Assembly (NCBI GenBank): GCA_025057935.1
Contig: JANWUW010000087.1
Location: 1-61,599 of the forward strand
Direction: 5' to 3'
Source: Thermoflexales bacterium
GTDB taxonomy: Bacteria; Chloroflexota; Anaerolineae; J036; Brachytrichaceae
Length of the DNA stretch: 61,599 bases
Shown: positions 1 through 61,599 of the stretch, piece by piece
How positions within the stretch are numbered: the stretch's first letter is position 1
How the letters are laid out: each line of letters begins with the position of its first letter
Notes under the pieces: generated by a model
Told to the model about the DNA's origin: nothing
The model's database searches: none
The model's input: the letters and a program-made list of their open reading frames with translations, nothing else
Made by a program: the position numbers and the translations under genes

Positions 1-1
1 G

Positions 2-772
2 GTGGTGGACGACCGCAAGGTCGTGTTCGATCTCACCGATCTCTCGCCTTGGAAGCGCTACGATGTGTGCTTCGAGCGCACTGTGTCGCAAAGCCGCGCG
101 CTTTACATTCAACGCATCATGAAGCTCGCGGGCGTGCGCACTGTGAACACACATGAGGTGATCGAGAACTGCGGCGATAAGTTCATCACCACGCAGCTTT
201 TGATGCAGCACGGAGTGCCCACTACGCGAGTGATGATGGCGTTCACGCCGGCGAGCGCGCTGGAAGCCATTGAGCAACTCGGCTATCCTTGCGTGCTCAA
301 GCCTGTCGTCGGCTCGTGGGGGCGCGGGGTGGTGCGCGTCAACGACCGCGATGCGGCTGAAGCCGTGGTCATGCTGCGCGACGAGCTGGGCGGCTACGCC
401 CAGCATATCTACTACATCCAAGAGCACGTGCGCAAACCCGGGCGCGACATTCGCTCCTTCGTCGTCGGCGATCGCACCATTGCCGCTATCTACCGCACCT
501 CCGAGCACTGGATCACAAACACCCACCTCGGCGGCAAGGCGAGCAATTGCCCGGTGACGCCAGAGCTCGATGCGATCAGCGTTGCAGCAGCGAAGGCTGT
601 GGGTGGCGGCATCGTCGCTGTGGATATCTTCGAGGATCCAGAGCGCGGCTTGCTCGTAAACGAGGTTAACCACACCATGGAGTTCCGCAACAGCGTGCCA
701 GCGACCGGCGTTGACATCCCCGGCGCGATGGCGGATTACGTGGTCGCTGTGGCACGCGGCGAGATAGGATAA
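2..772 (+). CDS. lysX: LysX-type ATP-grasp ligase (5' end cut by window)
   Basis: ATP-grasp amino-acid ligase of the LysX/ArgX family, which couples the amino group of alpha-aminoadipate (LysX) or glutamate (ArgX) to the carrier protein LysW in lysine or arginine synthesis. Visible signs are the nucleotide-binding stretch [12 protein letters not shown] (about residues 98-109), the RSFVVGDR segment and a C-terminal [13 protein letters not shown] metal/ATP-binding motif. The reading frame is open to the window edge. About 256 residues are seen against roughly 280 in the family, so a short N-terminal part is probably missing and the first GTG is unlikely to be the true start. LysX and ArgX cannot be told apart here. 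The next gene follows after 9 nt on the same strand. Confidence 0.85.
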
Positions 773-781
773 GCAGAGGCT

Positions 782-1375
782 ATGGAAAAGCTGAGGCTGT
801 ATCTTTCCTCTGCGCCAGACCTGCGCTTTGAGCGCTCAGTGCTCGCGCGCGCTGTTGCCGAAATCCCCACCTCGCTCGGCTGGCTGATCCGCCAAACGCC
901 GAACGAGGCGCGCGAGCCGGACCTTGGCGCAATCCGCCGTGCTGATGCGTTCATCCTGCTGTTGGGGCGTGACATTCAAGCCCCGGTGGGCTTGGAGTGG
1001 AGCACAGCGCAGCGCGCTGGCGCGCGCATCTTGGCGTTTTACAGCACCGCGACGCGCCAAACTCAAGCAGCCCAAGCGTTCATCAGCGAAGTGGAGCGTT
1101 TCACGCGCTGGCAGAAGTTCGCTTCGGCTGCAGAGCTGCGCTACAAAGTGTTGCGCTTGCTTGTGGATCACCTGGTCGCTCATCGGGAGGAGTACGAGAT
1201 TGACGCTGCTGAAGTGCAGCGCCTACGCGCGTGGCGTGAGCAGCTCAAGCAGACGCCAGTGGACGATGTGCGCGCCCAAACGCATGCAAACGCGGTCATC
1301 TTCACTACCGAGCGCTACGAGCCGAGCGAAGGCGTGCTGATCAACGCGCCGCCAGCGGAGGGCGCAAACTCGTGA
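782..1375 (+). CDS. DUF4062-like protein of unknown function
   Basis: 197-residue soluble protein. The N-terminus (LYLSS, then DLRFER about ten residues on) and the later ADAFILLLGRD segment resemble DUF4062, a Rossmann/TIR-like domain in which an SS..D....ER motif is followed by a second hydrophobic strand. The C-terminal 60 residues look helical and are not recognised. The ATG follows a weak purine run after lysX (9-nt gap), and its TGA overlaps the GTG of the next gene (GTGA at 1372-1375), so the three genes are probably co-transcribed. DUF4062 proteins often belong to signalling or defence proteins, but no effector domain is visible here, so no function is assigned. Confidence 0.6.
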   Translation: MEKLRLYLSSAPDLRFERSVLARAVAEIPTSLGWLIRQTPNEAREPDLGAIRRADAFILLLGRDIQAPVGLEWSTAQRAGARILAFYSTATRQTQAAQAFISEVERFTRWQKFASAAELRYKVLRLLVDHLVAHREEYEIDAAEVQRLRAWREQLKQTPVDDVRAQTHANAVIFTTERYEPSEGVLINAPPAEGANS

Positions 1376-2652
1376 ACGCGTGGCGCCTGCTGGTTGTGCT
1401 GGCGCTGTATGCAGCGTTGGGCGTCTCCTTCGCCATGCAGGTACCGGCTTGGCAAAACCCCGACGAGCCTGCACACTACAACTACACGCGCCAGCTCGCA
1501 GCCGGCATCGTGCCAGTGATCGAGCCGAGCGACTGGGAGCCAACCTTCGTGCCCATCCCGCCGCGTGAGCGCAACGTTCCCGTCGCGCGACTCACTTACG
1601 AGGATCATCAGCCGCCGCTGTTCTACGCGCTCTCGCTGCCTGTCTTTCTGCTCAGCAATGGCGATCTCGGTGCGCTGCGTTTGTTCACGCTGTTCATCGG
1701 CGCGCTAAGCCTTGTTTGCGCTCACCAGGTCGTGCATCTTATCTTCCCAACCCGACCTTGGGTAGCCGCATTTGCGGTAGCGATCGTGGGGCTGCTGCCT
1801 CAGCATCTGTTTGTTCTCTCTGGCTACAACAACGATGCGCTCGCGGAGCTGTGGATCGCGTTGACTGCATGGCAGGCAGTGCGCTGGTTGCGCGCTGCGT
1901 CGTCGCCTGCGCCCAAGGCGCTGATGGGGCTTGGCGTCGTCGTCGGGCTTGCCTTTTGGACGAAAGCCACAGCGTATCTTGCGCTGCCCCTTGCACTCCT
2001 TGGGGCGTGGTTTGCCGAGGCATCCTCGTGGCGGCAGCGCGTCTGGCGCGTTCTACAAGTGGGACTCATCGCCTGTCTGATTGGCTTGCCGTGGTGGGTG
2101 CGCAATGTGATGGTGTACGGCGGGCTCGATTTCCTCGGCTTGCAGGCGCACAATGCTGCTGTCCTTGGGCAACCAACAACGGCGGCGTGGATTGCGCAGC
2201 ATGGTTTCGCTGAGGTGCTTTGGCGCGGGCTGCGCACCACGTTTCAATCGTTCTGGGGGCAGTTCGGATGGATGAGCATTCCGCTGAGCGAGCGCTGGTA
2301 TCTGCTGCTGCTGGCGCTCTCCTCGCTTTCAGCCGCAGCGTTTGCGATGTGGTGGGCGCAGGAGGGCGTGCGACTTGAAGCAGCGCAGCGCCGTGCGCTC
2401 AACGCGCTGGCGGGATTGACGCTGTTCACAGTGCTCGCGTTTGCTTGGTACAACCTGCAGTTCGTGCAGCACCAAGGGCGTTACTTGTTCCCTGCGCTGT
2501 TGCCAATCGGTTTGGCAGTTGCGCTCGGTTGGTCGCACGTGCTCCGACGCTGGCACGCCCTCGCACAACGAGCTTGGCTCGGCGCGACGCTGGGCTTAGG
2601 CGCGTTTGACGCCTACTTGCTCTGGCGTGTGATTGTGCCGGAGATGACTTAG
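1372..2652 (+). CDS. Polytopic membrane protein, ArnT/DUF2142-like glycosyltransferase
   Basis: 426-residue integral membrane protein with about ten hydrophobic helices. An extracytoplasmic acidic motif follows the first helix (QNPDEPAHYNY, about residues 28-38), then an EDHQPPLFYAL segment, the pattern of ArnT/PMT-like GT-C transferases and DUF2142 proteins that move sugars from polyprenyl-phosphate carriers on the outer face of the membrane. The GTG start overlaps the TGA of the preceding gene by 4 nt (translational coupling). The N-terminal layout matches the larger minus-strand protein at 18992-21196, so the two look like paralogues, but this copy lacks the C-terminal beta-rich module. 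Donor and acceptor are unknown. Confidence 0.7.
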   Translation: MNAWRLLVVLALYAALGVSFAMQVPAWQNPDEPAHYNYTRQLAAGIVPVIEPSDWEPTFVPIPPRERNVPVARLTYEDHQPPLFYALSLPVFLLSNGDLGALRLFTLFIGALSLVCAHQVVHLIFPTRPWVAAFAVAIVGLLPQHLFVLSGYNNDALAELWIALTAWQAVRWLRAASSPAPKALMGLGVVVGLAFWTKATAYLALPLALLGAWFAEASSWRQRVWRVLQVGLIACLIGLPWWVRNVMVYGGLDFLGLQAHNAAVLGQPTTAAWIAQHGFAEVLWRGLRTTFQSFWGQFGWMSIPLSERWYLLLLALSSLSAAAFAMWWAQEGVRLEAAQRRALNALAGLTLFTVLAFAWYNLQFVQHQGRYLFPALLPIGLAVALGWSHVLRRWHALAQRAWLGATLGLGAFDAYLLWRVIVPEMT

Positions 2653-2656
2653 CGCC

Positions 2657-3604
2657 ATGCACTCAGGTCAACAGATCAACATCCACAAGTGCAACGCGCA
2701 GGGCGACCGCTTGCTCACTTACGCGGGCGAGGTCATCGCTGCTGACACGGCCGCTGTTGTTGTGCGCGCAGTGTGGACGCGCGGACGTCAAGTGCTCCCC
2801 TACGTCACACTCGAACAAGGCGATGTGTTCATTGAGACGTTTTACCGCGATCGTTGGTACAACGTGTTCGAGGTGCGCGCAGCGAGCGGCGAGCTTAAAG
2901 GCTGGTATGCCAACATCACGCGCCCGCCGCGCATCGCAGCCGCCGATTTGGATTGGCTCGACCTCGCCACGGATGCGTGGATGAGTGCTGAAGGGCGCGT
3001 GCTTGTGCTGGATGAGGAGGAATTTGAAGCGTTGCGCAGTTTGCTTCCTGTAGAAGTGATGGATGCAGCGCATGCGGCTATGCCTCTCATGCTTGAGGAT
3101 TTGCGCGTGCGCTGGCGCGCATACGCCAATGACCAGATTGCTGCAGCGCTGCTCGCGCGCGGCTGGACGCTCGCCACAGCGGAATCATGCACTGGTGGAC
3201 TCGTGGGCGATGTGATCACCGAACGTGCTGGCAGCTCTGCCTATTTCGTCGGCGGCGTGATCGCCTACAGCAACGCCGTGAAGCAGCACGTGCTCGGCGT
3301 GCGCGCGGAAACGCTGCAGCGCTTCGGCGCGGTAAGCGCCCAGTGTGCGCTGGAGATGGCACAGGGCGTGCGGCGCGCGCTCGGCGCGCACGTCGGCGTA
3401 AGCACGACGGGGATCGCTGGCCCCGGCGGCGCAACGCCAAACAAGCCGGTCGGCTTGACCTTCGTCGCGCTGAGCACGCCAGAGAGCGAGCATATAACGC
3501 GCAACGTGTGGCAAGGCGACCGCCATTCCAACAAGCAGGAAGCTGCAGACGAGGCGCTGCGCCTGCTCTTGCGCTGGGCTACCGAGCGTGGGGATTCGCG
3601 ATAG
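2657..3604 (+). CDS. DUF402-CinA C-terminal domain fusion (PncC-like NMN amidase)
   Basis: 315 residues with two recognisable parts. Residues about 1-150 look like DUF402 (FomD/nucleotide-phosphatase fold): YRDRWYNVFEV, GWYANITRPPRI and a DEEEFEAL helix. Residues about 157-312 are the CinA C-terminal domain, the nicotinamide-nucleotide amidase PncC that deamidates NMN in pyridine nucleotide salvage, with the ESCTGG motif at 176-181 and TGIAGPGG further on. The frame is continuous across the junction, with no stop or second start signal. The ATG lies 4 nt after the upstream stop. The stop TAG directly abuts the stop of the convergent cysteine desulfurase gene (TAGCTA at 3602-3607). The normal CinA N-terminal MoaB-like domain is absent. 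Confidence 0.8.
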   Translation: MHSGQQINIHKCNAQGDRLLTYAGEVIAADTAAVVVRAVWTRGRQVLPYVTLEQGDVFIETFYRDRWYNVFEVRAASGELKGWYANITRPPRIAAADLDWLDLATDAWMSAEGRVLVLDEEEFEALRSLLPVEVMDAAHAAMPLMLEDLRVRWRAYANDQIAAALLARGWTLATAESCTGGLVGDVITERAGSSAYFVGGVIAYSNAVKQHVLGVRAETLQRFGAVSAQCALEMAQGVRRALGAHVGVSTTGIAGPGGATPNKPVGLTFVALSTPESEHITRNVWQGDRHSNKQEAADEALRLLLRWATERGDSR

Positions 3605-4783
3605 CTACGCCTCTGCAAGCGCCAAGCGCACGCGCGTCACGCATTCGGGGAGCACGTCGAGGAAGGCGTCAACCTCAGCTTCGGTAGTGGCGTAGCCCAG
3701 CGTGACGCGCAAGCTGCCGATTGCCCACTCGGGCGTGAATCCCATCGCCAACAGCACCGGTGAAGGCTCAGGATTACCGCTGCTGCACGCGCTGCCCGTG
3801 CTCACCGCGAATCCCTCCACGTCGAGCGCCATGAGCAGCGACTCGCCATCCACTCCCTGAAACACAAAGCTCGCGTGATTGGGCAAGCGCTGCGTGGGAT
3901 GCCCTGTGAGCTGCACTTCTGGCACGCGCTCAAGCACGCCGTTGATCAGGCGATCGCGCAGTCTTGCAAGGCGCGCGACGTGCAGTTCCTGTTCGCGCTG
4001 CACCATGCGCAGCGCTGCCGCTGTCCCGACGGCGCCCGCCACGTTGACTGTGCCTGGTCGGCGCCCGCGCTCGTGTCCGCCGCCAGTGATCGGCGGCATG
4101 TAGGGCGTGCCCTCGCGAATGTAGAGCATGCCAACGCCTTTTGGTCCGTAGAACTTGTGTGCCGAGAGTGCGAGCAGGTCTGCGTTCAGCGCGCTCACGT
4201 CTATCGGCATATAGGCAGGCGCCTGCACGGCGTCGGTGTGGAACAGGATGCCGCGCTCGCGGCAGAGCGCGCCGATCTCGCGCACAGGCTGGAGCGTGCC
4301 GACCTCGTTATTCGCCAGCATCACGCTCACCAGCACTGTGTCTCGGCGCAGCGCACGCCGCACGTCGTCTGGATCCACCATCCCGAAGCGATCGACGGGC
4401 AAAATGGTCACCTCGAAACCGAACCATTCGCGCAACTGCGATACCGTTGCGGCGACAGCTTGATGCTCTACAGCAGAGGTGATGAGGTGTTGCCCTTTGC
4501 CTTGACGGCGCGCTGCGAAAGCAACGCCGCGCAGGGCGAGGTTGTTGGCTTCGGTGCCAGAGGCGGTGAAGACGATCTCACCGCTGCGCGCACCGATGGC
4601 GCATGCCACAGTGGCGCGTGCCTCGTCCAGTGCGGCTGCGGCGCGCCGCCCGAACGCATGCAGCGAGGAGGCGTTCCCGAAGCGCTCGCCGAAATACGGC
4701 AGCATGGCGCTGATGACCGACTCGGCGACTGGCGTAGTTGCCGCATGATCGAGGTAAACAGGTTCACGCCTCACAACAAGCAT
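3605..4783 (-). CDS. iscS: Cysteine desulfurase (NifS/IscS family)
   Basis: PLP enzyme that takes sulfur from cysteine for Fe-S clusters, tRNA thiolation and related pathways. The start at 4783 gives 392 residues and places YLDHAATTP at residues 9-17, as in other family members; an upstream extension to 5092 is open but lacks family character and would run into the divergent gene. Key features are ASGTEANNLALRG, the PLP-lysine motif LSAHKFYGPKG and the active-site cysteine loop STGSACSSGNPEPS. The short loop fits the IscS/NifS group rather than SufS. No iscU or sufU partner lies nearby. It is divergent from the WecG-like gene, with a gap of only 22 nt. Confidence 0.9.
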   Translation of the reverse strand: MLVVRREPVYLDHAATTPVAESVISAMLPYFGERFGNASSLHAFGRRAAAALDEARATVACAIGARSGEIVFTASGTEANNLALRGVAFAARRQGKGQHLITSAVEHQAVAATVSQLREWFGFEVTILPVDRFGMVDPDDVRRALRRDTVLVSVMLANNEVGTLQPVREIGALCRERGILFHTDAVQAPAYMPIDVSALNADLLALSAHKFYGPKGVGMLYIREGTPYMPPITGGGHERGRRPGTVNVAGAVGTAAALRMVQREQELHVARLARLRDRLINGVLERVPEVQLTGHPTQRLPNHASFVFQGVDGESLLMALDVEGFAVSTGSACSSGNPEPSPVLLAMGFTPEWAIGSLRVTLGYATTEAEVDAFLDVLPECVTRVRLALAEA

Positions 4784-4805
4784 TCTAGGATCGCCGCGTG
4801 AGTTG

Positions 4806-5576
4806 ATGATGAGTGGACTGAGACCGCGCCGCGTGTTTATCCTCGGAGTGCCCGTAGATGACGTGACTGAAGCCGAAGCATGCGCGATTGCAGCGCAATG
4901 CGTAGAACGCGGCGGCGTACACCAGTTTGCCACGGTGAATCCAGAGTTCATCATGACGGCACAGCGCTTGCCAGAGTTCAAGGCACTGCTGCAGCGCACT
5001 GAGTTGAACGTGCCCGATGGCGTCGGCGTGCTCTGGGCAGCGCGGCAATGCGGCAGCCCGCTGCGAGAACGCGTTGCTGGGGTGGATCTCATGACGCGCT
5101 TGTGCGCGGTTGCTGCCGAGCGCGGCTGGCGCGTGTTCTTGCTAGGCGCTCAGCCAGGGGTTGCGGATCGTGCTGCGGAGCTGCTCGTGCTGCGTTGCCC
5201 AGGGCTGCGCGTGTGCGGCACGTTTGCTGGCTCGCCGCGCCCAGAGCATGCTGAGGACATTGTGGCGCGCATTCGCGCTGCCGATCCGCATCTGCTTTTT
5301 GTGGCTTACGGCGCGCCAGCGCAGGACTTGTGGCTTGGCGAGCACCTGCCGCATCTTGAGCGACCCGGACACGGGATGTTGGGCATGGGAGTTGGGGGTG
5401 CGTTTGATTTCATCGCAGGTGTGCAGCGACGCGCCCCGCGATGGGTTCAGCGCCTCGGGTTAGAGTGGCTGTATCGCTTGGTGCGCCAACCGTGGCGCTG
5501 GCGGCGCCAACTGGCGCTTGTGCGCTTCGCATGGCTTGTGCTTCGAGAACGCGAAGCTACGATGCTTCGACTATGA
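4806..5576 (+). CDS. WecG/TagA/CpsF family glycosyltransferase
   Basis: 256-residue GT26-type enzyme that adds an N-acetylaminosugar (for example ManNAc or its acid) to a polyprenyl-diphosphate-linked sugar in cell-surface polymer synthesis. Typical motifs are the early TVNPEFIM, PDGVGVLWAAR, GVDLM, the VFLLGAQPGVAD strand-loop, and GAPAQDLWLGEH followed by MGVGGAFDFIAGVQRRAPRW. TTG at 4803 and ATG at 4806 and 4809 are all possible starts; ATG at 4806 was taken. No Shine-Dalgarno sequence is evident. The basic C-terminus (RQPWRWRRQ) fits peripheral membrane association. Confidence 0.88.
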   Translation: MMSGLRPRRVFILGVPVDDVTEAEACAIAAQCVERGGVHQFATVNPEFIMTAQRLPEFKALLQRTELNVPDGVGVLWAARQCGSPLRERVAGVDLMTRLCAVAAERGWRVFLLGAQPGVADRAAELLVLRCPGLRVCGTFAGSPRPEHAEDIVARIRAADPHLLFVAYGAPAQDLWLGEHLPHLERPGHGMLGMGVGGAFDFIAGVQRRAPRWVQRLGLEWLYRLVRQPWRWRRQLALVRFAWLVLREREATMLRL

Positions 5577-5577
5577 T
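5572..5577 (+). promoter_or_regulatory. -10-like TATGAT, 8 nt before the methyltransferase start
   Basis: TATGAT matches the TATAAT consensus at five of six bases and ends 8 nt before the ATG at 5586, so transcription would begin at or next to the start codon. It overlaps the end of the upstream glycosyltransferase gene. No Shine-Dalgarno sequence is present. No convincing -35 was seen. Confidence 0.4.
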
Positions 5578-5585
5578 GTAGTCTC

Positions 5586-6485
5586 ATGCCGTTGCCTCGA
5601 GCGATTGTTCTGGAAGGCGATTGCTTGCAGCAAATGGCAAAGCTGCAAGTGCAGGGAATCAACTTTGCGCTGACCTTCTTGGACCCGCCCTTCAATCAGG
5701 GCAAGGAGTATGCCTACTTCAGCGACGACCTTCCAGAGGAGGAATACTGGGGGTGGATGGAACAAGTGTGTCGCGCTGCACACCAGCTTACTCTCGAGGG
5801 AGGGGCGATCTACTTCATGCAGCGCGAGAAGAACGCAGAGCATGTGCTGCGCGTCTTGCGCGAAACGGGTTGGACGCTGCAAAACGTGATCATTTGGGTC
5901 AAGCGGACTTCTGCGGTCCCCAACGAGTGGCGCTTCGGCAAGCAGTATCAAATCATCGCGTTCGCCACGAAAGGATTCAAGCCACGCGTTTTTCACCGTT
6001 TGCGCATTGATGCTCCTCTGCGTCCCGAGTATCGCTACCCTCGAGAGAATGGCATGTATGTCACTGATGTTTGGGATGACATTCGGGAGTTGACCTCTGG
6101 CTACTTCGCGGGCGAAGAGGCGCTGCGTGACGCCCGCGGCAATCGGCTGCATAAGCAGCAATCTCCTGTGGCGTTGCTGGCGCGTATCCTCCTCAGCTCC
6201 ACATTGCCAGGAGATTGGGTGTTGGACCCATTCGCTGGCACAGGCACGACGGCTGTTGTGGCGCAGCAGTTAGGACGACACTCTGTCTCTATTGAGATAG
6301 ACCCAGAGAACGTAGCATGCATTTGTCAACGTTTGAGCGCACGACGTGAAGCGGATTCGATCGCAGTGCTCAAGCATTACTACCGCTTCACGCCCAATCT
6401 CGAACAAGTCTGGGGCGAGACTGACTTTCCTCCGCCAGTGCCTGTCCCGTCAGCGCAGTTCACGCTGTTCGATTCAGGCGAGTGA
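5586..6485 (+). CDS. DNA methyltransferase of a type II R-M system (beta-class amino-methylase)
   Basis: 299-residue SAM-dependent DNA methyltransferase. The catalytic motif IV, LDPPF at about residues 32-36, comes before the SAM-binding motif I, DPFAGTGTT at about 214-222. That circular order is typical of beta-class N6-adenine and N4-cytosine methylases, and which base is modified cannot be decided. Further motifs are GGAIYFMQR and VIIWVKRTSA. The stop at 6483-6485 is followed after one base by the GTG of a PD-(D/E)xK nuclease gene, which makes this the protective half of a restriction-modification pair. Codons seem less rich in G+C than in neighbouring genes by eye, consistent with transfer. 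Confidence 0.88.
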   Translation: MPLPRAIVLEGDCLQQMAKLQVQGINFALTFLDPPFNQGKEYAYFSDDLPEEEYWGWMEQVCRAAHQLTLEGGAIYFMQREKNAEHVLRVLRETGWTLQNVIIWVKRTSAVPNEWRFGKQYQIIAFATKGFKPRVFHRLRIDAPLRPEYRYPRENGMYVTDVWDDIRELTSGYFAGEEALRDARGNRLHKQQSPVALLARILLSSTLPGDWVLDPFAGTGTTAVVAQQLGRHSVSIEIDPENVACICQRLSARREADSIAVLKHYYRFTPNLEQVWGETDFPPPVPVPSAQFTLFDSGE

Positions 6486-6486
6486 C

Positions 6487-7470
6487 GTGGGTGCCTTCAG
6501 GTTGTTTGTCTCGGTTGCGAGCGCTGTTGCGTCGAAACCGGAATTGCTGACCGATCGTTCGCTCGAGGAACTGGCTTCGCTATACGAGCCGTATGCCTAC
6601 ATTGGAAGTCGGCATACTCTGCGAGAAGGCGTTTTTCGGGATGCAGTGCGCATTGCGCAATGCGCGCAGGAGAGAGGAGACACGCTTGAGGACGCTGTTG
6701 CTTGGTGGTATGGGACACGAAAGTGGAGGATTGACTCCGGCGCATTTCCTGATTTCGTGATGGCTTGGGAGGGGACGGGCGCTGTTGGCGATGGCGCGCT
6801 TGTGGAGCTCAAGGATTCACGAAGTGGCGCGATTGCGTCGTTTAACTCAACCCTGCCCTCATCGCACAAGAAGCTCGAAGCCCTCACGGAGCTGGTAAAG
6901 GATGCCGTGCGCCGCTACGAAGCCTGTCTGCAGGGGAGAGAGGGACCGGAAGAGCGGGAGTGTTTCTACCTTGTTCGGACTCACAGAGCCAAACCACAAC
7001 TCTGTCGTCTTTCGTTGGTTCAGGGCTCTTTCTTCGAGACGCTTCCCACGTCTGAACTTCTCACATCACTTTGGGAGCAAGTGCTTGAGCAGGCGAAGGT
7101 GCCACCCAAGTTGCGAGGTGCAATCATCTCGTATCTTTCGCAGCTTGGACGCGAGGACATTGCACAAACGCGGCAAATAGCGCGCGCTTCTATCAAGCCG
7201 CGCCTGCGCATCATGAGCGAGATCGTTCGCAAGGGTAATCCGCACGCATATCCAGAACTAACACCACGCAGCATTAACCTCACCCTAAAGCTGCCCGAGG
7301 AGCTAGTGCAGTGCCCAACTGAGCAGGATCGCGCTCAGCGAAGTTGGGCATGGATCGAAGACCAATGCCAAAAGGAGAGCATTGCGCCGCTCCAAGCCAG
7401 TGAGTTCGCATTAAAGCTTGTCCAGCATCGCCGCAACGGCCTGCACCTCGTGCTTCAGAAGGCTGTGTAG
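6487..7470 (+). CDS. Putative type II restriction endonuclease (PD-(D/E)xK)
   Basis: With GTG 6487 as start the protein has 327 residues. It carries a textbook nuclease signature: P88-D89 in GAFPDF, then 17 residues, then E107-L-K109 in ALVELKDS. It sits 1 nt behind the methyltransferase stop, so translational coupling is likely and would keep nuclease synthesis dependent on the methylase. The open frame extends further upstream to 6346 inside the methylase gene, but that part is low-complexity Arg/Ser sequence and is unlikely to be coding. I do not recognise the specificity family, and the target site is unknown. No controller (C) protein gene is visible. Confidence 0.75.
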   Translation: MGAFRLFVSVASAVASKPELLTDRSLEELASLYEPYAYIGSRHTLREGVFRDAVRIAQCAQERGDTLEDAVAWWYGTRKWRIDSGAFPDFVMAWEGTGAVGDGALVELKDSRSGAIASFNSTLPSSHKKLEALTELVKDAVRRYEACLQGREGPEERECFYLVRTHRAKPQLCRLSLVQGSFFETLPTSELLTSLWEQVLEQAKVPPKLRGAIISYLSQLGREDIAQTRQIARASIKPRLRIMSEIVRKGNPHAYPELTPRSINLTLKLPEELVQCPTEQDRAQRSWAWIEDQCQKESIAPLQASEFALKLVQHRRNGLHLVLQKAV

Positions 7471-7493
7471 CGCTCTGTTCTATTCCACATTGC

Positions 7494-7499
7494 TACAAT
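7494..7499 (+). promoter_or_regulatory. -10-like TACAAT upstream of the cNMP/PH-domain gene
   Basis: TACAAT (five of six bases of TATAAT) lies in the 43-nt gap after the nuclease gene and ends 14 nt before the ATG at 7514. The mRNA leader would be under about 8 nt and has no Shine-Dalgarno sequence. The -35 position has no recognisable hexamer. Confidence 0.45.
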
Positions 7500-7513
7500 C
7501 CTTGTGACGCGCC

Positions 7514-9208
7514 ATGGGCTTGCCCCCCACCGCCATCGTGGAGAGCTTGCGCAGGCATGTTTTGTTCGCAGACCTCGATGAAGCTGCCTTCGCCAAGGTC
7601 CTCCAACTGCTGCGCGTGCGTCGGTTGAGCGAAGGGGAGCTGCTGTTTGCGGTTGGAGATCACGACTGCAATCTCTACGTGGTGCGCAGCGGCAAGCTTG
7701 CCCTACGAACGCTGAATGAACAAGGGCTTGACCCTATCACGCGCGTGCTCACAGCGGGGGACGTGTTCAATGAATACTCCTTTCTGAGCGGACACGTTGA
7801 TGAGCAAAGCGTTGAAGCGCTGTCGACAGCAACGCTCTGGTTCATCCCGCGCGATGCCTTCCAGGGTTTACTCGCGCAGGACGCGCGCTTGCGCGAGCAT
7901 GTGGCTCGATTGACACCGCACCGACCAATGCCGCGCAAATTGCGCAGCCAGATTTATGAAGGCGAGCAAGTGCTGTGGTTCGGCAGGCGTCATGCGCTGT
8001 TCTTCCTTGGCAAAATCGCGCTGCCTACCGTTCTCCTCGTGTTGAGCTTGGCGTTGGTGTTGCTTTCCTTCTTGGAGGCGCTAGCTGCTTTCGGTCTTGT
8101 GTTGCGCGGTGTGAGTGCGCTCATGGCTCTAGCAGCGCTAGGATGGCTGGCGTGGCAAGTGCTCGACTATTACAACGACTACTTCTTAGTGACTGAGGAG
8201 CGCGTGGTGCATCACGAGCGCATCGTGTTGCTCTATGACCATCGCGAAGAATTGTTGCTTGATCGCGTGCAGCAAGTGGAGGTAGAGCGAGGCACGTTCC
8301 TCGACACCCTTTTCGATCTAGGAGATGTTGTGATCACAGCACAGGGCGCCAACACAACCGTGCGCTTCGACCATGTGCGCAATCCTGCTGCCATTGGCAA
8401 GCTGATCCTTGACGCCACGCAGCGCGCACGGCACAGGATCTCAGCGGGCGAGCGTGCGCGCATACGCGCTGCGCTCCGCGCGCGCATGGGCATCACCGCA
8501 CCCAGCGCCCCAAGGGCTTCTCCTGCGTTGCCTGCTTCGCCTTCTCTGCTTGAGCGGCTACGCGCTTGGTTCGCACGTGTGCGCTACGAGTGGCTTCCAC
8601 GCGTGCAAGTCGTGCGCGGCGATGCGATCGTTTACCGACGTCACTGGCTGATCCTCCTCAAGGGTATTGCAGCGCCGACGTTCATGCTCGGGGGAGCAGT
8701 GGGGTTGCTGGCGGTGGGGAGGATGTTCTTGCCTTCGCTCTTCACCACGCTCTTGAGCTGGCCCTTCTCAGCGCTCGTTGTGCCCATCCTGCTGGCGCTA
8801 GTTGTCTGGTGGCTGTGGTGCTATGAGGACTGGCGAAATGATGTCTTCGTGATCACCAGCGATCGCATCCTCGATGTGAAGCGCACGCCGTGGGGCATCC
8901 TCGGAACACGGCAGCGCGCGGCTGAACTGCGAAACGTCCAAAACACTACTGTGACCACACGCGGCATCATTGACGTGATATTCAATGTTGGCGACGTGTC
9001 CATCCGCACTGCCGGGATGGAGAATGAGCTGCTTTTCGACCGCGTGTGGAATCCACTTGGGATCCAAGCGGAGATCAACCGACGTGTGCAACAGGCCCTT
9101 GAGCGCGCGCAGCGCCAGCAGGCGGAGCAGCGCCGGCAAGAGCTGGCGGAGTGGCTAGGAATTTACGACGAGCTGACGCGCCTGCATGCTCGACCGCCGC
9201 TGTTGTAA
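7514..9208 (+). CDS. cNMP-binding domain fused to two membrane PH-domain repeats
   Basis: 564 residues. Residues about 15-130 form a cyclic-nucleotide-binding (CRP/CAP-like) domain: LFADLDE, GELLFAVGDHD, LYVVRSGKLAL and AGDVFNEYSFLSG. Then come two copies of a unit made of a basic stretch, two transmembrane helices and a bacterial PH domain. Copy 1 covers roughly 135-300 (YYNDYFLVTEERVVHHERI, LLLDRVQQVEVERGTFLDTLFDLGDV in pieces); copy 2 covers 355-520 (WRNDVFVITSDRILDVKRT, RNVQNTTV, VGDVSIRTAG). A charged Gln/Arg-rich helix ends the protein. PH-domain membrane proteins of the YdbS type are of unclear function. The canonical cAMP-binding phosphate-cassette arginine is not obvious, so the ligand is uncertain. 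Confidence 0.75.
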   Translation: MGLPPTAIVESLRRHVLFADLDEAAFAKVLQLLRVRRLSEGELLFAVGDHDCNLYVVRSGKLALRTLNEQGLDPITRVLTAGDVFNEYSFLSGHVDEQSVEALSTATLWFIPRDAFQGLLAQDARLREHVARLTPHRPMPRKLRSQIYEGEQVLWFGRRHALFFLGKIALPTVLLVLSLALVLLSFLEALAAFGLVLRGVSALMALAALGWLAWQVLDYYNDYFLVTEERVVHHERIVLLYDHREELLLDRVQQVEVERGTFLDTLFDLGDVVITAQGANTTVRFDHVRNPAAIGKLILDATQRARHRISAGERARIRAALRARMGITAPSAPRASPALPASPSLLERLRAWFARVRYEWLPRVQVVRGDAIVYRRHWLILLKGIAAPTFMLGGAVGLLAVGRMFLPSLFTTLLSWPFSALVVPILLALVVWWLWCYEDWRNDVFVITSDRILDVKRTPWGILGTRQRAAELRNVQNTTVTTRGIIDVIFNVGDVSIRTAGMENELLFDRVWNPLGIQAEINRRVQQALERAQRQQAEQRRQELAEWLGIYDELTRLHARPPLL

Positions 9209-9259
9209 ACCGGCGCTTATGCGCGTCTCATGCTGCGGCGCTAGGCTTCATCACCGCTC

Positions 9260-10744
9260 ATGCCCATCCGTCTGAAGTTAACGCTGTGGTATAGCGGCGT
9301 GCTATTGCTCGCGCTGATCGTGTTCGGGATCGGCGTGTACGCTGCTGTCAGCGTGCTGTTAGTGCGGCAAGTGGATGCACAGTTGCTTCAAGCTGTGGAG
9401 GCTGCCTTGCCGCTCGTCGCCGGACAGCGCCTGGAAGCGGTGGAGCGGGGTGGGCGCCTAGTGGTGAAGTTCACACAGCTAGACGCCTTTCGCGCCTCCG
9501 AGGTGTATGTGCAGGTGATCAGCGCCAATGGTGAGGTGATTGGGCTTTCGCCCAACTTGTTCGAATCACCGCTCGGCGACGCCCCGCTGGACGCGCAATC
9601 TATCTCTCAGCATCAAGCGCGGCTCAGGCAACATGCAAGCAGTGCCGCCGCCACAGAACTGAGTGCAGATATTTTCGGCGACGCGCGACATGGCGGGGGC
9701 ATGCCGCCTCTGCGCGTGCTCACCCGACCCGTGTTCACGCGCGACAATCGGCTGATAGGCTATTTGCAGGTAGCCACCTCGCTCGAGAGTGTGGCTATCG
9801 CGCAGCAGGTGTTGCTCCTCACGCTGACTGTCTCTGGAGTGTTGGTGCTGATGTTCTCAAGCGTGGTTGGCGTGCTGCTTGCGCGGCGCGCGCTGCGCCC
9901 TGTTGACCAGATCACCCAAACCGCGATGGCGATCTATCGCGCTGAAAACCTAGACCGCCGTGTGCCCGAACCACGGACGAACGATGAGGTGGCGCGCTTG
10001 TCGCGTGCCTTCAACGCCATGTTGGAGCGCCTCTCGCAGCTTTTCCACGCCCAACAGCGCCTCATCGCCGATGTTTCGCACGAGCTGCGCACGCCGCTCA
10101 CGGTCATCCGCGGCAACGTGGACTTGCTGCGCGCGATGGGTTGCACCGACGAGGAGTCCCTTAGCGCCATCGCCAGCGAGGCTGATCGCATGAACCGCAT
10201 GGTGCGTGACTTGCTGCTGCTCTCTCAAGCCGATGCTGGCGTGCTCTCCATGCACTTCACCAACGTTGATGTGCCGCGCTTGATTGCCGACGTCGAGCGC
10301 AGCGCCAACATGCTGGCGCAAGGCAAGCTGCGCATCGTCGCCCACGCTGAGCCCAACTTGACGCTGTACGGCGACTACGACCGCCTGAAGCAGGTGTTGC
10401 TCAACCTAGTGGACAACGCCATTAAGCACACCCCAGAAGGCGGCGAAGTGCGCATCGAAGCTACGGCGCACTACAACGGCTTTGCGCGCCTGACGGTGAG
10501 CGACACTGGCATTGGCATCCCAGAAAAGGACTTGCCGCATATCTTCGAGCGCTTCTACCGCGTGGATAAATCGCGTTCGCGTGCCAGTGGCGGCTCAGGA
10601 CTTGGGCTTTCTATCGCCAACACAATTGTGCAAGCCCATCATGGGCACATTGTGGTGAACAGCAAGGTGGGCGTAGGCACGACGTTCGACGTGTATCTGC
10701 CGATGCAGCCGCCGAGCAACGGCGCAAGCTTAACGACGCCGTAG
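9260..10744 (+). CDS. HAMP-containing sensor histidine kinase (orphan)
   Basis: 494-residue membrane sensor kinase. Transmembrane helices lie near residues 8-33 and 180-205, separated by an extracytoplasmic sensor region of about 145 residues. A HAMP domain follows (RALRPVDQITQ to ARLSRAFNAM). The HisKA box is DVSHELRTPL with phospho-acceptor H274, then the N box NLVDNAIKHTPEGG, G1 DTGIGIPEKDLPHIFERFYRVD and G2 SGLGLSIA. No response-regulator gene lies within the window on either side, so the partner is elsewhere. The 3' end overlaps the convergent aminotransferase gene by 15 nt. The ATG lacks a clear Shine-Dalgarno sequence. Confidence 0.92.
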   Translation: MPIRLKLTLWYSGVLLLALIVFGIGVYAAVSVLLVRQVDAQLLQAVEAALPLVAGQRLEAVERGGRLVVKFTQLDAFRASEVYVQVISANGEVIGLSPNLFESPLGDAPLDAQSISQHQARLRQHASSAAATELSADIFGDARHGGGMPPLRVLTRPVFTRDNRLIGYLQVATSLESVAIAQQVLLLTLTVSGVLVLMFSSVVGVLLARRALRPVDQITQTAMAIYRAENLDRRVPEPRTNDEVARLSRAFNAMLERLSQLFHAQQRLIADVSHELRTPLTVIRGNVDLLRAMGCTDEESLSAIASEADRMNRMVRDLLLLSQADAGVLSMHFTNVDVPRLIADVERSANMLAQGKLRIVAHAEPNLTLYGDYDRLKQVLLNLVDNAIKHTPEGGEVRIEATAHYNGFARLTVSDTGIGIPEKDLPHIFERFYRVDKSRSRASGGSGLGLSIANTIVQAHHGHIVVNSKVGVGTTFDVYLPMQPPSNGASLTTP

Positions 10745-11896
10745 CGCGTCTCGCATGCGCTCCAATGCCTCCATGAGCTGTGCGCGCGGGCATCCGAAGT
10801 TGAGTCGCGCCCAACCTTCACCGCCTGGTCCGAAACTGGCACCGTCGTTGAGCGCGACACGCGCATGCTTCAAAAAGAAGGTGTGCGGATTTTCAGCGCC
10901 GAGCGCAGCGCGAAAATCCAGCCAGGCGAGGTAAGTTGCTTCAGTGGGGCAAGCGCGCACGCCGGGCATCTCGGATTGAACGAATTGCATCAGCACGTCG
11001 CGGTTTGTCGTGAGGTAGGCGCGTGCAGCATCCAGCCAATCGTCGCAACGAGTGTACGCTGCTTCGGCGGCAACCAAACCGAATGTGTTGAGATGAGGTA
11101 GAGTGCCATGCGCGGCTTGCGCTAACCTGCGGCGCAGCGTTGGATTGGTCACCACAGCGAAGCTGAACCCTAAGCTAGGGATGTTGAACGTCTTGCTCGG
11201 CGCCATGAGCGTGATCGTGCGCGCGGCAATGTCTTCATCGAGTGCCGCAAGCGGCACATGTTGCGTGTCGCCAAGGGTGAGGTCGCCCCAGATTTCATCC
11301 GAGCAAATGAGCAGATCGTGTTGCTCGCAGATCGCTGCGAGTCGCATAAGCTCTTCGCGCGTCCATTCGCGGCCGACAGGGTTATGAGGGTGGCAGAAAA
11401 GCAAGACGCGCGCCCGAGGGGTGAGCGCGCGCTCAAAGGCAGTGAAGTCAATGGTATAGCGCGGACACTGCTCGCGCTCGCTCAGTGGGACGGCGATGCG
11501 CTGCAAGCCCTGCTGTTGCGGCGCCTCGAGGAAAGGCGGATAGACTGGTGTGAACATCACCACTGCGTCGCCTACGGCAGCAAAAGCGCGCAGCACCAGA
11601 TTGAAGCCGCTGACCACGCCGGGCAAAAATACAATCGCCTCGGGACCAACCGCCCAGTTGAACCGCCGTTGCAGCCAAGCAGCGATGATCTCGGCATGAC
11701 GGCGCGTGGGGAAGTCGTAGCCGAAGACGCCGTGCGCCACGCGCGCTTGAAGCGCTTCGCGTATGGGCGGCGCAGCGTAGAAATCCATGTCCGCCACCCA
11801 CATCGGGATCACATCAGGTGGGTAAGTGTTCCATTTGAAGCTGAGGGTATTTCGTCGATCAGGTGCGCGGTCGAAGTCAAACGTGGCGCTCGACAC
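10730..11896 (-). CDS. MalY/PatB-family PLP aminotransferase / C-S lyase
   Basis: 388-residue fold-type I PLP enzyme of the MalY/PatB group, usually cystathionine beta-lyases or related aminotransferases. Signature pieces are PMWVADMDF (31-39), the HGVFGYDFP loop, FCHPHNPVGREWTREEL, CSDEIWGDL, and the PLP lysine K235 in APSKTFNIPSLGFSF. The GTG start at 11896 is supported by the N-terminal match to the family and by a TAGAAT box 9 nt upstream. A methionine/cysteine metabolism role is inferred; the substrate is not certain. Its 3' end overlaps the histidine kinase gene. Confidence 0.87.
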   Translation of the reverse strand: MSSATFDFDRAPDRRNTLSFKWNTYPPDVIPMWVADMDFYAAPPIREALQARVAHGVFGYDFPTRRHAEIIAAWLQRRFNWAVGPEAIVFLPGVVSGFNLVLRAFAAVGDAVVMFTPVYPPFLEAPQQQGLQRIAVPLSEREQCPRYTIDFTAFERALTPRARVLLFCHPHNPVGREWTREELMRLAAICEQHDLLICSDEIWGDLTLGDTQHVPLAALDEDIAARTITLMAPSKTFNIPSLGFSFAVVTNPTLRRRLAQAAHGTLPHLNTFGLVAAEAAYTRCDDWLDAARAYLTTNRDVLMQFVQSEMPGVRACPTEATYLAWLDFRAALGAENPHTFFLKHARVALNDGASFGPGGEGWARLNFGCPRAQLMEALERMRDALRRR

Positions 11897-11905
11897 GGTG
11901 GCGTG

Positions 11906-11911
11906 ATTCTA
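11906..11911 (-). promoter_or_regulatory. -10-like TAGAAT, 9 nt before the aminotransferase GTG
   Basis: On the minus strand the hexamer TAGAAT (five of six to consensus) ends 9 nt before the GTG at 11896. No Shine-Dalgarno sequence lies between them. This placement implies a leaderless or nearly leaderless transcript. Confidence 0.42.
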
Positions 11912-11991
11912 CTGCTGCTCGCTGTGCGGTTGTGGCGCTTGCTAGCATCGCAGTACAGTCGTTGGGCGGTGCACTCCCTTTCCCCTCGCGA

Positions 11992-12031
11992 CCTGAATCG
12001 GGCAGGAGCCCCCATCTCTGCCCGATTCAGG
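11992..12031. repeat. Perfect 14-bp inverted repeat between two minus-strand genes
   Basis: Arms 11992-12005 (CCTGAATCGGGCAG) and 12018-12031 are exact reverse complements around a 12-nt loop. It lies 117 nt past the stop of the fatty-acid-hydroxylase-like gene and about 95 nt upstream of the aminotransferase start. A T-run is missing on both strands, so it is not a standard intrinsic terminator. It could be a factor-dependent terminator, an RNA-processing hairpin or a protein-binding site. The rest of the 252-nt gap shows only the -10-like box at 11906-11911. Confidence 0.7.
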
Positions 12032-12148
12032 CAGCTCCTCCTCCCCTGACCGACGAACGGCGAGGTGTCCTCTCGTCCCGTCTCTCGCCCCTTCTACTCT
12101 GATAGTCGCTGCGAGCTGCCCATTTCTGCAAGCGTTGGGCGCTCCAAT

Positions 12149-12826
12149 TTACACCTCGGTGCGGAACACCTGGTCCCAGAAATTGGTGGTCACGCCGAAG
12201 CGTGCGTCAGGCGTCTTGAAGTGGTGTTCCATGTGGTGGCGCTTGAGAAACTTCATAATGGGACCTTTGACCGGCAGATGATGGGTAGCGTAGTGAATCA
12301 TGTCGTAGGTGATGTATCCGGCTACGGTGCCAGCAAACATCGGCGCCACCAAGAAGGGGACTCCAAGCACGACATCAAGCGCAACCCAGAAGAGCAAGTA
12401 GAAAAGCGCTGCCATGGGGATACTCACCACAGGCGGCATCACGAGGCGCGTCTTCACATGCGGTTGGTAGTGGTGTACGCCGTGGAACAAGAAGATGATC
12501 TGCCACTGGGTGCGGTTGCGCGGCTTGAAGTGGAACAGGAAGCGGTGCAGGACGTATTCCAAGAACGTCCACAGCAGCACTGCCCCGAAGATAAATGCGA
12601 GCGGATACCAAAAAGGTGAGACGGTTGCAGGCCAGTTTAGCGCGCCTCGCACTGCGAAGAAGAGCACCACTGGCACCCAAATCGCCAGCACTGCCTGAGG
12701 CGTGACATGTGTGAAGAACTCCAGAAAGCTGGATTTGAAAAGCCGAATTGGCTTCGTGTCATGGCTGATCGCATCATGTGGAATGGTGTCCACGTTCACA
12801 GCCATCAAACGGTCAAGGAAGTTCAT
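12149..12826 (-). CDS. Fatty acid hydroxylase / sterol desaturase superfamily protein
   Basis: With ATG at 12826 the protein has 225 residues and four hydrophobic helices. It carries the histidine clusters of the di-iron membrane hydroxylase superfamily: HRFLFH (94-99), HGVHHYQPH (115-123), HYATHH and a final HHMEHH. The arrangement resembles Scs7-type fatty acid 2-hydroxylases without the cytochrome b5 domain. The likely reaction is O2-dependent hydroxylation of a lipid acyl chain; substrate and electron donor are unknown. The start was chosen because it removes a low-quality extension to 12934 and places a TACAAT box 7 nt upstream. Confidence 0.82.
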   Translation of the reverse strand: MNFLDRLMAVNVDTIPHDAISHDTKPIRLFKSSFLEFFTHVTPQAVLAIWVPVVLFFAVRGALNWPATVSPFWYPLAFIFGAVLLWTFLEYVLHRFLFHFKPRNRTQWQIIFLFHGVHHYQPHVKTRLVMPPVVSIPMAALFYLLFWVALDVVLGVPFLVAPMFAGTVAGYITYDMIHYATHHLPVKGPIMKFLKRHHMEHHFKTPDARFGVTTNFWDQVFRTEV

Positions 12827-12833
12827 GGTTGAA

Positions 12834-12839
12834 ATTGTA
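12834..12839 (-). promoter_or_regulatory. -10-like TACAAT, 7 nt before the hydroxylase ATG
   Basis: Minus-strand TACAAT ends 7 nt before the ATG at 12826 and lies in the 16-nt gap behind the upstream GT39-like gene. There is no Shine-Dalgarno sequence in the gap. The spacing predicts a leaderless mRNA. Confidence 0.5.
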
Positions 12840-12842
12840 CGC

Positions 12843-14726
12843 TTAGGGCGCAAGGCGGATCGTCGTGAGTGGGAGGCGCCCTTCGTTGGCGTTTGGGTGG
12901 TTAGCGGCAAGGCGTGTGCCACTGGTGGCGTCATACAGGCCGATGAACACCGTTGCAGCTTCGCCCGGCGTCAGGGTCCTAAGCCAGACTCCGCGCCGAT
13001 CAAGCACAACCTCACCAACCCGCCAGCGGGTTGTGGGCAACAAGCCGTGCTGGGGCTCGCTGTCGAACTGCGCCTTCGGTGGCGCGCTTGAGTCGCCTAT
13101 GTGCACGAAGACGGTGTAGCGCTGTGTGATGGGTGCGAGGGCTTGCCACTGCAGTTCTAACGGCCACACGTCTCCTGCGCGCGCCACGCTTCCCGCACGC
13201 ACGCCAACAAGAGCAATGGAGTCACCGAAGCGCACTGGGGTGAATCCCTCGAGCGGTTGCAGGCCTTGGTGCTGCAGAGCGCCATACACCGCCACGCGCA
13301 AATTCCCGACCCAGCGCTCGTGTGCCTTGAAGGCATTTTGATTCAGCCATTGCTCATACCAGCCTTCCGGGTCGGCTTCACGCTCGCCGTAGTAGATAGT
13401 GAAGAAGCGCGGATGCGCAGCAGCAATTGCTTCCAACTGCTGCGCCACAACGGCGTAGGTGCTGGGGCGATAGCGCAGTGGGTACAGGTTTTGGTCGTTG
13501 CCCTGGTAGTAGGTGTACACCTCCCACTGGTTGGGCGCGAGGAATAACACGGCGTCCTCGGCGCGCATGTGTGCTGCGATCCAACGCTGCAAACCACGAT
13601 AGTCGTCGCGCGCGTACGCGGGGTTGTCGTAGAGGTTAGTCAGCGCGGGCGATACGCTGGCTGCGAGGGACAAAGCCCCGAGCAAGGCTACATTGCGTTG
13701 CACGCTAGCAGACGCGAAGCGCCTCGCCAGTGTGTCCACACCGAGCGCACTGAGCACGCAAAGCGGCGCAGAGCCAACAAGCAGAAACTTCAGGTACGCC
13801 TCTCGGTATGCACCGAGCCCGAGCAGCAAGACCGGCGGAGCAAGCAGCAACGCAGCCCAGAACGTCTGATCGGCGCGCCGCAGCGCCGTTAAGCCCACTC
13901 CTGCTGCACCTAGCCAAAGCAGCATTGGCAGAAGGCTCTGGCCGGTAGGCAGCGTGTGACCCACAACGAGTGTGCGCGCGATGGTGAGCAGAGTGGTGGG
14001 CAGGTCGTGCTGATCGCGGGTGACACTCCAGCCGCTGAGTTGGCGCAGCGCAGTGGGCATCCAAGGCGCAAAGAGCGCCAACGCCAGCACAGTGAGCAGC
14101 ACGAAACGCGCAAGCGGATACAACGCCTGCTTGAGAGTGCGCGCTGAGACAGCCTGCACCAGCACACCCAGCCCTTGTGCTGCGACGACGAAGGGGTAAG
14201 CGTAGTGTGTGTATAGCCCTGCGGCAGTGCTCGTCACAAAGAGCAGGTCAAGCGCGCGTGTGCATGGAGACGCCCGAAGCCACGCCCACGTGCTCAGCAT
14301 TGCCCACAGCGCGAGCAAAGCGTACATGCGCGCCTCTTGGGCGTAGTACACGCTGAACGGCGCGACTGCTGCAAACCAAGCAGCAAGCCAAGCTGCGCGC
14401 ATGCCTCTCAAAGCACGACCTGCAGCGAAAGCTAGCGCCACGGTGAGTGTGCTGGCGAAAGCGGAGAGGCTGCGCAACCCAGCTTCGCTGCTCCCTGCGC
14501 CCTCTCGCCACGCCTTGAGGATCAGGTAATAAAGCGGAGGATGGATGTCCCCCGCTGCGCCTTCGAGAACCAGGTGGATTGAGCGTTCGACAAGCCGCGC
14601 GCTGTTTCCTTCGTCGTACCAGAACGATTGGGCGTCGAGTTTGTGCAGGCGAAGGGCGAATGCTAGGAGCAGAGCGGGGAACGCCAGCCACCATGCGCGT
14701 GTGCGCCGCGCCCATGCGTCCTGCAT
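12843..14726 (-). CDS. GT39/ArnT-like membrane glycosyltransferase with C-terminal beta module
   Basis: About 627 residues. The N-terminal 350 residues hold some ten transmembrane helices with the GT-C acidic motif WYDEGNSARL after helix 1 and DIHPPLYYLIL further on, plus VYYAQEARMYAL, all typical of PMT/ArnT relatives that use polyprenyl-phosphate sugars. The last 130 residues are soluble and beta-rich (RYTVFVHIGD, WRVGEVV, FIGLYDATSG) and recur at the C-terminus of the 18992-21196 protein. The start is ATG at 14726, or GTG three bases earlier; both overlap the fucU stop (GTGATG), indicating coupling to fucU. Confidence 0.78.
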   Translation of the reverse strand: MQDAWARRTRAWWLAFPALLLAFALRLHKLDAQSFWYDEGNSARLVERSIHLVLEGAAGDIHPPLYYLILKAWREGAGSSEAGLRSLSAFASTLTVALAFAAGRALRGMRAAWLAAWFAAVAPFSVYYAQEARMYALLALWAMLSTWAWLRASPCTRALDLLFVTSTAAGLYTHYAYPFVVAAQGLGVLVQAVSARTLKQALYPLARFVLLTVLALALFAPWMPTALRQLSGWSVTRDQHDLPTTLLTIARTLVVGHTLPTGQSLLPMLLWLGAAGVGLTALRRADQTFWAALLLAPPVLLLGLGAYREAYLKFLLVGSAPLCVLSALGVDTLARRFASASVQRNVALLGALSLAASVSPALTNLYDNPAYARDDYRGLQRWIAAHMRAEDAVLFLAPNQWEVYTYYQGNDQNLYPLRYRPSTYAVVAQQLEAIAAAHPRFFTIYYGEREADPEGWYEQWLNQNAFKAHERWVGNLRVAVYGALQHQGLQPLEGFTPVRFGDSIALVGVRAGSVARAGDVWPLELQWQALAPITQRYTVFVHIGDSSAPPKAQFDSEPQHGLLPTTRWRVGEVVLDRRGVWLRTLTPGEAATVFIGLYDATSGTRLAANHPNANEGRLPLTTIRLAP

Positions 14727-15151
14727 CACTGCGGCGGCAGGACGACGCCGATGGTCAGCAGGATGTTTGCGTAGACGCGTTGCTCGCCGCTGGCGATCAC
14801 CAGCGCGGTATCGCTATCGCGGCAGGCGTCGTAAAACTCGAAGCGCTTATGAGTGTGCACGGGCGTGCCGGGTGGCAACAACGCGCGGAACTCAGCCACA
14901 ATCGGCGCTTCGCTGCCGTCATCGCGAACCATCACGTCCGCGCGCTCGATAGGGATGGCGTCCACGAGCACGCGCAGAATGTCCGTGGCGCTGATCAAGC
15001 CGGGCGCAAAGTTGAGGTATACACGCTTCGCGGCGGGGTTTGCGCGCGTGCTGAAGGGATAGTTGCTGTCGGCGATCAAGATTTTTGCGCCATGACCTGC
15101 ACTGCCCAGCGCGGCGAGGATCTCGGGGTGGAGCAGTTGGTACTTGAGCAT
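14726..15151 (-). CDS. fucU: RbsD/FucU family sugar mutarotase
   Basis: 141-residue protein, the normal size for FucU (L-fucose mutarotase), which interconverts alpha and beta anomers. The N-terminus LKYQLLHPEILAALGSAGHG with the catalytic histidine in GHG, ILIADSNYPF, and the C-terminal KRFEFYDACRD and VIASGEQRVYANILL are characteristic of the family. ATG 15151 was chosen from family alignment; the open frame continues to 15364 without homology. It overlaps the following glycosyltransferase start. Fucose versus ribose or another sugar is not certain, and no other fucose genes are adjacent. Confidence 0.88.
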   Translation of the reverse strand: MLKYQLLHPEILAALGSAGHGAKILIADSNYPFSTRANPAAKRVYLNFAPGLISATDILRVLVDAIPIERADVMVRDDGSEAPIVAEFRALLPPGTPVHTHKRFEFYDACRDSDTALVIASGEQRVYANILLTIGVVLPPQ

Positions 15152-15161
15152 AGCGGCGCGG

Positions 15162-15169
15162 ATTATAGT
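15162..15169. promoter_or_regulatory. Overlapping divergent -10 boxes for fucU and the m5U methyltransferase
   Basis: The 8-bp stretch ATTATAGT reads as TATAAT on the minus strand (15167-15162, 10 nt before the fucU ATG) and as TATAGT on the plus strand (15164-15169, 7 nt before the ATG at 15177). The whole intergenic gap is 25 bp. Both transcripts would start at or very near their start codons, and the two promoters cannot be occupied at once. Confidence 0.55.
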
Positions 15170-15176
15170 GACTAGG

Positions 15177-16301
15177 ATGGTGTTAGAGCTGACCGCAATG
15201 GCGCCAACCGGCGAAGCCATCGGGCGCGCTCCCGATGGGCGTGTGGTCTTCGTGCCATATGGATTGCCAGGCGAGCAGGTTGAGGTGCAGCTCACGCATG
15301 AGCGAAAGCGATTTGCGCGCGCGCGGCTGCTGCGCGTGTTGCGCGCCTCACCCGAGCGCACCACACCCCCTTGCCCCCATTTTGCTCACTGCGGCGGCTG
15401 CGACTGGCAGCATCTCGTCTACCCTGCACAACTGCGCTACAAGACCGATGCAGTGCGCGAACAGCTCGTGCGCCTCGGACGCATTCAAGATCCGCCTGTG
15501 CGCCCGTGCCTGCCTGCGCCAGCGCCCTACGGCTACCGCAACCGCATCCAGCTTGTCGGCGCAGCGGATGGACGTTGGGGGTATCGCGCGCGCAAGACGC
15601 ACGTCGTGACGCCCATCGCGGAGTGTGCCATTGCAGCGCCTGAGCTGAATGCGCTGCTTCAAACGCTGCGCGCACAACCTGGTGAGCTAGCCGACCTGCG
15701 TCTCTCGGACGAGGGCGCAAGTCGCCTCTACCCTGGCTCGCCACCGAGGACTATCACTGTGGGGCGCTGGCGCTATCGCGTGCCCGGCGATGTGTTCTTC
15801 CAGGTGAACACAGCCGTAGCTGCGCTGCTGATTGAGGAGGTGCTGCGCGCAGCTGAGCCTACGCCCAGCAGCAACTTTCTCGACCTGTTCTGTGGCGTTG
15901 GGTTGTTCACTGTTCCGCTTGCCGAACGCGCTGCGTTTGTGCTCGGCGTCGAGGTAGACGCGCAGGCAGCCCGAGTGGCTGCAGAAAACCTGCGAGGCTT
16001 GCCCGCAGAGGTGTGGGCGATGGATGTGGGGCAGGCATTGAAGCGAGCCGCACTTCGTCGGCGTGTTTGGCGAGGGGTTGTGCTCGATCCACCTCGGGGT
16101 GGTGTGGAGGCGCAAGCGCTGGCTGCAATCAGCCGCCTGAATGCGCCGCGCCTCGTATATGTCTCATGCGAACCAGCCACGCTGGCGCGCGATGCGCGCC
16201 GGCTGCTCGATGCAGGCTATCACCTCGACTACGTTCAGCCGCTCGACATGTTTCCGCAGACGCGCCATGTTGAGTGCGTGGCGCGCTTCACGCGGATGTG
16301 A
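15177..16301 (+). CDS. RNA m5U methyltransferase (TrmA/RlmD family)
   Basis: 374-residue SAM-dependent uracil-C5 methyltransferase acting on 23S rRNA (RlmD/RlmC type) or tRNA. It has an N-terminal TRAM domain (about 1-55), then iron-sulfur cysteines C66, C72 and C75 in CPHFAHCGGC plus a later cysteine (AECAIA), typical of RlmD-type enzymes. The SAM motif is FLDLFCGVGLF, the catalytic region is LDPPRGG, and the nucleophile cysteine is in VYVSCEPATLARD. ATG 15177 follows a TATAGT box by 7 nt; upstream in-frame codons reach into the promoter and fucU side. The end overlaps the convergent gene by 14 nt. The exact RNA position is not determined. Confidence 0.88.
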   Translation: MVLELTAMAPTGEAIGRAPDGRVVFVPYGLPGEQVEVQLTHERKRFARARLLRVLRASPERTTPPCPHFAHCGGCDWQHLVYPAQLRYKTDAVREQLVRLGRIQDPPVRPCLPAPAPYGYRNRIQLVGAADGRWGYRARKTHVVTPIAECAIAAPELNALLQTLRAQPGELADLRLSDEGASRLYPGSPPRTITVGRWRYRVPGDVFFQVNTAVAALLIEEVLRAAEPTPSSNFLDLFCGVGLFTVPLAERAAFVLGVEVDAQAARVAAENLRGLPAEVWAMDVGQALKRAALRRRVWRGVVLDPPRGGVEAQALAAISRLNAPRLVYVSCEPATLARDARRLLDAGYHLDYVQPLDMFPQTRHVECVARFTRM

Positions 16302-17454
16302 AAACGCGGATGTCAAGCACGACACGCTCGAAATATCCTTGAGCTTGGTTGCCAATACGCCCAAAGCTGAGCTCCCTCACTGCCACCTCTGCACGCAGGG
16401 AACCAATAGAAATGTTGAAGGTCATGCCTGCTTCAGCAAGCACTGGTGTGCCGACCTCGCTCATCTTCGCATATATTGCGGAGTTGTGAAAGGCGAACGG
16501 GGTGAGCAACACGTGTGTGACGCTGCGCATGGCGATTTTCTCGAAAAGACTCACTGAAAGCGCAATCACTTGGGAAGGGCTGGCAAGCCCGAAGCGATCG
16601 CCGATGCTCACCGTGCACTCGCCGAGCAGCTCGCCGCTATCCGCGAGCACCTCAAAGGCTTCTTCGAAGGTCTCGTCGCCGTGAAGATAAGTGCTCGTGA
16701 AGTGCTGCAGAGGGCGAGCGGTCATCGAAGGCGTTGAAGGCGCGCGTGGCGCATTCTCTTCGGCGGTAAATGAGAACTCGGAGGTCGGCGGCGCGGCGGA
16801 GGGTGTTTGGACTGCGGAAGACTGTAGCGCGGAGGGCACAGCGGACGATGCAGCAGACACGCCTGCGGATGGTCCTACTGTAGCCACTGCAGCCGCGGCA
16901 GCAGAAGAGATCGCCGCGCCTTGAAGCAGGCGCAGCGCCACTAGCGCCGCGATGAGGATGACCAACGTGAGCGCCGCGCCGGCTACGCGCACGGTTTGGC
17001 GAGGTTGGGCGGGCGCAATGCTTGGGGGTTGAGCGCTCTCCAGAGCCATGAGCAGCGCTTGCGTGTTCGCTGCATCGGCAAAAAGCAGCCGCCCAACCAT
17101 TTGGGCGGATTCGCGGTCGGCGACGGCTTTTGTGCTGCGCACGATCTCGCGCGCCTCGTCGAGCGAGACATCGCCACTGCTCACGCCGAGCAATGCGAGT
17201 GCCTCCTGCAGCGCCAAATTGTCACCGCCCATCTCGACGAAGCGCCGTGCCACGTAAGCCACGTAGAGGTCGCGATATTGTGCGCTTTCAAGTTTTGGGT
17301 CGAACTTCAGGTATGATGGTGGTGCGTCGCGCAGAATGAGCGTTGCAGGCACCCACGCGTAGAAGAGGTAGCCAACAAAGGTAGTGCCCACCATCGCTCC
17401 CAGCAGAAACGCAAGCAACAGCATCAAGCGCGGGAGGAGAGAGAGATGCTTCAT
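16288..17454 (-). CDS. Two-pass membrane protein of unknown function
   Basis: 388 residues; no family recognised. A hydrophobic helix at about 8-33 is followed by a soluble helical region of about 110 residues, a second transmembrane helix near 155-178 (TLVILIAALVALRLL), an Ala/Ser/Pro-rich linker of about 70 residues, and a C-terminal domain of about 150 residues with alternating beta-like strands (DETFEEAFEVL, LLGECTVSIGDRFG, YFERVVLDIRVF). The layout suggests a membrane-anchored extracytoplasmic or cytoplasmic beta domain. ATG 17454 was preferred because a TAGAAT box lies 10 nt upstream and the hydrophobic N-terminus begins there. Confidence 0.7.
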   Translation of the reverse strand: MKHLSLLPRLMLLLAFLLGAMVGTTFVGYLFYAWVPATLILRDAPPSYLKFDPKLESAQYRDLYVAYVARRFVEMGGDNLALQEALALLGVSSGDVSLDEAREIVRSTKAVADRESAQMVGRLLFADAANTQALLMALESAQPPSIAPAQPRQTVRVAGAALTLVILIAALVALRLLQGAAISSAAAAAVATVGPSAGVSAASSAVPSALQSSAVQTPSAAPPTSEFSFTAEENAPRAPSTPSMTARPLQHFTSTYLHGDETFEEAFEVLADSGELLGECTVSIGDRFGLASPSQVIALSVSLFEKIAMRSVTHVLLTPFAFHNSAIYAKMSEVGTPVLAEAGMTFNISIGSLRAEVAVRELSFGRIGNQAQGYFERVVLDIRVFTSA

Positions 17455-17464
17455 CTCGCACGGG

Positions 17465-17470
17465 ATTCTA
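17465..17470 (-). promoter_or_regulatory. -10-like TAGAAT, 10 nt before ATG 17454
   Basis: Minus-strand TAGAAT ends 10 nt before the start of the two-pass membrane protein. No Shine-Dalgarno motif is present in the gap. On the opposite strand a TACACT at 17517-17522 stands 10 nt before the cca start, so both divergent genes have the same close spacing with separate boxes. Confidence 0.42.
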
Positions 17471-17532
17471 CCGAGGCGAGTCTTGGTTGCAACCTCAATA
17501 GGCACAGCAAATCGCCTACACTTGCTAGTGTG

Positions 17533-19011
17533 ATGACCGCTGAGCCGCTTTCGGCGATTGCCGCTTTGCTCGCGCACCCGCTCGTAGCACGCGTGCGTGC
17601 CCTTGCGGAGGCGCGGCGCACAGCTGTGCTGCTTGTTGGCGGTGCTGTGCGCGATGCGATCCTCGGCCGCGAAGTGCACGACTTCGACTTTGCTGTGCAA
17701 GGAGGCGCAGTGCGCCTCGCGCGCGCAGTTGCTGATGCGTTGGAGGCGCACTTCTACGTGCTCGACGCAGAACGCGACATTGGGCGCGTGTTAATCCCAG
17801 CGCGCCCAGGCGAGCCGCAGGTGACGCTAGACTTTGCAGCGTGCGTTGGCAGCAGTTGGGCAGAGGATCAACGTGCGCGTGATTTCACAGTGAACGCGAT
17901 TGGCGTTGAGCTGAGCAGCGGCGCGTTGGTGGATGCCACGGGCGGCCTACGCGATCTGCGCGAGGGGATGTTACGGTTGACGCACCCTGCTGCTGTGCGT
18001 GCCGATCCAGTGCGCGCCTTGCGCGGTGTGCGCCTGAGCCACGCGCTGAACTTGCGCCTTGACGAAGAGACCGCTCGGCAGCTCTCGGCTGCGCGCGCTT
18101 GGCTCATGCAGCCTAGCGCAGAGCGCCTGCGCGACGAGCTTTTCGAGATGCTCAAGCTGCCGCGCGCTTCAGCCGCTATCCGCATGCTGGACGATTTGGG
18201 GTTGCTCGAGGTGTTGCTGCCGGAGGTGCGCTTGCTTTGTGAGCAGCCTCAAGCCCCGCACTATGCCTTCAACGTGCTTGCGCATAGCCTGCATGCGCTG
18301 GCTGCGCTGGACGAAGAGGGATATGCTTTGTTGCATGCTGATCGTGAGACGCGCACAGCCTTGGAAGCGCCGAGCGCGGAGGCGCGCACTTGGTTGAGTC
18401 TGCTGCGCTTCGCCGCGCTGATGCACGACTGCGGCAAGCCAGAAGTTGCCCAGCAGGACGGGGAGGGGCGATGGCGCTTCCCGGGTCACGCCGAGCGCAG
18501 TGCTGAGCGTGCTGCTCAACGCGCGCGTGCCCTACGACTCAGCGCCCACGAGATCGCTTGGCTGCGCACCTGCATCGCGCATCACACGCGGCTGAACGAG
18601 ATAGCCGCGGCGCCTGCCCTGCCTTCCGATCGGGTTGTGTATCGCTTGCTCAAAGACCTAGGCGAGGTGACGCCAGCGGCGGCTCTCCTTGTCGTAGCAG
18701 ATTGCTGGGCGCGGCGTGCTGAGACGACCTCAGAAAATCCCTGCGAGGCGCAGTGCACCTTCGCACAACAGCTCACGCGGGCGTACTTCCAGCGCTGGCT
18801 CCCCCTGCAGGCGAATCCGCCGCTGGTGAACGGTCACGACTTGCTAGCGCTTGGCGTGCCGCACGGCCCACGCATTGGTGAAATCCTAGAGGCAGTGCGC
18901 GAAGCGCGATTTTGCGGCGAGGTGCAAACGCGCGAGGAGGCACTGGCGCTTGCCGAGCATCTGGCGGTGCTCCTAGCAGGACGAATGGGCGCTACCTCAA
19001 CTCAAGCTTAA
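17533..19011 (+). CDS. cca: CCA tRNA nucleotidyltransferase / poly(A) polymerase family with HD domain
   Basis: 492-residue class II nucleotidyltransferase that builds or repairs the 3' CCA of tRNA. The head has GGAVRDAILGREVHDFDFAV, with the metal-binding D-x-D, then RDFTVNAIG and DPVRALRGVR. The C-terminal half is an HD phosphohydrolase domain (LMHDCGKPEV, HAERSAERAAQRA, CIAHHTRL), which in related enzymes has 2',3'-cyclic phosphodiesterase or phosphatase activity. ATG 17533 fits the family start and has a TACACT box 10 nt upstream. The 3' end overlaps the convergent membrane glycosyltransferase by 20 nt. Confidence 0.9.
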   Translation: MTAEPLSAIAALLAHPLVARVRALAEARRTAVLLVGGAVRDAILGREVHDFDFAVQGGAVRLARAVADALEAHFYVLDAERDIGRVLIPARPGEPQVTLDFAACVGSSWAEDQRARDFTVNAIGVELSSGALVDATGGLRDLREGMLRLTHPAAVRADPVRALRGVRLSHALNLRLDEETARQLSAARAWLMQPSAERLRDELFEMLKLPRASAAIRMLDDLGLLEVLLPEVRLLCEQPQAPHYAFNVLAHSLHALAALDEEGYALLHADRETRTALEAPSAEARTWLSLLRFAALMHDCGKPEVAQQDGEGRWRFPGHAERSAERAAQRARALRLSAHEIAWLRTCIAHHTRLNEIAAAPALPSDRVVYRLLKDLGEVTPAAALLVVADCWARRAETTSENPCEAQCTFAQQLTRAYFQRWLPLQANPPLVNGHDLLALGVPHGPRIGEILEAVREARFCGEVQTREEALALAEHLAVLLAGRMGATSTQA

Positions 19012-21196
19012 ACGTAAGACCGTCACCTACAAGGCGCGTGCCGCGGAAGACGGGGAGCCGCTCGATGCTCTCAGCGTCATACATGCCCAGCCGCACGGTG
19101 TATTGACCCGCTGGCAGGAAAGCCAGCTTGTTGCTTTCCACAACGACAGCGTCCGGCACAACATCCCCTACTTGCCACACCGAGGTGGGATAGCAGCCTT
19201 GCCTTGGTGGTTGATCGTGCTGAGCCTGCAGTCTTCCTTGCGCATCGAGGACGTGCACAAAGACGGTGTAAGCACGCGTCGGCTGTTTGTGCGCTCTCCA
19301 TGTCGGCTGCACGATGAGGCTCTCGCCGCGATTGAGCACGCGGGGGAGATCGACTGCGACTAGCTCGATGCTGTTGCCCAAGCGCGCCAGAGCCGGTTGA
19401 AGCCAGAAGCTCAATCGCTGAGTCCACTGCTGCGACACCGGCACATTGCCAATGCGATTGCCAGTGTTCGGCAACTCTCCCTCAACGCGCCACGGTAGGA
19501 ATGCATTGGTTTGCTGGTCGAAAAAGTTCATGCTCAGATAAACGAGAGCTGGGTAGTCTCCACGGTGGAGCTGAACGCGGTAAGTGTCGGCAAAAATCAT
19601 TCCTGGAACGAGGCGCCAAGTTGGCAACGTGTTGTTGCCCAAGCTCTGGCGATGACGCACTTGCATGGAATCGCCTCGGCAGTTGAATACGTCGAGTTGA
19701 ACGCCGTAGCCCCGCTCCGTTGGGCGGAGAACTTGCCAAAACACCTCGATAGCTACAGCGCTGCCTGCCTCCACGCGCTTGGTCAAAGTGCGGTAGCCTA
19801 GCATACGCAGCGCATCGCCAAAGACAAGGTTGGTGGAAATCTCTACGCGTTCGAGGACTGTCTCAAGTGTGAGCGGAGTAGGGATAGTGTACGCAGGCTG
19901 CAAAACCAACCACGGCGAAAGCAAGCTGACGAAGGGCAATCCACTGAAGAGACTGGTAGCTAGGATGCTCAATGCGCCGTTAAGCCTGCGAAGCACTTCA
20001 AAAGCCGCTGCCGACCACGCGGCAACACCTGCCAATGCTGGCAGGAAGAAACGTCCGCTCAGCAAGGAGGGTTCATCCGTGCTCACAGCACGCGCGATCG
20101 GCGCCGCAGCCACACACAGGCAGATCCATCCTGCAAGCACTAAGAGCAGCCGTAGCTCTTTGCGCCCCATCCCAGCAAAGCCGAGTAGGAAAACTAATGC
20201 GCCTGAGACAGCCGCTAGCACCAACCAACTCTCAGGCGGCTGCAAGGTTCCCCAGCTATAGGCCGCGAAAAAAGAGGTATAGCTTAGCCACGCTCCTCGC
20301 AAGATCACACTCAACGCTCGCTCGGCGAGAGGCGCTAGCAATCGCGAGGCTAGAGGCGATGACTCCGTAGACAAGCTAGGAAGCTGCACTTCCTCTACTC
20401 TGCGCACCATGCGCGCCTCGAATGAAACAGTGCCCATGCCAATGACGAGAGCTGTTACTAACAGGAGCACTGCTGGGGCAAGCCACTGCCTGCGAGATAG
20501 GCTGTGAAGCAGCGCAACCCCAAGCCCAGCGATCACAAACGCGACTCCATTTGCCTTAACCCAAGTGGAAAGCCCTGTTAGGAGACCAACCAGCGCCCAG
20601 TCTAGAGCTTGTGCGTGCTGACGGCTAAGCGCACGCGCTATTGCCCAAAAACTAGCAGCCCCCATGACTGTCATGCCTACGTCGTTGGAGATCGTGCCGC
20701 TTTGGAAGAGGTGCTGAGGCCAGAAGGCGTAGAAGAAGGCAGCGATGAGCGCCATGCGGGAGGCTCGTCGTGTCAGAAGCTTCACTGCTTCAAAGACAAG
20801 GACCACCCCTGCCATGCTCATAACCAGCGAGGCAAGTCGCCCCAGCCTAAGTGCAAGCGCAGTGCCAGACCATGGGAAGCGATCCTCTGGTGTTGGCACC
20901 ACCCATGTCTTGCCGCCAGCCGTAAAGACTGGCTGCAGCTCATCATCGCTGGGAACCAAGATCATGGGCAAGGCGACGAGGATGTAATACAGTGGCGGCT
21001 GATGCGTCTCATCAAATGGAGCGAGCTTGGTTCCAAGCGGAGGGAGCTGACGGTGGGTAGCAATGTAACGCGCGTAAGCGTAGTGACCCGTCTCGTCAAA
21101 GGCTTCCCAAAGGGGAACGTTGAGCGAGAAGAAGACACCCAATGCAAAGCGCGCGGCAAGAATGACAGCCAGTGCTAGGCGCGGCGATTGTCTCAT
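18992..21196 (-). CDS. Large GT-C-like membrane protein (DUF2142-like) with C-terminal beta module
   Basis: 734 residues. The N-terminal 480 residues hold about a dozen transmembrane helices with a post-helix-1 acidic motif (WEAFDETGHYAYARY) and FDETHQPPLYYIL, matching the 1372-2652 protein. The C-terminal 240 residues are soluble: a first beta domain (VQLDVFNC, RVQLHRGDYPALVYLSMNFFD) and a second one (YTVFVHVLDAQG, VWQVGDVVPD, VRLGMYDAE) that closely resembles the end of the 12843-14726 protein. The ATG lies 6 nt after the stop of the ABC permease gene upstream, so read-through from the importer operon is likely. A role in cell-surface sugar transfer is inferred. Confidence 0.75.
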   Translation of the reverse strand: MRQSPRLALAVILAARFALGVFFSLNVPLWEAFDETGHYAYARYIATHRQLPPLGTKLAPFDETHQPPLYYILVALPMILVPSDDELQPVFTAGGKTWVVPTPEDRFPWSGTALALRLGRLASLVMSMAGVVLVFEAVKLLTRRASRMALIAAFFYAFWPQHLFQSGTISNDVGMTVMGAASFWAIARALSRQHAQALDWALVGLLTGLSTWVKANGVAFVIAGLGVALLHSLSRRQWLAPAVLLLVTALVIGMGTVSFEARMVRRVEEVQLPSLSTESSPLASRLLAPLAERALSVILRGAWLSYTSFFAAYSWGTLQPPESWLVLAAVSGALVFLLGFAGMGRKELRLLLVLAGWICLCVAAAPIARAVSTDEPSLLSGRFFLPALAGVAAWSAAAFEVLRRLNGALSILATSLFSGLPFVSLLSPWLVLQPAYTIPTPLTLETVLERVEISTNLVFGDALRMLGYRTLTKRVEAGSAVAIEVFWQVLRPTERGYGVQLDVFNCRGDSMQVRHRQSLGNNTLPTWRLVPGMIFADTYRVQLHRGDYPALVYLSMNFFDQQTNAFLPWRVEGELPNTGNRIGNVPVSQQWTQRLSFWLQPALARLGNSIELVAVDLPRVLNRGESLIVQPTWRAHKQPTRAYTVFVHVLDAQGRLQAQHDQPPRQGCYPTSVWQVGDVVPDAVVVESNKLAFLPAGQYTVRLGMYDAESIERLPVFRGTRLVGDGLTFKLELR

Positions 21197-21202
21197 CTTC
21201 CA

Positions 21203-22123
21203 CTACTTCACGTACGGCATACCCAGCGCTGCTGGGGGTGTGCTGCGTCGCACAACGCCTGCGAGCGTGATGATCGTCAGCACATAGGGCAGCGTTGAGA
21301 TGAGCTGATAGGGCAACGGGACGCCGAACATCTGGAACTGACCTGCCAGCGCTTGTGGCACGGTAAACAGCATCGCTGCCAGCAGCGCTGGAAGTGGCGT
21401 CCAGTTACCGAAGATCATTGCAGCTAGGCCGATGAACCCTTGACCGCTGGTCATGAGCGGCGTGAAGCTAGAGACGGTGTGCAGCGTGAAAAACGCACCG
21501 CCTAAGCCAGCCATCACCCCGCCGATCATCACGTTCAAGTAGCGCATGCGGTTGACCGCAATGCCGGCAGTGTCGGCAGCGCGCGGCAGCTCACCGACGG
21601 CGCGCGTGCGCAAGCCCCACGTGGTGCGGAAGAGCACGAACGTGGAGAGCGCGATCATCGCTAGCATCACCCACGTCAACAGCGGTTGGTTGCCGAGCAG
21701 TGGAATGTCGCGCACGATCGGCATGTTCATGTTGGGCAAGTATGGCGCCGACTCCTGCGCGCCCAGCACGCGGAACAAGAAGCCCGTAATGCCCGCAGCG
21801 AAGATGTTCAATACCGTGCCGCTCACCACTTGGTTAGTGCGGTAGCGAATCGAGATCACGCCGTGAAGCAGCGACAACACCACTGCCGAAAGCACACCTG
21901 CGAGCAACCCCAGCCACGGCGAGTTGAAGAGCACCGCGGCTTTGTAGCACACGTAGGCGCTGATGAGCATCATGCCCTCGAGCGCGATGTTGATCACCCC
22001 TGAGCGCTCAGAGAAGATGCCGCCCAGCGCAGCGAACACAATCGGCGTCGAAGCACGCAGCGCCGTCGCCAAAAGGAACAAGTAGTCCACGCGCAGCAGG
22101 ACCTCAACGATGGACTCAATCAT
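21203..22123 (-). CDS. BMP-type ABC importer permease 2 (NupQ-like)
   Basis: 306-residue inner-membrane permease of the branched-chain-amino-acid/ribose superfamily subgroup that pairs with BMP-lipoproteins, typically nucleoside importers. About nine hydrophobic helices; the diagnostic segment is FSERSGVINIALEGMML near residues 38-54. ATG 22123 overlaps the stop of the first permease gene (ATGA at 22123-22120); the open frame to 22171 lies inside that gene. It is the last importer gene of the operon, followed after 6 nt by a membrane glycosyltransferase gene. Confidence 0.9.
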   Translation of the reverse strand: MIESIVEVLLRVDYLFLLATALRASTPIVFAALGGIFSERSGVINIALEGMMLISAYVCYKAAVLFNSPWLGLLAGVLSAVVLSLLHGVISIRYRTNQVVSGTVLNIFAAGITGFLFRVLGAQESAPYLPNMNMPIVRDIPLLGNQPLLTWVMLAMIALSTFVLFRTTWGLRTRAVGELPRAADTAGIAVNRMRYLNVMIGGVMAGLGGAFFTLHTVSSFTPLMTSGQGFIGLAAMIFGNWTPLPALLAAMLFTVPQALAGQFQMFGVPLPYQLISTLPYVLTIITLAGVVRRSTPPAALGMPYVK

Positions 22124-23220
22124 GCTTCCATCTCCTCGCGACGCGCGCGGCGGGGCAACCAGCGTGCCCACCAGTTCACAAGCACGTCGCGCGCAATGCC
22201 CGGCGCAGCGACGAAGACGATGATGAAGGCCTGCACCACGGCGATGATGTAGTTCGAGACGCCCGCGCTGAACTGCATATATCCAGCGCCGTTCGCCAAT
22301 GCGCCGAAGAGCAGCGCGGCGAGCGCGATCCCAATCGGGTTGCCTTGCCCTAACAGCGCCACTGCGATGCTGTCGAAGCCGTAGCCAACGGTGAATTCTG
22401 TGGGCAGGTAGCGGTACAGCGCGAGCACCTCAACAGCGCCTGCCAACCCGCACAGCGCGCCGCTCAACGCCATGGTGATCAAGTAGGTCTGATTAACGTT
22501 GATCCCGGCATAGCGCGCGGCGTGGCGGTTCTCGCCTACGAGGCGGATGCGCAACCCGAGCGCGGAGCGGTTCATGAGGAAGTGATAGCCCACGGCAGCG
22601 GCTATGGCGAGGAACAGCCCCCAATGCAATCGCTCGGGCGGCGGCAGCAACGCGGGCAACACAGCACTCGGCTCAATGTCTGGTGTGCGCGGTGCGGTGC
22701 CAGTGTGGCGCAGCGGTCCGTTCACCATGTAGTTAACCACGGCGTAAGCGATGTAGTTCAGCATGATCGTGGTCACTACTTCTGGCGCATCGCGCGTGGC
22801 TTTCAGCCAGCCGGCAATGCTCGCCCACAGCGTGCCCGCCACCACGCCCGCAGCCAGCGCAAGCGGCAAGTGGATGAACCAAGGCAGCCCTTTGACCAGA
22901 AAGCCGACCGAGACGCTTGCCAGCGCGCCCATGTAAAGTTGCCCCTCGGCTCCGATGTTGAACAACCCGGCAGCGAAGCCGAGGGAGATGCCCAGCGCGA
23001 GCAGCAGGTAGGGCGTGGCAGAGACCAGCGTCTCGAAGAACGCTGTGGGGCGCGTGGCGGTGCCAGGGCGCAGAAACGCGCCTTGCACCAACGCCGAGTA
23101 AGCAGCAATAGGGTCTGAGCCAGTGATCACCATCACCAGCCCAGCGAGCAGCAGCGCCAGCACTACGGAAGCGATCGCAGGCAAGGCGCTGCTAAACCAG
23201 AACAGGCGTCGCGCGCTCAT
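22120..23220 (-). CDS. BMP-type ABC importer permease 1 (NupP-like)
   Basis: 366-residue permease with about nine to ten membrane helices. The conserved segment GFAAGLFNIGAEGQLYMGA (about residues 80-98) is the counterpart of the INIALEG motif in its partner, and together they form the heterodimeric membrane pore. The start ATG overlaps the ATPase stop (ATGA at 23220-23217), and the end overlaps the next permease, so the three genes are translationally chained. A short basic tail ends the protein. Confidence 0.9.
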   Translation of the reverse strand: MSARRLFWFSSALPAIASVVLALLLAGLVMVITGSDPIAAYSALVQGAFLRPGTATRPTAFFETLVSATPYLLLALGISLGFAAGLFNIGAEGQLYMGALASVSVGFLVKGLPWFIHLPLALAAGVVAGTLWASIAGWLKATRDAPEVVTTIMLNYIAYAVVNYMVNGPLRHTGTAPRTPDIEPSAVLPALLPPPERLHWGLFLAIAAAVGYHFLMNRSALGLRIRLVGENRHAARYAGINVNQTYLITMALSGALCGLAGAVEVLALYRYLPTEFTVGYGFDSIAVALLGQGNPIGIALAALLFGALANGAGYMQFSAGVSNYIIAVVQAFIIVFVAAPGIARDVLVNWWARWLPRRARREEMEA

Positions 23221-24740
23221 GCGTGCGCCTCCCCAACGCGCCCCATCATCAGCAACCCGATCTCTTCGCGGGTTGCAGTGCGCGCGTCGCGTTCGCCGAC
23301 GATGTGTCCCTTAAACATGACGAGGATGCGATCGCTTAGTGACATGATTTCGTCTAGCTCTGCAGAAACGAGGAGCACAGCGGCTCCTTCATCGCGCGCT
23401 TGCACGATGCGTTTGTGAATGAACTCGATGGAGCCGACGTCCACGCCGCGCGTCGGCTGCGCCGCCACCAGCAACCGAAGCGGTCGTGATAGCTCGCGCG
23501 CCACTACGGATTTCTGTTGATTGCCGCCAGAGAGCGCAGCGATTGGCACCAGCTCGTGTGGCGCGCGGATGTCGAATTCGCGGATCAAGCGTCGCGCGTG
23601 CTCGCGGATCGTCGTCCAGCGCAGCAAGCCGCGCTGTGCAAACGGCGGCTGATGGAACGTGGAAAGGGTGAGATTCACTGCCAAGGGCTGCTGCGCCACC
23701 ATGCCGTACTTGTGTCGATCTTCGGGGATGTGCGACATGCCTGCGTCTATGGCAGCGCGCGGTAGCGCGTGGGGCAGCGGTTGACCGCAAAGCAACACCG
23801 ATCCATGCACAGGCGCGCGCAAGCCGGTGATCGCCTCGACAAGTTCAGATTGACCATTGCCCTCGACGCCAGCAATGCCAACGATCTCGCCAGCGCGCAC
23901 ATCGAACGAAACCCCATCGACGGCTACAGCGCGGCGGTCGCTCATCACGCGCAAATCACGCACGCTGAGCACCACTTCGCCGGGTTGTGCAGGTCGCTTC
24001 TCGACTTGCAGCATCACTGGGCGCCCAACCATCATTGAGGCAAGCTTGGCTTCATCCGCCTCCGCCGGCGTGGTCGAGCCGACCACGCGCCCTTGGCGCA
24101 GCACAGTGATGCGGTCGGCGATTGCCATGACTTCCTTGAGTTTGTGCGAGATGAAGATGATGGACACCCCGCGCTGCACCATGGTGCGCAGCGTCTCGAA
24201 CAGCCGCTCAACTTCTAGCGGAGTCAGCACTGCGGTCGGCTCGTCGAGGATCAACACTTGAGCGTTGCGATACAACGCCTTGATGATCTCCACGCGCTGC
24301 TGCACGCCGACTGGCAGTTCGCGTACCAGCGCATCGGGATCTACCTCCAGCCCGTAGTCTTGGGCGATCTGAAGAATGCGCTGGCGCGGTGTGGCGAGGT
24401 CGAGCACGCCAAGGTGCGCCGTCTCAGCACCGAGGATCACGTTCTCCGTAACGCTCAACGTGGGCACCAGTGTGAAGTGTTGATGCACCATGCCGATCCC
24501 TAACGCGATGGCGTCCTTGGGGCTGTGAATTGTGACGCGCCGCCCATTCAACCAAATTTCGCCCTCGTCTGGCTGATACAAGCCGTAGAAGATGTTCATC
24601 AGCGTAGTTTTGCCGGCGCCGTTTTCGCCGAGCAAAGCGTGAATTTCGCCGCGCTTAAGGTCGAAGCAGATGCGGTCGTTCGCCAAGACACCCGGGAAGC
24701 GCTTGGTGATATTGCGCATCTGCAGGATGGGTTCGCTCAT
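23217..24740 (-). CDS. BMP-type ABC importer ATPase (two nucleotide-binding domains)
   Basis: 507 residues with two fused ABC domains, as in NupO/RbsA-type ATPases. Domain 1 has Walker [10 protein letters not shown] (38-46), a degenerate signature ([11 protein letters not shown]) and Walker [13 protein letters not shown]. Domain 2 has a Walker-A-like [14 protein letters not shown], signature [15 protein letters not shown] and AAQPTRGVD in place of a normal Walker B, so one site is probably degenerate. ATG 24740 has a good Shine-Dalgarno sequence (TAGGAGGAGC) directly upstream; the frame extension to 24767 falls in the terminator-like hairpin and was rejected. Confidence 0.93.
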
Positions 24741-24763
24741 GCTCCTCCTAGGCGAGACAAAAT

Positions 24764-24804
24764 GCAAGCCTCCCCTGAGCCGCGTGGCAGAAAGGGAGGC
24801 TTGC
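24764..24804 (-). terminator. Terminator/attenuator-like hairpin between binding-protein and ATPase genes
   Basis: An exact 11-bp inverted repeat (arms 24794-24804 and 24764-24774, 19-nt loop) starts 27 nt after the BMP-lipoprotein stop. On the minus strand the stem is followed by ATTTTGT. Partial termination here would let the binding protein outnumber the membrane components. Confidence 0.7.
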
Positions 24805-24830
24805 TGTCCAGGGCTAAGCCAAAGTGCGGA

Positions 24831-25922
24831 TCACTCGCACGGGTTGGCGACGCCCTCCAAGCCAGTCTTGATCGTGCCGTTCTTCAAGCCCGTGATCACC
24901 TCTTGGAGCTTGTCGCGCACCGACTGCGGCACCTGATCCTCGAGCTCATGGAAGGGCGCGAGCCCGATGCCGTCGTTGGTGATGTCGAAGATACGGTTAC
25001 CGCCTTGAAAGTTGCCTTCCACCACGCTCTTCACGGCGAGGTAGGTAGCTTGGTCCACGCGCTTCATCGCGCTGGTGAGGAGAATCTTGCGCACGTTCTC
25101 AGAGAGCGTGTAGTACTGGTCTTGGTCCACGCCGATGCCGAGAACACCCTGCGCCTTGGCGATCTCTTCCAGCCCACCGTTGCCTGTAGTGCCGCCGGCG
25201 CTGAAGATGACGTCGGCGCCTTCGTTCATTTGGTCACGCGCGCGCGCTGCGCCCCATTGTGGGTTGTTGAACGGGGTGCCGTCGGCAGGGCCTTGGTAAA
25301 CGCCGAGGATGCGCGCGTTCGGGTTCACAAACTTCACGCCGTTCTCGTAGCCCTTGCGGAAGCGGCACACTGGCGGGATCGCCAAACCGTACACGCCGCC
25401 GACGATATTGCTCTTGGTCATCAAGCCAGCGACCACGCCGGCGAGGAAGCCAGATTGGTCTTCGGCGAAGAGCAAACCCATCACGTTCTTGGGCGCCTTC
25501 TCATCGAAGTAACCGACATCCACAATGGCGAACTTCTGATCGGGGTACATCTCAGCCGCCTTGCGGGTGTCGTCGCCCATCAGAAAGCCGACGGTAATGA
25601 TCAGGTCGTATCCCTCGTTGACGAAGGTCTGAATGTTCTTGATGTAGTCTGTGGGCTGTTTGGACTCAATGGCTTTCGCTTCAACGCCGAAGTCGCGCAC
25701 GGCGCGCTGCACGCCCTCCCACGCGCTGGCATTGAAGCTGCGGTCATCCAGCGAGCCCACGTCAGTGACTAGACCGACCTTGATTTTCTTAGCTGGTTGT
25801 GCAGGTTGCTCGGGTTGTGCAGGGGGTTGCGGCTGTGCTGGTGCCGAGGGTGTAGGCACGGTGCATGCCGCCAACACGACAGCCGAAGCTGCTAGCAGAT
25901 TCAATGCCTTAAACATCTTCAT
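24831..25922 (-). CDS. BMP-family ABC substrate-binding lipoprotein
   Basis: 363-residue solute receptor of the basic membrane protein (Med/PnrA-like) family, usually binding purine nucleosides. A signal peptide ends in the lipobox LAAC with C20, followed by a Pro/Gln/Ala-rich tether of about 25 residues. The mature domain begins KIKVGLVTDVGSLDDRSFN and contains GFLMGDDTRKAAE, FAEDQSGFLAGVVAG and FSAGGTTGNGG, as in PnrA relatives. It is the first gene of the importer operon and is followed by a hairpin that may lower expression of the remainder. A purine nucleoside ligand is inferred from the family, not shown. Confidence 0.92.
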   Translation of the reverse strand: MKMFKALNLLAASAVVLAACTVPTPSAPAQPQPPAQPEQPAQPAKKIKVGLVTDVGSLDDRSFNASAWEGVQRAVRDFGVEAKAIESKQPTDYIKNIQTFVNEGYDLIITVGFLMGDDTRKAAEMYPDQKFAIVDVGYFDEKAPKNVMGLLFAEDQSGFLAGVVAGLMTKSNIVGGVYGLAIPPVCRFRKGYENGVKFVNPNARILGVYQGPADGTPFNNPQWGAARARDQMNEGADVIFSAGGTTGNGGLEEIAKAQGVLGIGVDQDQYYTLSENVRKILLTSAMKRVDQATYLAVKSVVEGNFQGGNRIFDITNDGIGLAPFHELEDQVPQSVRDKLQEVITGLKNGTIKTGLEGVANPCE

Positions 25923-25978
25923 GGTGGCTAACCTCTTTTTTCCTGCAACGGGTGTTGAGCGCTTTGCTACTGCAGGCG

Positions 25979-25984
25979 ATTATA
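25979..25984 (-). promoter_or_regulatory. Consensus -10 TATAAT for the BMP importer operon
   Basis: A perfect TATAAT lies on the minus strand 56 nt before the lipoprotein ATG, leaving a leader of about 50 nt with a purine-rich Shine-Dalgarno region (GGAAAAAAGAGGTT) close to the start. No strong -35 hexamer was seen 17 nt upstream (CTGCAC). Confidence 0.55.
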
Positions 25985-26096
25985 GCGACAGGCGTTCCGC
26001 TGTGCAGCGTCCATTCGGCAATCGCGGGTTGCCGCACTCTTAGCGCCAAACATGCCACCCGCGGTTGGGAAACCATTGCAAAGCACGAGAAACGCA

Positions 26097-26121
26097 AAGG
26101 GCGAGCAAGCTGCTCGCCCTT
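26097..26121 (-). terminator. Hairpin terminator after the cytochrome bc operon
   Basis: Arms 26097-26107 and 26111-26121 form an exact 11-bp stem with a 3-nt loop, 25 nt past the cytochrome c stop. On the minus strand it is followed by a moderately T-rich tract (TTGCGTTTCTCG). It separates the respiratory operon from the importer promoter. Confidence 0.75.
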
Positions 26122-26146
26122 CGCGCGTGCCATGCGCGAGAATCCT

Positions 26147-27106
26147 TCAGCGCAGCGTGGTGAGGTAGTCCACCAAGCGCTCTAAGTCCTCGGGAGTGAT
26201 GGTGTCCTTGTAGTTCGCAGGCATAACACCTGCAGGGCAGGGACCCTGCGGACACTGCGGCACGATGTAGGCGTTGGGGTAAATGATGGACTGAAGGATG
26301 TACTCCTCTGGAGTTGTGGCAGGCGGCTGATCCTTGATGTTCTTCTTGTAGTCGTCGCTGGCAATGCGCTCCTGCGCGACGGTATAGATCTTGTTTAGGC
26401 TCGGCCCAATCGCGCCCTGATTGCCCACGCCACGGATGGCGTGACATGCCATGCAGCCAGCCTGCAAATATACCTGCTTGCCGCGCTCTTGGGCTTCGGT
26501 GAGCGGCACTGGCGTGGGGCGCGGCGCCAAGCCCTCGCCAGGCTTCGGCGGCAGCACAGCTTGATCGTCGGGCAGAGGGTTCAGAGACCAGTTCACAATG
26601 AACGCTGTCACGTCGCGAATCTGATCAGGGCGCAGTGGACCGCCATGCCGATCGAGGAACGGCGGGTGGTTCACATCCCAAACATTGCTCGTGCGGATGG
26701 GGATGCCGGCTTCAGTGACGGCGATGATGTAGCTCTCCAGCGTGCCCACCCAACCGATGTCTTGGATGCGCTTGCTGGGCATCACTTGCTGATAAGTCAC
26801 GCGCCCGTCTGCCTCTTCGCGCAAGGTGCGACGACCGACAAATGACTCCGCTGCCAGCGAAGGACCCAAGCCTTCGATGCCCTCGCCATTCAGGCCGTGG
26901 CAGCGCGCGCATTGCTCGGCATATACCTTCGCGCCGACCTCGATGGCGCGCGCGCGAAAATTTGTGTCACGGCGGTTTAGCGCCGTTTGATCGCTGATTG
27001 CAACATAGGTGCACACGCTGAGCATCACCAGCATCGAGATGATGCCCGTGAGAATGCGCACCGTGAAGCTTGGTCGAAACGTGATGATCTTTTTGATGAT
27101 GCTCAT
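26147..27106 (-). CDS. Membrane-anchored dihaem cytochrome c of the bc complex
   Basis: 319 residues with one N-terminal transmembrane anchor (about 18-38) and two c-type haem sites, CARCH (66-70) and CMACH (218-222), each in a class I cytochrome c domain. It is the third gene of the Rieske-cytochrome b-cytochrome c cluster and takes the place of cytochrome c1 or f. Its role is electron transfer from the Rieske centre to a downstream acceptor on the outer face of the membrane. A late CPQGPCP may form a disulfide. A hairpin lies between it and the cytochrome b gene, and a strong hairpin follows it. Dihaem c subunits are known from actinobacterial and some other bc complexes. Confidence 0.9.
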   Translation of the reverse strand: MSIIKKIITFRPSFTVRILTGIISMLVMLSVCTYVAISDQTALNRRDTNFRARAIEVGAKVYAEQCARCHGLNGEGIEGLGPSLAAESFVGRRTLREEADGRVTYQQVMPSKRIQDIGWVGTLESYIIAVTEAGIPIRTSNVWDVNHPPFLDRHGGPLRPDQIRDVTAFIVNWSLNPLPDDQAVLPPKPGEGLAPRPTPVPLTEAQERGKQVYLQAGCMACHAIRGVGNQGAIGPSLNKIYTVAQERIASDDYKKNIKDQPPATTPEEYILQSIIYPNAYIVPQCPQGPCPAGVMPANYKDTITPEDLERLVDYLTTLR

Positions 27107-27126
27107 GGATGCAGCTTTAATGTGTC

Positions 27127-27170
27127 ACAAGAGGGGCTTGCCTCACACTCTCTAAGACAAGCCCCCTTGT
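27127..27170 (-). terminator. Hairpin between cytochrome b and cytochrome c genes
   Basis: Arms 27158-27170 and 27127-27140 pair over about 13 bp with one bulged base and a 17-nt loop, starting 4 nt after the cytochrome b stop. It may act as an attenuator or an RNA-stabilising end within the operon. No long T-run follows. Confidence 0.55.
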
Positions 27171-27174
27171 AAGC

Positions 27175-28863
27175 CTATTGCGTGTAGCCCGAGAGGGCGT
27201 GCAGGTAAGTGGACTTCAGGAATTGTGTTGCACGACCTGTCTCGTCGGTGTAGTTGATCTTGATGGCGATGTAGCGCAGGTTCTCCTGCACTTGCTTCAC
27301 CTCGACCACAGCCGAAGCATCAGCCGAGAGCTTCTTGCCCAGCGGGTCTGGGTGTGCTTTGCGGCGCTCCATGCTGTCGTGGATGGCGCGGATAAGACGG
27401 TCGAAGTTGGTATTGCCGGTGCTCGGCTGTGCGCTGACCGTCCAAGTGCCCACCACGTAGTCTTCATACGGCAATGCACGCACCGGCCCAACGCCTTCAT
27501 CAGGAATAAACTCCTGACCCACTTCCGAAGCGGGGTCGCCGCCCACGTAGCCGAAGCCAGTGATTGGAACGCCGGTCGGGACGCCAGCGAAGGAAAGGTA
27601 AATGATCGCCGCAGCGAACAGCGCGCCCAGCGTCAGCATCACCTTGCGGTCACCGTAGCGCCGGCTCGGGTTGGGGTCGATGTAGGGGATGATGAACAGG
27701 ATGCCGATCATCAGCGGTCCTACGATCACGCCCCAGAACACCTTTGGCGTCAGCCCAAGCACGTTGGCGAAGAACTTGTCAACCTCCACTGCGATCGGCG
27801 TGGGCAGGAAGGGGATCATGTGCGGCACCTTGAGCAAACCCTGCAGCCAGTAGAAGTACCAAGGCGCCACCGTGTGGTTTGGTGTCACCAACGGGTCGGC
27901 GTGATGCTCCAGCGGAGCGCCCTTGTACCAGGTGACCACTGAGAGCGCCATGATGGCAAACGCCACGCCCATATACATCAGCTCATTAGTAAGGATGTCG
28001 GGCAAGAAGGGCACGCGCTTCTCAGGCGGCACCTTGCGAGCATTGTCCTCGCCAACGGGCTCCATCTCCGGGGGAAGGCTGATGCCGTAGCGCACCACCT
28101 TGTAGTAGTGAACAGCGACGAAGATCACGCCAAGCAGCGGCAGCAACACCACGTGCAGCAGGTAGAAGCGCAGCAAGCCGCCGGCGCCGATATCTGGCGC
28201 GCCGCGCAGCAGCAGGTTCAGCTCCGGCCCGATCAACGGCACTGCGTCAGCCATTGAGGTGCCGATAGTCACCGCCCAGAACGCAAGCTGATCCCAAGGC
28301 AGCAGATATCCGCTGAACGAGAGGAACAACGTGATCACCAACAGCACCACGCCGGTGAACCATGTGAACTGCCGCGGCTTCTTGTATGAGCCGGTGACGA
28401 ACGTGCGCACCATGTGCAAGGTAACGACAATTACCATCGCCTCGGCACCCAAGCGATGCAGGTCGCGCATGAACTTGCCGAATGGCACGTTCGTCAGGAT
28501 GTCGATCATGTTCTGATAGGCATACGTCGGCGATGGGGTGTAGAAGATCATCAAGAAGATGCCCGTGATGATCTCGAACATGAAGAAGACCGCCGACAGG
28601 AAGCCCAGACGAAAGGTGGGGTAGAGCGTGGTGACTGCCTCGTGATAAAACGATGGGCGGATGTGGAACCAAAAGCCTTCCGTGTGTGGCTTCACGCGCG
28701 GGTTGGGCTTCGGTGGCGGATCGCCGCGCAAGATGCCACGCACGTCGTTCCACGACAGGCCTGCCGTGAACCGCGTGAACCCATCGTCCAAACGTTGGGC
28801 GATGGTTGCCCGAAGACCAGTAGTCCGAATTTGCTTAACCAACTTCTCGCCAACAATCGCCAT
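27175..28863 (-). CDS. Fused cytochrome b (b6 plus subunit IV-like) of the bc complex
   Basis: 562-residue quinol-oxidising membrane subunit that carries two b haems. Haem-ligand pairs are H136/H150 (13 residues between) and H237/H252 (14 between); the 14-residue spacing in the second pair is the b6 pattern, unlike mitochondrial-type cytochrome b. The C-terminal half adds the subunit-IV-like helices, and the usual Qo-site PEWY is replaced by APWY (in [10 protein letters not shown]). A soluble C-terminal tail of about 100 residues follows the last helix. It lies 24 nt downstream of the Rieske gene with a Shine-Dalgarno-like GAGGGAAG. It should oxidise menaquinol in respiration and/or photosynthetic cyclic flow. 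Confidence 0.92.
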
Positions 28864-28887
28864 GGGATTCTTCCCTCCTCAAATTGC

Positions 28888-29643
28888 TCAGAAGTGTGCC
28901 TCACCTAGAATCTTCTTACCGGTGTTCACGCGCACCGTGGCGGCATTGGGCGGCAGTGGTATGAAGTCGCCGTTGGGCGACTCAGCGATGACGTTGCCCG
29001 CTTCGTCGAGAATCTCAAAGGCGAAGCGGTCGAGGTTGCGCGGAGCCGGACCAGCGATCCACGTCCCATCAAGTTGAAACTGTGAGCCGTGACAAGGGCA
29101 GGCAAAAATCTTGGAGGCTTCGCTCCAGAAGTAGATGCAACCCAGGTGGGTGCAGATCTTGTAGATCGCGGCGATGCCCTTGTCCACGTGCACCAGCCAG
29201 AACTTGCCTGCGTTGTTTGAGACCGGTGTGCCGTTTGGCTGCGGGTAGTCGCTTGCAGGCACGCTAATCTTGCCGCCGAATTCACCCTCGCGGAAGCGCG
29301 GCATAGCGAAGAGGAAGGTGATGCCGCCAAACTGCGCGAGGAACAGCGCCATTGAAGCGCCCCAGACATAGTTCAGAAACTCGCGCCGCGTAATGCCCTT
29401 TGGTGGTGCGGCAGGTGCGGCTTCTTCTTTGGCTGCTGCAGGCGCTTTCGGTGCCGCAGCCGCGGCTGGTTTAGCAGCCCCTGCCGCAGCTGGCGCGGGC
29501 TTCGGCGCTGCAGCCGTGGGCTTCGGTGCTGCTGCACCGCTCGCAGCCGGCGATGCGGAGGGCGTCGCAGGCTTCGCCTCCGACGCTGCACCTAGTTGAC
29601 CTTCGGCAGCGTTCGTTTGTCGGGGTTCCATCGTCTCTGCCAT
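28888..29643 (-). CDS. Rieske iron-sulfur protein with long Ala/Pro N-terminal extension
   Basis: 251 residues from ATG 29643, chosen because GAGGG stands 9 nt upstream; the ATG at 29652 directly abuts that GAGGG. The 2Fe-2S ligands are in CTHLGC (C164, H166) and CPCHGS (C182, H185 region). A twin-arginine motif TRREFLN (85-91) precedes a single membrane anchor (about 95-114), as expected for Tat-inserted Rieske proteins. Unusually, about 75 residues of Ala/Pro/Lys-rich sequence precede the Tat motif and would remain in the cytoplasm. First gene of the bc operon; receives electrons from quinol at the cytochrome b Qo site. Confidence 0.93.
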   Translation of the reverse strand: MAETMEPRQTNAAEGQLGAASEAKPATPSASPAASGAAAPKPTAAAPKPAPAAAGAAKPAAAAAPKAPAAAKEEAAPAAPPKGITRREFLNYVWGASMALFLAQFGGITFLFAMPRFREGEFGGKISVPASDYPQPNGTPVSNNAGKFWLVHVDKGIAAIYKICTHLGCIYFWSEASKIFACPCHGSQFQLDGTWIAGPAPRNLDRFAFEILDEAGNVIAESPNGDFIPLPPNAATVRVNTGKKILGEAHF

Positions 29644-29702
29644 TGATGACATCCCTCGTGATGCGCGGATGCGTCTTGATTGCCTTTGGGTAGCTCGGCG
29701 CG

Positions 29703-29732
29703 ACTATATCACGCCCTGTTGTGCGCTGTCTA
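29703..29732 (-). promoter_or_regulatory. Promoter of the cytochrome bc operon (TAGACA-N18-TATAGT)
   Basis: On the minus strand a -35-like TAGACA (29732-29727) and a -10-like TATAGT (29708-29703) are separated by 18 nt, each one base away from consensus. The -10 ends 59 nt before the Rieske ATG, giving a leader that includes the Shine-Dalgarno sequence. Confidence 0.55.
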
Positions 29733-29765
29733 GTGAATTTTTTTCAACTCTCAGGGTGACAACTC

Positions 29766-30581
29766 TCATCCGTGCAGCCAGCCAATGCTTGCTAGCACCA
29801 GCACGATGCAACCTGCGATGATGCGATACCAGCCGAAGGGCTTGAGCGTGTGGCGCGTCACGTATGCAAGGAAAGCCTTGACCACCACAAGCGCTACGAT
29901 GAAGGAGACCACAAACCCTACTCCGAAAGCGATGCCCCACTCTGCGGGGATGCGTTCTAAGCTGCGCAAGAGACTGTAGAGGCTAGCTGCGCCGAGCGTG
30001 GGGATAGAGAGGTAAAACGAAAAGCGCAGCGCCGTAGGGCGATCCATCCCCATGGCGAGCCCGCCGAGGATCGTCGCAGCAGCACGCGAGACGCCGGGAA
30101 TGAGCGAGAGCAACTGCGCAAGCCCCACTCCCAATGCCTCCCGCGTGGCGATGGATTCCACGTGGCGCACGCGCGGCGTGTGGGGTCGTGACTCGATCCA
30201 CAGCATCGCCACCCCGCCCAAGATGAGAGCTAAGGCCACCGTCCATGGCGAGAAGAGATAAGCCTCGATCACATCATCCAGCACAAGCCCCACTAATGCG
30301 GCTGGCACAAATGCGAGTGCCACGTTGATTAGCAGGGCGCGTGCTGCTGGCTCGTGCTGCGCACGACCGAGCAATGCCCACAGGTCGCGCGCAAAGTAAA
30401 CTACCACGGCGAGGATCGCGCCGAGCTGGATGAAAATCTCAAACGCAAGCTCGATCTCGCGCGGGATGCCCAGCGCGCGCCCCGCAACGATGAGGTGACC
30501 CGTCGAGGAGACTGGCAGAAACTCCGTCAACCCCTCAACGATGCCCATGATCACTGCTTTGAGCACCAACGCCCACTCCAC
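29766..30581 (-). CDS. uppP: Undecaprenyl-diphosphatase UppP (BacA)
   Basis: 271-residue polytopic membrane phosphatase that recycles undecaprenyl diphosphate to the monophosphate for cell-wall and surface-polymer synthesis. Diagnostic motifs are GIVEGLTEFLPVSSTGHL (14-31) with the catalytic glutamates and serines, and SLIPGVSRAAATILGG in the second half with the essential arginine. About eight helices. The start lies 3 nt after the PrsW stop, so the two genes form an operon. No hairpin was seen in the 122 nt after its stop, which contain the divergently oriented region ahead of the Rieske gene. Confidence 0.94.
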   Translation of the reverse strand: MEWALVLKAVIMGIVEGLTEFLPVSSTGHLIVAGRALGIPREIELAFEIFIQLGAILAVVVYFARDLWALLGRAQHEPAARALLINVALAFVPAALVGLVLDDVIEAYLFSPWTVALALILGGVAMLWIESRPHTPRVRHVESIATREALGVGLAQLLSLIPGVSRAAATILGGLAMGMDRPTALRFSFYLSIPTLGAASLYSLLRSLERIPAEWGIAFGVGFVVSFIVALVVVKAFLAYVTRHTLKPFGWYRIIAGCIVLVLASIGWLHG

Positions 30582-30584
30582 AGC

Positions 30585-31550
30585 TCACCCCTCGCGCGCC
30601 AGTGTGCCAAGCTGAGGATACGAAAGTTGCCGCAGAGTGCCGCGCCAGCGCTCCAGCTCTTCTTGAGGGATTGGTTCGTTGTAGCGACGTTGCTGCTTCT
30701 TGCGTTGTGCGAGCTCGGCGGCTGCCTGCAAGAAGAGGCGATGCGGTTGGGGCAGCTCGCTCACGCGCCGAAAGCTGATCAACGCGGCATACGCTTGCGG
30801 CGAGAGAGTGTGGGGCACTTCGTCAGCAAGGTAAGTGCGAAACATCTCGTGATCGTGGCGGCGGCTGACAAACCGCAAGCCGATCATCAACGCGATCAGG
30901 ATGCCGTAGTTCAGCATCGCTGCACACAGCGTCTGCGGACCAATCAGACCCGCCAGCACCAGCGAACCGTTGTGCACAGCATGGGCGAGCATCGCAGCGA
31001 CGAATCCGCCGCCGATATAGATCGCCTTCAGCTCAGCTCGCGGGGCATAGCGCGCCAACCCAAAGCCGATGCCCACCAACGAAGTCCAGAAACCGTGCAT
31101 GAAGCCGAGCACGATCACACGCAAGAAGAACAGCCCCAGCCACTCCCCCAGCGTCTCAGTGTCTGCGAGATAAAGAATGTTCTCGATGTACGCAAACCCG
31201 AAGCCGGCAGTCGAGCCATACACGATGCCGTCAGCCCAACCATCAAACTCGCGCCGGCGTTGAGCGTAGATGATAGCGACTGCTGCGCCTTTTGCCAGTT
31301 CCTCGGTGATAGGGGCATACAGGGCAGCGCCGATAGATGCGGCTCCTTCTTCACCGAGCAACAAAGCGGTAGGCACTTGCAGGAAGACTTGCGCGATGAG
31401 CGCCAGCAACGCTGCCGGCAACATCCCCCACAAAAAAGCCGCGACGAGATACTTCGGTGGCTCTTTCTCGAAGTGATCAATGCTGCGCACCAACGCAGCG
31501 TAGGCAAACGTGGGCGCAGCAATGAAAATCGCCGAAAGCCAAACAGGCAT
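30585..31550 (-). CDS. PrsW-like intramembrane metalloprotease
   Basis: 321 residues, about eight membrane helices. Conserved PrsW elements are the ITEELAKG glutamates (E83, E84), FAYIENILYL, GFMHGFWTSL and AHAVHN, which together form the predicted metal site of this glutamic/metallo CAAX-protease relative. Family members cleave membrane proteins such as anti-sigma factors; the substrate here is unknown. The C-terminal 70 residues are a charged cytoplasmic tail. ATG 31550 was preferred over GTG 31559 because a TAGAAT box ends 9 nt upstream of it. Confidence 0.85.
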   Translation of the reverse strand: MPVWLSAIFIAAPTFAYAALVRSIDHFEKEPPKYLVAAFLWGMLPAALLALIAQVFLQVPTALLLGEEGAASIGAALYAPITEELAKGAAVAIIYAQRRREFDGWADGIVYGSTAGFGFAYIENILYLADTETLGEWLGLFFLRVIVLGFMHGFWTSLVGIGFGLARYAPRAELKAIYIGGGFVAAMLAHAVHNGSLVLAGLIGPQTLCAAMLNYGILIALMIGLRFVSRRHDHEMFRTYLADEVPHTLSPQAYAALISFRRVSELPQPHRLFLQAAAELAQRKKQQRRYNEPIPQEELERWRGTLRQLSYPQLGTLAREG

Positions 31551-31559
31551 GGCGAGCAC

Positions 31560-31565
31560 ATTCTA
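31560..31565 (-). promoter_or_regulatory. -10-like TAGAAT, 9 nt before the PrsW ATG
   Basis: Minus-strand TAGAAT ends 9 nt upstream of ATG 31550. There is no Shine-Dalgarno sequence. It would drive a leaderless prsW-uppP transcript. Confidence 0.45.
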
Positions 31566-31638
31566 CGTGGCGCAGTTATGCGTCTGCGCGCGGGTAGGTT
31601 AAGGCTGGTGAGTCTATCGAAACCGAGGAGCAACCTTG

Positions 31639-31692
31639 GCTAAGGCACCCCAGTCCACTCCTTGCCTTAGCTGAAGCTGCTTGGGCATGCCC
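31639..31692. repeat. Hairpin and palindrome in the prsW-HNH divergent gap
   Basis: Two symmetrical elements lie in the 245-nt gap: a 9-bp inverted repeat (GCTAAGGCA at 31639-31647, complement at 31663-31671, 15-nt loop) and the perfect 10-bp palindrome GGGCATGCCC at 31683-31692. The palindrome overlaps the -35 position of the TACAAT box at 31710, so it could be an operator. The rest of the gap shows nothing recognised. Confidence 0.5.
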
Positions 31693-31709
31693 CTCTTCGT
31701 GCCCTCAGG

Positions 31710-31715
31710 TACAAT
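31710..31715 (+). promoter_or_regulatory. -10-like TACAAT upstream of the HNH gene
   Basis: TACAAT lies 80 nt before the HNH protein ATG at 31796. Its -35 region coincides with the GGGCATGCCC palindrome. No strong -35 hexamer was seen. Confidence 0.35.
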
Positions 31716-31795
31716 CGTAGCATCTTCAACACATCGTTCAAGGAGACGACAAACCGGAACCGCTTAGCGCTTCTCGGCAGAGTGTGCCAGCCGCG

Positions 31796-32308
31796 ATGCG
31801 CCGCGTGCTGGTGCTGAACGCGACGTATGAACCGCTCAGCGTCGTGTCGGTGCCGCGTGCCTTGCATCTGGTCATGGCAAGGCGCGCCGAGGTGCTAGAG
31901 ACTAGTGATGTTGTGCTTCGCAGCGCACAGCACGTTATTCCTGTCCCACTCGTCATTCGCCTCTTGCACTACGTGCGCGTGCCTCACAATCTCCCTTTGC
32001 CGCTCTCGCGCAAGGCGTTGCTGCTGCGCGACAACTACACGTGCCAGTATTGCGGCGCGCAACCAAGCCGTGACCAGCTCACGATTGACCACGTGGTGCC
32101 GCGCTCGCGCGGCGGACGCACCGAGTGGGAGAACGTGGTGATCGCCTGCGCCACGTGCAACCGCCGTAAGGGCAACCGCACGCCAGAAGAAGCTGGCATG
32201 AAGTTGTTGCGCAAGCCATACCGCCCGCGCTTCTGGGCTATGGCGCTGCTAAACATGGCGACCCACGAAGCATGGCGCAAATACTTAGCGAATGGCGATG
32301 CGCGTTAG
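31796..32308 (+). CDS. HNH endonuclease family protein
   Basis: 170 residues in the widespread group of short HNH proteins that begin RVLVLNATYEPL. The nuclease core has two CxxC pairs, CQYC and CATC, bracketing the LTIDHVVPRSRGG motif with the catalytic DH, and ends CNRRKGN. The N-terminal 60 residues are the conserved non-catalytic part. Members are single-gene, non-mobile and of unknown cellular role; restriction-like or repair functions have been suggested for HNH folds generally. ATG 31796 matches the family start; GTG 31784 would add four residues. Its stop lies inside the next gene (17-nt overlap). Confidence 0.87.
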   Translation: MRRVLVLNATYEPLSVVSVPRALHLVMARRAEVLETSDVVLRSAQHVIPVPLVIRLLHYVRVPHNLPLPLSRKALLLRDNYTCQYCGAQPSRDQLTIDHVVPRSRGGRTEWENVVIACATCNRRKGNRTPEEAGMKLLRKPYRPRFWAMALLNMATHEAWRKYLANGDAR

Positions 32309-33566
32309 ACGTTTGGTCTCTCCGATGCTGCTCCTTGCGATTTTGCTCGTCTTTTCGGCGGGGCTGCTCGCGCCGAACGAGGCGCTCTTCTACCTCACTG
32401 GCGAAGAGCACCGCGCGGGGCAGCTCCGCGCTTTGTGGAACTTGGCGCTCGATCTGACGCGCCCGCCGCTGAACCTCGCGTCCGATGCGCCAATCCAACA
32501 CTTGCCTGACAACCCCTTCGGCGTCAACACTTTCCTCGAGGGCGAGGTGGAAGTCGCCAAGCGTGAGCGCACTGTGCGAATGATCCGCGAAGCAGGGTTC
32601 GGCTGGATTCGCCAACCCTTTGTCTGGTCTGATATCGAAATCCACGGCAAAGGCGACTTTGAGGATCGGCGCAATGTGCCTCACCGCAGCGCGTGGGAGA
32701 AGTACGACAACATCGTGGAACTCGCCGAGCGCTACGGCTTGCGCATCATCGCGCGCGTAGGTGCGCCGCCGAAGTGGGCGCATCGCGGTTACGCCGACCT
32801 CGGCGATTTCGGGCCGCCAGCGGACTTTAACGACTTCGCCGATTTCGTGGAAGTGCTGGCGCGGCGCTACAAGGGGCGCATCTATCACTGGCAAATCTGG
32901 AACGAGCCGAACATCTATCCAGAGTGGGGCAACCAGCGTTCGAATCCTGAGGACTACACGCGCCTGCTGTGCATGGCGCACGAGCGCCTGAAAGCGGTTG
33001 ACCCGCGGAACGTCGTGATCGCAGCAGCGCTGGCGCCGACCATCGCTCAAGATGGCGGTGGGCATCCCGGCGGGGGATTGAACGACTTGATCTTCCTTGA
33101 GCGCATGTATGCCGCAGGCGCAGCGCGCTGCTTCGACGTAGCGGCAGCACAAGGCTACGGGCTATTTAGTGGTCCTTTCGACCGGCGGCGTGACCCGCTG
33201 CAGACCAACGTGGCGCGCCATGTGCTGATGCGTGACATCATGGTGCGGCATGGTGATGCCCACAAGCCAATTTGGCTCAGCGAGGTCAATTGGAACGCGC
33301 CGCCAAACGATCCCAGCATTGCGGAGCTTCATCGCTACGGGATCGTCTCGCCAGAGCAACAAGCGCGTTACGTGCCGCTGCTATTCGAGCGCGCGCGCCG
33401 CGAATGGCCTTGGGTTGGGGTGATGAGCGTGTGGTTCTTCAAGCGCCCCTCCGATGCGGAGCGCAATCAAAGCTGGTACTACTTCCGCATGGTCGAGCCA
33501 GACTTCACGCCGACGCTGTTGTGGGATGCGATGCGCGCATACATTCGCAGCCGTCAAGCGCCTTGA
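32292..33566 (+). CDS. Secreted or anchored GH-A-clan glycoside hydrolase-like protein
   Basis: 424 residues. An N-terminal hydrophobic helix (about 10-28) acts as signal or anchor. The rest resembles the (beta/alpha)8 barrel of clan GH-A enzymes (GH5/GH39-like): IREAGFGWIRQPFVWSDIE, the acid/base motif WQIWNEPNIYPEW with NE, and a candidate nucleophile glutamate in PIWLSEVNW, then GVMSVWFFKRP. The substrate is unknown; a surface glycan-processing role is inferred. The start overlaps the HNH gene by 17 nt, with two in-frame ATGs (32292, 32298). The 3' end overlaps the convergent ResB-like gene by 13 nt. Confidence 0.75.
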   Translation: MAMRVRRLVSPMLLLAILLVFSAGLLAPNEALFYLTGEEHRAGQLRALWNLALDLTRPPLNLASDAPIQHLPDNPFGVNTFLEGEVEVAKRERTVRMIREAGFGWIRQPFVWSDIEIHGKGDFEDRRNVPHRSAWEKYDNIVELAERYGLRIIARVGAPPKWAHRGYADLGDFGPPADFNDFADFVEVLARRYKGRIYHWQIWNEPNIYPEWGNQRSNPEDYTRLLCMAHERLKAVDPRNVVIAAALAPTIAQDGGGHPGGGLNDLIFLERMYAAGAARCFDVAAAQGYGLFSGPFDRRRDPLQTNVARHVLMRDIMVRHGDAHKPIWLSEVNWNAPPNDPSIAELHRYGIVSPEQQARYVPLLFERARREWPWVGVMSVWFFKRPSDAERNQSWYYFRMVEPDFTPTLLWDAMRAYIRSRQAP

Positions 33567-34858
33567 GTGGGGGAGTCGCTGGACGCAGCGAGGGCGGTGA
33601 GTTGTTGCACGAGGCGACGTGCTAGAGGGAGTGCGCCTCGCCCAGCGGCGTAAATCTCCAGCCACTCCCCACGCTGCAGCAGGAGCACGCGCCGACGCGG
33701 CCACAGGAACGTGCCGACTGCTCCGAGCGTAGCGAGCGCTGCGCCGACGAGCGCAAACGGACGCCCGGGTAAGAATGCCGCCTCAACGCTCACGGCAGGC
33801 GCTGGGCGAAAGACGAGGCGCACGTCGCCGACAATGAGCGAAGGCGTCAACGCAGCAGTCGTGATCACGCTGCCTGAAGGCAAGGCGAAGACCTGAAGCA
33901 TGGGCGCTTCGCTTGCCTTGTATCGGAGCGCCAATGCAAGCTGGGCTTCGGGCAGCGCTAAGAATTGCTCCGGTTCGTCTTCATCAAGCACGAAGCGCAG
34001 CTCGGTTGTCGGCAACGCGAGGTTCGAGGCGCGCAGGCGCAGTGCCTGTCCTGCGCGCTCGGCGCTGGCGCGATAGCCCTCGACGACGCGCTTGGTGTGA
34101 AGGCTGACGCCGTCCAGCGCGCCGCTCTGACCTTCGCGCAGGGCTACGGTGCTGCCGCTCGGCTCGATCCTGAACTGGTAAGCATCGTCGCCGGCTTGGC
34201 TGAGCATGAGGGTGCGCTGGTCTGGGAGCGAGATTGGCACCTCTGCCACGAGTAGCTGCTCCCCTGCAAGCCAGCCGAGCCGCGCGTCCACAAGCAGGGC
34301 TGCGCTTGTGAGCATCACACCGCCGTAGAGCAGCCCTGCCGCAACATGGGAGCGCCATCCGCTGAGTGCAGCGAGGGTGTTCTCGCCAACTTCCCTTGTC
34401 CGCAAAGCTTGATCCTGTAACCAAGCAGCCAAGCGCTGCAGGGACGGTGTCGTATGGATGACGGAGGCGCGCTCTTCGTCTAGGATCGCTGCGTTGTGCT
34501 GTGCGTAGCGTGCCCAAGCCAGAACATCAGCAAAGCGCAGCGTGGCGATGAGGAGCGAGAGCAGCGCCGCGACTTGCCACCACACGGCGTGCATCACGTT
34601 GTTCAGGCCAAGCGTCGTGAGGAGATCGAAAAGCTCGCCCTGTTGTTGACGCGCTGCTGTCGCCCAACGGCTGAAGGCGACAGGATCGTCTGTGCCGAGC
34701 GTTGGCATCTGGAGCAACCCCATCATCGCCACAACGCCGACGCCAGTGCAGGCGACGGCAAGCCCGAAGAGAACCTCGCTGGTGGCTAGACGCCAGGCTG
34801 CGCGCCAAGCTTGGCTCTCTCCAGAGGGAATGCGCTGGCGCGTCGCGTCTATCTGCAT
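33554..34858 (-). CDS. ResB-like cytochrome c biogenesis family membrane protein
   Basis: 434 residues. Membrane helices near 28-48, 82-104 and 165-185, then a beta-rich extracytoplasmic domain of about 180 residues, a last helix near 360-380 and a short cytoplasmic tail. The segment LGLNNVMHAVWWQVAALLSL resembles the characteristic start of the second ResB helix, and the three-plus-one helix plan with a large outer domain is the ResB/Ccs1 layout (system II haem handling for c-type cytochromes). Similarity is by eye and modest; no ResC/CcsA partner is adjacent. It fits a genome that needs c-type cytochromes. Confidence 0.6.
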   Translation of the reverse strand: MQIDATRQRIPSGESQAWRAAWRLATSEVLFGLAVACTGVGVVAMMGLLQMPTLGTDDPVAFSRWATAARQQQGELFDLLTTLGLNNVMHAVWWQVAALLSLLIATLRFADVLAWARYAQHNAAILDEERASVIHTTPSLQRLAAWLQDQALRTREVGENTLAALSGWRSHVAAGLLYGGVMLTSAALLVDARLGWLAGEQLLVAEVPISLPDQRTLMLSQAGDDAYQFRIEPSGSTVALREGQSGALDGVSLHTKRVVEGYRASAERAGQALRLRASNLALPTTELRFVLDEDEPEQFLALPEAQLALALRYKASEAPMLQVFALPSGSVITTAALTPSLIVGDVRLVFRPAPAVSVEAAFLPGRPFALVGAALATLGAVGTFLWPRRRVLLLQRGEWLEIYAAGRGALPLARRLVQQLTALAASSDSPTQGA

Positions 34859-34974
34859 CGTGCAATCCCCCTATCAGCCTCGGTTAACCTCTCCAACATA
34901 CGATCTACACAGCAGCGTTATCTAATCACACAGCGTTTGGACGCGGCGATTCTAGCGTGAAGGAGAAAAAAGCA

Positions 34975-36246
34975 ATGCGAGCGAGAACTTGGTTGACCGC
35001 GATTTTGGCGAGTGCGCTGGTGGCGACGGCCGGTTGCACCGCAGAGCAGCTCTCTAGCTTAGCAGACGAAGCGCGTGCGCGCGCGCGTCAAGCTGCCGAA
35101 CTGGTGGTGACGGCGCTGGCAACCGAGGCAACGGCTGCCCCGTCCTCCGCTGAGCGCGCTGAGCCTCAGACAAATCAGGCGAGCACTCGGACAGTGCGCG
35201 CCTTGGCGACGCCTAGCCCAACGGCGACACCCCTGCCGAATAGCGTGTTTGAGGCGTTTGACCGCGACGACCAAGTGCTCATTAACCTCTATGAGCGCGC
35301 CAACCCGGCTGTGGTGTTCATCACTGTGGACCGTGGCGCCTTCGGCGGGGGGAATGGATCAGGGTTCGTGATTGACCCAGACGGATACATCGTCACCAAC
35401 AACCACGTCGTGGAGGGCGCAGAACGCATTGACGTCACCTTTGCAGATGGCGAGCGGCTGCGCGCGCGCTTGATCGGGCGCGACCCGTACAGCGACCTTG
35501 CATTGCTCAAGGTGGAGCGCAGCGGCTTGCCCTACCTCGAGCTGGCGGACTCCGACCAGGTGCGCGTGGGTCAGCGCGTGGTGGCGATCGGCAACCCGTT
35601 TGGGCTGGCGGGCACCATGACGCTCGGCATCGTTAGCGCGAAAGGACGCACGCTCTCAGAGGGGGGCGGCGCCGGGAGCTTCGCTAATCCTGACATCATC
35701 CAGACCGACGCCGCGATCAATCCGGGCAACTCCGGCGGTCCGCTGTTGGACTTGCGCGGGCGCGTGGTTGGCGTGAACACCGCCATTCGCACAGCTGGTC
35801 AGACCGTGCTCGGGCAGCCAGTGAACAGCGGCATTGGCTTTGCCGTGCCTTCGAACACTGTGCGGCGCGTCGTGAAGGCGCTCCTCGAGGAAGGCCGCGT
35901 GCGCTATCCCTTCCTCGGCATTCAAGGCGCTGTGCGCGTCAATGAGGTTGCCGAGGAGCTTGGGATTCCGTTGAAGGACGGCGTCATGGTGCTGGGCGTG
36001 CAGCGCGGCGGGCCGGTGGCGCGCGCTGGGTTGCGCGGCGCGCAGGTGGACGCGCGCGGCAACATCGTTGTGCCCGGCGATGTCATCATCGCTTTCGATG
36101 GGCAGCCTATCCGCGACTACGAGCAACTGATCTCGCGCTTGGTCGCCAATTACAAGCCCGGAGACCGCGTGACAATCACCGTTTGGCGCGAGGGGCAAGA
36201 GCTGGACTTGCAGGTGACGCTTGGCGAACGACCTCAGCCCGAGTAA
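34975..36246 (+). CDS. htrA: HtrA/DegP-type serine protease lipoprotein with PDZ domain
   Basis: 423 residues from ATG 34975, selected because AAGGAG stands 9 nt upstream; GTG 34957 is weaker. The signal peptide ends in a lipobox with C21 (VATAGC), followed by a 70-residue low-complexity tether. The S1C trypsin-like domain has the full triad H144 (NNHVVEG), D174 (YSDLALLK) and S253 (PGNSGGPL). One PDZ domain covers roughly 325-415. Expected role: quality control of extracytoplasmic proteins, tethered to the membrane. It is divergent from the ResB-like gene across 116 nt, in which I see no confident promoter. Confidence 0.93.
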   Translation: MRARTWLTAILASALVATAGCTAEQLSSLADEARARARQAAELVVTALATEATAAPSSAERAEPQTNQASTRTVRALATPSPTATPLPNSVFEAFDRDDQVLINLYERANPAVVFITVDRGAFGGGNGSGFVIDPDGYIVTNNHVVEGAERIDVTFADGERLRARLIGRDPYSDLALLKVERSGLPYLELADSDQVRVGQRVVAIGNPFGLAGTMTLGIVSAKGRTLSEGGGAGSFANPDIIQTDAAINPGNSGGPLLDLRGRVVGVNTAIRTAGQTVLGQPVNSGIGFAVPSNTVRRVVKALLEEGRVRYPFLGIQGAVRVNEVAEELGIPLKDGVMVLGVQRGGPVARAGLRGAQVDARGNIVVPGDVIIAFDGQPIRDYEQLISRLVANYKPGDRVTITVWREGQELDLQVTLGERPQPE

Positions 36247-36253
36247 GCCGGGC

Positions 36254-36973
36254 ATGCCGCTGCCGCTTGCTCCTGCCGAACACGAGCGCGCGCAGCGCGT
36301 TCGCGCGCTGTTTGGGCGCATCACGCGCCGCTACGACTTGATGAACCGCCTAATGACTGCTGGGCGTGACCAGGCGTGGCGGCGCGCTGCAGCACGCGCG
36401 CTGGGCTTGAATGGCACAGCGCGCGTGCTCGACCTCGCCACTGGCACAGGCGACCTCGCCTTCGCTGTGCGTGAAGTCTACCCCCAGGCGCATGTCGTGG
36501 CGATGGACTTCTCTGAAGTGATCCTGCGCGAAGGCGTGCGCAAGGCGAGGGCGCGCTGCGAGCACCATGTGGCGTGGGCAGTGGGAGATGCGCTCGCTTT
36601 GCCCTTCCCTGACGGCGTTTTTGACGGCTGCACCAACGCCTTCCTGCTGCGCAACGTGGTGAACCTAGAGCTGGCGCTGCGCGAGATGCGGCGCGTGGTC
36701 AAACCCGGCGGTCGCGTGGTGTGCATGGAGATCACGCACCCGCAGACGCCAATCTTCCGCGAGTTGTTCTGGGTTTACTTCGGTCGGATCGTCCCTCTCA
36801 TTGGCGGCGCGGTTGCTGGCGACCTGCAAGCGTATGCCTACCTGCCGCATTCCCTCTCGCGCTTCCCTGCCGCTGAGCCGCTGCGCCGAATCATGCTCGC
36901 CGTCGGCTTCCGCGAGGTGCATTACCGCCTGCTGGGGTTAGGCGCAATGGCGATTCACGTCGGCATCGCGTGA
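36254..36973 (+). CDS. menG: Demethylmenaquinone methyltransferase (MenG/UbiE)
   Basis: 239-residue SAM-dependent C-methyltransferase, the last step of menaquinone synthesis. N-terminal RVRALFGRITRRYDLMNRLMT matches the UbiE signature; motif I is VLDLATGTGDLAF, followed by AFLLRNVVNLELALREMRRVVKPGG and the C-terminal FPAAEPLRRIML. ATG 36254 follows the protease stop by 7 nt; an earlier TTG inside htrA is less likely. Its stop overlaps the GTG of the next gene. Menaquinol would feed the bc complex encoded at 26147-29643. Confidence 0.92.
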   Translation: MPLPLAPAEHERAQRVRALFGRITRRYDLMNRLMTAGRDQAWRRAAARALGLNGTARVLDLATGTGDLAFAVREVYPQAHVVAMDFSEVILREGVRKARARCEHHVAWAVGDALALPFPDGVFDGCTNAFLLRNVVNLELALREMRRVVKPGGRVVCMEITHPQTPIFRELFWVYFGRIVPLIGGAVAGDLQAYAYLPHSLSRFPAAEPLRRIMLAVGFREVHYRLLGLGAMAIHVGIA

Positions 36974-37320
36974 GCACGCAGGCATACTTAAGCCAGATGG
37001 AGTGGCTCAAGCGATTGTTCGGGAGGAAACCGCGATCGCCAGATGACGATCCTGAGGCGTTGATCTACTACGTGCGCGGGCATAAGTGTGGCGCGATCAC
37101 GCGCGTGCGCATTGACAAACGCAACGAGCTGAGCCGCGATGATGATGACACGCTGTTCGTGCGCAAGGTGGTTGTGGATAACCGCTGCTATGGCCGTGTG
37201 GAGATCGTGCTACGTTTCGATGCGGCGTATCGCGAGTTGAGCCGCGAGATCAGCGGCGGTGAGTTCGTCACGCGCGAAGCGTGGCTGGCGCAGCAACAAT
37301 CATCCCAGCCCGATCGCTGA
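36970..37320 (+). CDS. Small protein of unknown function
   Basis: 116 residues; not recognised. After a short N-terminus (MEWLKRLFGRKP) it has an acidic stretch, then a compact beta-like region: LIYYVRGHKCGAITRVRIDKRNE, TLFVRKVVVDNRCYGRVEIVLRFD in pieces, ending FVTREAW and a polar tail. Two cysteines (HKCG and NRCYG) could bind metal or pair. The GTG overlaps the menG TGA (GTGA at 36970-36973), so it is co-translated with menG. The 3' end overlaps the convergent bchG gene by 21 nt. Confidence 0.65.
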   Translation: MSTQAYLSQMEWLKRLFGRKPRSPDDDPEALIYYVRGHKCGAITRVRIDKRNELSRDDDDTLFVRKVVVDNRCYGRVEIVLRFDAAYRELSREISGGEFVTREAWLAQQQSSQPDR

Positions 37321-38250
37321 AACCAGCATTGCCCACGTGTAGGGCGGAATTCCCACGAGATTGTAGCGCACCGCCATCGGTTGGGTTGGCTCGCGGATGA
37401 GCTGGGCTTGCACGCGCAGCTGGGCGAGCAGCAGCAAGAAGCAAATTCCTGCGGACACCCAGCGCCCCCACGCAAGCTGCGCGGCGATCGCCACAAGCTG
37501 CGCTGCGTTGATGATCACCACGCCAATGCGCGCCGCGTTCGACTCGCCGAACATCACGGGGATGGTGCGAATGCCCATCTTGCGGTCGCCAGCCACGCTC
37601 TTGAAGTCATTGATGATCATCGTGCCCACCACGCCCAAGCCGTAGATGAGCGCTAAAGTGAAGCTTTGCGTCGCTGTCGGCGAGCGCAGCGCGGGGTCGA
37701 ACGTCAAGTGCCCAGCCACCCAGGCGCAGGTTTCGTAGGTCAGCCCGATGGCTAAGTTGCCCAGCCAACCGTTCTTCTTCAGGCGAATGGGTTCTGCGGA
37801 ATAGGCTAGCGCGATCGCCATGCCGATCAGGGCGACGATGAGCACGGGCACGCCGAGGTAAGCCGCCACAGCAAGCGCTGCGGCTGCAAGAAGCGCAAGG
37901 ATGGCGAACACCTGCCCGCGCGTTGCCCGCCCCGAGGGAATGAGGCGCTCCGGCTGGTTGATGGCGTCCACTTCGCGGTCACACCAGTCGTTCCACACTT
38001 GCGAGAAGCCCACCAGCAGCGGTCCCGCCATGAACGTGCCGATGGCGATCTTGCCGAGGCTCTCGATGCTGCGCCAAGCGTCCTCGGCGAGGTTGAAGTA
38101 GATGCTGTGGCTGGCAATGGTGCCGACAACGAATGCCCACGTCGGCGCGAACCAGGTGTACGGCTCCATCAGCGTGAGCATCACCTTGAAGAAAGGCAGG
38201 GGTGCCGGCTGTGGCTTGAAAACTTGCGCAGCGCGAGTGTCTTGAGTCAT
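37300..38250 (-). CDS. bchG: Bacteriochlorophyll synthase BchG (UbiA prenyltransferase family)
   Basis: 316-residue membrane prenyltransferase that esterifies (bacterio)chlorophyllide with a C20 (geranylgeranyl/phytyl) chain, the last step of bacteriochlorophyll synthesis. The two Asp-rich motifs are VWNDWCDREVDAIN (85-98), extended by the BchG-type QPERLIPSGR, and INDFKSVAGDRKMGIRTIPV (213-232), which together separate BchG/ChlG from UbiA and MenA. About eight to nine helices; N-terminal LMEPYTWFAPTWAF also fits BchG. The gene stands alone, with no other bch or puf genes in the window. Esterification of BChl a versus c (BchG versus BchK) cannot be settled by eye. Confidence 0.88.
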   Translation of the reverse strand: MTQDTRAAQVFKPQPAPLPFFKVMLTLMEPYTWFAPTWAFVVGTIASHSIYFNLAEDAWRSIESLGKIAIGTFMAGPLLVGFSQVWNDWCDREVDAINQPERLIPSGRATRGQVFAILALLAAAALAVAAYLGVPVLIVALIGMAIALAYSAEPIRLKKNGWLGNLAIGLTYETCAWVAGHLTFDPALRSPTATQSFTLALIYGLGVVGTMIINDFKSVAGDRKMGIRTIPVMFGESNAARIGVVIINAAQLVAIAAQLAWGRWVSAGICFLLLLAQLRVQAQLIREPTQPMAVRYNLVGIPPYTWAMLVSAIGLG

Positions 38251-38289
38251 GGGCAGTGCGAGGATAGTCGCTTGGTGTGCTAGCCCGGG

Positions 38290-38295
38290 ATTATA
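38290..38295 (-). promoter_or_regulatory. Consensus -10 TATAAT upstream of bchG
   Basis: A perfect TATAAT on the minus strand ends 39 nt before the bchG ATG at 38250, in the 55-nt gap after the homoserine dehydrogenase gene. No good -35 hexamer at 16-18 nt. It suggests bchG has its own promoter. Confidence 0.45.
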
Positions 38296-38305
38296 GTTTC
38301 TCGCC

Positions 38306-39367
38306 TCAGCACAACGCGCGCGCCAAATCCACGATGTCGCCCAGGACGCCGCTGGCGGTCACCTCTTGCCCTGCGCCGCGACCGCTCACCGTGAGCGGGT
38401 TGTCGCTGAAGTAGCGCGTGTGGAAGACCACTACGCTGTCGCTTGTGTGCACGCGTCCAAGCTTGCTCTCGCGAGAGACGCCCACCAGCCCCACACGCAC
38501 GCGCCCATCGGCAATCTCAGCTGCGTAGCGCAAGGTGCGTCCATCGGCAGTGAGGGCTGATGCGCGCGCGCGCATTGGCGCGTCGAGCGCGTCCACTTCG
38601 CGCAAGAACGCCTCAACGCTGAGCGCGTCCATCTCTGCTGGGTAGAGTGACTCGACAGCGACGTCGCGCAGCTCGAGGCGATAACCCAACATGCGCGCGA
38701 GGATCAACGCCTTGCGTGCCGTGTCCAAACCGTTGAGGTCTTGGCGCGGATCTGGCTCGGTGTAGCCTCTGGCTTTTGCCTCGCGGACGGCAGCGCCGAA
38801 GGGCGCGCCGGCTTCGAGCTGCGCTGCGAGGAACCCCAACGTGCCGCTGAGCGCGCCCTCAATGCGCAGCACGTCGTCGCCGCTGTCGAGGAGCGTGGTG
38901 AGGGTGCAGATCACGGGCAGGGCAGCGCCGCAGGTGGTCTCCCAGCGCGTGTGCGTGTCGGCAAGCGCATCCCACCAAGCGAGCGGTCCTGCGAGCGGCA
39001 ACTTGTTCGCCAGCACCACGCCCAAGCCGCGCGCTTTTGCCTCTAGCAGGACCGGCACGGTGGCTTCGCTCGCGCTGGTGTCCACGAGGATGGTGCGTTC
39101 GGGCAGATCAGAAATGCGCCATGCAGGTTGCTCAGACGCAAGCGGCAGCCCTTGCTCCTTGCGGCTCACGAAGCTGAGCAACGTCTGGTCGTCGAAGCCG
39201 CGCAGGTCAATGGCCGCTGAGCGGCTATCTGCCAAGCCGATCACGCGCAGGTGTAATCGGTTGCGCGCGGCGTGCCGTGCTCGTGCCGCAACGATTTGGC
39301 GCACCAGCGCGCGCCCCACTCCACCCAAGCCCAAAACGAAGAGCGGCTGTTCGATGGTCGAACGCAT
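38306..39367 (-). CDS. hom: Homoserine dehydrogenase (ThrA C-terminal type, no ACT domain)
   Basis: 353-residue NAD(P)-dependent oxidoreductase reducing aspartate semialdehyde to homoserine, for threonine and methionine synthesis. It has an N-terminal Rossmann motif LGLGGVGRALV (13-23), DTSASEATVPVL, VVLANKLPLAGP, GALSGTLGFL and the catalytic region ARGYTEPDPRQDLNGLDTARKALILAR (read in two parts). The sequence resembles the dehydrogenase half of bifunctional ThrA rather than the ACT-domain Hom proteins, so threonine feedback through ACT is absent. A TATACT box ends 10 nt before the ATG. Confidence 0.9.
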   Translation of the reverse strand: MRSTIEQPLFVLGLGGVGRALVRQIVAARARHAARNRLHLRVIGLADSRSAAIDLRGFDDQTLLSFVSRKEQGLPLASEQPAWRISDLPERTILVDTSASEATVPVLLEAKARGLGVVLANKLPLAGPLAWWDALADTHTRWETTCGAALPVICTLTTLLDSGDDVLRIEGALSGTLGFLAAQLEAGAPFGAAVREAKARGYTEPDPRQDLNGLDTARKALILARMLGYRLELRDVAVESLYPAEMDALSVEAFLREVDALDAPMRARASALTADGRTLRYAAEIADGRVRVGLVGVSRESKLGRVHTSDSVVVFHTRYFSDNPLTVSGRGAGQEVTASGVLGDIVDLARALC

Positions 39368-39377
39368 ATGGCGGCAA

Positions 39378-39385
39378 AGTATAAT
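39378..39385. promoter_or_regulatory. Overlapping divergent -10 boxes for hom and rnj
   Basis: The 8-bp AGTATAAT reads TATACT on the minus strand (39383-39378, 10 nt before the hom ATG at 39367) and TATAAT on the plus strand (39380-39385), facing the RNase J gene 246 nt away. The hom transcript would be leaderless, the rnj transcript would carry a long leader. Confidence 0.5.
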
Positions 39386-39631
39386 GACTCGCGTTCAGCA
39401 GCGCGTGCTTCGCGAGATTTGAGTCAACTCGATGGGTGAACGACCCTCCCCGCAAGTGACCTGGCTGGGGCATAAGAGCGCACCTCAGCAGTGGCGCACC
39501 CGCCGAGCGAAGAAGCGCGCCGCGCTGCCCGAAGTTAGCAGTGCTCCCGTATGGATAAGAGGCGCATCTAGTTGCGTTCACAAAACACAGCCGCGCCTCT
39601 CGACTAAAAACAGCCCTTGACCGAAGCCTCC
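39386..39631 (+). promoter_or_regulatory. Long 5' leader of the RNase J gene with potential stem-loops
   Basis: About 240 nt without a convincing gene lie between the plus-strand TATAAT and the RNase J ATG. Early in it CTCGCG (39388-39393) can pair with a CGCGAG about 17 nt later, and AGAGGCGC (near 39558) can pair with GCGCCTCT (39593-39600). A 62-codon open frame at 39432-39620 has no protein-like features. No known riboswitch was recognised. Confidence 0.35.
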
Positions 39632-41281
39632 ATGTCGTCCAAGCCACTCACTTGGGTTCCCATCGGCGGATGCGGCGAAGTCGGCAAGAACATGATGATG
39701 TTCGAGTACGACGATGCCATCCTGATCATTGACGCCGGCGTGATGTTCCCCGAGTCGGACATGCTCGGGGTGGACGCGGTGATCCCTGATTACAACTTCT
39801 TGAAGGACAAGCGCCACAAGGTGCGCGGCATCGTGATCACACATGGTCACGAGGATCACACTGGCGCCATCCACTACGTTGTGCGCGATTTCCCGAACGT
39901 GCCGATCTACGCCACGCCGCTCACGCGCGGCTTGCTTGAGGTCAAACTGCGCGAAGCCAAGCTCTTGGATCGCGTGCAATTGCACACCATTAAAGTTGGT
40001 GACGAGGTGACGATCGGCCCGTTTCACATCGAGACCTTCCGCATGTGCCACAGCATCCCCGACAACATCGGCATGGGCATCAAGACGCCTGCTGGCTTGG
40101 TGGTGCTGAGCGGCGACTTCAAGTTTGATCACACACCTGTGGACGGAAAGCCCAGCGACTTCGCCAAGCTCGCAGAGCTGGGCGGGCGCGGGGTGTTGGC
40201 GCTGTTCGCCGACAGCACCAACGCTGAGCGCGCAGGCAGCACCCCGAGCGAGCGCGAGATCGAGCCGACATTCGAGCATATCTTTCGGGATGCTGAGGGG
40301 CGCATCATCGTGGCGACGTTCGCCTCGCTGATCTCGCGCGTGCAGCAGGTGGTCAACGTATGTGACCTCTACGGGCGCAAGCTCGCCATCGCCGGGACGA
40401 GCATGGGCGAGAACGTGAAGATGGCGCAAAAGATGGGCTACCTCACCATCCCGCCCGGGATGCTGGTGCGGCTCGAGGACGCGATCAAAATGCCGCCGCA
40501 CGAGGTCGCGATTGTGGCGACCGGCACCCAAGGCGAGCCGAGCGCGGTGTTGGCGCGGATGGCGGTGGGCAAACATCCGCTGATCAACGTCGTCCCCGGC
40601 GACACCATTGTCATGTCCGCGCACCCCATCCCCGGCAACGAGGAGTATGTGCATCGCGTGATCAACCGTTTGTTCCAAAAAGGCGCCGAGGTGTTTTACG
40701 ACCCCGTCGCGAAGGTGCACGTCTCGGGGCATGCGAGCCAGGAGGAGCAGAAGCTGCTCATCAGCTTGATCCGCCCCAAGTTCTTCATCCCCGTTCATGG
40801 CGAGCTGCGCATGTTGAGAGCGCACGCACGTCTGGCGCGAGAGATGGGCATTCCCGCAGAGAACATCTTCGTCGTTGAGAACGGCACCCCCATTCGCTTC
40901 CACGAGGGCAAGGCTGAGCAACTGCCGCGCCTGCCTGGCGGCTATGTCTTCGTGGACGGCAGTGGCGTGGGCGACGTGGAGCGCAGCGTGATCCGTGAGC
41001 GCGAGGCACTGGCGCGCGACGGCTTCGTCGTGGTTGTGATCCACCGCGACGCACAAGGGAAGCTCGCCAAGCCGCCGGAGATCATCACCCGCGGCTTCAT
41101 CTACTTTAAGGAGAGCGACGCCTTCATGCGCGCTATGGCGCAGACCGTTAGCGAGGCGCTCCGCGATCTCAAGCCGGGTGCCAGCGAGGACGCTATCAAG
41201 AATCGCACAATTGACGCGCTCAACCGTCTGATCTACAGCGAGACGCGCCGCAAGCCGATGATCATCCCCATTGTCTCCTAG
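39632..41281 (+). CDS. rnj: Ribonuclease J
   Basis: 549-residue metallo-beta-lactamase/beta-CASP ribonuclease with 5'-to-3' exo- and endonuclease activity in mRNA decay and rRNA maturation. Metal motif HGHEDH at 71-76 (ITHGHEDHTGAIHY), N-terminal WVPIGGCGEVGKNM, LSGDFKFDHTPVDG, ADSTNAERAGSTPSE, the beta-CASP motif ATGTQGEPSAVL and HVSGHASQEEQ, then PVHGELRML. ATG 39632 gives the family start; TTG 39617 adds five residues. The stop overlaps the GTG at 41281, although the next gene more probably starts at 41299. Length fits the family. Confidence 0.95.
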   Translation: MSSKPLTWVPIGGCGEVGKNMMMFEYDDAILIIDAGVMFPESDMLGVDAVIPDYNFLKDKRHKVRGIVITHGHEDHTGAIHYVVRDFPNVPIYATPLTRGLLEVKLREAKLLDRVQLHTIKVGDEVTIGPFHIETFRMCHSIPDNIGMGIKTPAGLVVLSGDFKFDHTPVDGKPSDFAKLAELGGRGVLALFADSTNAERAGSTPSEREIEPTFEHIFRDAEGRIIVATFASLISRVQQVVNVCDLYGRKLAIAGTSMGENVKMAQKMGYLTIPPGMLVRLEDAIKMPPHEVAIVATGTQGEPSAVLARMAVGKHPLINVVPGDTIVMSAHPIPGNEEYVHRVINRLFQKGAEVFYDPVAKVHVSGHASQEEQKLLISLIRPKFFIPVHGELRMLRAHARLAREMGIPAENIFVVENGTPIRFHEGKAEQLPRLPGGYVFVDGSGVGDVERSVIREREALARDGFVVVVIHRDAQGKLAKPPEIITRGFIYFKESDAFMRAMAQTVSEALRDLKPGASEDAIKNRTIDALNRLIYSETRRKPMIIPIVS

Positions 41282-41298
41282 TGAGGAGGCTGAACACT

Positions 41299-42318
41299 AT
41301 GGCGCATCACTTTGCTCCCTTCTTCGACTACGTTCGTCATCTGGTTAGCGAGGGGCGATTGCCCAGCGCCGTGGTCGGCGTTGCCGACGCCACGCGCATC
41401 CTCGACATCGCTGCGTTCAACGCGCACACAGACAGCATCTACATGCTCTTCTCGGTCACCAAGCCCATCGTGGGGCTGGCGGTGGCGCAGTTGTGGGAGC
41501 AGGGCAAGATCGGGCTATATGACCCGCTGCAGCGTTACGTGCCCGAGTTTGGGCGCACACGCAGCGATACCGTGACGATTTGGCACTTGCTCACGCACAC
41601 TTCCGGCATTGACCAAACCGCAGCCGACCTCGCGCGCTTGATCTTGCCCGAAGGCGCGATCACACCGATGCAGGCGCTGATCAGCGCGCCAATGCAGTTC
41701 CGCGCCGGCACCTACAAGCTCTACAACAACCTCGCCTTCGTCGGCTTGCAGGCAGTGATCGAAGCGGTGAGTGGAGAGCCGCTAGAGGCGTATCTCTCGC
41801 GCGCGATCTTCGTGCCGTTAGGTATGAGCGACACTTCGTTCGCGGCGCACGAGGCAAGCCCCGATCGCACCATGCCCATGCACGGCACCGAAGGACTGTT
41901 GGACTACCCGCGCTTTTTGCGCCTGAAGACGCCAGCGGGCGGCTTGTTCAGCACTGCTTCAGACTTGCTCACGCTTGGGCGCGCGCTGCTCAACGGCGGC
42001 AGCCTAGAGGGACAGCGTGTGATTGCGCCGCTCACGCTCAAGGCGATGACCACGCCGCACACCATCGGCATCCCGCCGCTGCGCGTTGGTGAGGAGTTCA
42101 TCGGCTCAGAGGTTGGGCTGACGTGGATGTTGCCGATCAACCACTACGACTTAATCGTGCGCACCCAGTATGGGCACAATGGCTGGGGCGGCTGCATGTT
42201 TTGGATATACCCTGAACAGGGCGTGTGCTTCGTGTTGCTCACGAACCTGTTGGCGCCTGAGCAAAAGGGCGTGATGCTCGACCGGCTGCACAACGTCTTC
42301 GCTGCATGCCTCACATGA
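41299..42318 (+). CDS. Serine hydrolase of the class C beta-lactamase family
   Basis: 339-residue cytoplasmic-looking protein (no signal peptide) of the beta-lactamase/transpeptidase-like superfamily. Active-site motifs: SVTK with nucleophile S52 and K55, the YNN triad (Y142) and HNG in YGHNGWGG in place of KTG/HTG, as in many esterase EstB-like members. HLLTHTSGIDQ and PLGMSDTSF are typical. More likely an esterase or amidase than an antibiotic-resistance enzyme; the substrate is unknown. ATG 41299 has a strong GAGGAGG 9 nt upstream. It is followed by an HAD gene with an ATGA overlap. Confidence 0.85.
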   Translation: MAHHFAPFFDYVRHLVSEGRLPSAVVGVADATRILDIAAFNAHTDSIYMLFSVTKPIVGLAVAQLWEQGKIGLYDPLQRYVPEFGRTRSDTVTIWHLLTHTSGIDQTAADLARLILPEGAITPMQALISAPMQFRAGTYKLYNNLAFVGLQAVIEAVSGEPLEAYLSRAIFVPLGMSDTSFAAHEASPDRTMPMHGTEGLLDYPRFLRLKTPAGGLFSTASDLLTLGRALLNGGSLEGQRVIAPLTLKAMTTPHTIGIPPLRVGEEFIGSEVGLTWMLPINHYDLIVRTQYGHNGWGGCMFWIYPEQGVCFVLLTNLLAPEQKGVMLDRLHNVFAACLT

Positions 42319-43151
42319 GCCGCGACCCGCAGCCGCCTGTGCAACCGATCCGACTGCTTGAGGTGGACCTCGACGGCACGACCGTGGATCACGAAGGGCG
42401 CATCAGCCCGCGCGTGCTCGAGGCTTTGCGCGCCGCGATGGTGCGCGGCGTGTGGGTCTCGGTTGCCACAGGACGCAACTTGCCCAGCGCGCGCCCCTTT
42501 GCGGAACGCATCGGCATTAACGCGCCGCTGCTTTGCCTGCAGGGCGGCATGGTGTACGACTTGCAACGCGAGCGTGTGTTGCGGCATGTCACGTTGCCCC
42601 ATGCGCTGAGCTGCGAGTTAGTGGAAGTAGTGCGTGCCTACCCTGAGTGGAAGCCTGTGGTGTACCAAGACAACCGCATCTACATCAATGACGCTGCGTT
42701 CTTTGCGGGCATCCAAACGCTGATCGGCTTTCAGCCCATTCTCGCCGAGGATCTGTGCGCAGTGTTGCAGGCGCGCGATACCGACAAGGTGCTGTTTCGT
42801 GTGCCGCCGGAGGATGCGCCGCGCGCTTTGGAAACGCTGCGCGCGCACGTCGGCGAACGCGCGCTCGTGATGCAGTCGCATGCGATCTTCGTCGAGGTCA
42901 CTCCGCTCGGCGCAGACAAAGGCACAGCGCTGCAATGGCTGGCGAATTACTTAGGCGTGCCGCGCGCGCAGGTCATGGCGATCGGCGACCAGGACAACGA
43001 TGCAACGATGATTGCGTGGGCGGGGCTTGGCGTGGCGATGGGCAACGCGCCAGAGCCAGTGAAGGCGCTCGCAGCTTGGGTGGCGCCAAGCATTGACGAG
43101 GATGGCGCAGCAGTGGCGATCGAACGTTTCGTGCTGAATCACGACCTGTGA
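42315..43151 (+). CDS. Cof-type HAD family hydrolase
   Basis: 278-residue HAD phosphatase of subfamily IIB (Cof/YidA-like), acting on sugar phosphates, FMN or nucleotides. Motif I is VDLDGTTV with the catalytic D-x-D near residues 18-20; motif II is VSVATGRN; the IIB cap follows; motif III/IV is ADKGTALQWL and MAIGDQDNDATMIAWAG. ATG 42315 overlaps the upstream TGA (ATGA); the ATG at 42306 is also in frame. The stop overlaps the GTG of the next gene. Substrate not predictable. Confidence 0.88.
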   Translation: MSRDPQPPVQPIRLLEVDLDGTTVDHEGRISPRVLEALRAAMVRGVWVSVATGRNLPSARPFAERIGINAPLLCLQGGMVYDLQRERVLRHVTLPHALSCELVEVVRAYPEWKPVVYQDNRIYINDAAFFAGIQTLIGFQPILAEDLCAVLQARDTDKVLFRVPPEDAPRALETLRAHVGERALVMQSHAIFVEVTPLGADKGTALQWLANYLGVPRAQVMAIGDQDNDATMIAWAGLGVAMGNAPEPVKALAAWVAPSIDEDGAAVAIERFVLNHDL

Positions 43152-44092
43152 AGGGCATCGCGCATTTCGCTTCTGGTCTGTGCGTTGCCACTTTTGTGCC
43201 CGGCGTTGTGGCGGATGCTGAGCGCGGCGGTTTGCTCATCGCGCTTGGCGGCGCGGCGGCAATGTTGCCCGACTTCCTCGACTTCCGATTCGCGCGCTTC
43301 TTGGAGCGCCGCGATGCTGACATTGCACCGAGCGCGGAGGCACCGAATCCGCAAGCGATCGCCGATGCCCTTGCGCGCGAAATTGCAGCCGCGCGACAAG
43401 GGAAGCCGCGCGTCGTCCAGTTGCACCCGACGCGCATCAGCGTGGTGGAGTGGGTGTTGTATCGCGTGCGCTTCGACGTGCAGCGCAGCGAAGTGGTGGT
43501 GACGCTCGGCGAGCGCGAAGGGCGTGCTGCGGTCGGCGCTCTCGAATATGGCTACGACGGCGCGCTCGACATCATCGAGCTAGGCGGTCCCTCGCTCAAG
43601 TTCACCGCGCAACCGAACGGCGCAGTGCGCATCGAGTTTCTCCCCTGGCATCGCGTGTGGTCGCACTCACTAGTGCTTGCTGTGCTGCTCGGGTTAATGG
43701 TGGGCATGTTGCTCGGCACGCTTGCGGGCGTAGTGGCAGCGCTGGGCATGGCGACCCACATCCTCGAGGATCAACTGGGCTTCATGGGCTCGAATTTGCT
43801 CTGGCCTTTTACGCGCACGCGCACAGAGGGTCTGCGGCTATGGCACGCTGGCGACCCCGCGCCGAACACGGCGACGGTTTGGCTCTCGCTCACGCTCATT
43901 CTGTTCAACCTTGACCAAGCGCGCGCAGTGCCGCTGATTGACCCTCTCCCTTACTTCGCGCTGATCGTCGTGCTGCCAACACTGATGCTGTTGGCGTATC
44001 ACGCGCGCCGTCGTTGGCAGGACTGGCGAAGTGGGCTCGAGGCTGAGGTGCAGCGTCAGCGAGAGGCAGTGAACGAGTCTGAGGATCGCTGA
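43148..44092 (+). CDS. DUF457/YdjM-like membrane-bound metal-dependent hydrolase
   Basis: 314 residues, inner membrane. Conserved polar residues of the family are in GIAHFASGL, MLPDFLDFRF, WHRVWSHSLVL and ATHILEDQLGFMGSNLLWPF, the usual HxxxS...D...HR..SHS...HxxxD pattern of YdjM/DUF457 proteins. About 90 residues of soluble sequence are inserted between the second and third conserved blocks. GTG start overlaps the HAD stop (GTGA at 43148-43151). Biochemical role unknown. It ends 16 nt from the convergent LacI gene. Confidence 0.78.
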   Translation: MKGIAHFASGLCVATFVPGVVADAERGGLLIALGGAAAMLPDFLDFRFARFLERRDADIAPSAEAPNPQAIADALAREIAAARQGKPRVVQLHPTRISVVEWVLYRVRFDVQRSEVVVTLGEREGRAAVGALEYGYDGALDIIELGGPSLKFTAQPNGAVRIEFLPWHRVWSHSLVLAVLLGLMVGMLLGTLAGVVAALGMATHILEDQLGFMGSNLLWPFTRTRTEGLRLWHAGDPAPNTATVWLSLTLILFNLDQARAVPLIDPLPYFALIVVLPTLMLLAYHARRRWQDWRSGLEAEVQRQREAVNESEDR

Positions 44093-44108
44093 TTCGCGCA
44101 GCGCTGCC

Positions 44109-45131
44109 CTAGCTGCTCTCGCGCACTACTAGGCGAGGCTGCAGCATCAACGGCGCGATGGCTGCCTGTTTGCCAGCGCGCCGCGCGCGGATCACTCGAT
44201 CCATTTCGCGCACTGCAAGCTGACCTAAGGCGAAGAGGTCTTGATGCACGGTGGTGAGGGCGGGGATGAAGCACGCGGACTCCGGCATGTTGTCGAACCC
44301 CACCACGCTGAGGTCCTTGGGCACGCGTAGCCCGAGCTGATGCGCAGCGTAGAGCACACCGAGCGCCATCTGGTCATTGCTCACGAAAACAGCGTCTAAC
44401 TCGGGGTATTGCTGAAGAAGCGCGCGCAGTCCACGACATCCACTCTCTGCGCTCCAATCACCCTGCACAACCTGCCGCTCGGTGTGTGGCAATCCTGCTG
44501 AGGCGAGCGCGTCCTCCCAGCCGAGTCGGCGTTGCTGCGCCGACCACAAGGTCAACGGTCCGGTGATCAAGCCAATGTGACGACGCCCGCGCGCGATGAG
44601 GTGCTCCACTGCGAGCCGCGCCCCTAGGCGGTTATCCACGCTGAGCACCGCCTCTCCCGAACCAGCTTCCATGCTGAGAAAGAGGATTGGCGCATGGGGG
44701 CGAAGTTGTTGATGAAATGCGCGCTCGCGATCGCTGCTCAGCTCAGGGTATGCCCAAATAACCCCCTCCACTTGCTGCGCGATCAGCGTGGTGGCGACGC
44801 GGTCGTAATCGCTGGGGTCTGTTGCTACTTGCAGCATGAGCTGCCAGCCCAGCTCAGTTGCTTGCCGTTCGATGCCTGCCAGCAACTGCGCTGGTCCGAA
44901 GAAGTGGAAGCCGCTGGCGACCACGCCTATCATGCCGCTGGCGCGCTTGATCAGGCTGCGTGCGATAGCGCTAGGGCGATAGCGCAATTCGGCAATGGCG
45001 CGCTGCACTCGCGCGCGCGTGGCTTCTGAGACGTCGGGGTGATCATTGAGCACACGCGAGACTGTTTGCGCTGAGACGCCCGCGTGCTTAGCTACATCGT
45101 GAATGGTCACGCGACGAGGCTTGGTTGACAT
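44109..45131 (-). CDS. LacI-family transcriptional regulator
   Basis: 340 residues. An N-terminal helix-turn-helix (TIHDVAKHAGVSAQTVSRVLNDHP in parts, residues about 9-30) with the hinge RYRPSAIARSL, followed by a periplasmic-binding-protein-like effector domain (IGVVASGFHFFGPAQLLAGIE, HIGLITGP, DAVFVSNDQMALGVL, VVGFDNMPESA). It is divergent from the sugar importer, and a LacI-type palindrome lies in the shared promoter region. It probably represses the importer and beta-galactosidase genes until a sugar ligand binds. Confidence 0.93.
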   Translation of the reverse strand: MSTKPRRVTIHDVAKHAGVSAQTVSRVLNDHPDVSEATRARVQRAIAELRYRPSAIARSLIKRASGMIGVVASGFHFFGPAQLLAGIERQATELGWQLMLQVATDPSDYDRVATTLIAQQVEGVIWAYPELSSDRERAFHQQLRPHAPILFLSMEAGSGEAVLSVDNRLGARLAVEHLIARGRRHIGLITGPLTLWSAQQRRLGWEDALASAGLPHTERQVVQGDWSAESGCRGLRALLQQYPELDAVFVSNDQMALGVLYAAHQLGLRVPKDLSVVGFDNMPESACFIPALTTVHQDLFALGQLAVREMDRVIRARRAGKQAAIAPLMLQPRLVVRESS

Positions 45132-45153
45132 GTTTCGCCATCTGCGTTAAACT
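45125..45153 (+). promoter_or_regulatory. Promoter of the sugar importer (TTGACA-N17-TAAACT)
   Basis: A perfect -35 TTGACA (45125-45130) overlaps the lacI-like start codon on the other strand, and is spaced by 17 nt from TAAACT (45148-45153). The start point would fall in the operator palindrome directly downstream. The leader to the binding-protein ATG is about 105 nt with an AGGAGG Shine-Dalgarno motif. Confidence 0.65.
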
Positions 45154-45166
45154 GTGATCGTTCACG
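45153..45166. promoter_or_regulatory. LacI-type operator palindrome
   Basis: The core GTGATCGTTCAC (45154-45165) is an inverted repeat about a central CG with one mismatched pair, close to the TGTGAACGTTCACA type bound by many LacI/GalR proteins. It sits immediately after the -10, covering the predicted transcription start. A further 7-bp inverted repeat (ACGGGAT 45164-45170 with 45194-45200) follows and may form an mRNA stem. Confidence 0.6.
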
Positions 45167-45267
45167 GGATTTTTATACAGCACTCGCAAACGTATCCCGT
45201 GGATTATCCGATGTTCGCTGTCGGCGCATCGCTTTTGAAAACCCGACACAACAGGAGGAGTTAGACC

Positions 45268-46650
45268 ATGAAGTCGTACCTTTCTTCTTTCGTCCGTCTT
45301 GCCTTCGCCGCTTCGATGGTGCTCTCTGCAGCCTGCGTTGCCACTCCTGCAGCCCCCGCACCAACGCAGCCCGCACCGGCTCAGCCTGCACCAGCGCAAC
45401 CCGAGCAGCCAACTGAGCCAACGGCTGCGCCCACTGAAGCAGCAGAGGTCGTGCTGCGCTGGCGCACTCGCCCTGACAACAAGGAGGAGGCGGATGTTTA
45501 CGCCAGCATCAGCGAGGAAGTCTCCAGAAAGATCGGCGTCAAGCTCGTCTACGAACCGGGCGGGAGCGAAACCGCGAGCTACCAAGATGTCCTGAAGACA
45601 GAGTTGGCTGCTGGCACGGCGCCCGATGTGTTCTGGATCCCAGGCACTGACATTGCCGACTTCGTGCAGCGTGGCTTGCTGCTCGATTTGCGTCCTTACG
45701 CGGCGAAGACCGAGGGGTACAGCGACGACAACTTTTACCCCGAGCCCATGTTCCACCTCACCTACAACCCAGCTACGGGCAAGACGGGTGAGGTGCTGTG
45801 GGGGTTGCCGCGCGATGTCTCCACGTTTGTGCTCTACCTTAACCTTGACCTGATCAACGAAGCCGGCGCGCCCGACCCGCGCGAGCTGGCGAAGGCAGGC
45901 AAGTGGGACTGGGCAGCGTTTGAGGAGGTTGCGCGCAAGGTCACTGCGCTGGGCGGCGAGATCAAGGGCTTCGGTATGAACGCGTGGTGGGGACCTTACG
46001 GCGCTTTCATGAACGCCGCTGGCGGCGGGTTCTTCAACGCAGAGCGCAATGCGTGCAACTTGACCTCGAAGGAGTCACTCGAGGGGCTTGCCTTCTTGAA
46101 GAAGCTCTACGACGAGGGTCTGGCAGTGCCCTACGGCGAGGACAGTGAGCCGCCCTTCCGTGCAGGAAAGGTAGGCATGTTCCAGAACGGTCGCTGGGCG
46201 ACGCCTGGCATTAGCACCGTCTCGTTCAATTGGGATGTGGTCGAGCTGCCCAAGGGCCCCAGCGGGCACATGGGCAACTGGCTGTTCTGGGGTGCTTACG
46301 TGGTGAACAAGAACACCAAGTACCCCGAACTGGCCTGGAAGCTGGTCGATGCGCTCACGCAGCCTGATGTCCAGGCGAAAGTTGCTGCACGTGGGACAAA
46401 CATCCCCAGCCGCCGTGGTGAAGCTGTCTTCCAGGAGTTCTTGAAGATCTTGCCAGAGAAGAACAATCAGGCGTTCCTCAACGGTCTCGCGGATAAGCCC
46501 ACCGCTGAGGGACCGCTGTGGACAGGGAGCTGGCCTGACTTCGACCGCGCTATGGGCGCGAAGGTCAGCGATCTGCTCACGGGCAAGATCACGCTCGAGG
46601 AGTTTGCAAAGACCGCCTGTGATGAACCCAGCAAGGCGTTCAATCCTTGA
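45268..46650 (+). CDS. Sugar ABC importer solute-binding lipoprotein (MalE-like)
   Basis: 460 residues. Signal peptide with lipobox ending at C23 (LSAAC), then a Pro/Ala/Gln-rich tether to about residue 65. The mature part is a family 1 extracellular solute-binding protein: DVLKTELAAGTAPDVFWIPG, WGLPRDVSTFVLYLNLDL, KWDWAAFEEVARK, and GKVGMFQNGRWATP. Clear Shine-Dalgarno AGGAGGAG before ATG 45268. The first gene of a probable regulon with two permeases and a GH42 enzyme, so the ligand is likely an oligosaccharide, perhaps galactose-containing. No ATPase gene is in the cluster; a shared MsiK-like ATPase is likely. Confidence 0.92.
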   Translation: MKSYLSSFVRLAFAASMVLSAACVATPAAPAPTQPAPAQPAPAQPEQPTEPTAAPTEAAEVVLRWRTRPDNKEEADVYASISEEVSRKIGVKLVYEPGGSETASYQDVLKTELAAGTAPDVFWIPGTDIADFVQRGLLLDLRPYAAKTEGYSDDNFYPEPMFHLTYNPATGKTGEVLWGLPRDVSTFVLYLNLDLINEAGAPDPRELAKAGKWDWAAFEEVARKVTALGGEIKGFGMNAWWGPYGAFMNAAGGGFFNAERNACNLTSKESLEGLAFLKKLYDEGLAVPYGEDSEPPFRAGKVGMFQNGRWATPGISTVSFNWDVVELPKGPSGHMGNWLFWGAYVVNKNTKYPELAWKLVDALTQPDVQAKVAARGTNIPSRRGEAVFQEFLKILPEKNNQAFLNGLADKPTAEGPLWTGSWPDFDRAMGAKVSDLLTGKITLEEFAKTACDEPSKAFNP

Positions 46651-46694
46651 ACGCGCCCTCGCGACAGCAAGCTAATGGCTCCGCTTTAGGCAGG

Positions 46695-46737
46695 ACGTCA
46701 CCGCCGAGCAAATTGAAGACCCCCTCGGCGGTGACGT
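46695..46737 (+). terminator. Strong hairpin after the solute-binding-protein gene
   Basis: Exact 14-bp inverted repeat (46695-46708 and 46724-46737, 15-nt loop) starting 44 nt after the stop and followed by TTCTCG. It probably terminates most transcripts or stabilises the binding-protein mRNA, leaving less message for the permeases. Confidence 0.75.
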
Positions 46738-46782
46738 TTCTCGCAAGCAGCTCGCCGATCTAGGCGCACAATAAGGCTCGCC

Positions 46783-48432
46783 ATGTCTCCCGCACGCGTG
46801 TTGGCACTTCTCGTGATCTGGCATGGAGTGCTGAGCCTCGGGTTGTTTGGTGTAGGCATCAGCGGTCTGCTCAGGGCTTGGCACGCGCTGGATGTGGTGC
46901 GCGGCGCAGCGCATGCTGCAGCCGTATGGCTTGCTGTGCTGAGCGCAGCAGCCGCGCTGTGCATCGCTCGGCGCGCGCATTTGGGGCGCACCCTTTCGTT
47001 AGTCACGCACTACCTCGTGTTCGTCGCGGCGCTGATAGGACTCGCCAGCTTGCTTGATTGGTTCAAAGGGTTGGACGACCTCGCTGATTACGCAGCGCGC
47101 GGGACACCATTTCTCATGGCTTTCGTGATTGTGGTGGGCTACGCAGTGCGCACCTATGAGCGCCGCGAACGTCCTGTCTCGCCGCTGCGCCGCGCCATCG
47201 GCGCTGCTGTCATGATCGCTGGCGGGGTGGGGTTGGCGCTCTCGGTTGGCATCACGACAGCGCTGGTTTCTTGGGTCGCCAAGTTGGTCGCTGGCGGCTG
47301 GGAGGCGCTGGGGTGGATTGGGCTCATGATTGCCTCGCTTTTCATGCTGCGCGTGATGTGGCGCGCGCCAGTCGCCTTGTGGCTTGGGGCGAGGAGCGTC
47401 TTCAACGAGCGGCTGACAGGGTGGCTCTTCCTCTCGCCAAACCTGCTGGGCTTCGCCCTATTCTTCGCAGGGCCGCTGCTGTTCTCGCTCTACGTCAGCT
47501 TCACAAACTGGGATGCTTTCGCTCGGCGCGATTGGGTGGGGTTGGAAAACTACGCGCGCGTGTTCACGATTGTGGTGCAGCCGCTTGCCACCCCCGACCA
47601 GCCCGCTAGCGAAGCGCTCGACATCCGCGCCTATTCGGAGCTGTTTCGCGTCCACCTCCCAGGGCAAAGCTTTCTCGTGGGCGCACGCGATCGGCTTTTC
47701 TGGATCGCGCTGGGCAACACACTGCGCTTTGGCGCGATGGCTGTGCCGCTCTCGGTAGTGCCGGCGCTGCTGCTGGCGGTGTTGCTCAACACGCGCCTGC
47801 CGGGCATGCGGCTTTACCGCACCCTGTATTTCATCCCGAGCATCGCTGCAGTGGTCGGCGTCGCGCTCATTTGGCAATGGATGTACAACTCGCAGGTCGG
47901 CTGGATCAACTACTTCATCACGAGCGCCATCAACGCGATCAACCAAGTGCTTGGCACGCGCATCCCCGATCCACAAATCCGCTGGCTCGCCGACAGCAAT
48001 TACGCCTTGCTCTCTGTAGTAATCATGAGCGCTTGGCAGTGGATCGGCTTCAACACGGTGCTGTTCCTTGCAGGATTGCAGACGATCCCGCGTGAGCTGT
48101 ATGAAGCCGCCACTGTGGACGGCGCGAATGGTCGCCAACGGTTCTTCTACATCACCTTGCCAATGCTTGCCCCAACCACGCTATACGTGCTCATCACTTC
48201 TACCATCCAAGCCTTGCAGGTGTTTGATCAAGTTTTCATTATCAGCAACGGCACAGGCGGACCCGGAACTTCTACGCTCACGATGACGCTCAACCTGTAT
48301 CAGAACGGCTTCCAGAGCTTTCGTCAGGGATACGCCAGCGCGTTGGCGTGGGTGTTGTTCGTGGTGATCTTCATCTTCACGCTTTTCCAGTTCCGGCGGC
48401 AGCGACAGGCGAGCGGTGCCTATGACCTCTAG
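46783..48432 (+). CDS. Sugar ABC permease, MalF-like, with extended N-terminal membrane domain
   Basis: 549 residues, against roughly 290-320 for a simple sugar permease. The core permease domain begins near residue 205 (ERLTGWLFLSPNLLGFALFF) and carries the EAA coupling loop EAATVDGANGRQRFFYITLPM in part. The preceding 200 residues contain about six hydrophobic helices not needed in standard homologues. A loop of about 60 residues interrupts the segment after NYARVF. It forms the pore with the MalG-like protein encoded 14 nt downstream. Confidence 0.88.
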   Translation: MSPARVLALLVIWHGVLSLGLFGVGISGLLRAWHALDVVRGAAHAAAVWLAVLSAAAALCIARRAHLGRTLSLVTHYLVFVAALIGLASLLDWFKGLDDLADYAARGTPFLMAFVIVVGYAVRTYERRERPVSPLRRAIGAAVMIAGGVGLALSVGITTALVSWVAKLVAGGWEALGWIGLMIASLFMLRVMWRAPVALWLGARSVFNERLTGWLFLSPNLLGFALFFAGPLLFSLYVSFTNWDAFARRDWVGLENYARVFTIVVQPLATPDQPASEALDIRAYSELFRVHLPGQSFLVGARDRLFWIALGNTLRFGAMAVPLSVVPALLLAVLLNTRLPGMRLYRTLYFIPSIAAVVGVALIWQWMYNSQVGWINYFITSAINAINQVLGTRIPDPQIRWLADSNYALLSVVIMSAWQWIGFNTVLFLAGLQTIPRELYEAATVDGANGRQRFFYITLPMLAPTTLYVLITSTIQALQVFDQVFIISNGTGGPGTSTLTMTLNLYQNGFQSFRQGYASALAWVLFVVIFIFTLFQFRRQRQASGAYDL

Positions 48433-48445
48433 TCGGAGGACAACC

Positions 48446-49672
48446 ATGTGGTATCGCCTTCTTCGCTTCCTCCGCGCTGCGGCGATTTACGCGGTCTTGA
48501 CCATCTTCGCGGTGATCATGCTCTTCCCGTTCCTCGTGATGGTGTTTACCTCGCTCAAGACGCCTGCGGACACGTTTAGCTACCCGCCGCGCCTGCTGCC
48601 GCGCGAGCAAGTGACCATCACCTTGCCAGGCTACGAACGCCCGCTGCCCCTGCACTGGGTGAGGCGCGAGAACAGCGAGCTGCTGCCGATGGCTCTCGTG
48701 GAGGACAACGTGCGTGTGGGCATCTTCGCCCCTTTGCGAGCTGATGGAACGCCCGACCCTTCTCGGCAAGTGATGCGCCGCTTTGGCGAAGTGAAAGTTG
48801 CTGGCGGGGAGACGCCCAAAACAGTGATGTTGAACGGCGTGGAAGCGCCAGTGTATCTCGTGTCCGTCAACGGCGAGGTTCAGGAGATGGTAGTGCTCAC
48901 GCGGACAGCCGTCGGCCGTTTTGTGAACCCAGATAACCCGCAAGACGTCGCTGTGGCTAACGTGCGTCTCAGCCCGCCCGTCACGCGCCTGACTGCTCGC
49001 CCGGAGAATTACCTCGCCGTGGTGAGCTTGCTGGGCTTCGACCGCGCGCTCACGAACACTGCGCTCATCACCTTGCTCACGGTGATCGGTCAGCTTACAA
49101 CGAGCGTGCTCGGCGGCTATGCTTTTGCTCGCTTGCGGTTCCCAGGTAGGGACCAACTTTTTCTCGTCTATCTTGGCACCGTGATGGTGCCATTTGTGGT
49201 TTTGATCATTCCGCTGTATCAACTCATGGTCGCCATCGGCTGGATCAACTCCATGCCCGCCCTCATTCTGCCGTGGCTCTACACTGCGTACGGCACGTTT
49301 CTCATGCGGCAGTTCTTCATCACCATCCCGCGCGAGATTGAGGAGGCTGCGTTGATCGACGGTGCCTCGCGCTTGACGATCCTGACGCGCATTTTCCTGC
49401 CCGCGAGCGTGCCGGCGCTTGCAACGCTGGCGACGTTTGCCTTCTTGCATGCTTGGAACAGCTTCTTCTGGCCCTTGGTCGTGGTGAACACGGGCAACAC
49501 TCGCGCGCAGGTGCTCACGCTGGCGCTGAACGTGCTGCGTGGGCGCGCGGCAGATAGTCCGAACCTGATCCTCGCTGGTGCTGCCATTTCGATTGTGCCC
49601 CCTACGCTGATCTTCGCGCTGGCGCAGCGCTACTACGTCGAAAGCGTTGCGAGCAGCGGTCTGAAGGGCTGA
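48446..49672 (+). CDS. Sugar ABC permease, MalG-like, with large extracytoplasmic insertion
   Basis: 408 residues from ATG 48446, which has CGGAGGA 6 nt upstream. The usual MalG order (helix 1, SLKTPADTF, then NY..V...) is interrupted after LLPRE by about 130 extra residues rich in beta-forming sequence (QVTITLPGYERPLPL, RRFGEVKVAGG, VMLNGVEAPVYLVSVNG). The remaining domain is normal, with GGYAFARLRFPGRDQ and the EAA loop EAALIDGASRLTILTRIFLP. The insertion lies on the outside and may contact the binding protein, in the manner of the MalF P2 loop. Confidence 0.88.
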   Translation: MWYRLLRFLRAAAIYAVLTIFAVIMLFPFLVMVFTSLKTPADTFSYPPRLLPREQVTITLPGYERPLPLHWVRRENSELLPMALVEDNVRVGIFAPLRADGTPDPSRQVMRRFGEVKVAGGETPKTVMLNGVEAPVYLVSVNGEVQEMVVLTRTAVGRFVNPDNPQDVAVANVRLSPPVTRLTARPENYLAVVSLLGFDRALTNTALITLLTVIGQLTTSVLGGYAFARLRFPGRDQLFLVYLGTVMVPFVVLIIPLYQLMVAIGWINSMPALILPWLYTAYGTFLMRQFFITIPREIEEAALIDGASRLTILTRIFLPASVPALATLATFAFLHAWNSFFWPLVVVNTGNTRAQVLTLALNVLRGRAADSPNLILAGAAISIVPPTLIFALAQRYYVESVASSGLKG

Positions 49673-49708
49673 GAAAGGCAATTCTTCGCGACGGAGGACA
49701 ACACAGAT

Positions 49709-51694
49709 ATGCCGCTCCACTTGGGCGTTGCTTGGTACCCAGAGCATTGGCCTGAATCGCGCTGGATTGAGGATGTGCGTCTGATGCGCGAGGCAGGCAT
49801 CACGGTTGTGCGGTTGGGCGAGTTTGCTTGGTCTTCGCTCGAACCAGAAGAAGGCGAGTTCGCGCTGGATTGGCTCGAGCGCGCTGTTGCGCTTGCGGCT
49901 GAGCACGGCATCGCTTGTGTGCTCGGCACGCCTACCGCTGCGCCGCCGGCTTGGCTCACCCAGCGCTACCCTGATGTGCTCGCGGTGAACCCCGATGGGC
50001 GCCCCGCGACGCACGGCACACGCTGCCACTACGATGTGACGAGCGAGCGTTACCTCGCGTTGTGTCGTCGCATCGTGGAGCAGCTCGCGCGGCGCTTTGG
50101 GCGCGATCCGCGCGTGATCGGCTGGCAGATCGACAACGAGTTCAACACGGTGAGCTACAGCGAGAACGCCCGCCGCGCCTTCCAAGCTTGGCTGCGCGCG
50201 CATTACGGCTCGTTGGACGCGCTGAATCAAGCATGGGCGACGGCTTACTGGTCGCAGCACTACACCGACTGGTCGCAGATCCCTCTGCCGCTCAGCGGTG
50301 CGCATGGCTTCAATCAGCCGCACAACCCGGGGCTGCGCTTGAAGTGGCGTCAGTTCGTCACAGATGTGTATCGTCGCTTCCTTCGCAACCAAGTCGAGGT
50401 CATCCGCGCTTATGCGCGCCCAGAGCAATGGGTCACGCATAACTTCATGGGCTTCTTCGACGGCTTCGACCACTACGCTTTGTGCGAGGACTTGGACTTC
50501 GCGGCTTGGGATCAGTACTTCCCCGAGGGCCCGCTGTGCTTTGAGCGCGACTGCGCCGCGCACGACCTCACGCGCGGCTTCAAGCGTCGCAATTTCTGGC
50601 TCATGGAGACGCAGCCTGGCAGCATCAACTGGTCAGACGTCAACCAGGTTCAGGCGAAGGGCGAGACGTTTGCCGTGGCGTGGACTGCGGTGGCGCATGG
50701 CGCTGATGCGGTGTGCTACTGGCAGTGGCGCAATGCGCTGAACGGGCAAGAGCAATATCACGGCTCGCTCATTGCGCCCGATGGCAAGCCGCGCCCCATC
50801 TACGAGGAGATCAAGCGCCTCGGCGAGGCGTTTCGGCGCGTGGGCACGCTCTTCGATGGCACAACGTTGCACGCCGAGGTCGCGCTCCTGCACAGTTACG
50901 CCGACCGCTGGGCGATCGATTTCCAGCGTCATCACGCGCGGTTCGACCCCCTTGCCTACTTGCGCGCCTTCTACACTCCACTGATCCGGCGCAACATCGC
51001 CGTGGACATCCTCTCAACGCACGCCGACCTGCAAGGCTACAAGTTGGTTATCGCTGCGCCGCACATCATGGATGAGGCGATCGCTCAAAGGTTGCGCGAT
51101 TTTGTCGCTGGAGGAGGGCACTTGGTGCTCGGCGTGCGCAGCGGTGTGAAGACGCGCGATAACGCTCTTTGGCAGCAACGCCCGCCGGCGCTGTTGCAAG
51201 ACCTCGCTGGCGTGCACGTTGAGGAGTATTTCGCACTGCGCGAACCGATTGCGTTGGTGCCGGCTGAAGCAGCGCCCGCGTGGCTGCGCGGCACTGCCTC
51301 CATCTGGGCGGAGTGGTTGGTGCCCGGCGCAAACACAATTGTGCTGGCGCGCTATGCGCCCTACAACGGTTGGCTCGACGCCCAAGCCGCGATCACGCTC
51401 AAGCGTCATCCCAATGGCGGCGCAGTTTGGACGTTGGGCGCGTGGCTGGATGAACCGCTGCATGATGCGCTGATCGGCTGGATCGCTGAGCAAGCGGGAG
51501 TGCAACCCGTGCTGCCTGTGCCACTGGAGACTGCTCACGTGATGCGCCGCGGCTCAGCTTACATTGTGATTGCAGGTGAGAAGCCAGCTCGCTTCGAGTT
51601 GCCTTGGCGCGCTCGCGAACACCTCAGTGGCACGACATTGCAGACCGTGGCGCTGCCGCCCTGGGGAGTAGCAGTGCTCACACCTGAGCCGTGA
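49709..51694 (+). CDS. GH42 beta-galactosidase
   Basis: 661 residues, no signal peptide, so cytoplasmic. Family 42 order: N-terminal barrel starting LGVAWYPEHWPE, GEFAWSSLEPEEG, the acid/base glutamate E144 in WQIDNEF, the nucleophile E300 in FWLMETQPG, then the trimerisation domain (about 400-590, LRDFVAGGGHLVLGVRSG) and a small C-terminal beta domain. Located 36 nt after the MalG-like gene with GGAGGA upstream, so it probably hydrolyses the imported oligosaccharide. Some GH42 enzymes prefer beta-galactosides, others alpha-L-arabinopyranosides; not resolved here. Confidence 0.93.
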   Translation: MPLHLGVAWYPEHWPESRWIEDVRLMREAGITVVRLGEFAWSSLEPEEGEFALDWLERAVALAAEHGIACVLGTPTAAPPAWLTQRYPDVLAVNPDGRPATHGTRCHYDVTSERYLALCRRIVEQLARRFGRDPRVIGWQIDNEFNTVSYSENARRAFQAWLRAHYGSLDALNQAWATAYWSQHYTDWSQIPLPLSGAHGFNQPHNPGLRLKWRQFVTDVYRRFLRNQVEVIRAYARPEQWVTHNFMGFFDGFDHYALCEDLDFAAWDQYFPEGPLCFERDCAAHDLTRGFKRRNFWLMETQPGSINWSDVNQVQAKGETFAVAWTAVAHGADAVCYWQWRNALNGQEQYHGSLIAPDGKPRPIYEEIKRLGEAFRRVGTLFDGTTLHAEVALLHSYADRWAIDFQRHHARFDPLAYLRAFYTPLIRRNIAVDILSTHADLQGYKLVIAAPHIMDEAIAQRLRDFVAGGGHLVLGVRSGVKTRDNALWQQRPPALLQDLAGVHVEEYFALREPIALVPAEAAPAWLRGTASIWAEWLVPGANTIVLARYAPYNGWLDAQAAITLKRHPNGGAVWTLGAWLDEPLHDALIGWIAEQAGVQPVLPVPLETAHVMRRGSAYIVIAGEKPARFELPWRAREHLSGTTLQTVALPPWGVAVLTPEP

Positions 51695-51719
51695 CGCGCC
51701 CCGATTACGATCGCGCTCG

Positions 51720-52493
51720 ATGAGCGCCCTGCGCGGCATGCTCGAAGCCTTGCGCTTGCTCACGGTGTTGCCCACGCCACGCTGGGACAAGGCTGAAGTT
51801 GTCTCCACGAGCGAAGCTGCCTGGTTCCCTTGGGTGGGGTTGCTGCTCGGCAGCGCTGCCTGTGGGGTGGGTTGGATCGCGGGCAACGTGTGGGGCGAGG
51901 GCGTGCGCGCCGTGGTTGCGGTGTTAGCAATCGCCGCTTTAAGCGGTGGATTGCACCTCGATGGCTTAAGCGACACCTTCGACGCGCTGCTGAGCTGGCG
52001 ACCGCGTGAGCAGAAACTCGCCATCATGAAAGACAGCCGCATCGGCGCAATGGGTGCGCTGGCGCTGATTGCCGTGCTCGCGCTCAAGATTGCGCTAGTG
52101 GGCGCTGCCCAAGCTGCGTGGTGGCGCGCAGTGCTGGTCGCAACGGTGCTCGGTCGCTGGGCGATCGTGCAGGCAGCGTTTTTCTTCCCCTTGGCTCGAC
52201 AAGAGGGCATGGCGCAGCGCTTCCGCCAACAGTTGCACCTGCGCGCGTTGGTCTCGGCTGCAGCGGCGACTGCGCTGCTCGTGTTAATCTGCGCTGGGTT
52301 AGGCGCGCCGTGGACGGCAGTGTTGCCTGAGTTTGGGCGCGCGTTTGTGGCGCTTGCGGCGGTCAGCCTCGTGGTCAGCGCGTTGGCGCAGCGTTGGACG
52401 CGCGAGCTTGGCGGCTTGACGGGTGACACCTACGGCGCGCTGTGCGAGATCGCCGAAGTGGTCGCGCTGGCGGCGATCGGCGCGTGGCGTTGA
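51720..52493 (+). CDS. cobS: Adenosylcobinamide-GDP ribazoletransferase (cobalamin synthase)
   Basis: 257-residue membrane enzyme that joins adenosylcobinamide-GDP with alpha-ribazole in the last steps of cobalamin synthesis. Diagnostic region LHLDGLSDTFDALLSWRPREQKLAIMKDSRIGAMGALAL in consecutive parts (residues about 79-117), with early FLTVLPTPRW-like RLLTVLPTPRWD. About six helices. No other cob genes nearby; the gene has a TACGAT box at 51706-51711, 8 nt before its ATG, and is followed by serB. Confidence 0.92.
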   Translation: MSALRGMLEALRLLTVLPTPRWDKAEVVSTSEAAWFPWVGLLLGSAACGVGWIAGNVWGEGVRAVVAVLAIAALSGGLHLDGLSDTFDALLSWRPREQKLAIMKDSRIGAMGALALIAVLALKIALVGAAQAAWWRAVLVATVLGRWAIVQAAFFFPLARQEGMAQRFRQQLHLRALVSAAAATALLVLICAGLGAPWTAVLPEFGRAFVALAAVSLVVSALAQRWTRELGGLTGDTYGALCEIAEVVALAAIGAWR

Positions 52494-52503
52494 CGCGCCT
52501 CGC

Positions 52504-52509
52504 TACAAT
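52504..52509 (+). promoter_or_regulatory. -10-like TACAAT, 8 nt before serB
   Basis: TACAAT in the 24-nt gap between cobS and serB ends 8 nt before ATG 52518. There is no Shine-Dalgarno sequence. Spacing predicts a leaderless transcript. Confidence 0.45.
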
Positions 52510-52517
52510 CGCGCGCT

Positions 52518-53333
52518 ATGCGCGCGCATCGTCCGCAGCCAGTGGACGAGGTGTTCTTCGACTGCGACAGCACGCTTTCGACCATCGAGGGGATCGACGC
52601 GTTGGCGCGGTTGAAGGGGGCAGAGCAACGCATCGCTGAGCTCACTGAGGCTGCGATGAACGGACGCGTGCCGCTGCAAGCAGTGTACGCGGAGCGACTG
52701 CGCTTGCTCGCGCCAACGCGTGCCGACCTGAAAGCCATAGAGGAGGCGTATCGGCGGCACGTGGTGCCCGACGCGCGCGAAGTGATCGCGGCGTTGCACG
52801 CGCTGGGTCGGCGCGTGTTCATCGTCAGCGGCGGCTTAGCCGATGCTGTGATTGGCTTCGGGGTGTGGCTGGGTGTGCCGCGCGAGCGCATCTTCGCCGT
52901 CGGCCTGACCTACAACCAGCTCAGTGGGCGCTGGTGGGACTACCAGCAATATGCCGAACACAACAACCCCGACGAGTGCTACTTGATGTATGAAGAGTCG
53001 CCGCTCACCACGCAGCATGGCAAGGCAGAAGTGATCCCCAAGCTGCGCACGCCTGGCGCGCGCGCCATGTTGGTCGGCGACGGAGCAAGCGACCTCGCTG
53101 CGGCGCATGTGGTGGACGTGTTTGTGGGGTTCGGCGGCGTGGTGGTGCGCCCGATCGTAGCCGCGAATGCGCCTTACTTCCTCACGACGCCGAGCCTTGC
53201 GCCGATCTTGTTGCTCGCGCTTGCTGACGGCGAGGGCGAGGACTTGCCTGTGAAGCAGCGCGCGCGTCGCATGCTTGAAGAAAACCCTGACGCGCTGCGC
53301 ATGCACTCGGGCACTTGTTGCGGGCACGTATAA
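52518..53333 (+). CDS. serB: Phosphoserine phosphatase-like HAD enzyme
   Basis: 271 residues. HAD motif I FFDCDSTLSTIEGID (13-27), motif II FIVSGG, and motif IV LVGDGASDLAAA match SerB-type phosphatases that complete serine synthesis. The four-helix cap region is present between motifs I and II. Compared with SerB there is about 60 residues of extra C-terminal sequence ending in a cysteine-rich tail (SGTCCGHV) that could bind metal. Substrate assignment is by family resemblance only. Its TAA stop is embedded in a TATAAT hexamer. Confidence 0.8.
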   Translation: MRAHRPQPVDEVFFDCDSTLSTIEGIDALARLKGAEQRIAELTEAAMNGRVPLQAVYAERLRLLAPTRADLKAIEEAYRRHVVPDAREVIAALHALGRRVFIVSGGLADAVIGFGVWLGVPRERIFAVGLTYNQLSGRWWDYQQYAEHNNPDECYLMYEESPLTTQHGKAEVIPKLRTPGARAMLVGDGASDLAAAHVVDVFVGFGGVVVRPIVAANAPYFLTTPSLAPILLLALADGEGEDLPVKQRARRMLEENPDALRMHSGTCCGHV

Positions 53334-53334
53334 T
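53329..53334 (+). promoter_or_regulatory. Consensus -10 TATAAT before secD, overlapping the serB stop
   Basis: A perfect TATAAT contains the serB stop codon and stands 38 nt before the secD ATG. The stop codon alone supplies three of the bases, and no -35 is evident, so chance is possible. Confidence 0.35.
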
Positions 53335-53372
53335 CGCGCCGCAATTCCGAGTGCGAGGCGCGCTGTTCTCTC

Positions 53373-54794
53373 ATGCGACAATCCACCATCATTCGTCTGA
53401 TCGTCATCGCGCTGATCACGCTGATCGCCGCGTATCTCGTCGCACCGCTGCCAAAGCCAGAGTTCGTTAAAAGCTTGCTCTTCTGGCAAGAGGCGCGCGC
53501 GCGCGACTTGCAGCTCAAGCAAGGATTGGACCTGAAGGGCGGCTTGCAGGTGCTGCTCGCTGCCGATCTGCCCGGAGGCGCAGCGCCCACTAGCGACCAG
53601 ATGGAGACCGCACGCCGCATCATTGAAGACCGCGTCAGCGGGCTGGGCGTTGCCGAGCCGATCATCCAGCTCCAAGGTGAAGATCGCATCCTTGTCGAGC
53701 TGCCCGGCGTCACCGACCGCAACTTGGCAATTGACCTCATCAAGCAAACAGGGCAGCTGGAATTCGTGGACGGTGGTTTTGCGCCACCGCCAGATGGCAG
53801 CGTGATCTCCACCACTTATCGCCTGTACGGCGGCTTGCGCTATCCACAGAGCGCTGCTGGTGGCAAGCCAATTGACCCGGCGCGCGCCACAGTGTTCACA
53901 GGCACACAGCGCCTTTGGGAGACCGCCTTCACCGGCGAGATCCTCGCTAGCGCTGAGCCGAGCATTGACACCGTGGGGCGCAACATTGTCAACTTTGCTG
54001 TGCGCCCTCAGTTTCAAGACGTCTTTCGCCAGTTCACAAGCGAGAAGCTCAACCAAGCGCTGTGCATCGTGCTTGACGGCGTAGTGCTCTCCTGCCCGTT
54101 CATCCGCGCTGTGCTCGACACTGGCGGTCAGATCAGCGGCAACTTCACGCCAGAGGGCGCGCGCAGCTTGGCGTTGGTGCTCAACTACGGCGCGCTGCCC
54201 GTGCCGTTGAAGATCGAGACCACGCGCGACATTGGCGCGACCCTAGGCGCTGACTCGGTGCAGAAATCCATTGTGGCGAGCGTGATCGCGCTGGCGGCGC
54301 TGATGCTGTTTTTGCTGCTGTACTACCGCCTGCCCGGGCTGCTGGCATGCTTTGCGATCATCTTTTTCACGCTCACCTCGTTGGCGCTGTTCATCTTGCT
54401 GCCAGTGGTGCTCACACTGCCCGGCATCGCGGGCTTCGTGCTCTCGGTAGCTTCGGCGGTGGACGCGAACGTGCTGGTGTTTGAGCGCTTCAAAGAAGAG
54501 CTGCGCGCTGGGCGCAGCTTGCGCGCCGCCGTGGAAACCGCGTTTCAGCGTGCCTGGCCTTCCATCCGCGACTCGAACATCAGCGTGCTGATCACGTGCT
54601 TCATCCTTTTCGTGTTTGGCAGCACCTTCGGCGCCAGCGCTGTGCGCGGCTTCGCCATCACGCTCTCGTTGGGTGTGCTCACCAGCCTGTTCACTGCGAT
54701 GTTCGTCACGCGCACGTTCATGCGCGCTGTGTTCTATGACCGCGCTGAGTCCATCTCGAACCCGCGCCTTCTGATCGGCGTACAAGCAGCGTGA
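53373..54794 (+). CDS. secD: Protein translocase subunit SecD
   Basis: 473-residue membrane protein that assists SecYEG-driven export using the proton gradient. A first helix (about 8-24) is followed by LKQGLDLKGGLQVLL (48-62), the P1/head periplasmic region with RRIIEDRVSGLGVAEP, and a C-terminal five-helix RND-like block (GADSVQKSIVASVIAL, SAVDANVLVFERFKEEL). The order and length fit short SecD proteins. SecF follows 9 nt downstream. YajC is not adjacent. Confidence 0.95.
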   Translation: MRQSTIIRLIVIALITLIAAYLVAPLPKPEFVKSLLFWQEARARDLQLKQGLDLKGGLQVLLAADLPGGAAPTSDQMETARRIIEDRVSGLGVAEPIIQLQGEDRILVELPGVTDRNLAIDLIKQTGQLEFVDGGFAPPPDGSVISTTYRLYGGLRYPQSAAGGKPIDPARATVFTGTQRLWETAFTGEILASAEPSIDTVGRNIVNFAVRPQFQDVFRQFTSEKLNQALCIVLDGVVLSCPFIRAVLDTGGQISGNFTPEGARSLALVLNYGALPVPLKIETTRDIGATLGADSVQKSIVASVIALAALMLFLLLYYRLPGLLACFAIIFFTLTSLALFILLPVVLTLPGIAGFVLSVASAVDANVLVFERFKEELRAGRSLRAAVETAFQRAWPSIRDSNISVLITCFILFVFGSTFGASAVRGFAITLSLGVLTSLFTAMFVTRTFMRAVFYDRAESISNPRLLIGVQAA

Positions 54795-54803
54795 GGCTTT
54801 ACG

Positions 54804-55763
54804 ATGTTTGATATCTTTCGGATTGTCGAGAACCGACGCTATTACTTCTTGATCTCGCTTGTCTTCATCGTGCTGGGCGTGGCGGCGATGGTGTACAACG
54901 TCATCACGTTGCCCACCCACACGCCCTGGAAGCTCGGCGTTGATTTCTTGCCCGGCAACCGCTTCGAGTTGCGCTTCACGCAACCGATCAGCGAAGATCA
55001 AATTCGCCAAGTCTTTCAGCAGTTTGGCATCACTAACCCATCGGTGACGCGCCTCGGCGATCCTGCGGAGAACACCTGGCAAGTGCGGACGACGTTCATC
55101 GAAGGGCAGCGCGCGCAGGCGATCCGCAATGCCCTTGCGCAGGTCGCGCCGCTGGACGAGGCGCGCACACAGATTCAGTCCGTCAGCCCTGCCGTCGCAG
55201 CGCAAGTGACGCAAGCCGCAATCGTCGCCATCGTCATCGCTGCTGGGGCGATCCTGCTCTTCATTTGGCTTGCCTTCCGCAAGGCGGAGCACGCGCTGCG
55301 CTACGGCGTGTGCGCCATCCTTGCGCTGGTCCACGACATCCTGATCGCCGCCGGCTTCACAGCGATCTTCAGCGCGCTGTTCGACTGGGAGATCGACGCG
55401 CTGTTCCTCACGGCGATCCTCACCGTGCTGGGCTTTTCCATCCAGGACACCATCGTGGTGTATGACCGCATCCGCGAGAACCTTGTGCGCTATCGCCACG
55501 ACACCTTCGAGGTGATCGTCACGCGCAGCGTGCTTGAAACGTTGCACCGCTCCCTGGTGATCTCGCTCACTACGATCTTGGTGATGGCGGCGCTGCTGCT
55601 GTTCGGCGGCGCCAGCATTAAGCAGTTCATCGCTGTCATGCTGATCGGCTTGGTCAGCGGCACCTACTCCTCGATTTTCGTCGCGGTGCCGCTCGTTGTA
55701 GCGTGGTTCGAGCGCGATCTGCTCGGCACCCGCGCGCTGCGCATGGCAATGGCTGGGCGCTGA
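54804..55763 (+). CDS. secF: Protein translocase subunit SecF
   Basis: 319-residue partner of SecD. N-terminal FRIVENRRYYFLISL, then LGVDFLPGNRFELRF (the SecF GxDFxGG-like region with PG in place of GG), a short P1 domain, and five C-terminal helices including LTVLGFSIQDTIVVYDRIRENL and the ETLHRSLVISLTTILVM segment. Forms the SecDF complex. Followed by a 77-nt gap with an inverted repeat before sbtA. Confidence 0.94.
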   Translation: MFDIFRIVENRRYYFLISLVFIVLGVAAMVYNVITLPTHTPWKLGVDFLPGNRFELRFTQPISEDQIRQVFQQFGITNPSVTRLGDPAENTWQVRTTFIEGQRAQAIRNALAQVAPLDEARTQIQSVSPAVAAQVTQAAIVAIVIAAGAILLFIWLAFRKAEHALRYGVCAILALVHDILIAAGFTAIFSALFDWEIDALFLTAILTVLGFSIQDTIVVYDRIRENLVRYRHDTFEVIVTRSVLETLHRSLVISLTTILVMAALLLFGGASIKQFIAVMLIGLVSGTYSSIFVAVPLVVAWFERDLLGTRALRMAMAGR

Positions 55764-55770
55764 GGCAACT

Positions 55771-55797
55771 TTGCTACACATCTTCACATTTGTGCAA
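55771..55797. promoter_or_regulatory. Inverted repeat upstream of the sbtA operon (candidate operator)
   Basis: TTGCTACA (55771-55778) and TGTGCAA (55791-55797) form an imperfect inverted repeat (one extra base) separated by 12 nt, 43 nt before the GTG of the first sbtA. A clear -35/-10 pair was not identified. The layout would fit a dimeric regulator, such as LysR- or CRP-type, but the protein is unknown. Confidence 0.35.
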
Positions 55798-55840
55798 GCA
55801 GTGACTGTGTCGCCACTCTGGGGTCGGGGTTATTTCTAAC

Positions 55841-56827
55841 GTGGACACCCTTGAGATCGTCCGCACAAGCTTTCTTTCACCGATTGTGCTAGCGTTCATC
55901 GTCGGCGTGATCGCGACGCTGGTGAAGAGCGAGCTGGAGTTCCCTCAGCCAGTGCTGAACGCGATCTCGATCTACCTGGTCTTCTCCATCGCGTTGAAGG
56001 GCGGCACGGAGCTCGCGGTGGCTGGGATTGGGAGCATCCTCGTGCCTGCGCTGGTGACGTTGGCGCTCGCTGTGAGCGTGCCAACACTCGCGTACTTCTT
56101 GGCGCGCACCTTTCTGCGCTTGGACATCGCCAACGCTGCTGGCATCGCGGCGCTTTACGGATCCGTCTCATCTGTGACCTTCTTCGCTTCGCTTTCGCTT
56201 GCGGAGAAGCTCGGCGCGCCCGCCGAGCCGTTCGCGCCAGTGTTGGTCAGCCTGATGGAGTGGGCGATTTTGGTGGCGCTGTTCATCGCGCGTTGGCGCT
56301 TGCGCCGCGCGGAACTCAACGGCGACTTGCCCCTCAGTGAGATTTTGATTGACACGCTGCGCGGGCGCAGCGTGATCTTGCTGCTGGGCGGTCTGGGCAT
56401 TGGGGCTTTGATCGGGGAGAGCGGCTTCCGTTCAGTGAAGCCGTTCTTCGAAGATCCCTTCCGCGGCGTGCTCACGTTGTTCTTGCTGGAGATGGGGATG
56501 GTGGCAGGGCGACAACTGCGCGAGTTTTTTCGCCTTGGTCCGCGCCTGCTGGTGTTCGGCGTGCTCCTTCCGCTGTTCAACGGCGTCGTGGGGGTGACGC
56601 TAGGCGCGCTCGCGGGGCTGTCGCTTGGCGGCAGCTTTGTGTTAGGCGCGATCACTGCCAGCGCTTCTTACATTGACGCGCCGGCTGCCGTGCGCGCAGC
56701 GCTGCCCCAGGCAAACCCCAGCATCTACCTCACAGCTTCGTTGGGGATCACCTTCCCGTTCAACCTTTTGGTCGGCTTGCCGCTTTACTATCAGTTCGCG
56801 ACATGGCTTCACGCGCTGCTGCGTTGA
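55841..56827 (+). CDS. sbtA: SbtA-type sodium-dependent bicarbonate transporter, copy 1
   Basis: 328-residue membrane transporter of the SbtA family (Na+-dependent HCO3- uptake in cyanobacteria). About ten helices in two inverted halves, each with a family signature: KGGTELA with YGSVSSVTFFAS in half one, and LLEMGMVAGRQL with ITASASYIDAPAAVRAALPQANPSIYLTASLG-like text in half two. A short charged loop lies between. GTG 55841 is the only start matching the family N-terminus. The stop is 3 nt from the next paralogue. Bicarbonate as substrate is inferred from family and from the sbtB neighbour. Confidence 0.85.
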   Translation: MDTLEIVRTSFLSPIVLAFIVGVIATLVKSELEFPQPVLNAISIYLVFSIALKGGTELAVAGIGSILVPALVTLALAVSVPTLAYFLARTFLRLDIANAAGIAALYGSVSSVTFFASLSLAEKLGAPAEPFAPVLVSLMEWAILVALFIARWRLRRAELNGDLPLSEILIDTLRGRSVILLLGGLGIGALIGESGFRSVKPFFEDPFRGVLTLFLLEMGMVAGRQLREFFRLGPRLLVFGVLLPLFNGVVGVTLGALAGLSLGGSFVLGAITASASYIDAPAAVRAALPQANPSIYLTASLGITFPFNLLVGLPLYYQFATWLHALLR

Positions 56828-56830
56828 ACG

Positions 56831-57796
56831 ATGAGTGCAGACCTCATCTTGGCGAATCTGCTCAACCCAGCGGTGTTGTTCTTCTTACTCGGCATCTTTG
56901 CCGTGTTGGTGCGCTCAGACCTCGAGCTGCCCCCGCCGATCCCGAAGGCGCTAGCGCTGTACCTGTTGCTCGCAATCGGGTTCAAAGGGGGCGTGGCGCT
57001 GCGCGAGAACAACGGCGCTGCAGCGTTAGCGGTGCTGGGCGCGGCGTTGCTGATGTCGGTGCTTGTGCCGCTGTACGTGTTCCCGCTGGCTCGGCTGCGT
57101 CTGCGCGTGCCCGACGCGGCTGCCGTCGCGGCGACGTATGGCTCGGTGAGCGCGGTCACGTTCGCCACTGCTTCGGCGTTTTTACAGCGCGCCGGCATGT
57201 CGCACGGCGGATACATGGTGGCGGCGCTCGCGCTGATGGAATCGCCTGCGATCGCAGTTGGCGTGCTGCTGGCGCGCCTTGCGCAGCGCGATCACGGCAA
57301 CGGGGTTGACCTTATGGCGCTGGTGCATGAATCGCTGTTCAACGGCTCCGTGCTGTTGCTGGTAGGTAGCCTCCTCATCGGCTACATCGTCGGCAGCGAG
57401 GGCGGCAGCGCGCTGAAGCCGTTCACCGAGACGCTTTTCCCCGGTCTGCTCAGCTTGTTCCTGCTCGATATGGGGCTGGTGGTGGGGCGGCGCTTGCGCG
57501 AGCTGCGGCAGCTCGGCGTTTTTCCCATCGTTGGAGCGCTCGCCCTACCGCTGCTGAACGCTGCGCTCGGCTTGGGCGCGGCCTATGCGCTGCGCCTGAG
57601 CGAAGGAGATGCGCTGTTGTTCGTCGTGCTGTGTGCCAGCGCTTCATACATTGCTGTGCCAGCGGCGATGCGCCAAGCCATGCCGCAGGCGAACCCTGCG
57701 CTCTACGTCACCATGGCGCTGGCGCTCACCTTCCCGCTCAACGTGATCCTCGGCATCCCGCTCTACCTAAGCGCAATTCGCCTCTTGTGGGCATAA
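56831..57796 (+). CDS. sbtA: SbtA-type bicarbonate transporter, copy 2
   Basis: 321 residues, paralogous to copy 1 along the whole length: FKGGVALRENNG, TYGSVSAVTFATASAF, LLDMGLVVGRRLRELRQ, and CASASYIAVPAAMRQAMPQANP in two parts. The copies differ considerably in sequence, so the duplication is not recent; a heteromeric complex or different affinities are possible. Starts 3 nt after copy 1 and ends 7 nt before sbtB, all on one strand, so one transcript is expected. Confidence 0.86.
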   Translation: MSADLILANLLNPAVLFFLLGIFAVLVRSDLELPPPIPKALALYLLLAIGFKGGVALRENNGAAALAVLGAALLMSVLVPLYVFPLARLRLRVPDAAAVAATYGSVSAVTFATASAFLQRAGMSHGGYMVAALALMESPAIAVGVLLARLAQRDHGNGVDLMALVHESLFNGSVLLLVGSLLIGYIVGSEGGSALKPFTETLFPGLLSLFLLDMGLVVGRRLRELRQLGVFPIVGALALPLLNAALGLGAAYALRLSEGDALLFVVLCASASYIAVPAAMRQAMPQANPALYVTMALALTFPLNVILGIPLYLSAIRLLWA

Positions 57797-57803
57797 TCGC
57801 GCT

Positions 57804-58097
57804 ATGCGTGCCATCAAGCGTGTGGAGATCATCACCGACGCGCTGGAGATCGAGCGCGTGGCGCAACTGCTGGAGCAGCACGGGGTGACCGGTTACACCA
57901 TCATTCGCGACGTGATCGGCAAAGGCGAGCGCGGCATTCGGCGCGGCGACGAGCTCAGCGGCGTCTTCAAGAACAGCTATTTGCTCACCACCTGCGAGCC
58001 TGAGCAACTGCCCGCCATCGTGGAAGCCGTGCGCCCGATCTTGAAGCAGCGCGGCGGCGTGTGCTTAGTGAGCGATGCGATGTGGGTGAAACACTAA
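57804..58097 (+). CDS. sbtB: SbtB-like PII-family regulatory protein
   Basis: 97-residue PII-like protein, directly after the two sbtA genes. PII fold order is visible: strand KRVEIITDALE, helix VAQLLEQHG, strand GYTIIRDVIGKGERG leading to a T-loop (IRRGDELSG), NSYLLTTCEP, helix PAIVEAVRPILKQRGG and strand CLVSDAMWV. In cyanobacteria SbtB binds adenine nucleotides and controls SbtA. The redox CGPxGC tail of some SbtB proteins is absent. A CATAAT lies 6 nt before its ATG but contains the upstream stop. Confidence 0.86.
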   Translation: MRAIKRVEIITDALEIERVAQLLEQHGVTGYTIIRDVIGKGERGIRRGDELSGVFKNSYLLTTCEPEQLPAIVEAVRPILKQRGGVCLVSDAMWVKH

Positions 58098-58126
58098 GCG
58101 CTCAGCAAACGCACAGGCGCGCGCCC

Positions 58127-58132
58127 TACAAT
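58127..58132 (+). promoter_or_regulatory. -10-like TACAAT, 8 nt before the AttH/CrtC-like gene
   Basis: TACAAT in the 43-nt gap after sbtB ends 8 nt before ATG 58141. No Shine-Dalgarno sequence is present. It suggests the following gene is transcribed separately and leaderless. Confidence 0.45.
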
Positions 58133-58140
58133 GCGGCGCG

Positions 58141-59328
58141 ATGTTTGCGCTGGTTACGATGCGCCGTGTGTTCCGCGCGGCGGCAAGTGTTGGGGTGCTC
58201 GCGGCGCTCAGCGTGGGTGGGTGGTGGGTGTTGCGTCCATCCCCAGCGCAAGACGACGCGGCGCGCGCCACCGTAGCTGGCTTGCAGCGCGATGAGCGCT
58301 CGCATCGCTTCGCGCGCGCACTGCAGCCCGTGCCTTTCGTCTTCCCCAAGGATCACGGACCGCACGACGACTTTCAGACCGAGTGGTGGTACTACACGGG
58401 CAACGTCTTCACGCCTGAAGGACGCCACTTCGGCTATCAGCTCACCTTTTTCCGCCGTGCGCTGGTACCGCCCGACGAGCAAGCGCGACTAGAGGCGCGC
58501 GATTCACGTCTTGCGTTCACGCAGCTTTACTTCGCGCACTTCGCGCTCACCGACACCGACGCCAACGACCATGTGGCGTTCGAGCGCTACAGCCGCGGCG
58601 TCGCTGGGCTTGCAGGCGCGCAGGCGCAGCCGTTTCGCGTGTTCGTGCACAACTGGTCGGTCGCTAGCGCGCGCGCGGATGGCGATGCGACGCGCGTGCG
58701 CTTGGTTGCCGAGCAAGATGGCTACGCCATTGACCTCACGCTGGAGAGCCAGAAGCCGATTGTGTTGCACGGCGAACGGGGCTTGAGCCAAAAATCCAAC
58801 ACCCCAGGCAACGCTTCCTACTACTACTCGATGACGCGCTTGGCAACGCAGGGGCGCATCACCACGCCGCGCGGCACCTTCGAGGTGCGCGGACAGAGCT
58901 GGCTCGATCGTGAGTGGAGCACCAGCGCGCTCGACGACGACGTAGAAGGCTGGGATTGGTTCTCGCTGCAATTTGACGACGGGCGCGAGATCATGTTCTT
59001 CAAGCTGCGCCAGCGCGAAACCAGCAACACCACCTTCGCGAAGGGCACGCTGATCGAGGCCGACGGTCGCACAACGCTGTTGAAGCAAGACGCCGTGCAC
59101 GTGCGCGTGCTGGATCGCTGGCGGAGTCCGCACAGCGGCGCGACCTATCCCGTACGCTGGCAACTGCGTGTTCTCCCGCTCGACTTGGAGGTCGAGATCC
59201 GCGCGCGCATTCCCGATCAGGAAATGCGCCTCACGCAGCGCTACTGGGAGGGCGCAGTCACGTTCGCAGGGCGCGACGCGCGCGGCGCTGTGCAAGGAGT
59301 CGGCTACGTGGAGATGACTGGTTACTGA
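58141..59328 (+). CDS. AttH/CrtC-like lipocalin-fold protein
   Basis: 395 residues, with an N-terminal hydrophobic signal or anchor (about 12-30). The body matches the AttH/CrtC-like family of double-lipocalin proteins: FPKDHGPHDDFQTEWWYYTGN (residues 64-84 region, in parts), FGYQLTFFRRAL, AHFALTD, SWLDREWST and WDWFSLQFDDGREIMFFKLR. The family includes AttH, often near lipoprotein-export-type ABC genes, and hydroxyneurosporene hydratase CrtC of carotenoid synthesis. No ABC genes or other carotenoid genes adjoin, so function is open. ATG 58141 is supported by the TACAAT box 8 nt upstream. Confidence 0.8.
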   Translation: MFALVTMRRVFRAAASVGVLAALSVGGWWVLRPSPAQDDAARATVAGLQRDERSHRFARALQPVPFVFPKDHGPHDDFQTEWWYYTGNVFTPEGRHFGYQLTFFRRALVPPDEQARLEARDSRLAFTQLYFAHFALTDTDANDHVAFERYSRGVAGLAGAQAQPFRVFVHNWSVASARADGDATRVRLVAEQDGYAIDLTLESQKPIVLHGERGLSQKSNTPGNASYYYSMTRLATQGRITTPRGTFEVRGQSWLDREWSTSALDDDVEGWDWFSLQFDDGREIMFFKLRQRETSNTTFAKGTLIEADGRTTLLKQDAVHVRVLDRWRSPHSGATYPVRWQLRVLPLDLEVEIRARIPDQEMRLTQRYWEGAVTFAGRDARGAVQGVGYVEMTGY

Positions 59329-59331
59329 GAC

Positions 59332-59351
59332 GCGCAGCACGCGAGCTGCGC
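59332..59351 (+). other. Small hairpin between the AttH/CrtC-like and proline dehydrogenase genes
   Basis: GCGCAGC (59332-59338) pairs exactly with 59345-59351 around a 6-nt loop. It directly precedes TATAAC (59352-59357), which ends 13 nt before the proline dehydrogenase ATG. It may end the upstream transcript or influence the promoter. Confidence 0.35.
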
Positions 59352-59370
59352 TATAACCTACGCTCGGGCA

Positions 59371-60321
59371 ATGCTGTTGCAGCGGACGTTCCTTGCGCTC
59401 TCGCGGGCTTCGTGGGCGCAGCGCGTCGTGACGCAGTGGCCCCTGGCAGCGCGCGCAGCGCGGCGCTTCGTCGCAGGCGAGACCCTCGAGCAGGCGATCG
59501 CGGCGGTGCGCGCCTTGAACCAAAAGGGCGTGCGCGCCACGCTTGACTTCTTGGGCGAGAGCGTGACACGGCGCGATGAGGCTTGGGCGGCTGGCGACGA
59601 GTATCTGCGCGCCTTGGACGCCATCGCGCGCCACGGGCTGATTGCCAACGTCTCGTTAAAGCTCACGCAGTTCGGCTTGGACATTGACGCGCAGTTTTGC
59701 ATGGAGAACGTGCGGCGCGTGGTGGCGCGCGCAAAGGAATTGAACAACTTCGTGCGCGTGGACATGGAAGACTCGGCGCACACCCAGGCGACGCTCGACA
59801 TCGTGCGCCAGCTCCATGCCGAATTCGGCAATGTAGGCGCCGTGTTGCAGGCATACCTTTACCGCACGCGCGATGACTTGGTGGCGCTTGCCGATGCCGG
59901 CGTGCGCATTCGCCTGTGCAAAGGCGCTTACAACGAGCCGCCGAGCGTTGCTTTCGCGCGCAAAGCTGATGTGGATCGTAACTACGCCGCGCTGATCCCA
60001 GTGCTCCTCGCGCGCGCGACGCGCTACCCAGCGGAGTTCGGCGGGCGCGTTCCGCCGCTGGCGGCGTTTGCCACGCATGACGTGCGCCTGATCGCGCAGG
60101 TGCAGCGCAAAGCAGCAGCGCATCACGTGCCTCGTGAGGCGTTCGAGTTCCAAATGCTCTACGGCGTGCGCCCCAGCCTGCAAACGCAACTGGTGCAACA
60201 GGGTTACGCAGTGCGCGCTTACGTGCCCTACGGCGCGCACTGGTATCCATACTTCATGCGCCGCCTCGCGGAGCGACCAGCAAACGTGTGGTTCTTCGTG
60301 CGCAGCGTGTTTGCGCGCTAG
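59371..60321 (+). CDS. Proline dehydrogenase (monofunctional PutA domain)
   Basis: 316-residue FAD-dependent (beta/alpha)8 enzyme oxidising proline to pyrroline-5-carboxylate and passing electrons to quinone. Typical motifs are LDFLGESVTRRDEA, NVSLKLTQFGLDID, VDMEDSAHTQAT, the RLCKGAYNEP motif, FATHD, and FEFQMLYGVRPSLQ followed by VRAYVPYGAHWYPYFMRRLAERPAN. The P5C dehydrogenase partner is not adjacent. A bidirectional hairpin separates it from the convergent gene downstream. Confidence 0.93.
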   Translation: MLLQRTFLALSRASWAQRVVTQWPLAARAARRFVAGETLEQAIAAVRALNQKGVRATLDFLGESVTRRDEAWAAGDEYLRALDAIARHGLIANVSLKLTQFGLDIDAQFCMENVRRVVARAKELNNFVRVDMEDSAHTQATLDIVRQLHAEFGNVGAVLQAYLYRTRDDLVALADAGVRIRLCKGAYNEPPSVAFARKADVDRNYAALIPVLLARATRYPAEFGGRVPPLAAFATHDVRLIAQVQRKAAAHHVPREAFEFQMLYGVRPSLQTQLVQQGYAVRAYVPYGAHWYPYFMRRLAERPANVWFFVRSVFAR

Positions 60322-60331
60322 GCACGAAACA

Positions 60332-60363
60332 AGCGCTCTGGCGTGTGTTTACGCCAGAGCGCT
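60332..60363. terminator. Bidirectional hairpin between convergent genes
   Basis: Exact 12-bp stem (60332-60343 and 60352-60363) with an 8-nt loop, 10 nt after the proline dehydrogenase stop and 28 nt before the end of the minus-strand gene. It can serve both directions. No long T-run. Confidence 0.75.
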
Positions 60364-60391
60364 GATGTGCCCTCTGCTGAGAGCAGCCTCG

Positions 60392-61599
60392 CTAGCCACA
60401 CCCGACGCGCAGCGGTTTGGCGTCATAGTAGTACTCGGCGTTGCTAGTGTCAAGCGCGCGGATGCGGATGTTGTAGCCACCAGCCTGGTTGAATTGCAAC
60501 GTGACCGCGCCGTAAGGCGAATTCGAGATGTTTACCCAGTTCCCGGTGTTGTAAGGTGCGACCGCAGCAGGATTGCCTGGTGGACATGGCTGCAGATCGT
60601 TGACGCCAGCGATCTGAATCTCAACGCGCAAAAGATTGCGGTCGACACCTTCGCGAGTGCGGTTGAGCCTGAACCAGTAGTAGGTGCGTGTGCCGCCCAC
60701 AGGCGGGTTGGGCAAGTTGAGGTCTGGGGCGCAAGTGACGCAGTTCTGCGGCTGGTCGGGGTTGGTGGAGAATACTGGGCGCTCAGTGCGCACGGGCTCC
60801 CAGCGAATCTGGTAAGCCTGCGTGCCCGGTTGCTGTGTGAGCGTCACCACGCGGATGTAATATGTGCCCCCGCCCGAGGTGCCTGTGGCGAGAAATGCTG
60901 TGCCATTGTTGACTATGCCGAACGGTCCTACCAGCGACGTGCTTGCGCTCGGACATGTGCCGCTGAGCGGGCTACGCAATTGCACCTGCGTGTGGGTCAC
61001 GGGATGACCTTGGACGTAAATGCGGAAGACATCGCTGCCCGGCAGGTTGATGGCGAAGTAGTCATTCGTGTTGCGTGCTGTCCAAGACAGCATCGTGTTC
61101 GGTGGCAAGCTCCACGCTGTGCATGCTGTGGTGTTTGCTGGGAACGCCTGCCATGCAATGCCAAACGGTGCGGCTGGCACAGTCGGGGAGACCACGCGGA
61201 AATACACCGGCCCACTCGGCACGCCGCTCACAGTCACAACGGGATCGGTGCCTGTGCCAATCGGTGCCATCATCAGGGGGTTGTTGCAGTTGGGGTTCTC
61301 GTAGAACACTTGCAATTGCCCGTCGCCGCCGTAGCTGCGCACGCGCACCTGCACGATGCCGTTGGGGTTCGGGTTTTCTGCGTAGAACCAAGTGTCGCTG
61401 AAGAACACAGTGGGCGTGTAGAACACCGTCTGGCTGATCAAGCGCGCGTTTGGTGAGGCCTTGGCAGCGCAGGCGCTGGCTGCACCGACAAATTGCGCCT
61501 CGTCACGCCGCGTCACGGGTAAGAAGACGAAGTAGCGACGTGCGATGCCATACACCGGGCTTTCCAGCACCGTGTTGTCTTCCTTGTTGATGCGGAAGC
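60392..61599 (-). CDS. Large secreted protein of unknown function (5' end outside window)
   Basis: The frame is open to the window edge, so only the C-terminal 402 residues are seen. They are Gly/Thr/Asn/Pro-rich with several repeated beta-sandwich-like units containing YYIRVVTLTQQ, YFRVVSPTVP, YYWFRLNRTREG and YNIRIRALDTS, resembling pre-peptidase C-terminal-type domains, and scattered cysteines (NCVTCAPD, TACTAW, LQPCPPG). This composition is typical of exported surface proteins. No catalytic motif is seen. Function not assigned. Confidence 0.65.
   Translation of the reverse strand, partial: FRINKEDNTVLESPVYGIARRYFVFLPVTRRDEAQFVGAASACAAKASPNARLISQTVFYTPTVFFSDTWFYAENPNPNGIVQVRVRSYGGDGQLQVFYENPNCNNPLMMAPIGTGTDPVVTVSGVPSGPVYFRVVSPTVPAAPFGIAWQAFPANTTACTAWSLPPNTMLSWTARNTNDYFAINLPGSDVFRIYVQGHPVTHTQVQLRSPLSGTCPSASTSLVGPFGIVNNGTAFLATGTSGGGTYYIRVVTLTQQPGTQAYQIRWEPVRTERPVFSTNPDQPQNCVTCAPDLNLPNPPVGGTRTYYWFRLNRTREGVDRNLLRVEIQIAGVNDLQPCPPGNPAAVAPYNTGNWVNISNSPYGAVTLQFNQAGGYNIRIRALDTSNAEYYYDAKPLRVGCG

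Follow-up and report, generated by a model that had tools for sequence, protein, structure and literature searches.

A cyclic-nucleotide-binding domain joined to a predicted tandem membrane PH core in a class of Chloroflexota

The open reading frame at 7514-9208 (plus strand, ATG start) of the window, i.e. the whole stretch of 61,599 nucleotides of Thermoflexales DNA that was analysed, encodes a protein of 564 amino acids in which a cyclic-nucleotide-binding domain (cNBD) stands in front of two units, each consisting of a predicted transmembrane (TM) hairpin and a bacterial PH domain. As judged from its modelled structure, the protein is a cNBD-fused, two-unit variant of the YdbS/YdbT-type membrane PHb2 proteins. 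The fusion marks the class of the window's genome, as far as sampled, and the TM-PH core extends wider in the phylum. Thus, the domains are known and the membrane core is of a known type, and it is the fusion itself that seems to be undescribed.

Little is understood about the bacterial PH domains of membrane proteins, and we know of no regulator for the best-known roles of membrane PH proteins, which are immunity to and export of membrane-active peptides. A class-wide fusion of PH domains with a cNBD would be a first sign that a membrane PH assembly can be switched directly by second messengers. In addition, one class provides a natural series of proteins with an intact pocket, an altered pocket and one to several cNBDs, which together with the cNBD-less cousins in sister classes allows for comparative testing. 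The protein is also of interest as a well-conserved and apparently undescribed membrane protein of the Anaerolineae, which is often encoded beside peptide deformylase.

Domain architecture and predicted topology

In the Pfam scan, residues 36-123 matched PF00027 (cNMP_binding) with an E-value of 4.8e-18 (65.3 bits, cut-off 27.5), and PF03703 (bPH_2) was found with an E-value of 2.4e-10 (41 bits, cut-off 22) and its best stretch at residues 440-502, where two bPH_2 stretches are reported at the permissive limit of E<=1. At the same limit no family beyond these two was detected in the 564 residues, neither a helix-turn-helix of the CRP/FNR type behind the cNBD, where TM helices and a PH domain are modelled instead, nor an ion-channel pore domain. 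PADLOC gave no match for the protein. PF00027 and PF03703 each have a single match in the window genome, both within this open reading frame. When 78 sequences were aligned (the window and 77 of 80 loci from named contigs; L077, L098 and L109 were excluded as partial or of odd length), PF00027 matched all 78 and PF03703 matched 69 at E<=0.01.

The AlphaFold2 model based on this alignment has a mean pLDDT of 93.4 and a pTM of 0.86. All parts of the gene are given here on the plus strand. The CRP/CNG-type cNBD comprises residues 5-133 (7526-7912) by Pfam, the model and fold comparison; its fold matches the M. loti CNBD 1u12 with a VIA Z-score of 18.4 (rmsd 2.0 over 127 residues), and solved cNBDs among the matches listed score between 16 and 18. 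Behind a short strand at residues 153-157 (7970-7984) the model contains TM helix 1 (residues 161-184, 7994-8065; mean Kyte-Doolittle value 2.45, with two basic residues immediately before it) and TM helix 2 (residues 188-221, 8075-8176; model and hhalign). They are followed by the first PH domain with its C-terminal helix (residues 223-324, 8180-8485), which is indicated by Pfam, model, hhalign and Foldseek and has its strands at 223-289 and the helix at 291-324. The second unit repeats this order with TM helix 3 (residues 378-405, 8645-8728; model and hhalign), TM helix 4 (residues 419-442, 8768-8839; model and alignment), at the end of which lies a conserved Y-x-DW-x-ND motif, and the second PH domain (residues 443-513, 8840-9052; Pfam, model and conservation), with strands at 443-512. 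All four helices are long and hydrophobic in the model and were interpreted as TM helices. The chain is completed by a long C-terminal helix (residues 514-558, 9053-9187; model and alignment), in which W547 and Y551 are nearly invariant, being present in at least 90% of the 78 sequences. Both PH domains are among the most conserved parts of the protein.

The two TM-PH units are homologous to each other according to hhalign (probability 99.95, E 2.6e-38, 27% identity over 160 columns). The repeated unit of TM hairpin and PHb2 domain that characterizes YdbS/YdbT-type proteins is therefore seen both in the model and in the comparison of the protein's own two units. The original prediction had read a cNMP domain and two tandem TM-hairpin/PH units in one chain from the letters of the DNA, and this reading is borne out by Pfam, model and hhalign: the N-terminal region clearly matches the cNMP-binding profile and fold, and structure prediction, named there as a check, recovered the cNBD and both units.

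For the TM-PH part the PH match to solved structures is weak. When residues 143-560 were modelled alone (pLDDT 93.6), the bacterial PH structures 3dcx and 3hsa were the best Foldseek matches with an E-value of 7e-3 at best and a TM-to-target of about 0.57, and nothing was found at E<=0.001. VIA scored PH domains with Z up to 7.5, which is middling by its own scale, and sequence search yielded no convincing solved relative of this part (best E 0.25). In both models a strand lies ahead of each hairpin, at 153-157 and, in two pieces, at 365-376. Several alignments to PH structures extend in the model of 143-560 from its first residue to about residue 161 and pair about 98 residues. An alignment that begins at the first residue can only do so by skipping the hairpin, so the hairpin seems to interrupt the PH fold. 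Each hairpin may thus lie within the PH fold close to its beginning, rather than simply preceding it, and the strand at 153-157 would possibly be strand 1 of the first PH fold. For membrane PHb families, Xu et al. (2010) suggested that strand 1 is missing, and they predicted for the DUF304-type families a location in the membrane, with the PHb domain inside the cell (PMC2817789). The soluble PHb proteins 3dcx and 3hsa share the PH fold, whereas the window's protein is predicted to be membrane-embedded with the hairpin modelled after the first strand.

Given two hairpins whose outer loops are short, the cytosol would contain the cNBD as well as the two PH domains and the C-terminal helix. In other Chloroflexota classes a TM-bPH core with a C-terminal PASTA domain was observed in L119, L124, L125, L126, L127 and L130, i.e. 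in six of ten proteins scanned, which had been picked partly for such an appearance. PASTA domains are usually extracellular, which is at odds with PH domains on the cytosolic side.

The build of TM helices and PHb2 (bPH_2) domains is shared with YdbS/YdbT (COG3402/COG3428), DdE/DdF, LnqC/LnqD and Orf7/Orf8 of leaderless bacteriocin clusters. YdbST is reported to protect B. subtilis against amylocyclicin (PMC8144471). E. faecalis no longer exports the leaderless bacteriocin EntDD14 once DdE or DdF is removed (PMC8657885; reviewed in PMC10376788), and the EntDD14 PH proteins act together with an ABC transporter (PMC10376788). Compared with YdbS/YdbT and DdE/DdF, the window's protein has an additional N-terminal cNBD and a conserved C-terminal helix, and it contains two units, whereas three PHb2 domains are described for DdF (PMC8657885). 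In contrast to the leaderless bacteriocin clusters, its gene has surroundings that are shared across the class and include no recognised bacteriocin cluster.

Distribution of the fusion and of its core

When 60 relatives including the window's own genome were searched, 59 matched at E<=0.001 and 47 contained a single near-full-length piece (from residue 50 or earlier to residue 538 or later), so the architecture is not a matter of chance. In a draw of 400 Chloroflexota genomes, searched with the protein profile at E<=1e-30, 115 genomes matched. According to the genome comparison's own grouping (NCBI places Thermoflexales in Thermoflexia) 54 of them, own genome included, belong to the window's class. 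In each of the 54 a matching piece begins no later than profile position 14, and the cNBD is therefore included; in one of them (G268) the gene carries an in-frame TGA. The other 61 matching genomes come from other classes, and here no piece starts before profile position 124, while in a few, e.g. G069, only one TM-PH unit was found at this threshold. It is this difference, matches within the class reaching the cNBD and matches outside not reaching it, by which the fusion marks the class. Only one genome of the class, G231, was among the 20 non-matching genomes listed (265 further genomes did not match). From other classes 20 loci were fetched (L111-L130), whose bPH_2 proteins match the same TM-PH profile as the window's protein, and none of the ten scanned contained PF00027.

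In the original prediction no characterised protein with such an architecture was known. This part has stood, as no description of a cNBD fused to a membrane bPH_2 protein was found in the literature searched, outside which most subscription papers lie. The architecture is no oddity, however, since the survey of it that was proposed there found the fusion throughout the class, as far as sampled.

The loci from named contigs were the best 80 of 150 relatives obtained from a contig scan with one short pattern. Their titles name Anaerolineae, Anaerolineales, Thermoflexales, Roseilinea, Ardenticatenales and similar; 77 are labelled Chloroflexota, and L041, L042 and L069, which carry no phylum label, were placed inside the groups of the tree. 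Two or more cNBDs precede the TM-PH core in L052, L053, L056, L070, L084, L098 and L109, with proteins of up to 1035 amino acids.

The nucleotide pocket and second-messenger enzymes

The phosphate-binding cassette of cAMP/cGMP-binding domains carries a Gly-Glu motif plus an Arg. In the window's protein the cassette (residues 82-102, 7757-7819, from the alignment of 78) reads GDVFNEYSFLSGHVDEQS, with Asn86 in place of Gly, Glu87 kept, Asp96, and no Arg anywhere at 94-98. It thus lacks the canonical motif expected of a functional cAMP/cGMP receptor. CRP/FNR regulators and the CNG, HCN, MloK1 and SthK channels have the same cNBD fold and belong to the same Pfam family, but here no DNA-binding or channel domain was detected, and the Gly and the Arg are replaced in the window's clade.

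Position 86 is Gly in 54 of the 78 sequences and Asn in 24, the window among the latter. Arg96 is present in 41 sequences, all of them within the 54 with Gly86, and in none of the 24 with Asn86; an Arg somewhere within 94-98 occurs in 11 of these 24 (10 at position 95). The Asn86 sequences form one group with a support of 100/100 in a tree from the TM-PH part, and the residues invariant in this clade include R58, R65, N86 and F90. Decay of the cNBD in the window's clade was considered and rejected, because the one pair compared, the window and L031 (64% identical), gave a pN of 0.206 and a pS of 0.661 for the cNBD, i.e. purifying selection. The cNBDs of the Asn clade have a mean pairwise identity of 0.39, those of the Arg group one of 0.36.

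Neither a class III cyclase nor a GGDEF domain was found in the window genome (2.27 Mb, 97% complete). It contains two loci for DAC, the c-di-AMP synthase (G000 C23:21606-21959 and C47:16364-16717), and one CYTH protein, with a CHAD domain also present, which we take to point to a phosphate-polymer enzyme. Class III cyclase matches were obtained in 36 of 60 genomes, 14 of 28 in the window's family and 22 of 32 in the rest of the class, and in none of the three genomes of the window's genus; their presence therefore does not explain the pocket types cleanly.

As the Gly and Arg of the pocket are replaced and no class III cyclase or GGDEF domain was found, an ordinary cAMP/cGMP or c-di-GMP input is unlikely for the window's protein, judging by its sequence and that of its genome. 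On the same grounds the ligand control suggested in the original prediction is not supported as stated, and the inspection of cassette residues proposed there gave the replacements described above. For the 41 sequences with Arg96, cyclic-nucleotide control is plausible, since the Arg of the pocket is present.

Gene neighbourhood and possible function

The neighbourhood was compared in 81 loci, the 80 from named contigs and the window. Peptide deformylase is the commonest neighbour and lies next downstream on the same strand in 62 of them, with 0-165 bp (median 52) between the stop of the gene and the first profile-matched base of the deformylase, a representative of which was scanned as PF01327. 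It was not seen in 19 loci, in three of which the contig breaks off no more than 130 bp from the gene, and in 10 loci uvrC is found nearby instead. Within the window's own branch (window, L031, L032 and L040) the deformylase is not adjacent, and in the window genome it is located on a different contig beside a GNAT-type gene. The outer neighbour on the upstream side is a WecG/TagA glycosyltransferase in the Asn group and often a 6-phosphogluconate-dehydrogenase-like gene or a redoxin in the larger group; on the downstream side the Asn group has a GNAT protein and the larger group often a RecF-like ATPase. In the window, inspection by eye of the open reading frames up to 5 kb from the gene revealed neither a bacteriocin gene nor an ABC transporter gene.

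The reading that we tentatively favour is a housekeeping PH assembly of the inner membrane, which would serve as a scaffold in membrane homeostasis or transport and carries the cNBD as a cytosolic lever, the input of which is here not ordinary cAMP/cGMP. By analogy with YdbS/YdbT and DdE-DdF, the tandem PHb2 core would self-assemble in the membrane and may handle, or protect against, membrane-active peptides or lipids. Located beside TM helix 1 and the first PH domain, the cNBD would tune this assembly, and in many Anaerolineales relatives, where the pocket Arg is kept, the signal would be the binding of an ordinary cyclic nucleotide. Among the window and its clade the Arg is lost from its place and the domain is under selection, so the lever might work via another ligand, or the cNBD might be a fixed structural element. 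The conserved C-terminal helix may dock a partner. The linkage to deformylase in the relatives suggests that the protein is expressed with, or works near, protein synthesis at the membrane. A wilder thought starts from the leaderless bacteriocins, which have an N-terminal formyl-methionine (PMC10376788, PMC11580447): a PHb2 protein encoded beside deformylase might therefore concern formylated membrane peptides.

Alternatively, the cNBD of the window's clade might bind no small ligand at all and act as a structural or protein-docking module. The protein would then be a static scaffold in the membrane, which possibly keeps peptide deformylase or factors linked to the ribosome close to it. The exchange of Gly for Asn and the missing aligned Arg in 24 of 24 clade members would fit this, as would the lack of a detected cyclase or GGDEF domain, the conserved C-terminal helix and a deformylase that stays the commonest neighbour while the outer neighbours vary by group. 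However, the domain is as conserved as that of the Arg-bearing group, its clade-invariant R58, R65, N86 and F90 look retooled rather than dead, and within the branch of the window the gene has no deformylase beside it, so we regard this explanation as rather doubtful, if the most serious competitor. If the cNBD was indeed retooled for a ligand other than cAMP/cGMP, with R58, R65 and N86 as the altered site and the messenger coupled to the PH assembly, c-di-AMP is the prime candidate, given the two DAC loci, no detectable class III cyclase or GGDEF domain, and the fact that this is the only cNBD found in the genome; taken as a whole, such a scheme appears improbable.

The gene order around the cNBD-less core bears on a further possibility, namely that the protein serves an ABC-2 type exporter as an accessory or regulatory subunit, a role that this core may have in other classes. 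There, an exported protein of about 630 amino acids with a weak DUF4350 match adjoins the core in 12 of the 20 loci, and a GldA/DrrA-like ABC ATPase is also present in 8 of these 12, followed by a permease match in L112 (via L137) and L111 (via L143). Upstream, L111 and L113 have genes similar to plsC, and L117 has one for a CDP-alcohol phosphatidyltransferase. The cooperation of the EntDD14 PH proteins with an ABC transporter points in the same direction (PMC10376788), and the exported protein occurs somewhere in 26 of 28 genomes of the window's family. Against this, the exported protein was not found in the window genome or in G002 and occurs in only 8 of 32 other genomes of the class, longer stretches for L115, L118 and L120 contained no GldA/DrrA-type ATPase, and unlike the out-of-class loci with an ABC-exporter gene order the window has no recognised ABC gene beside the gene. 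An exporter subunit is thus unlikely here, and we keep to the PH assembly with a cytosolic lever as the working view. The order cmk (9 of 20 loci) or plsC, TM-bPH core, exported protein and ABC ATPase (8 loci) recurs in L111-L118, L120, L122, L128 and L129, and to our knowledge an operon of this kind has not been described. No deformylase was seen near the out-of-class core in any of the 20 loci within the stretches examined.

A link to the sensor histidine kinase gene at 9260-10744 (plus strand), left open in the original prediction, proved to be incidental and was rejected. The kinase gene starts only 51 bp after the open reading frame on the same strand and also comes next in L031, which would suit a ligand-sensing module formed by both proteins. 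However, no relative of the kinase was detected in the other 79 loci (tblastn, E<=1e-5), and it was not seen in the near relatives L032 (1087 bp downstream surveyed) and L040. Since it adjoins in 2 of 81 loci only, the kinase is not a general partner, and the survey largely refutes such a module, which we consider hardly credible. No response regulator was noticed among the open reading frames neighbouring the kinase.

On the upstream side, the WecG/TagA-type glycosyltransferase of the window's clade is encoded at 4803-5576 (plus strand). In L031 it is directly upstream, whereas in the window it is separated from the gene by two others that L031 lacks, one for a DNA methyltransferase and an unknown open reading frame. 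These two occupy 5586-7470 (plus strand) and consist of a type II-like DNA methyltransferase (PF01555) and an overlapping open reading frame of 374 amino acids, the latter with no match in Pfam or PADLOC. Their GC content of 0.56-0.57, compared with 0.62 for the window, was recorded for the same region, which looks like an inserted restriction-modification pair.
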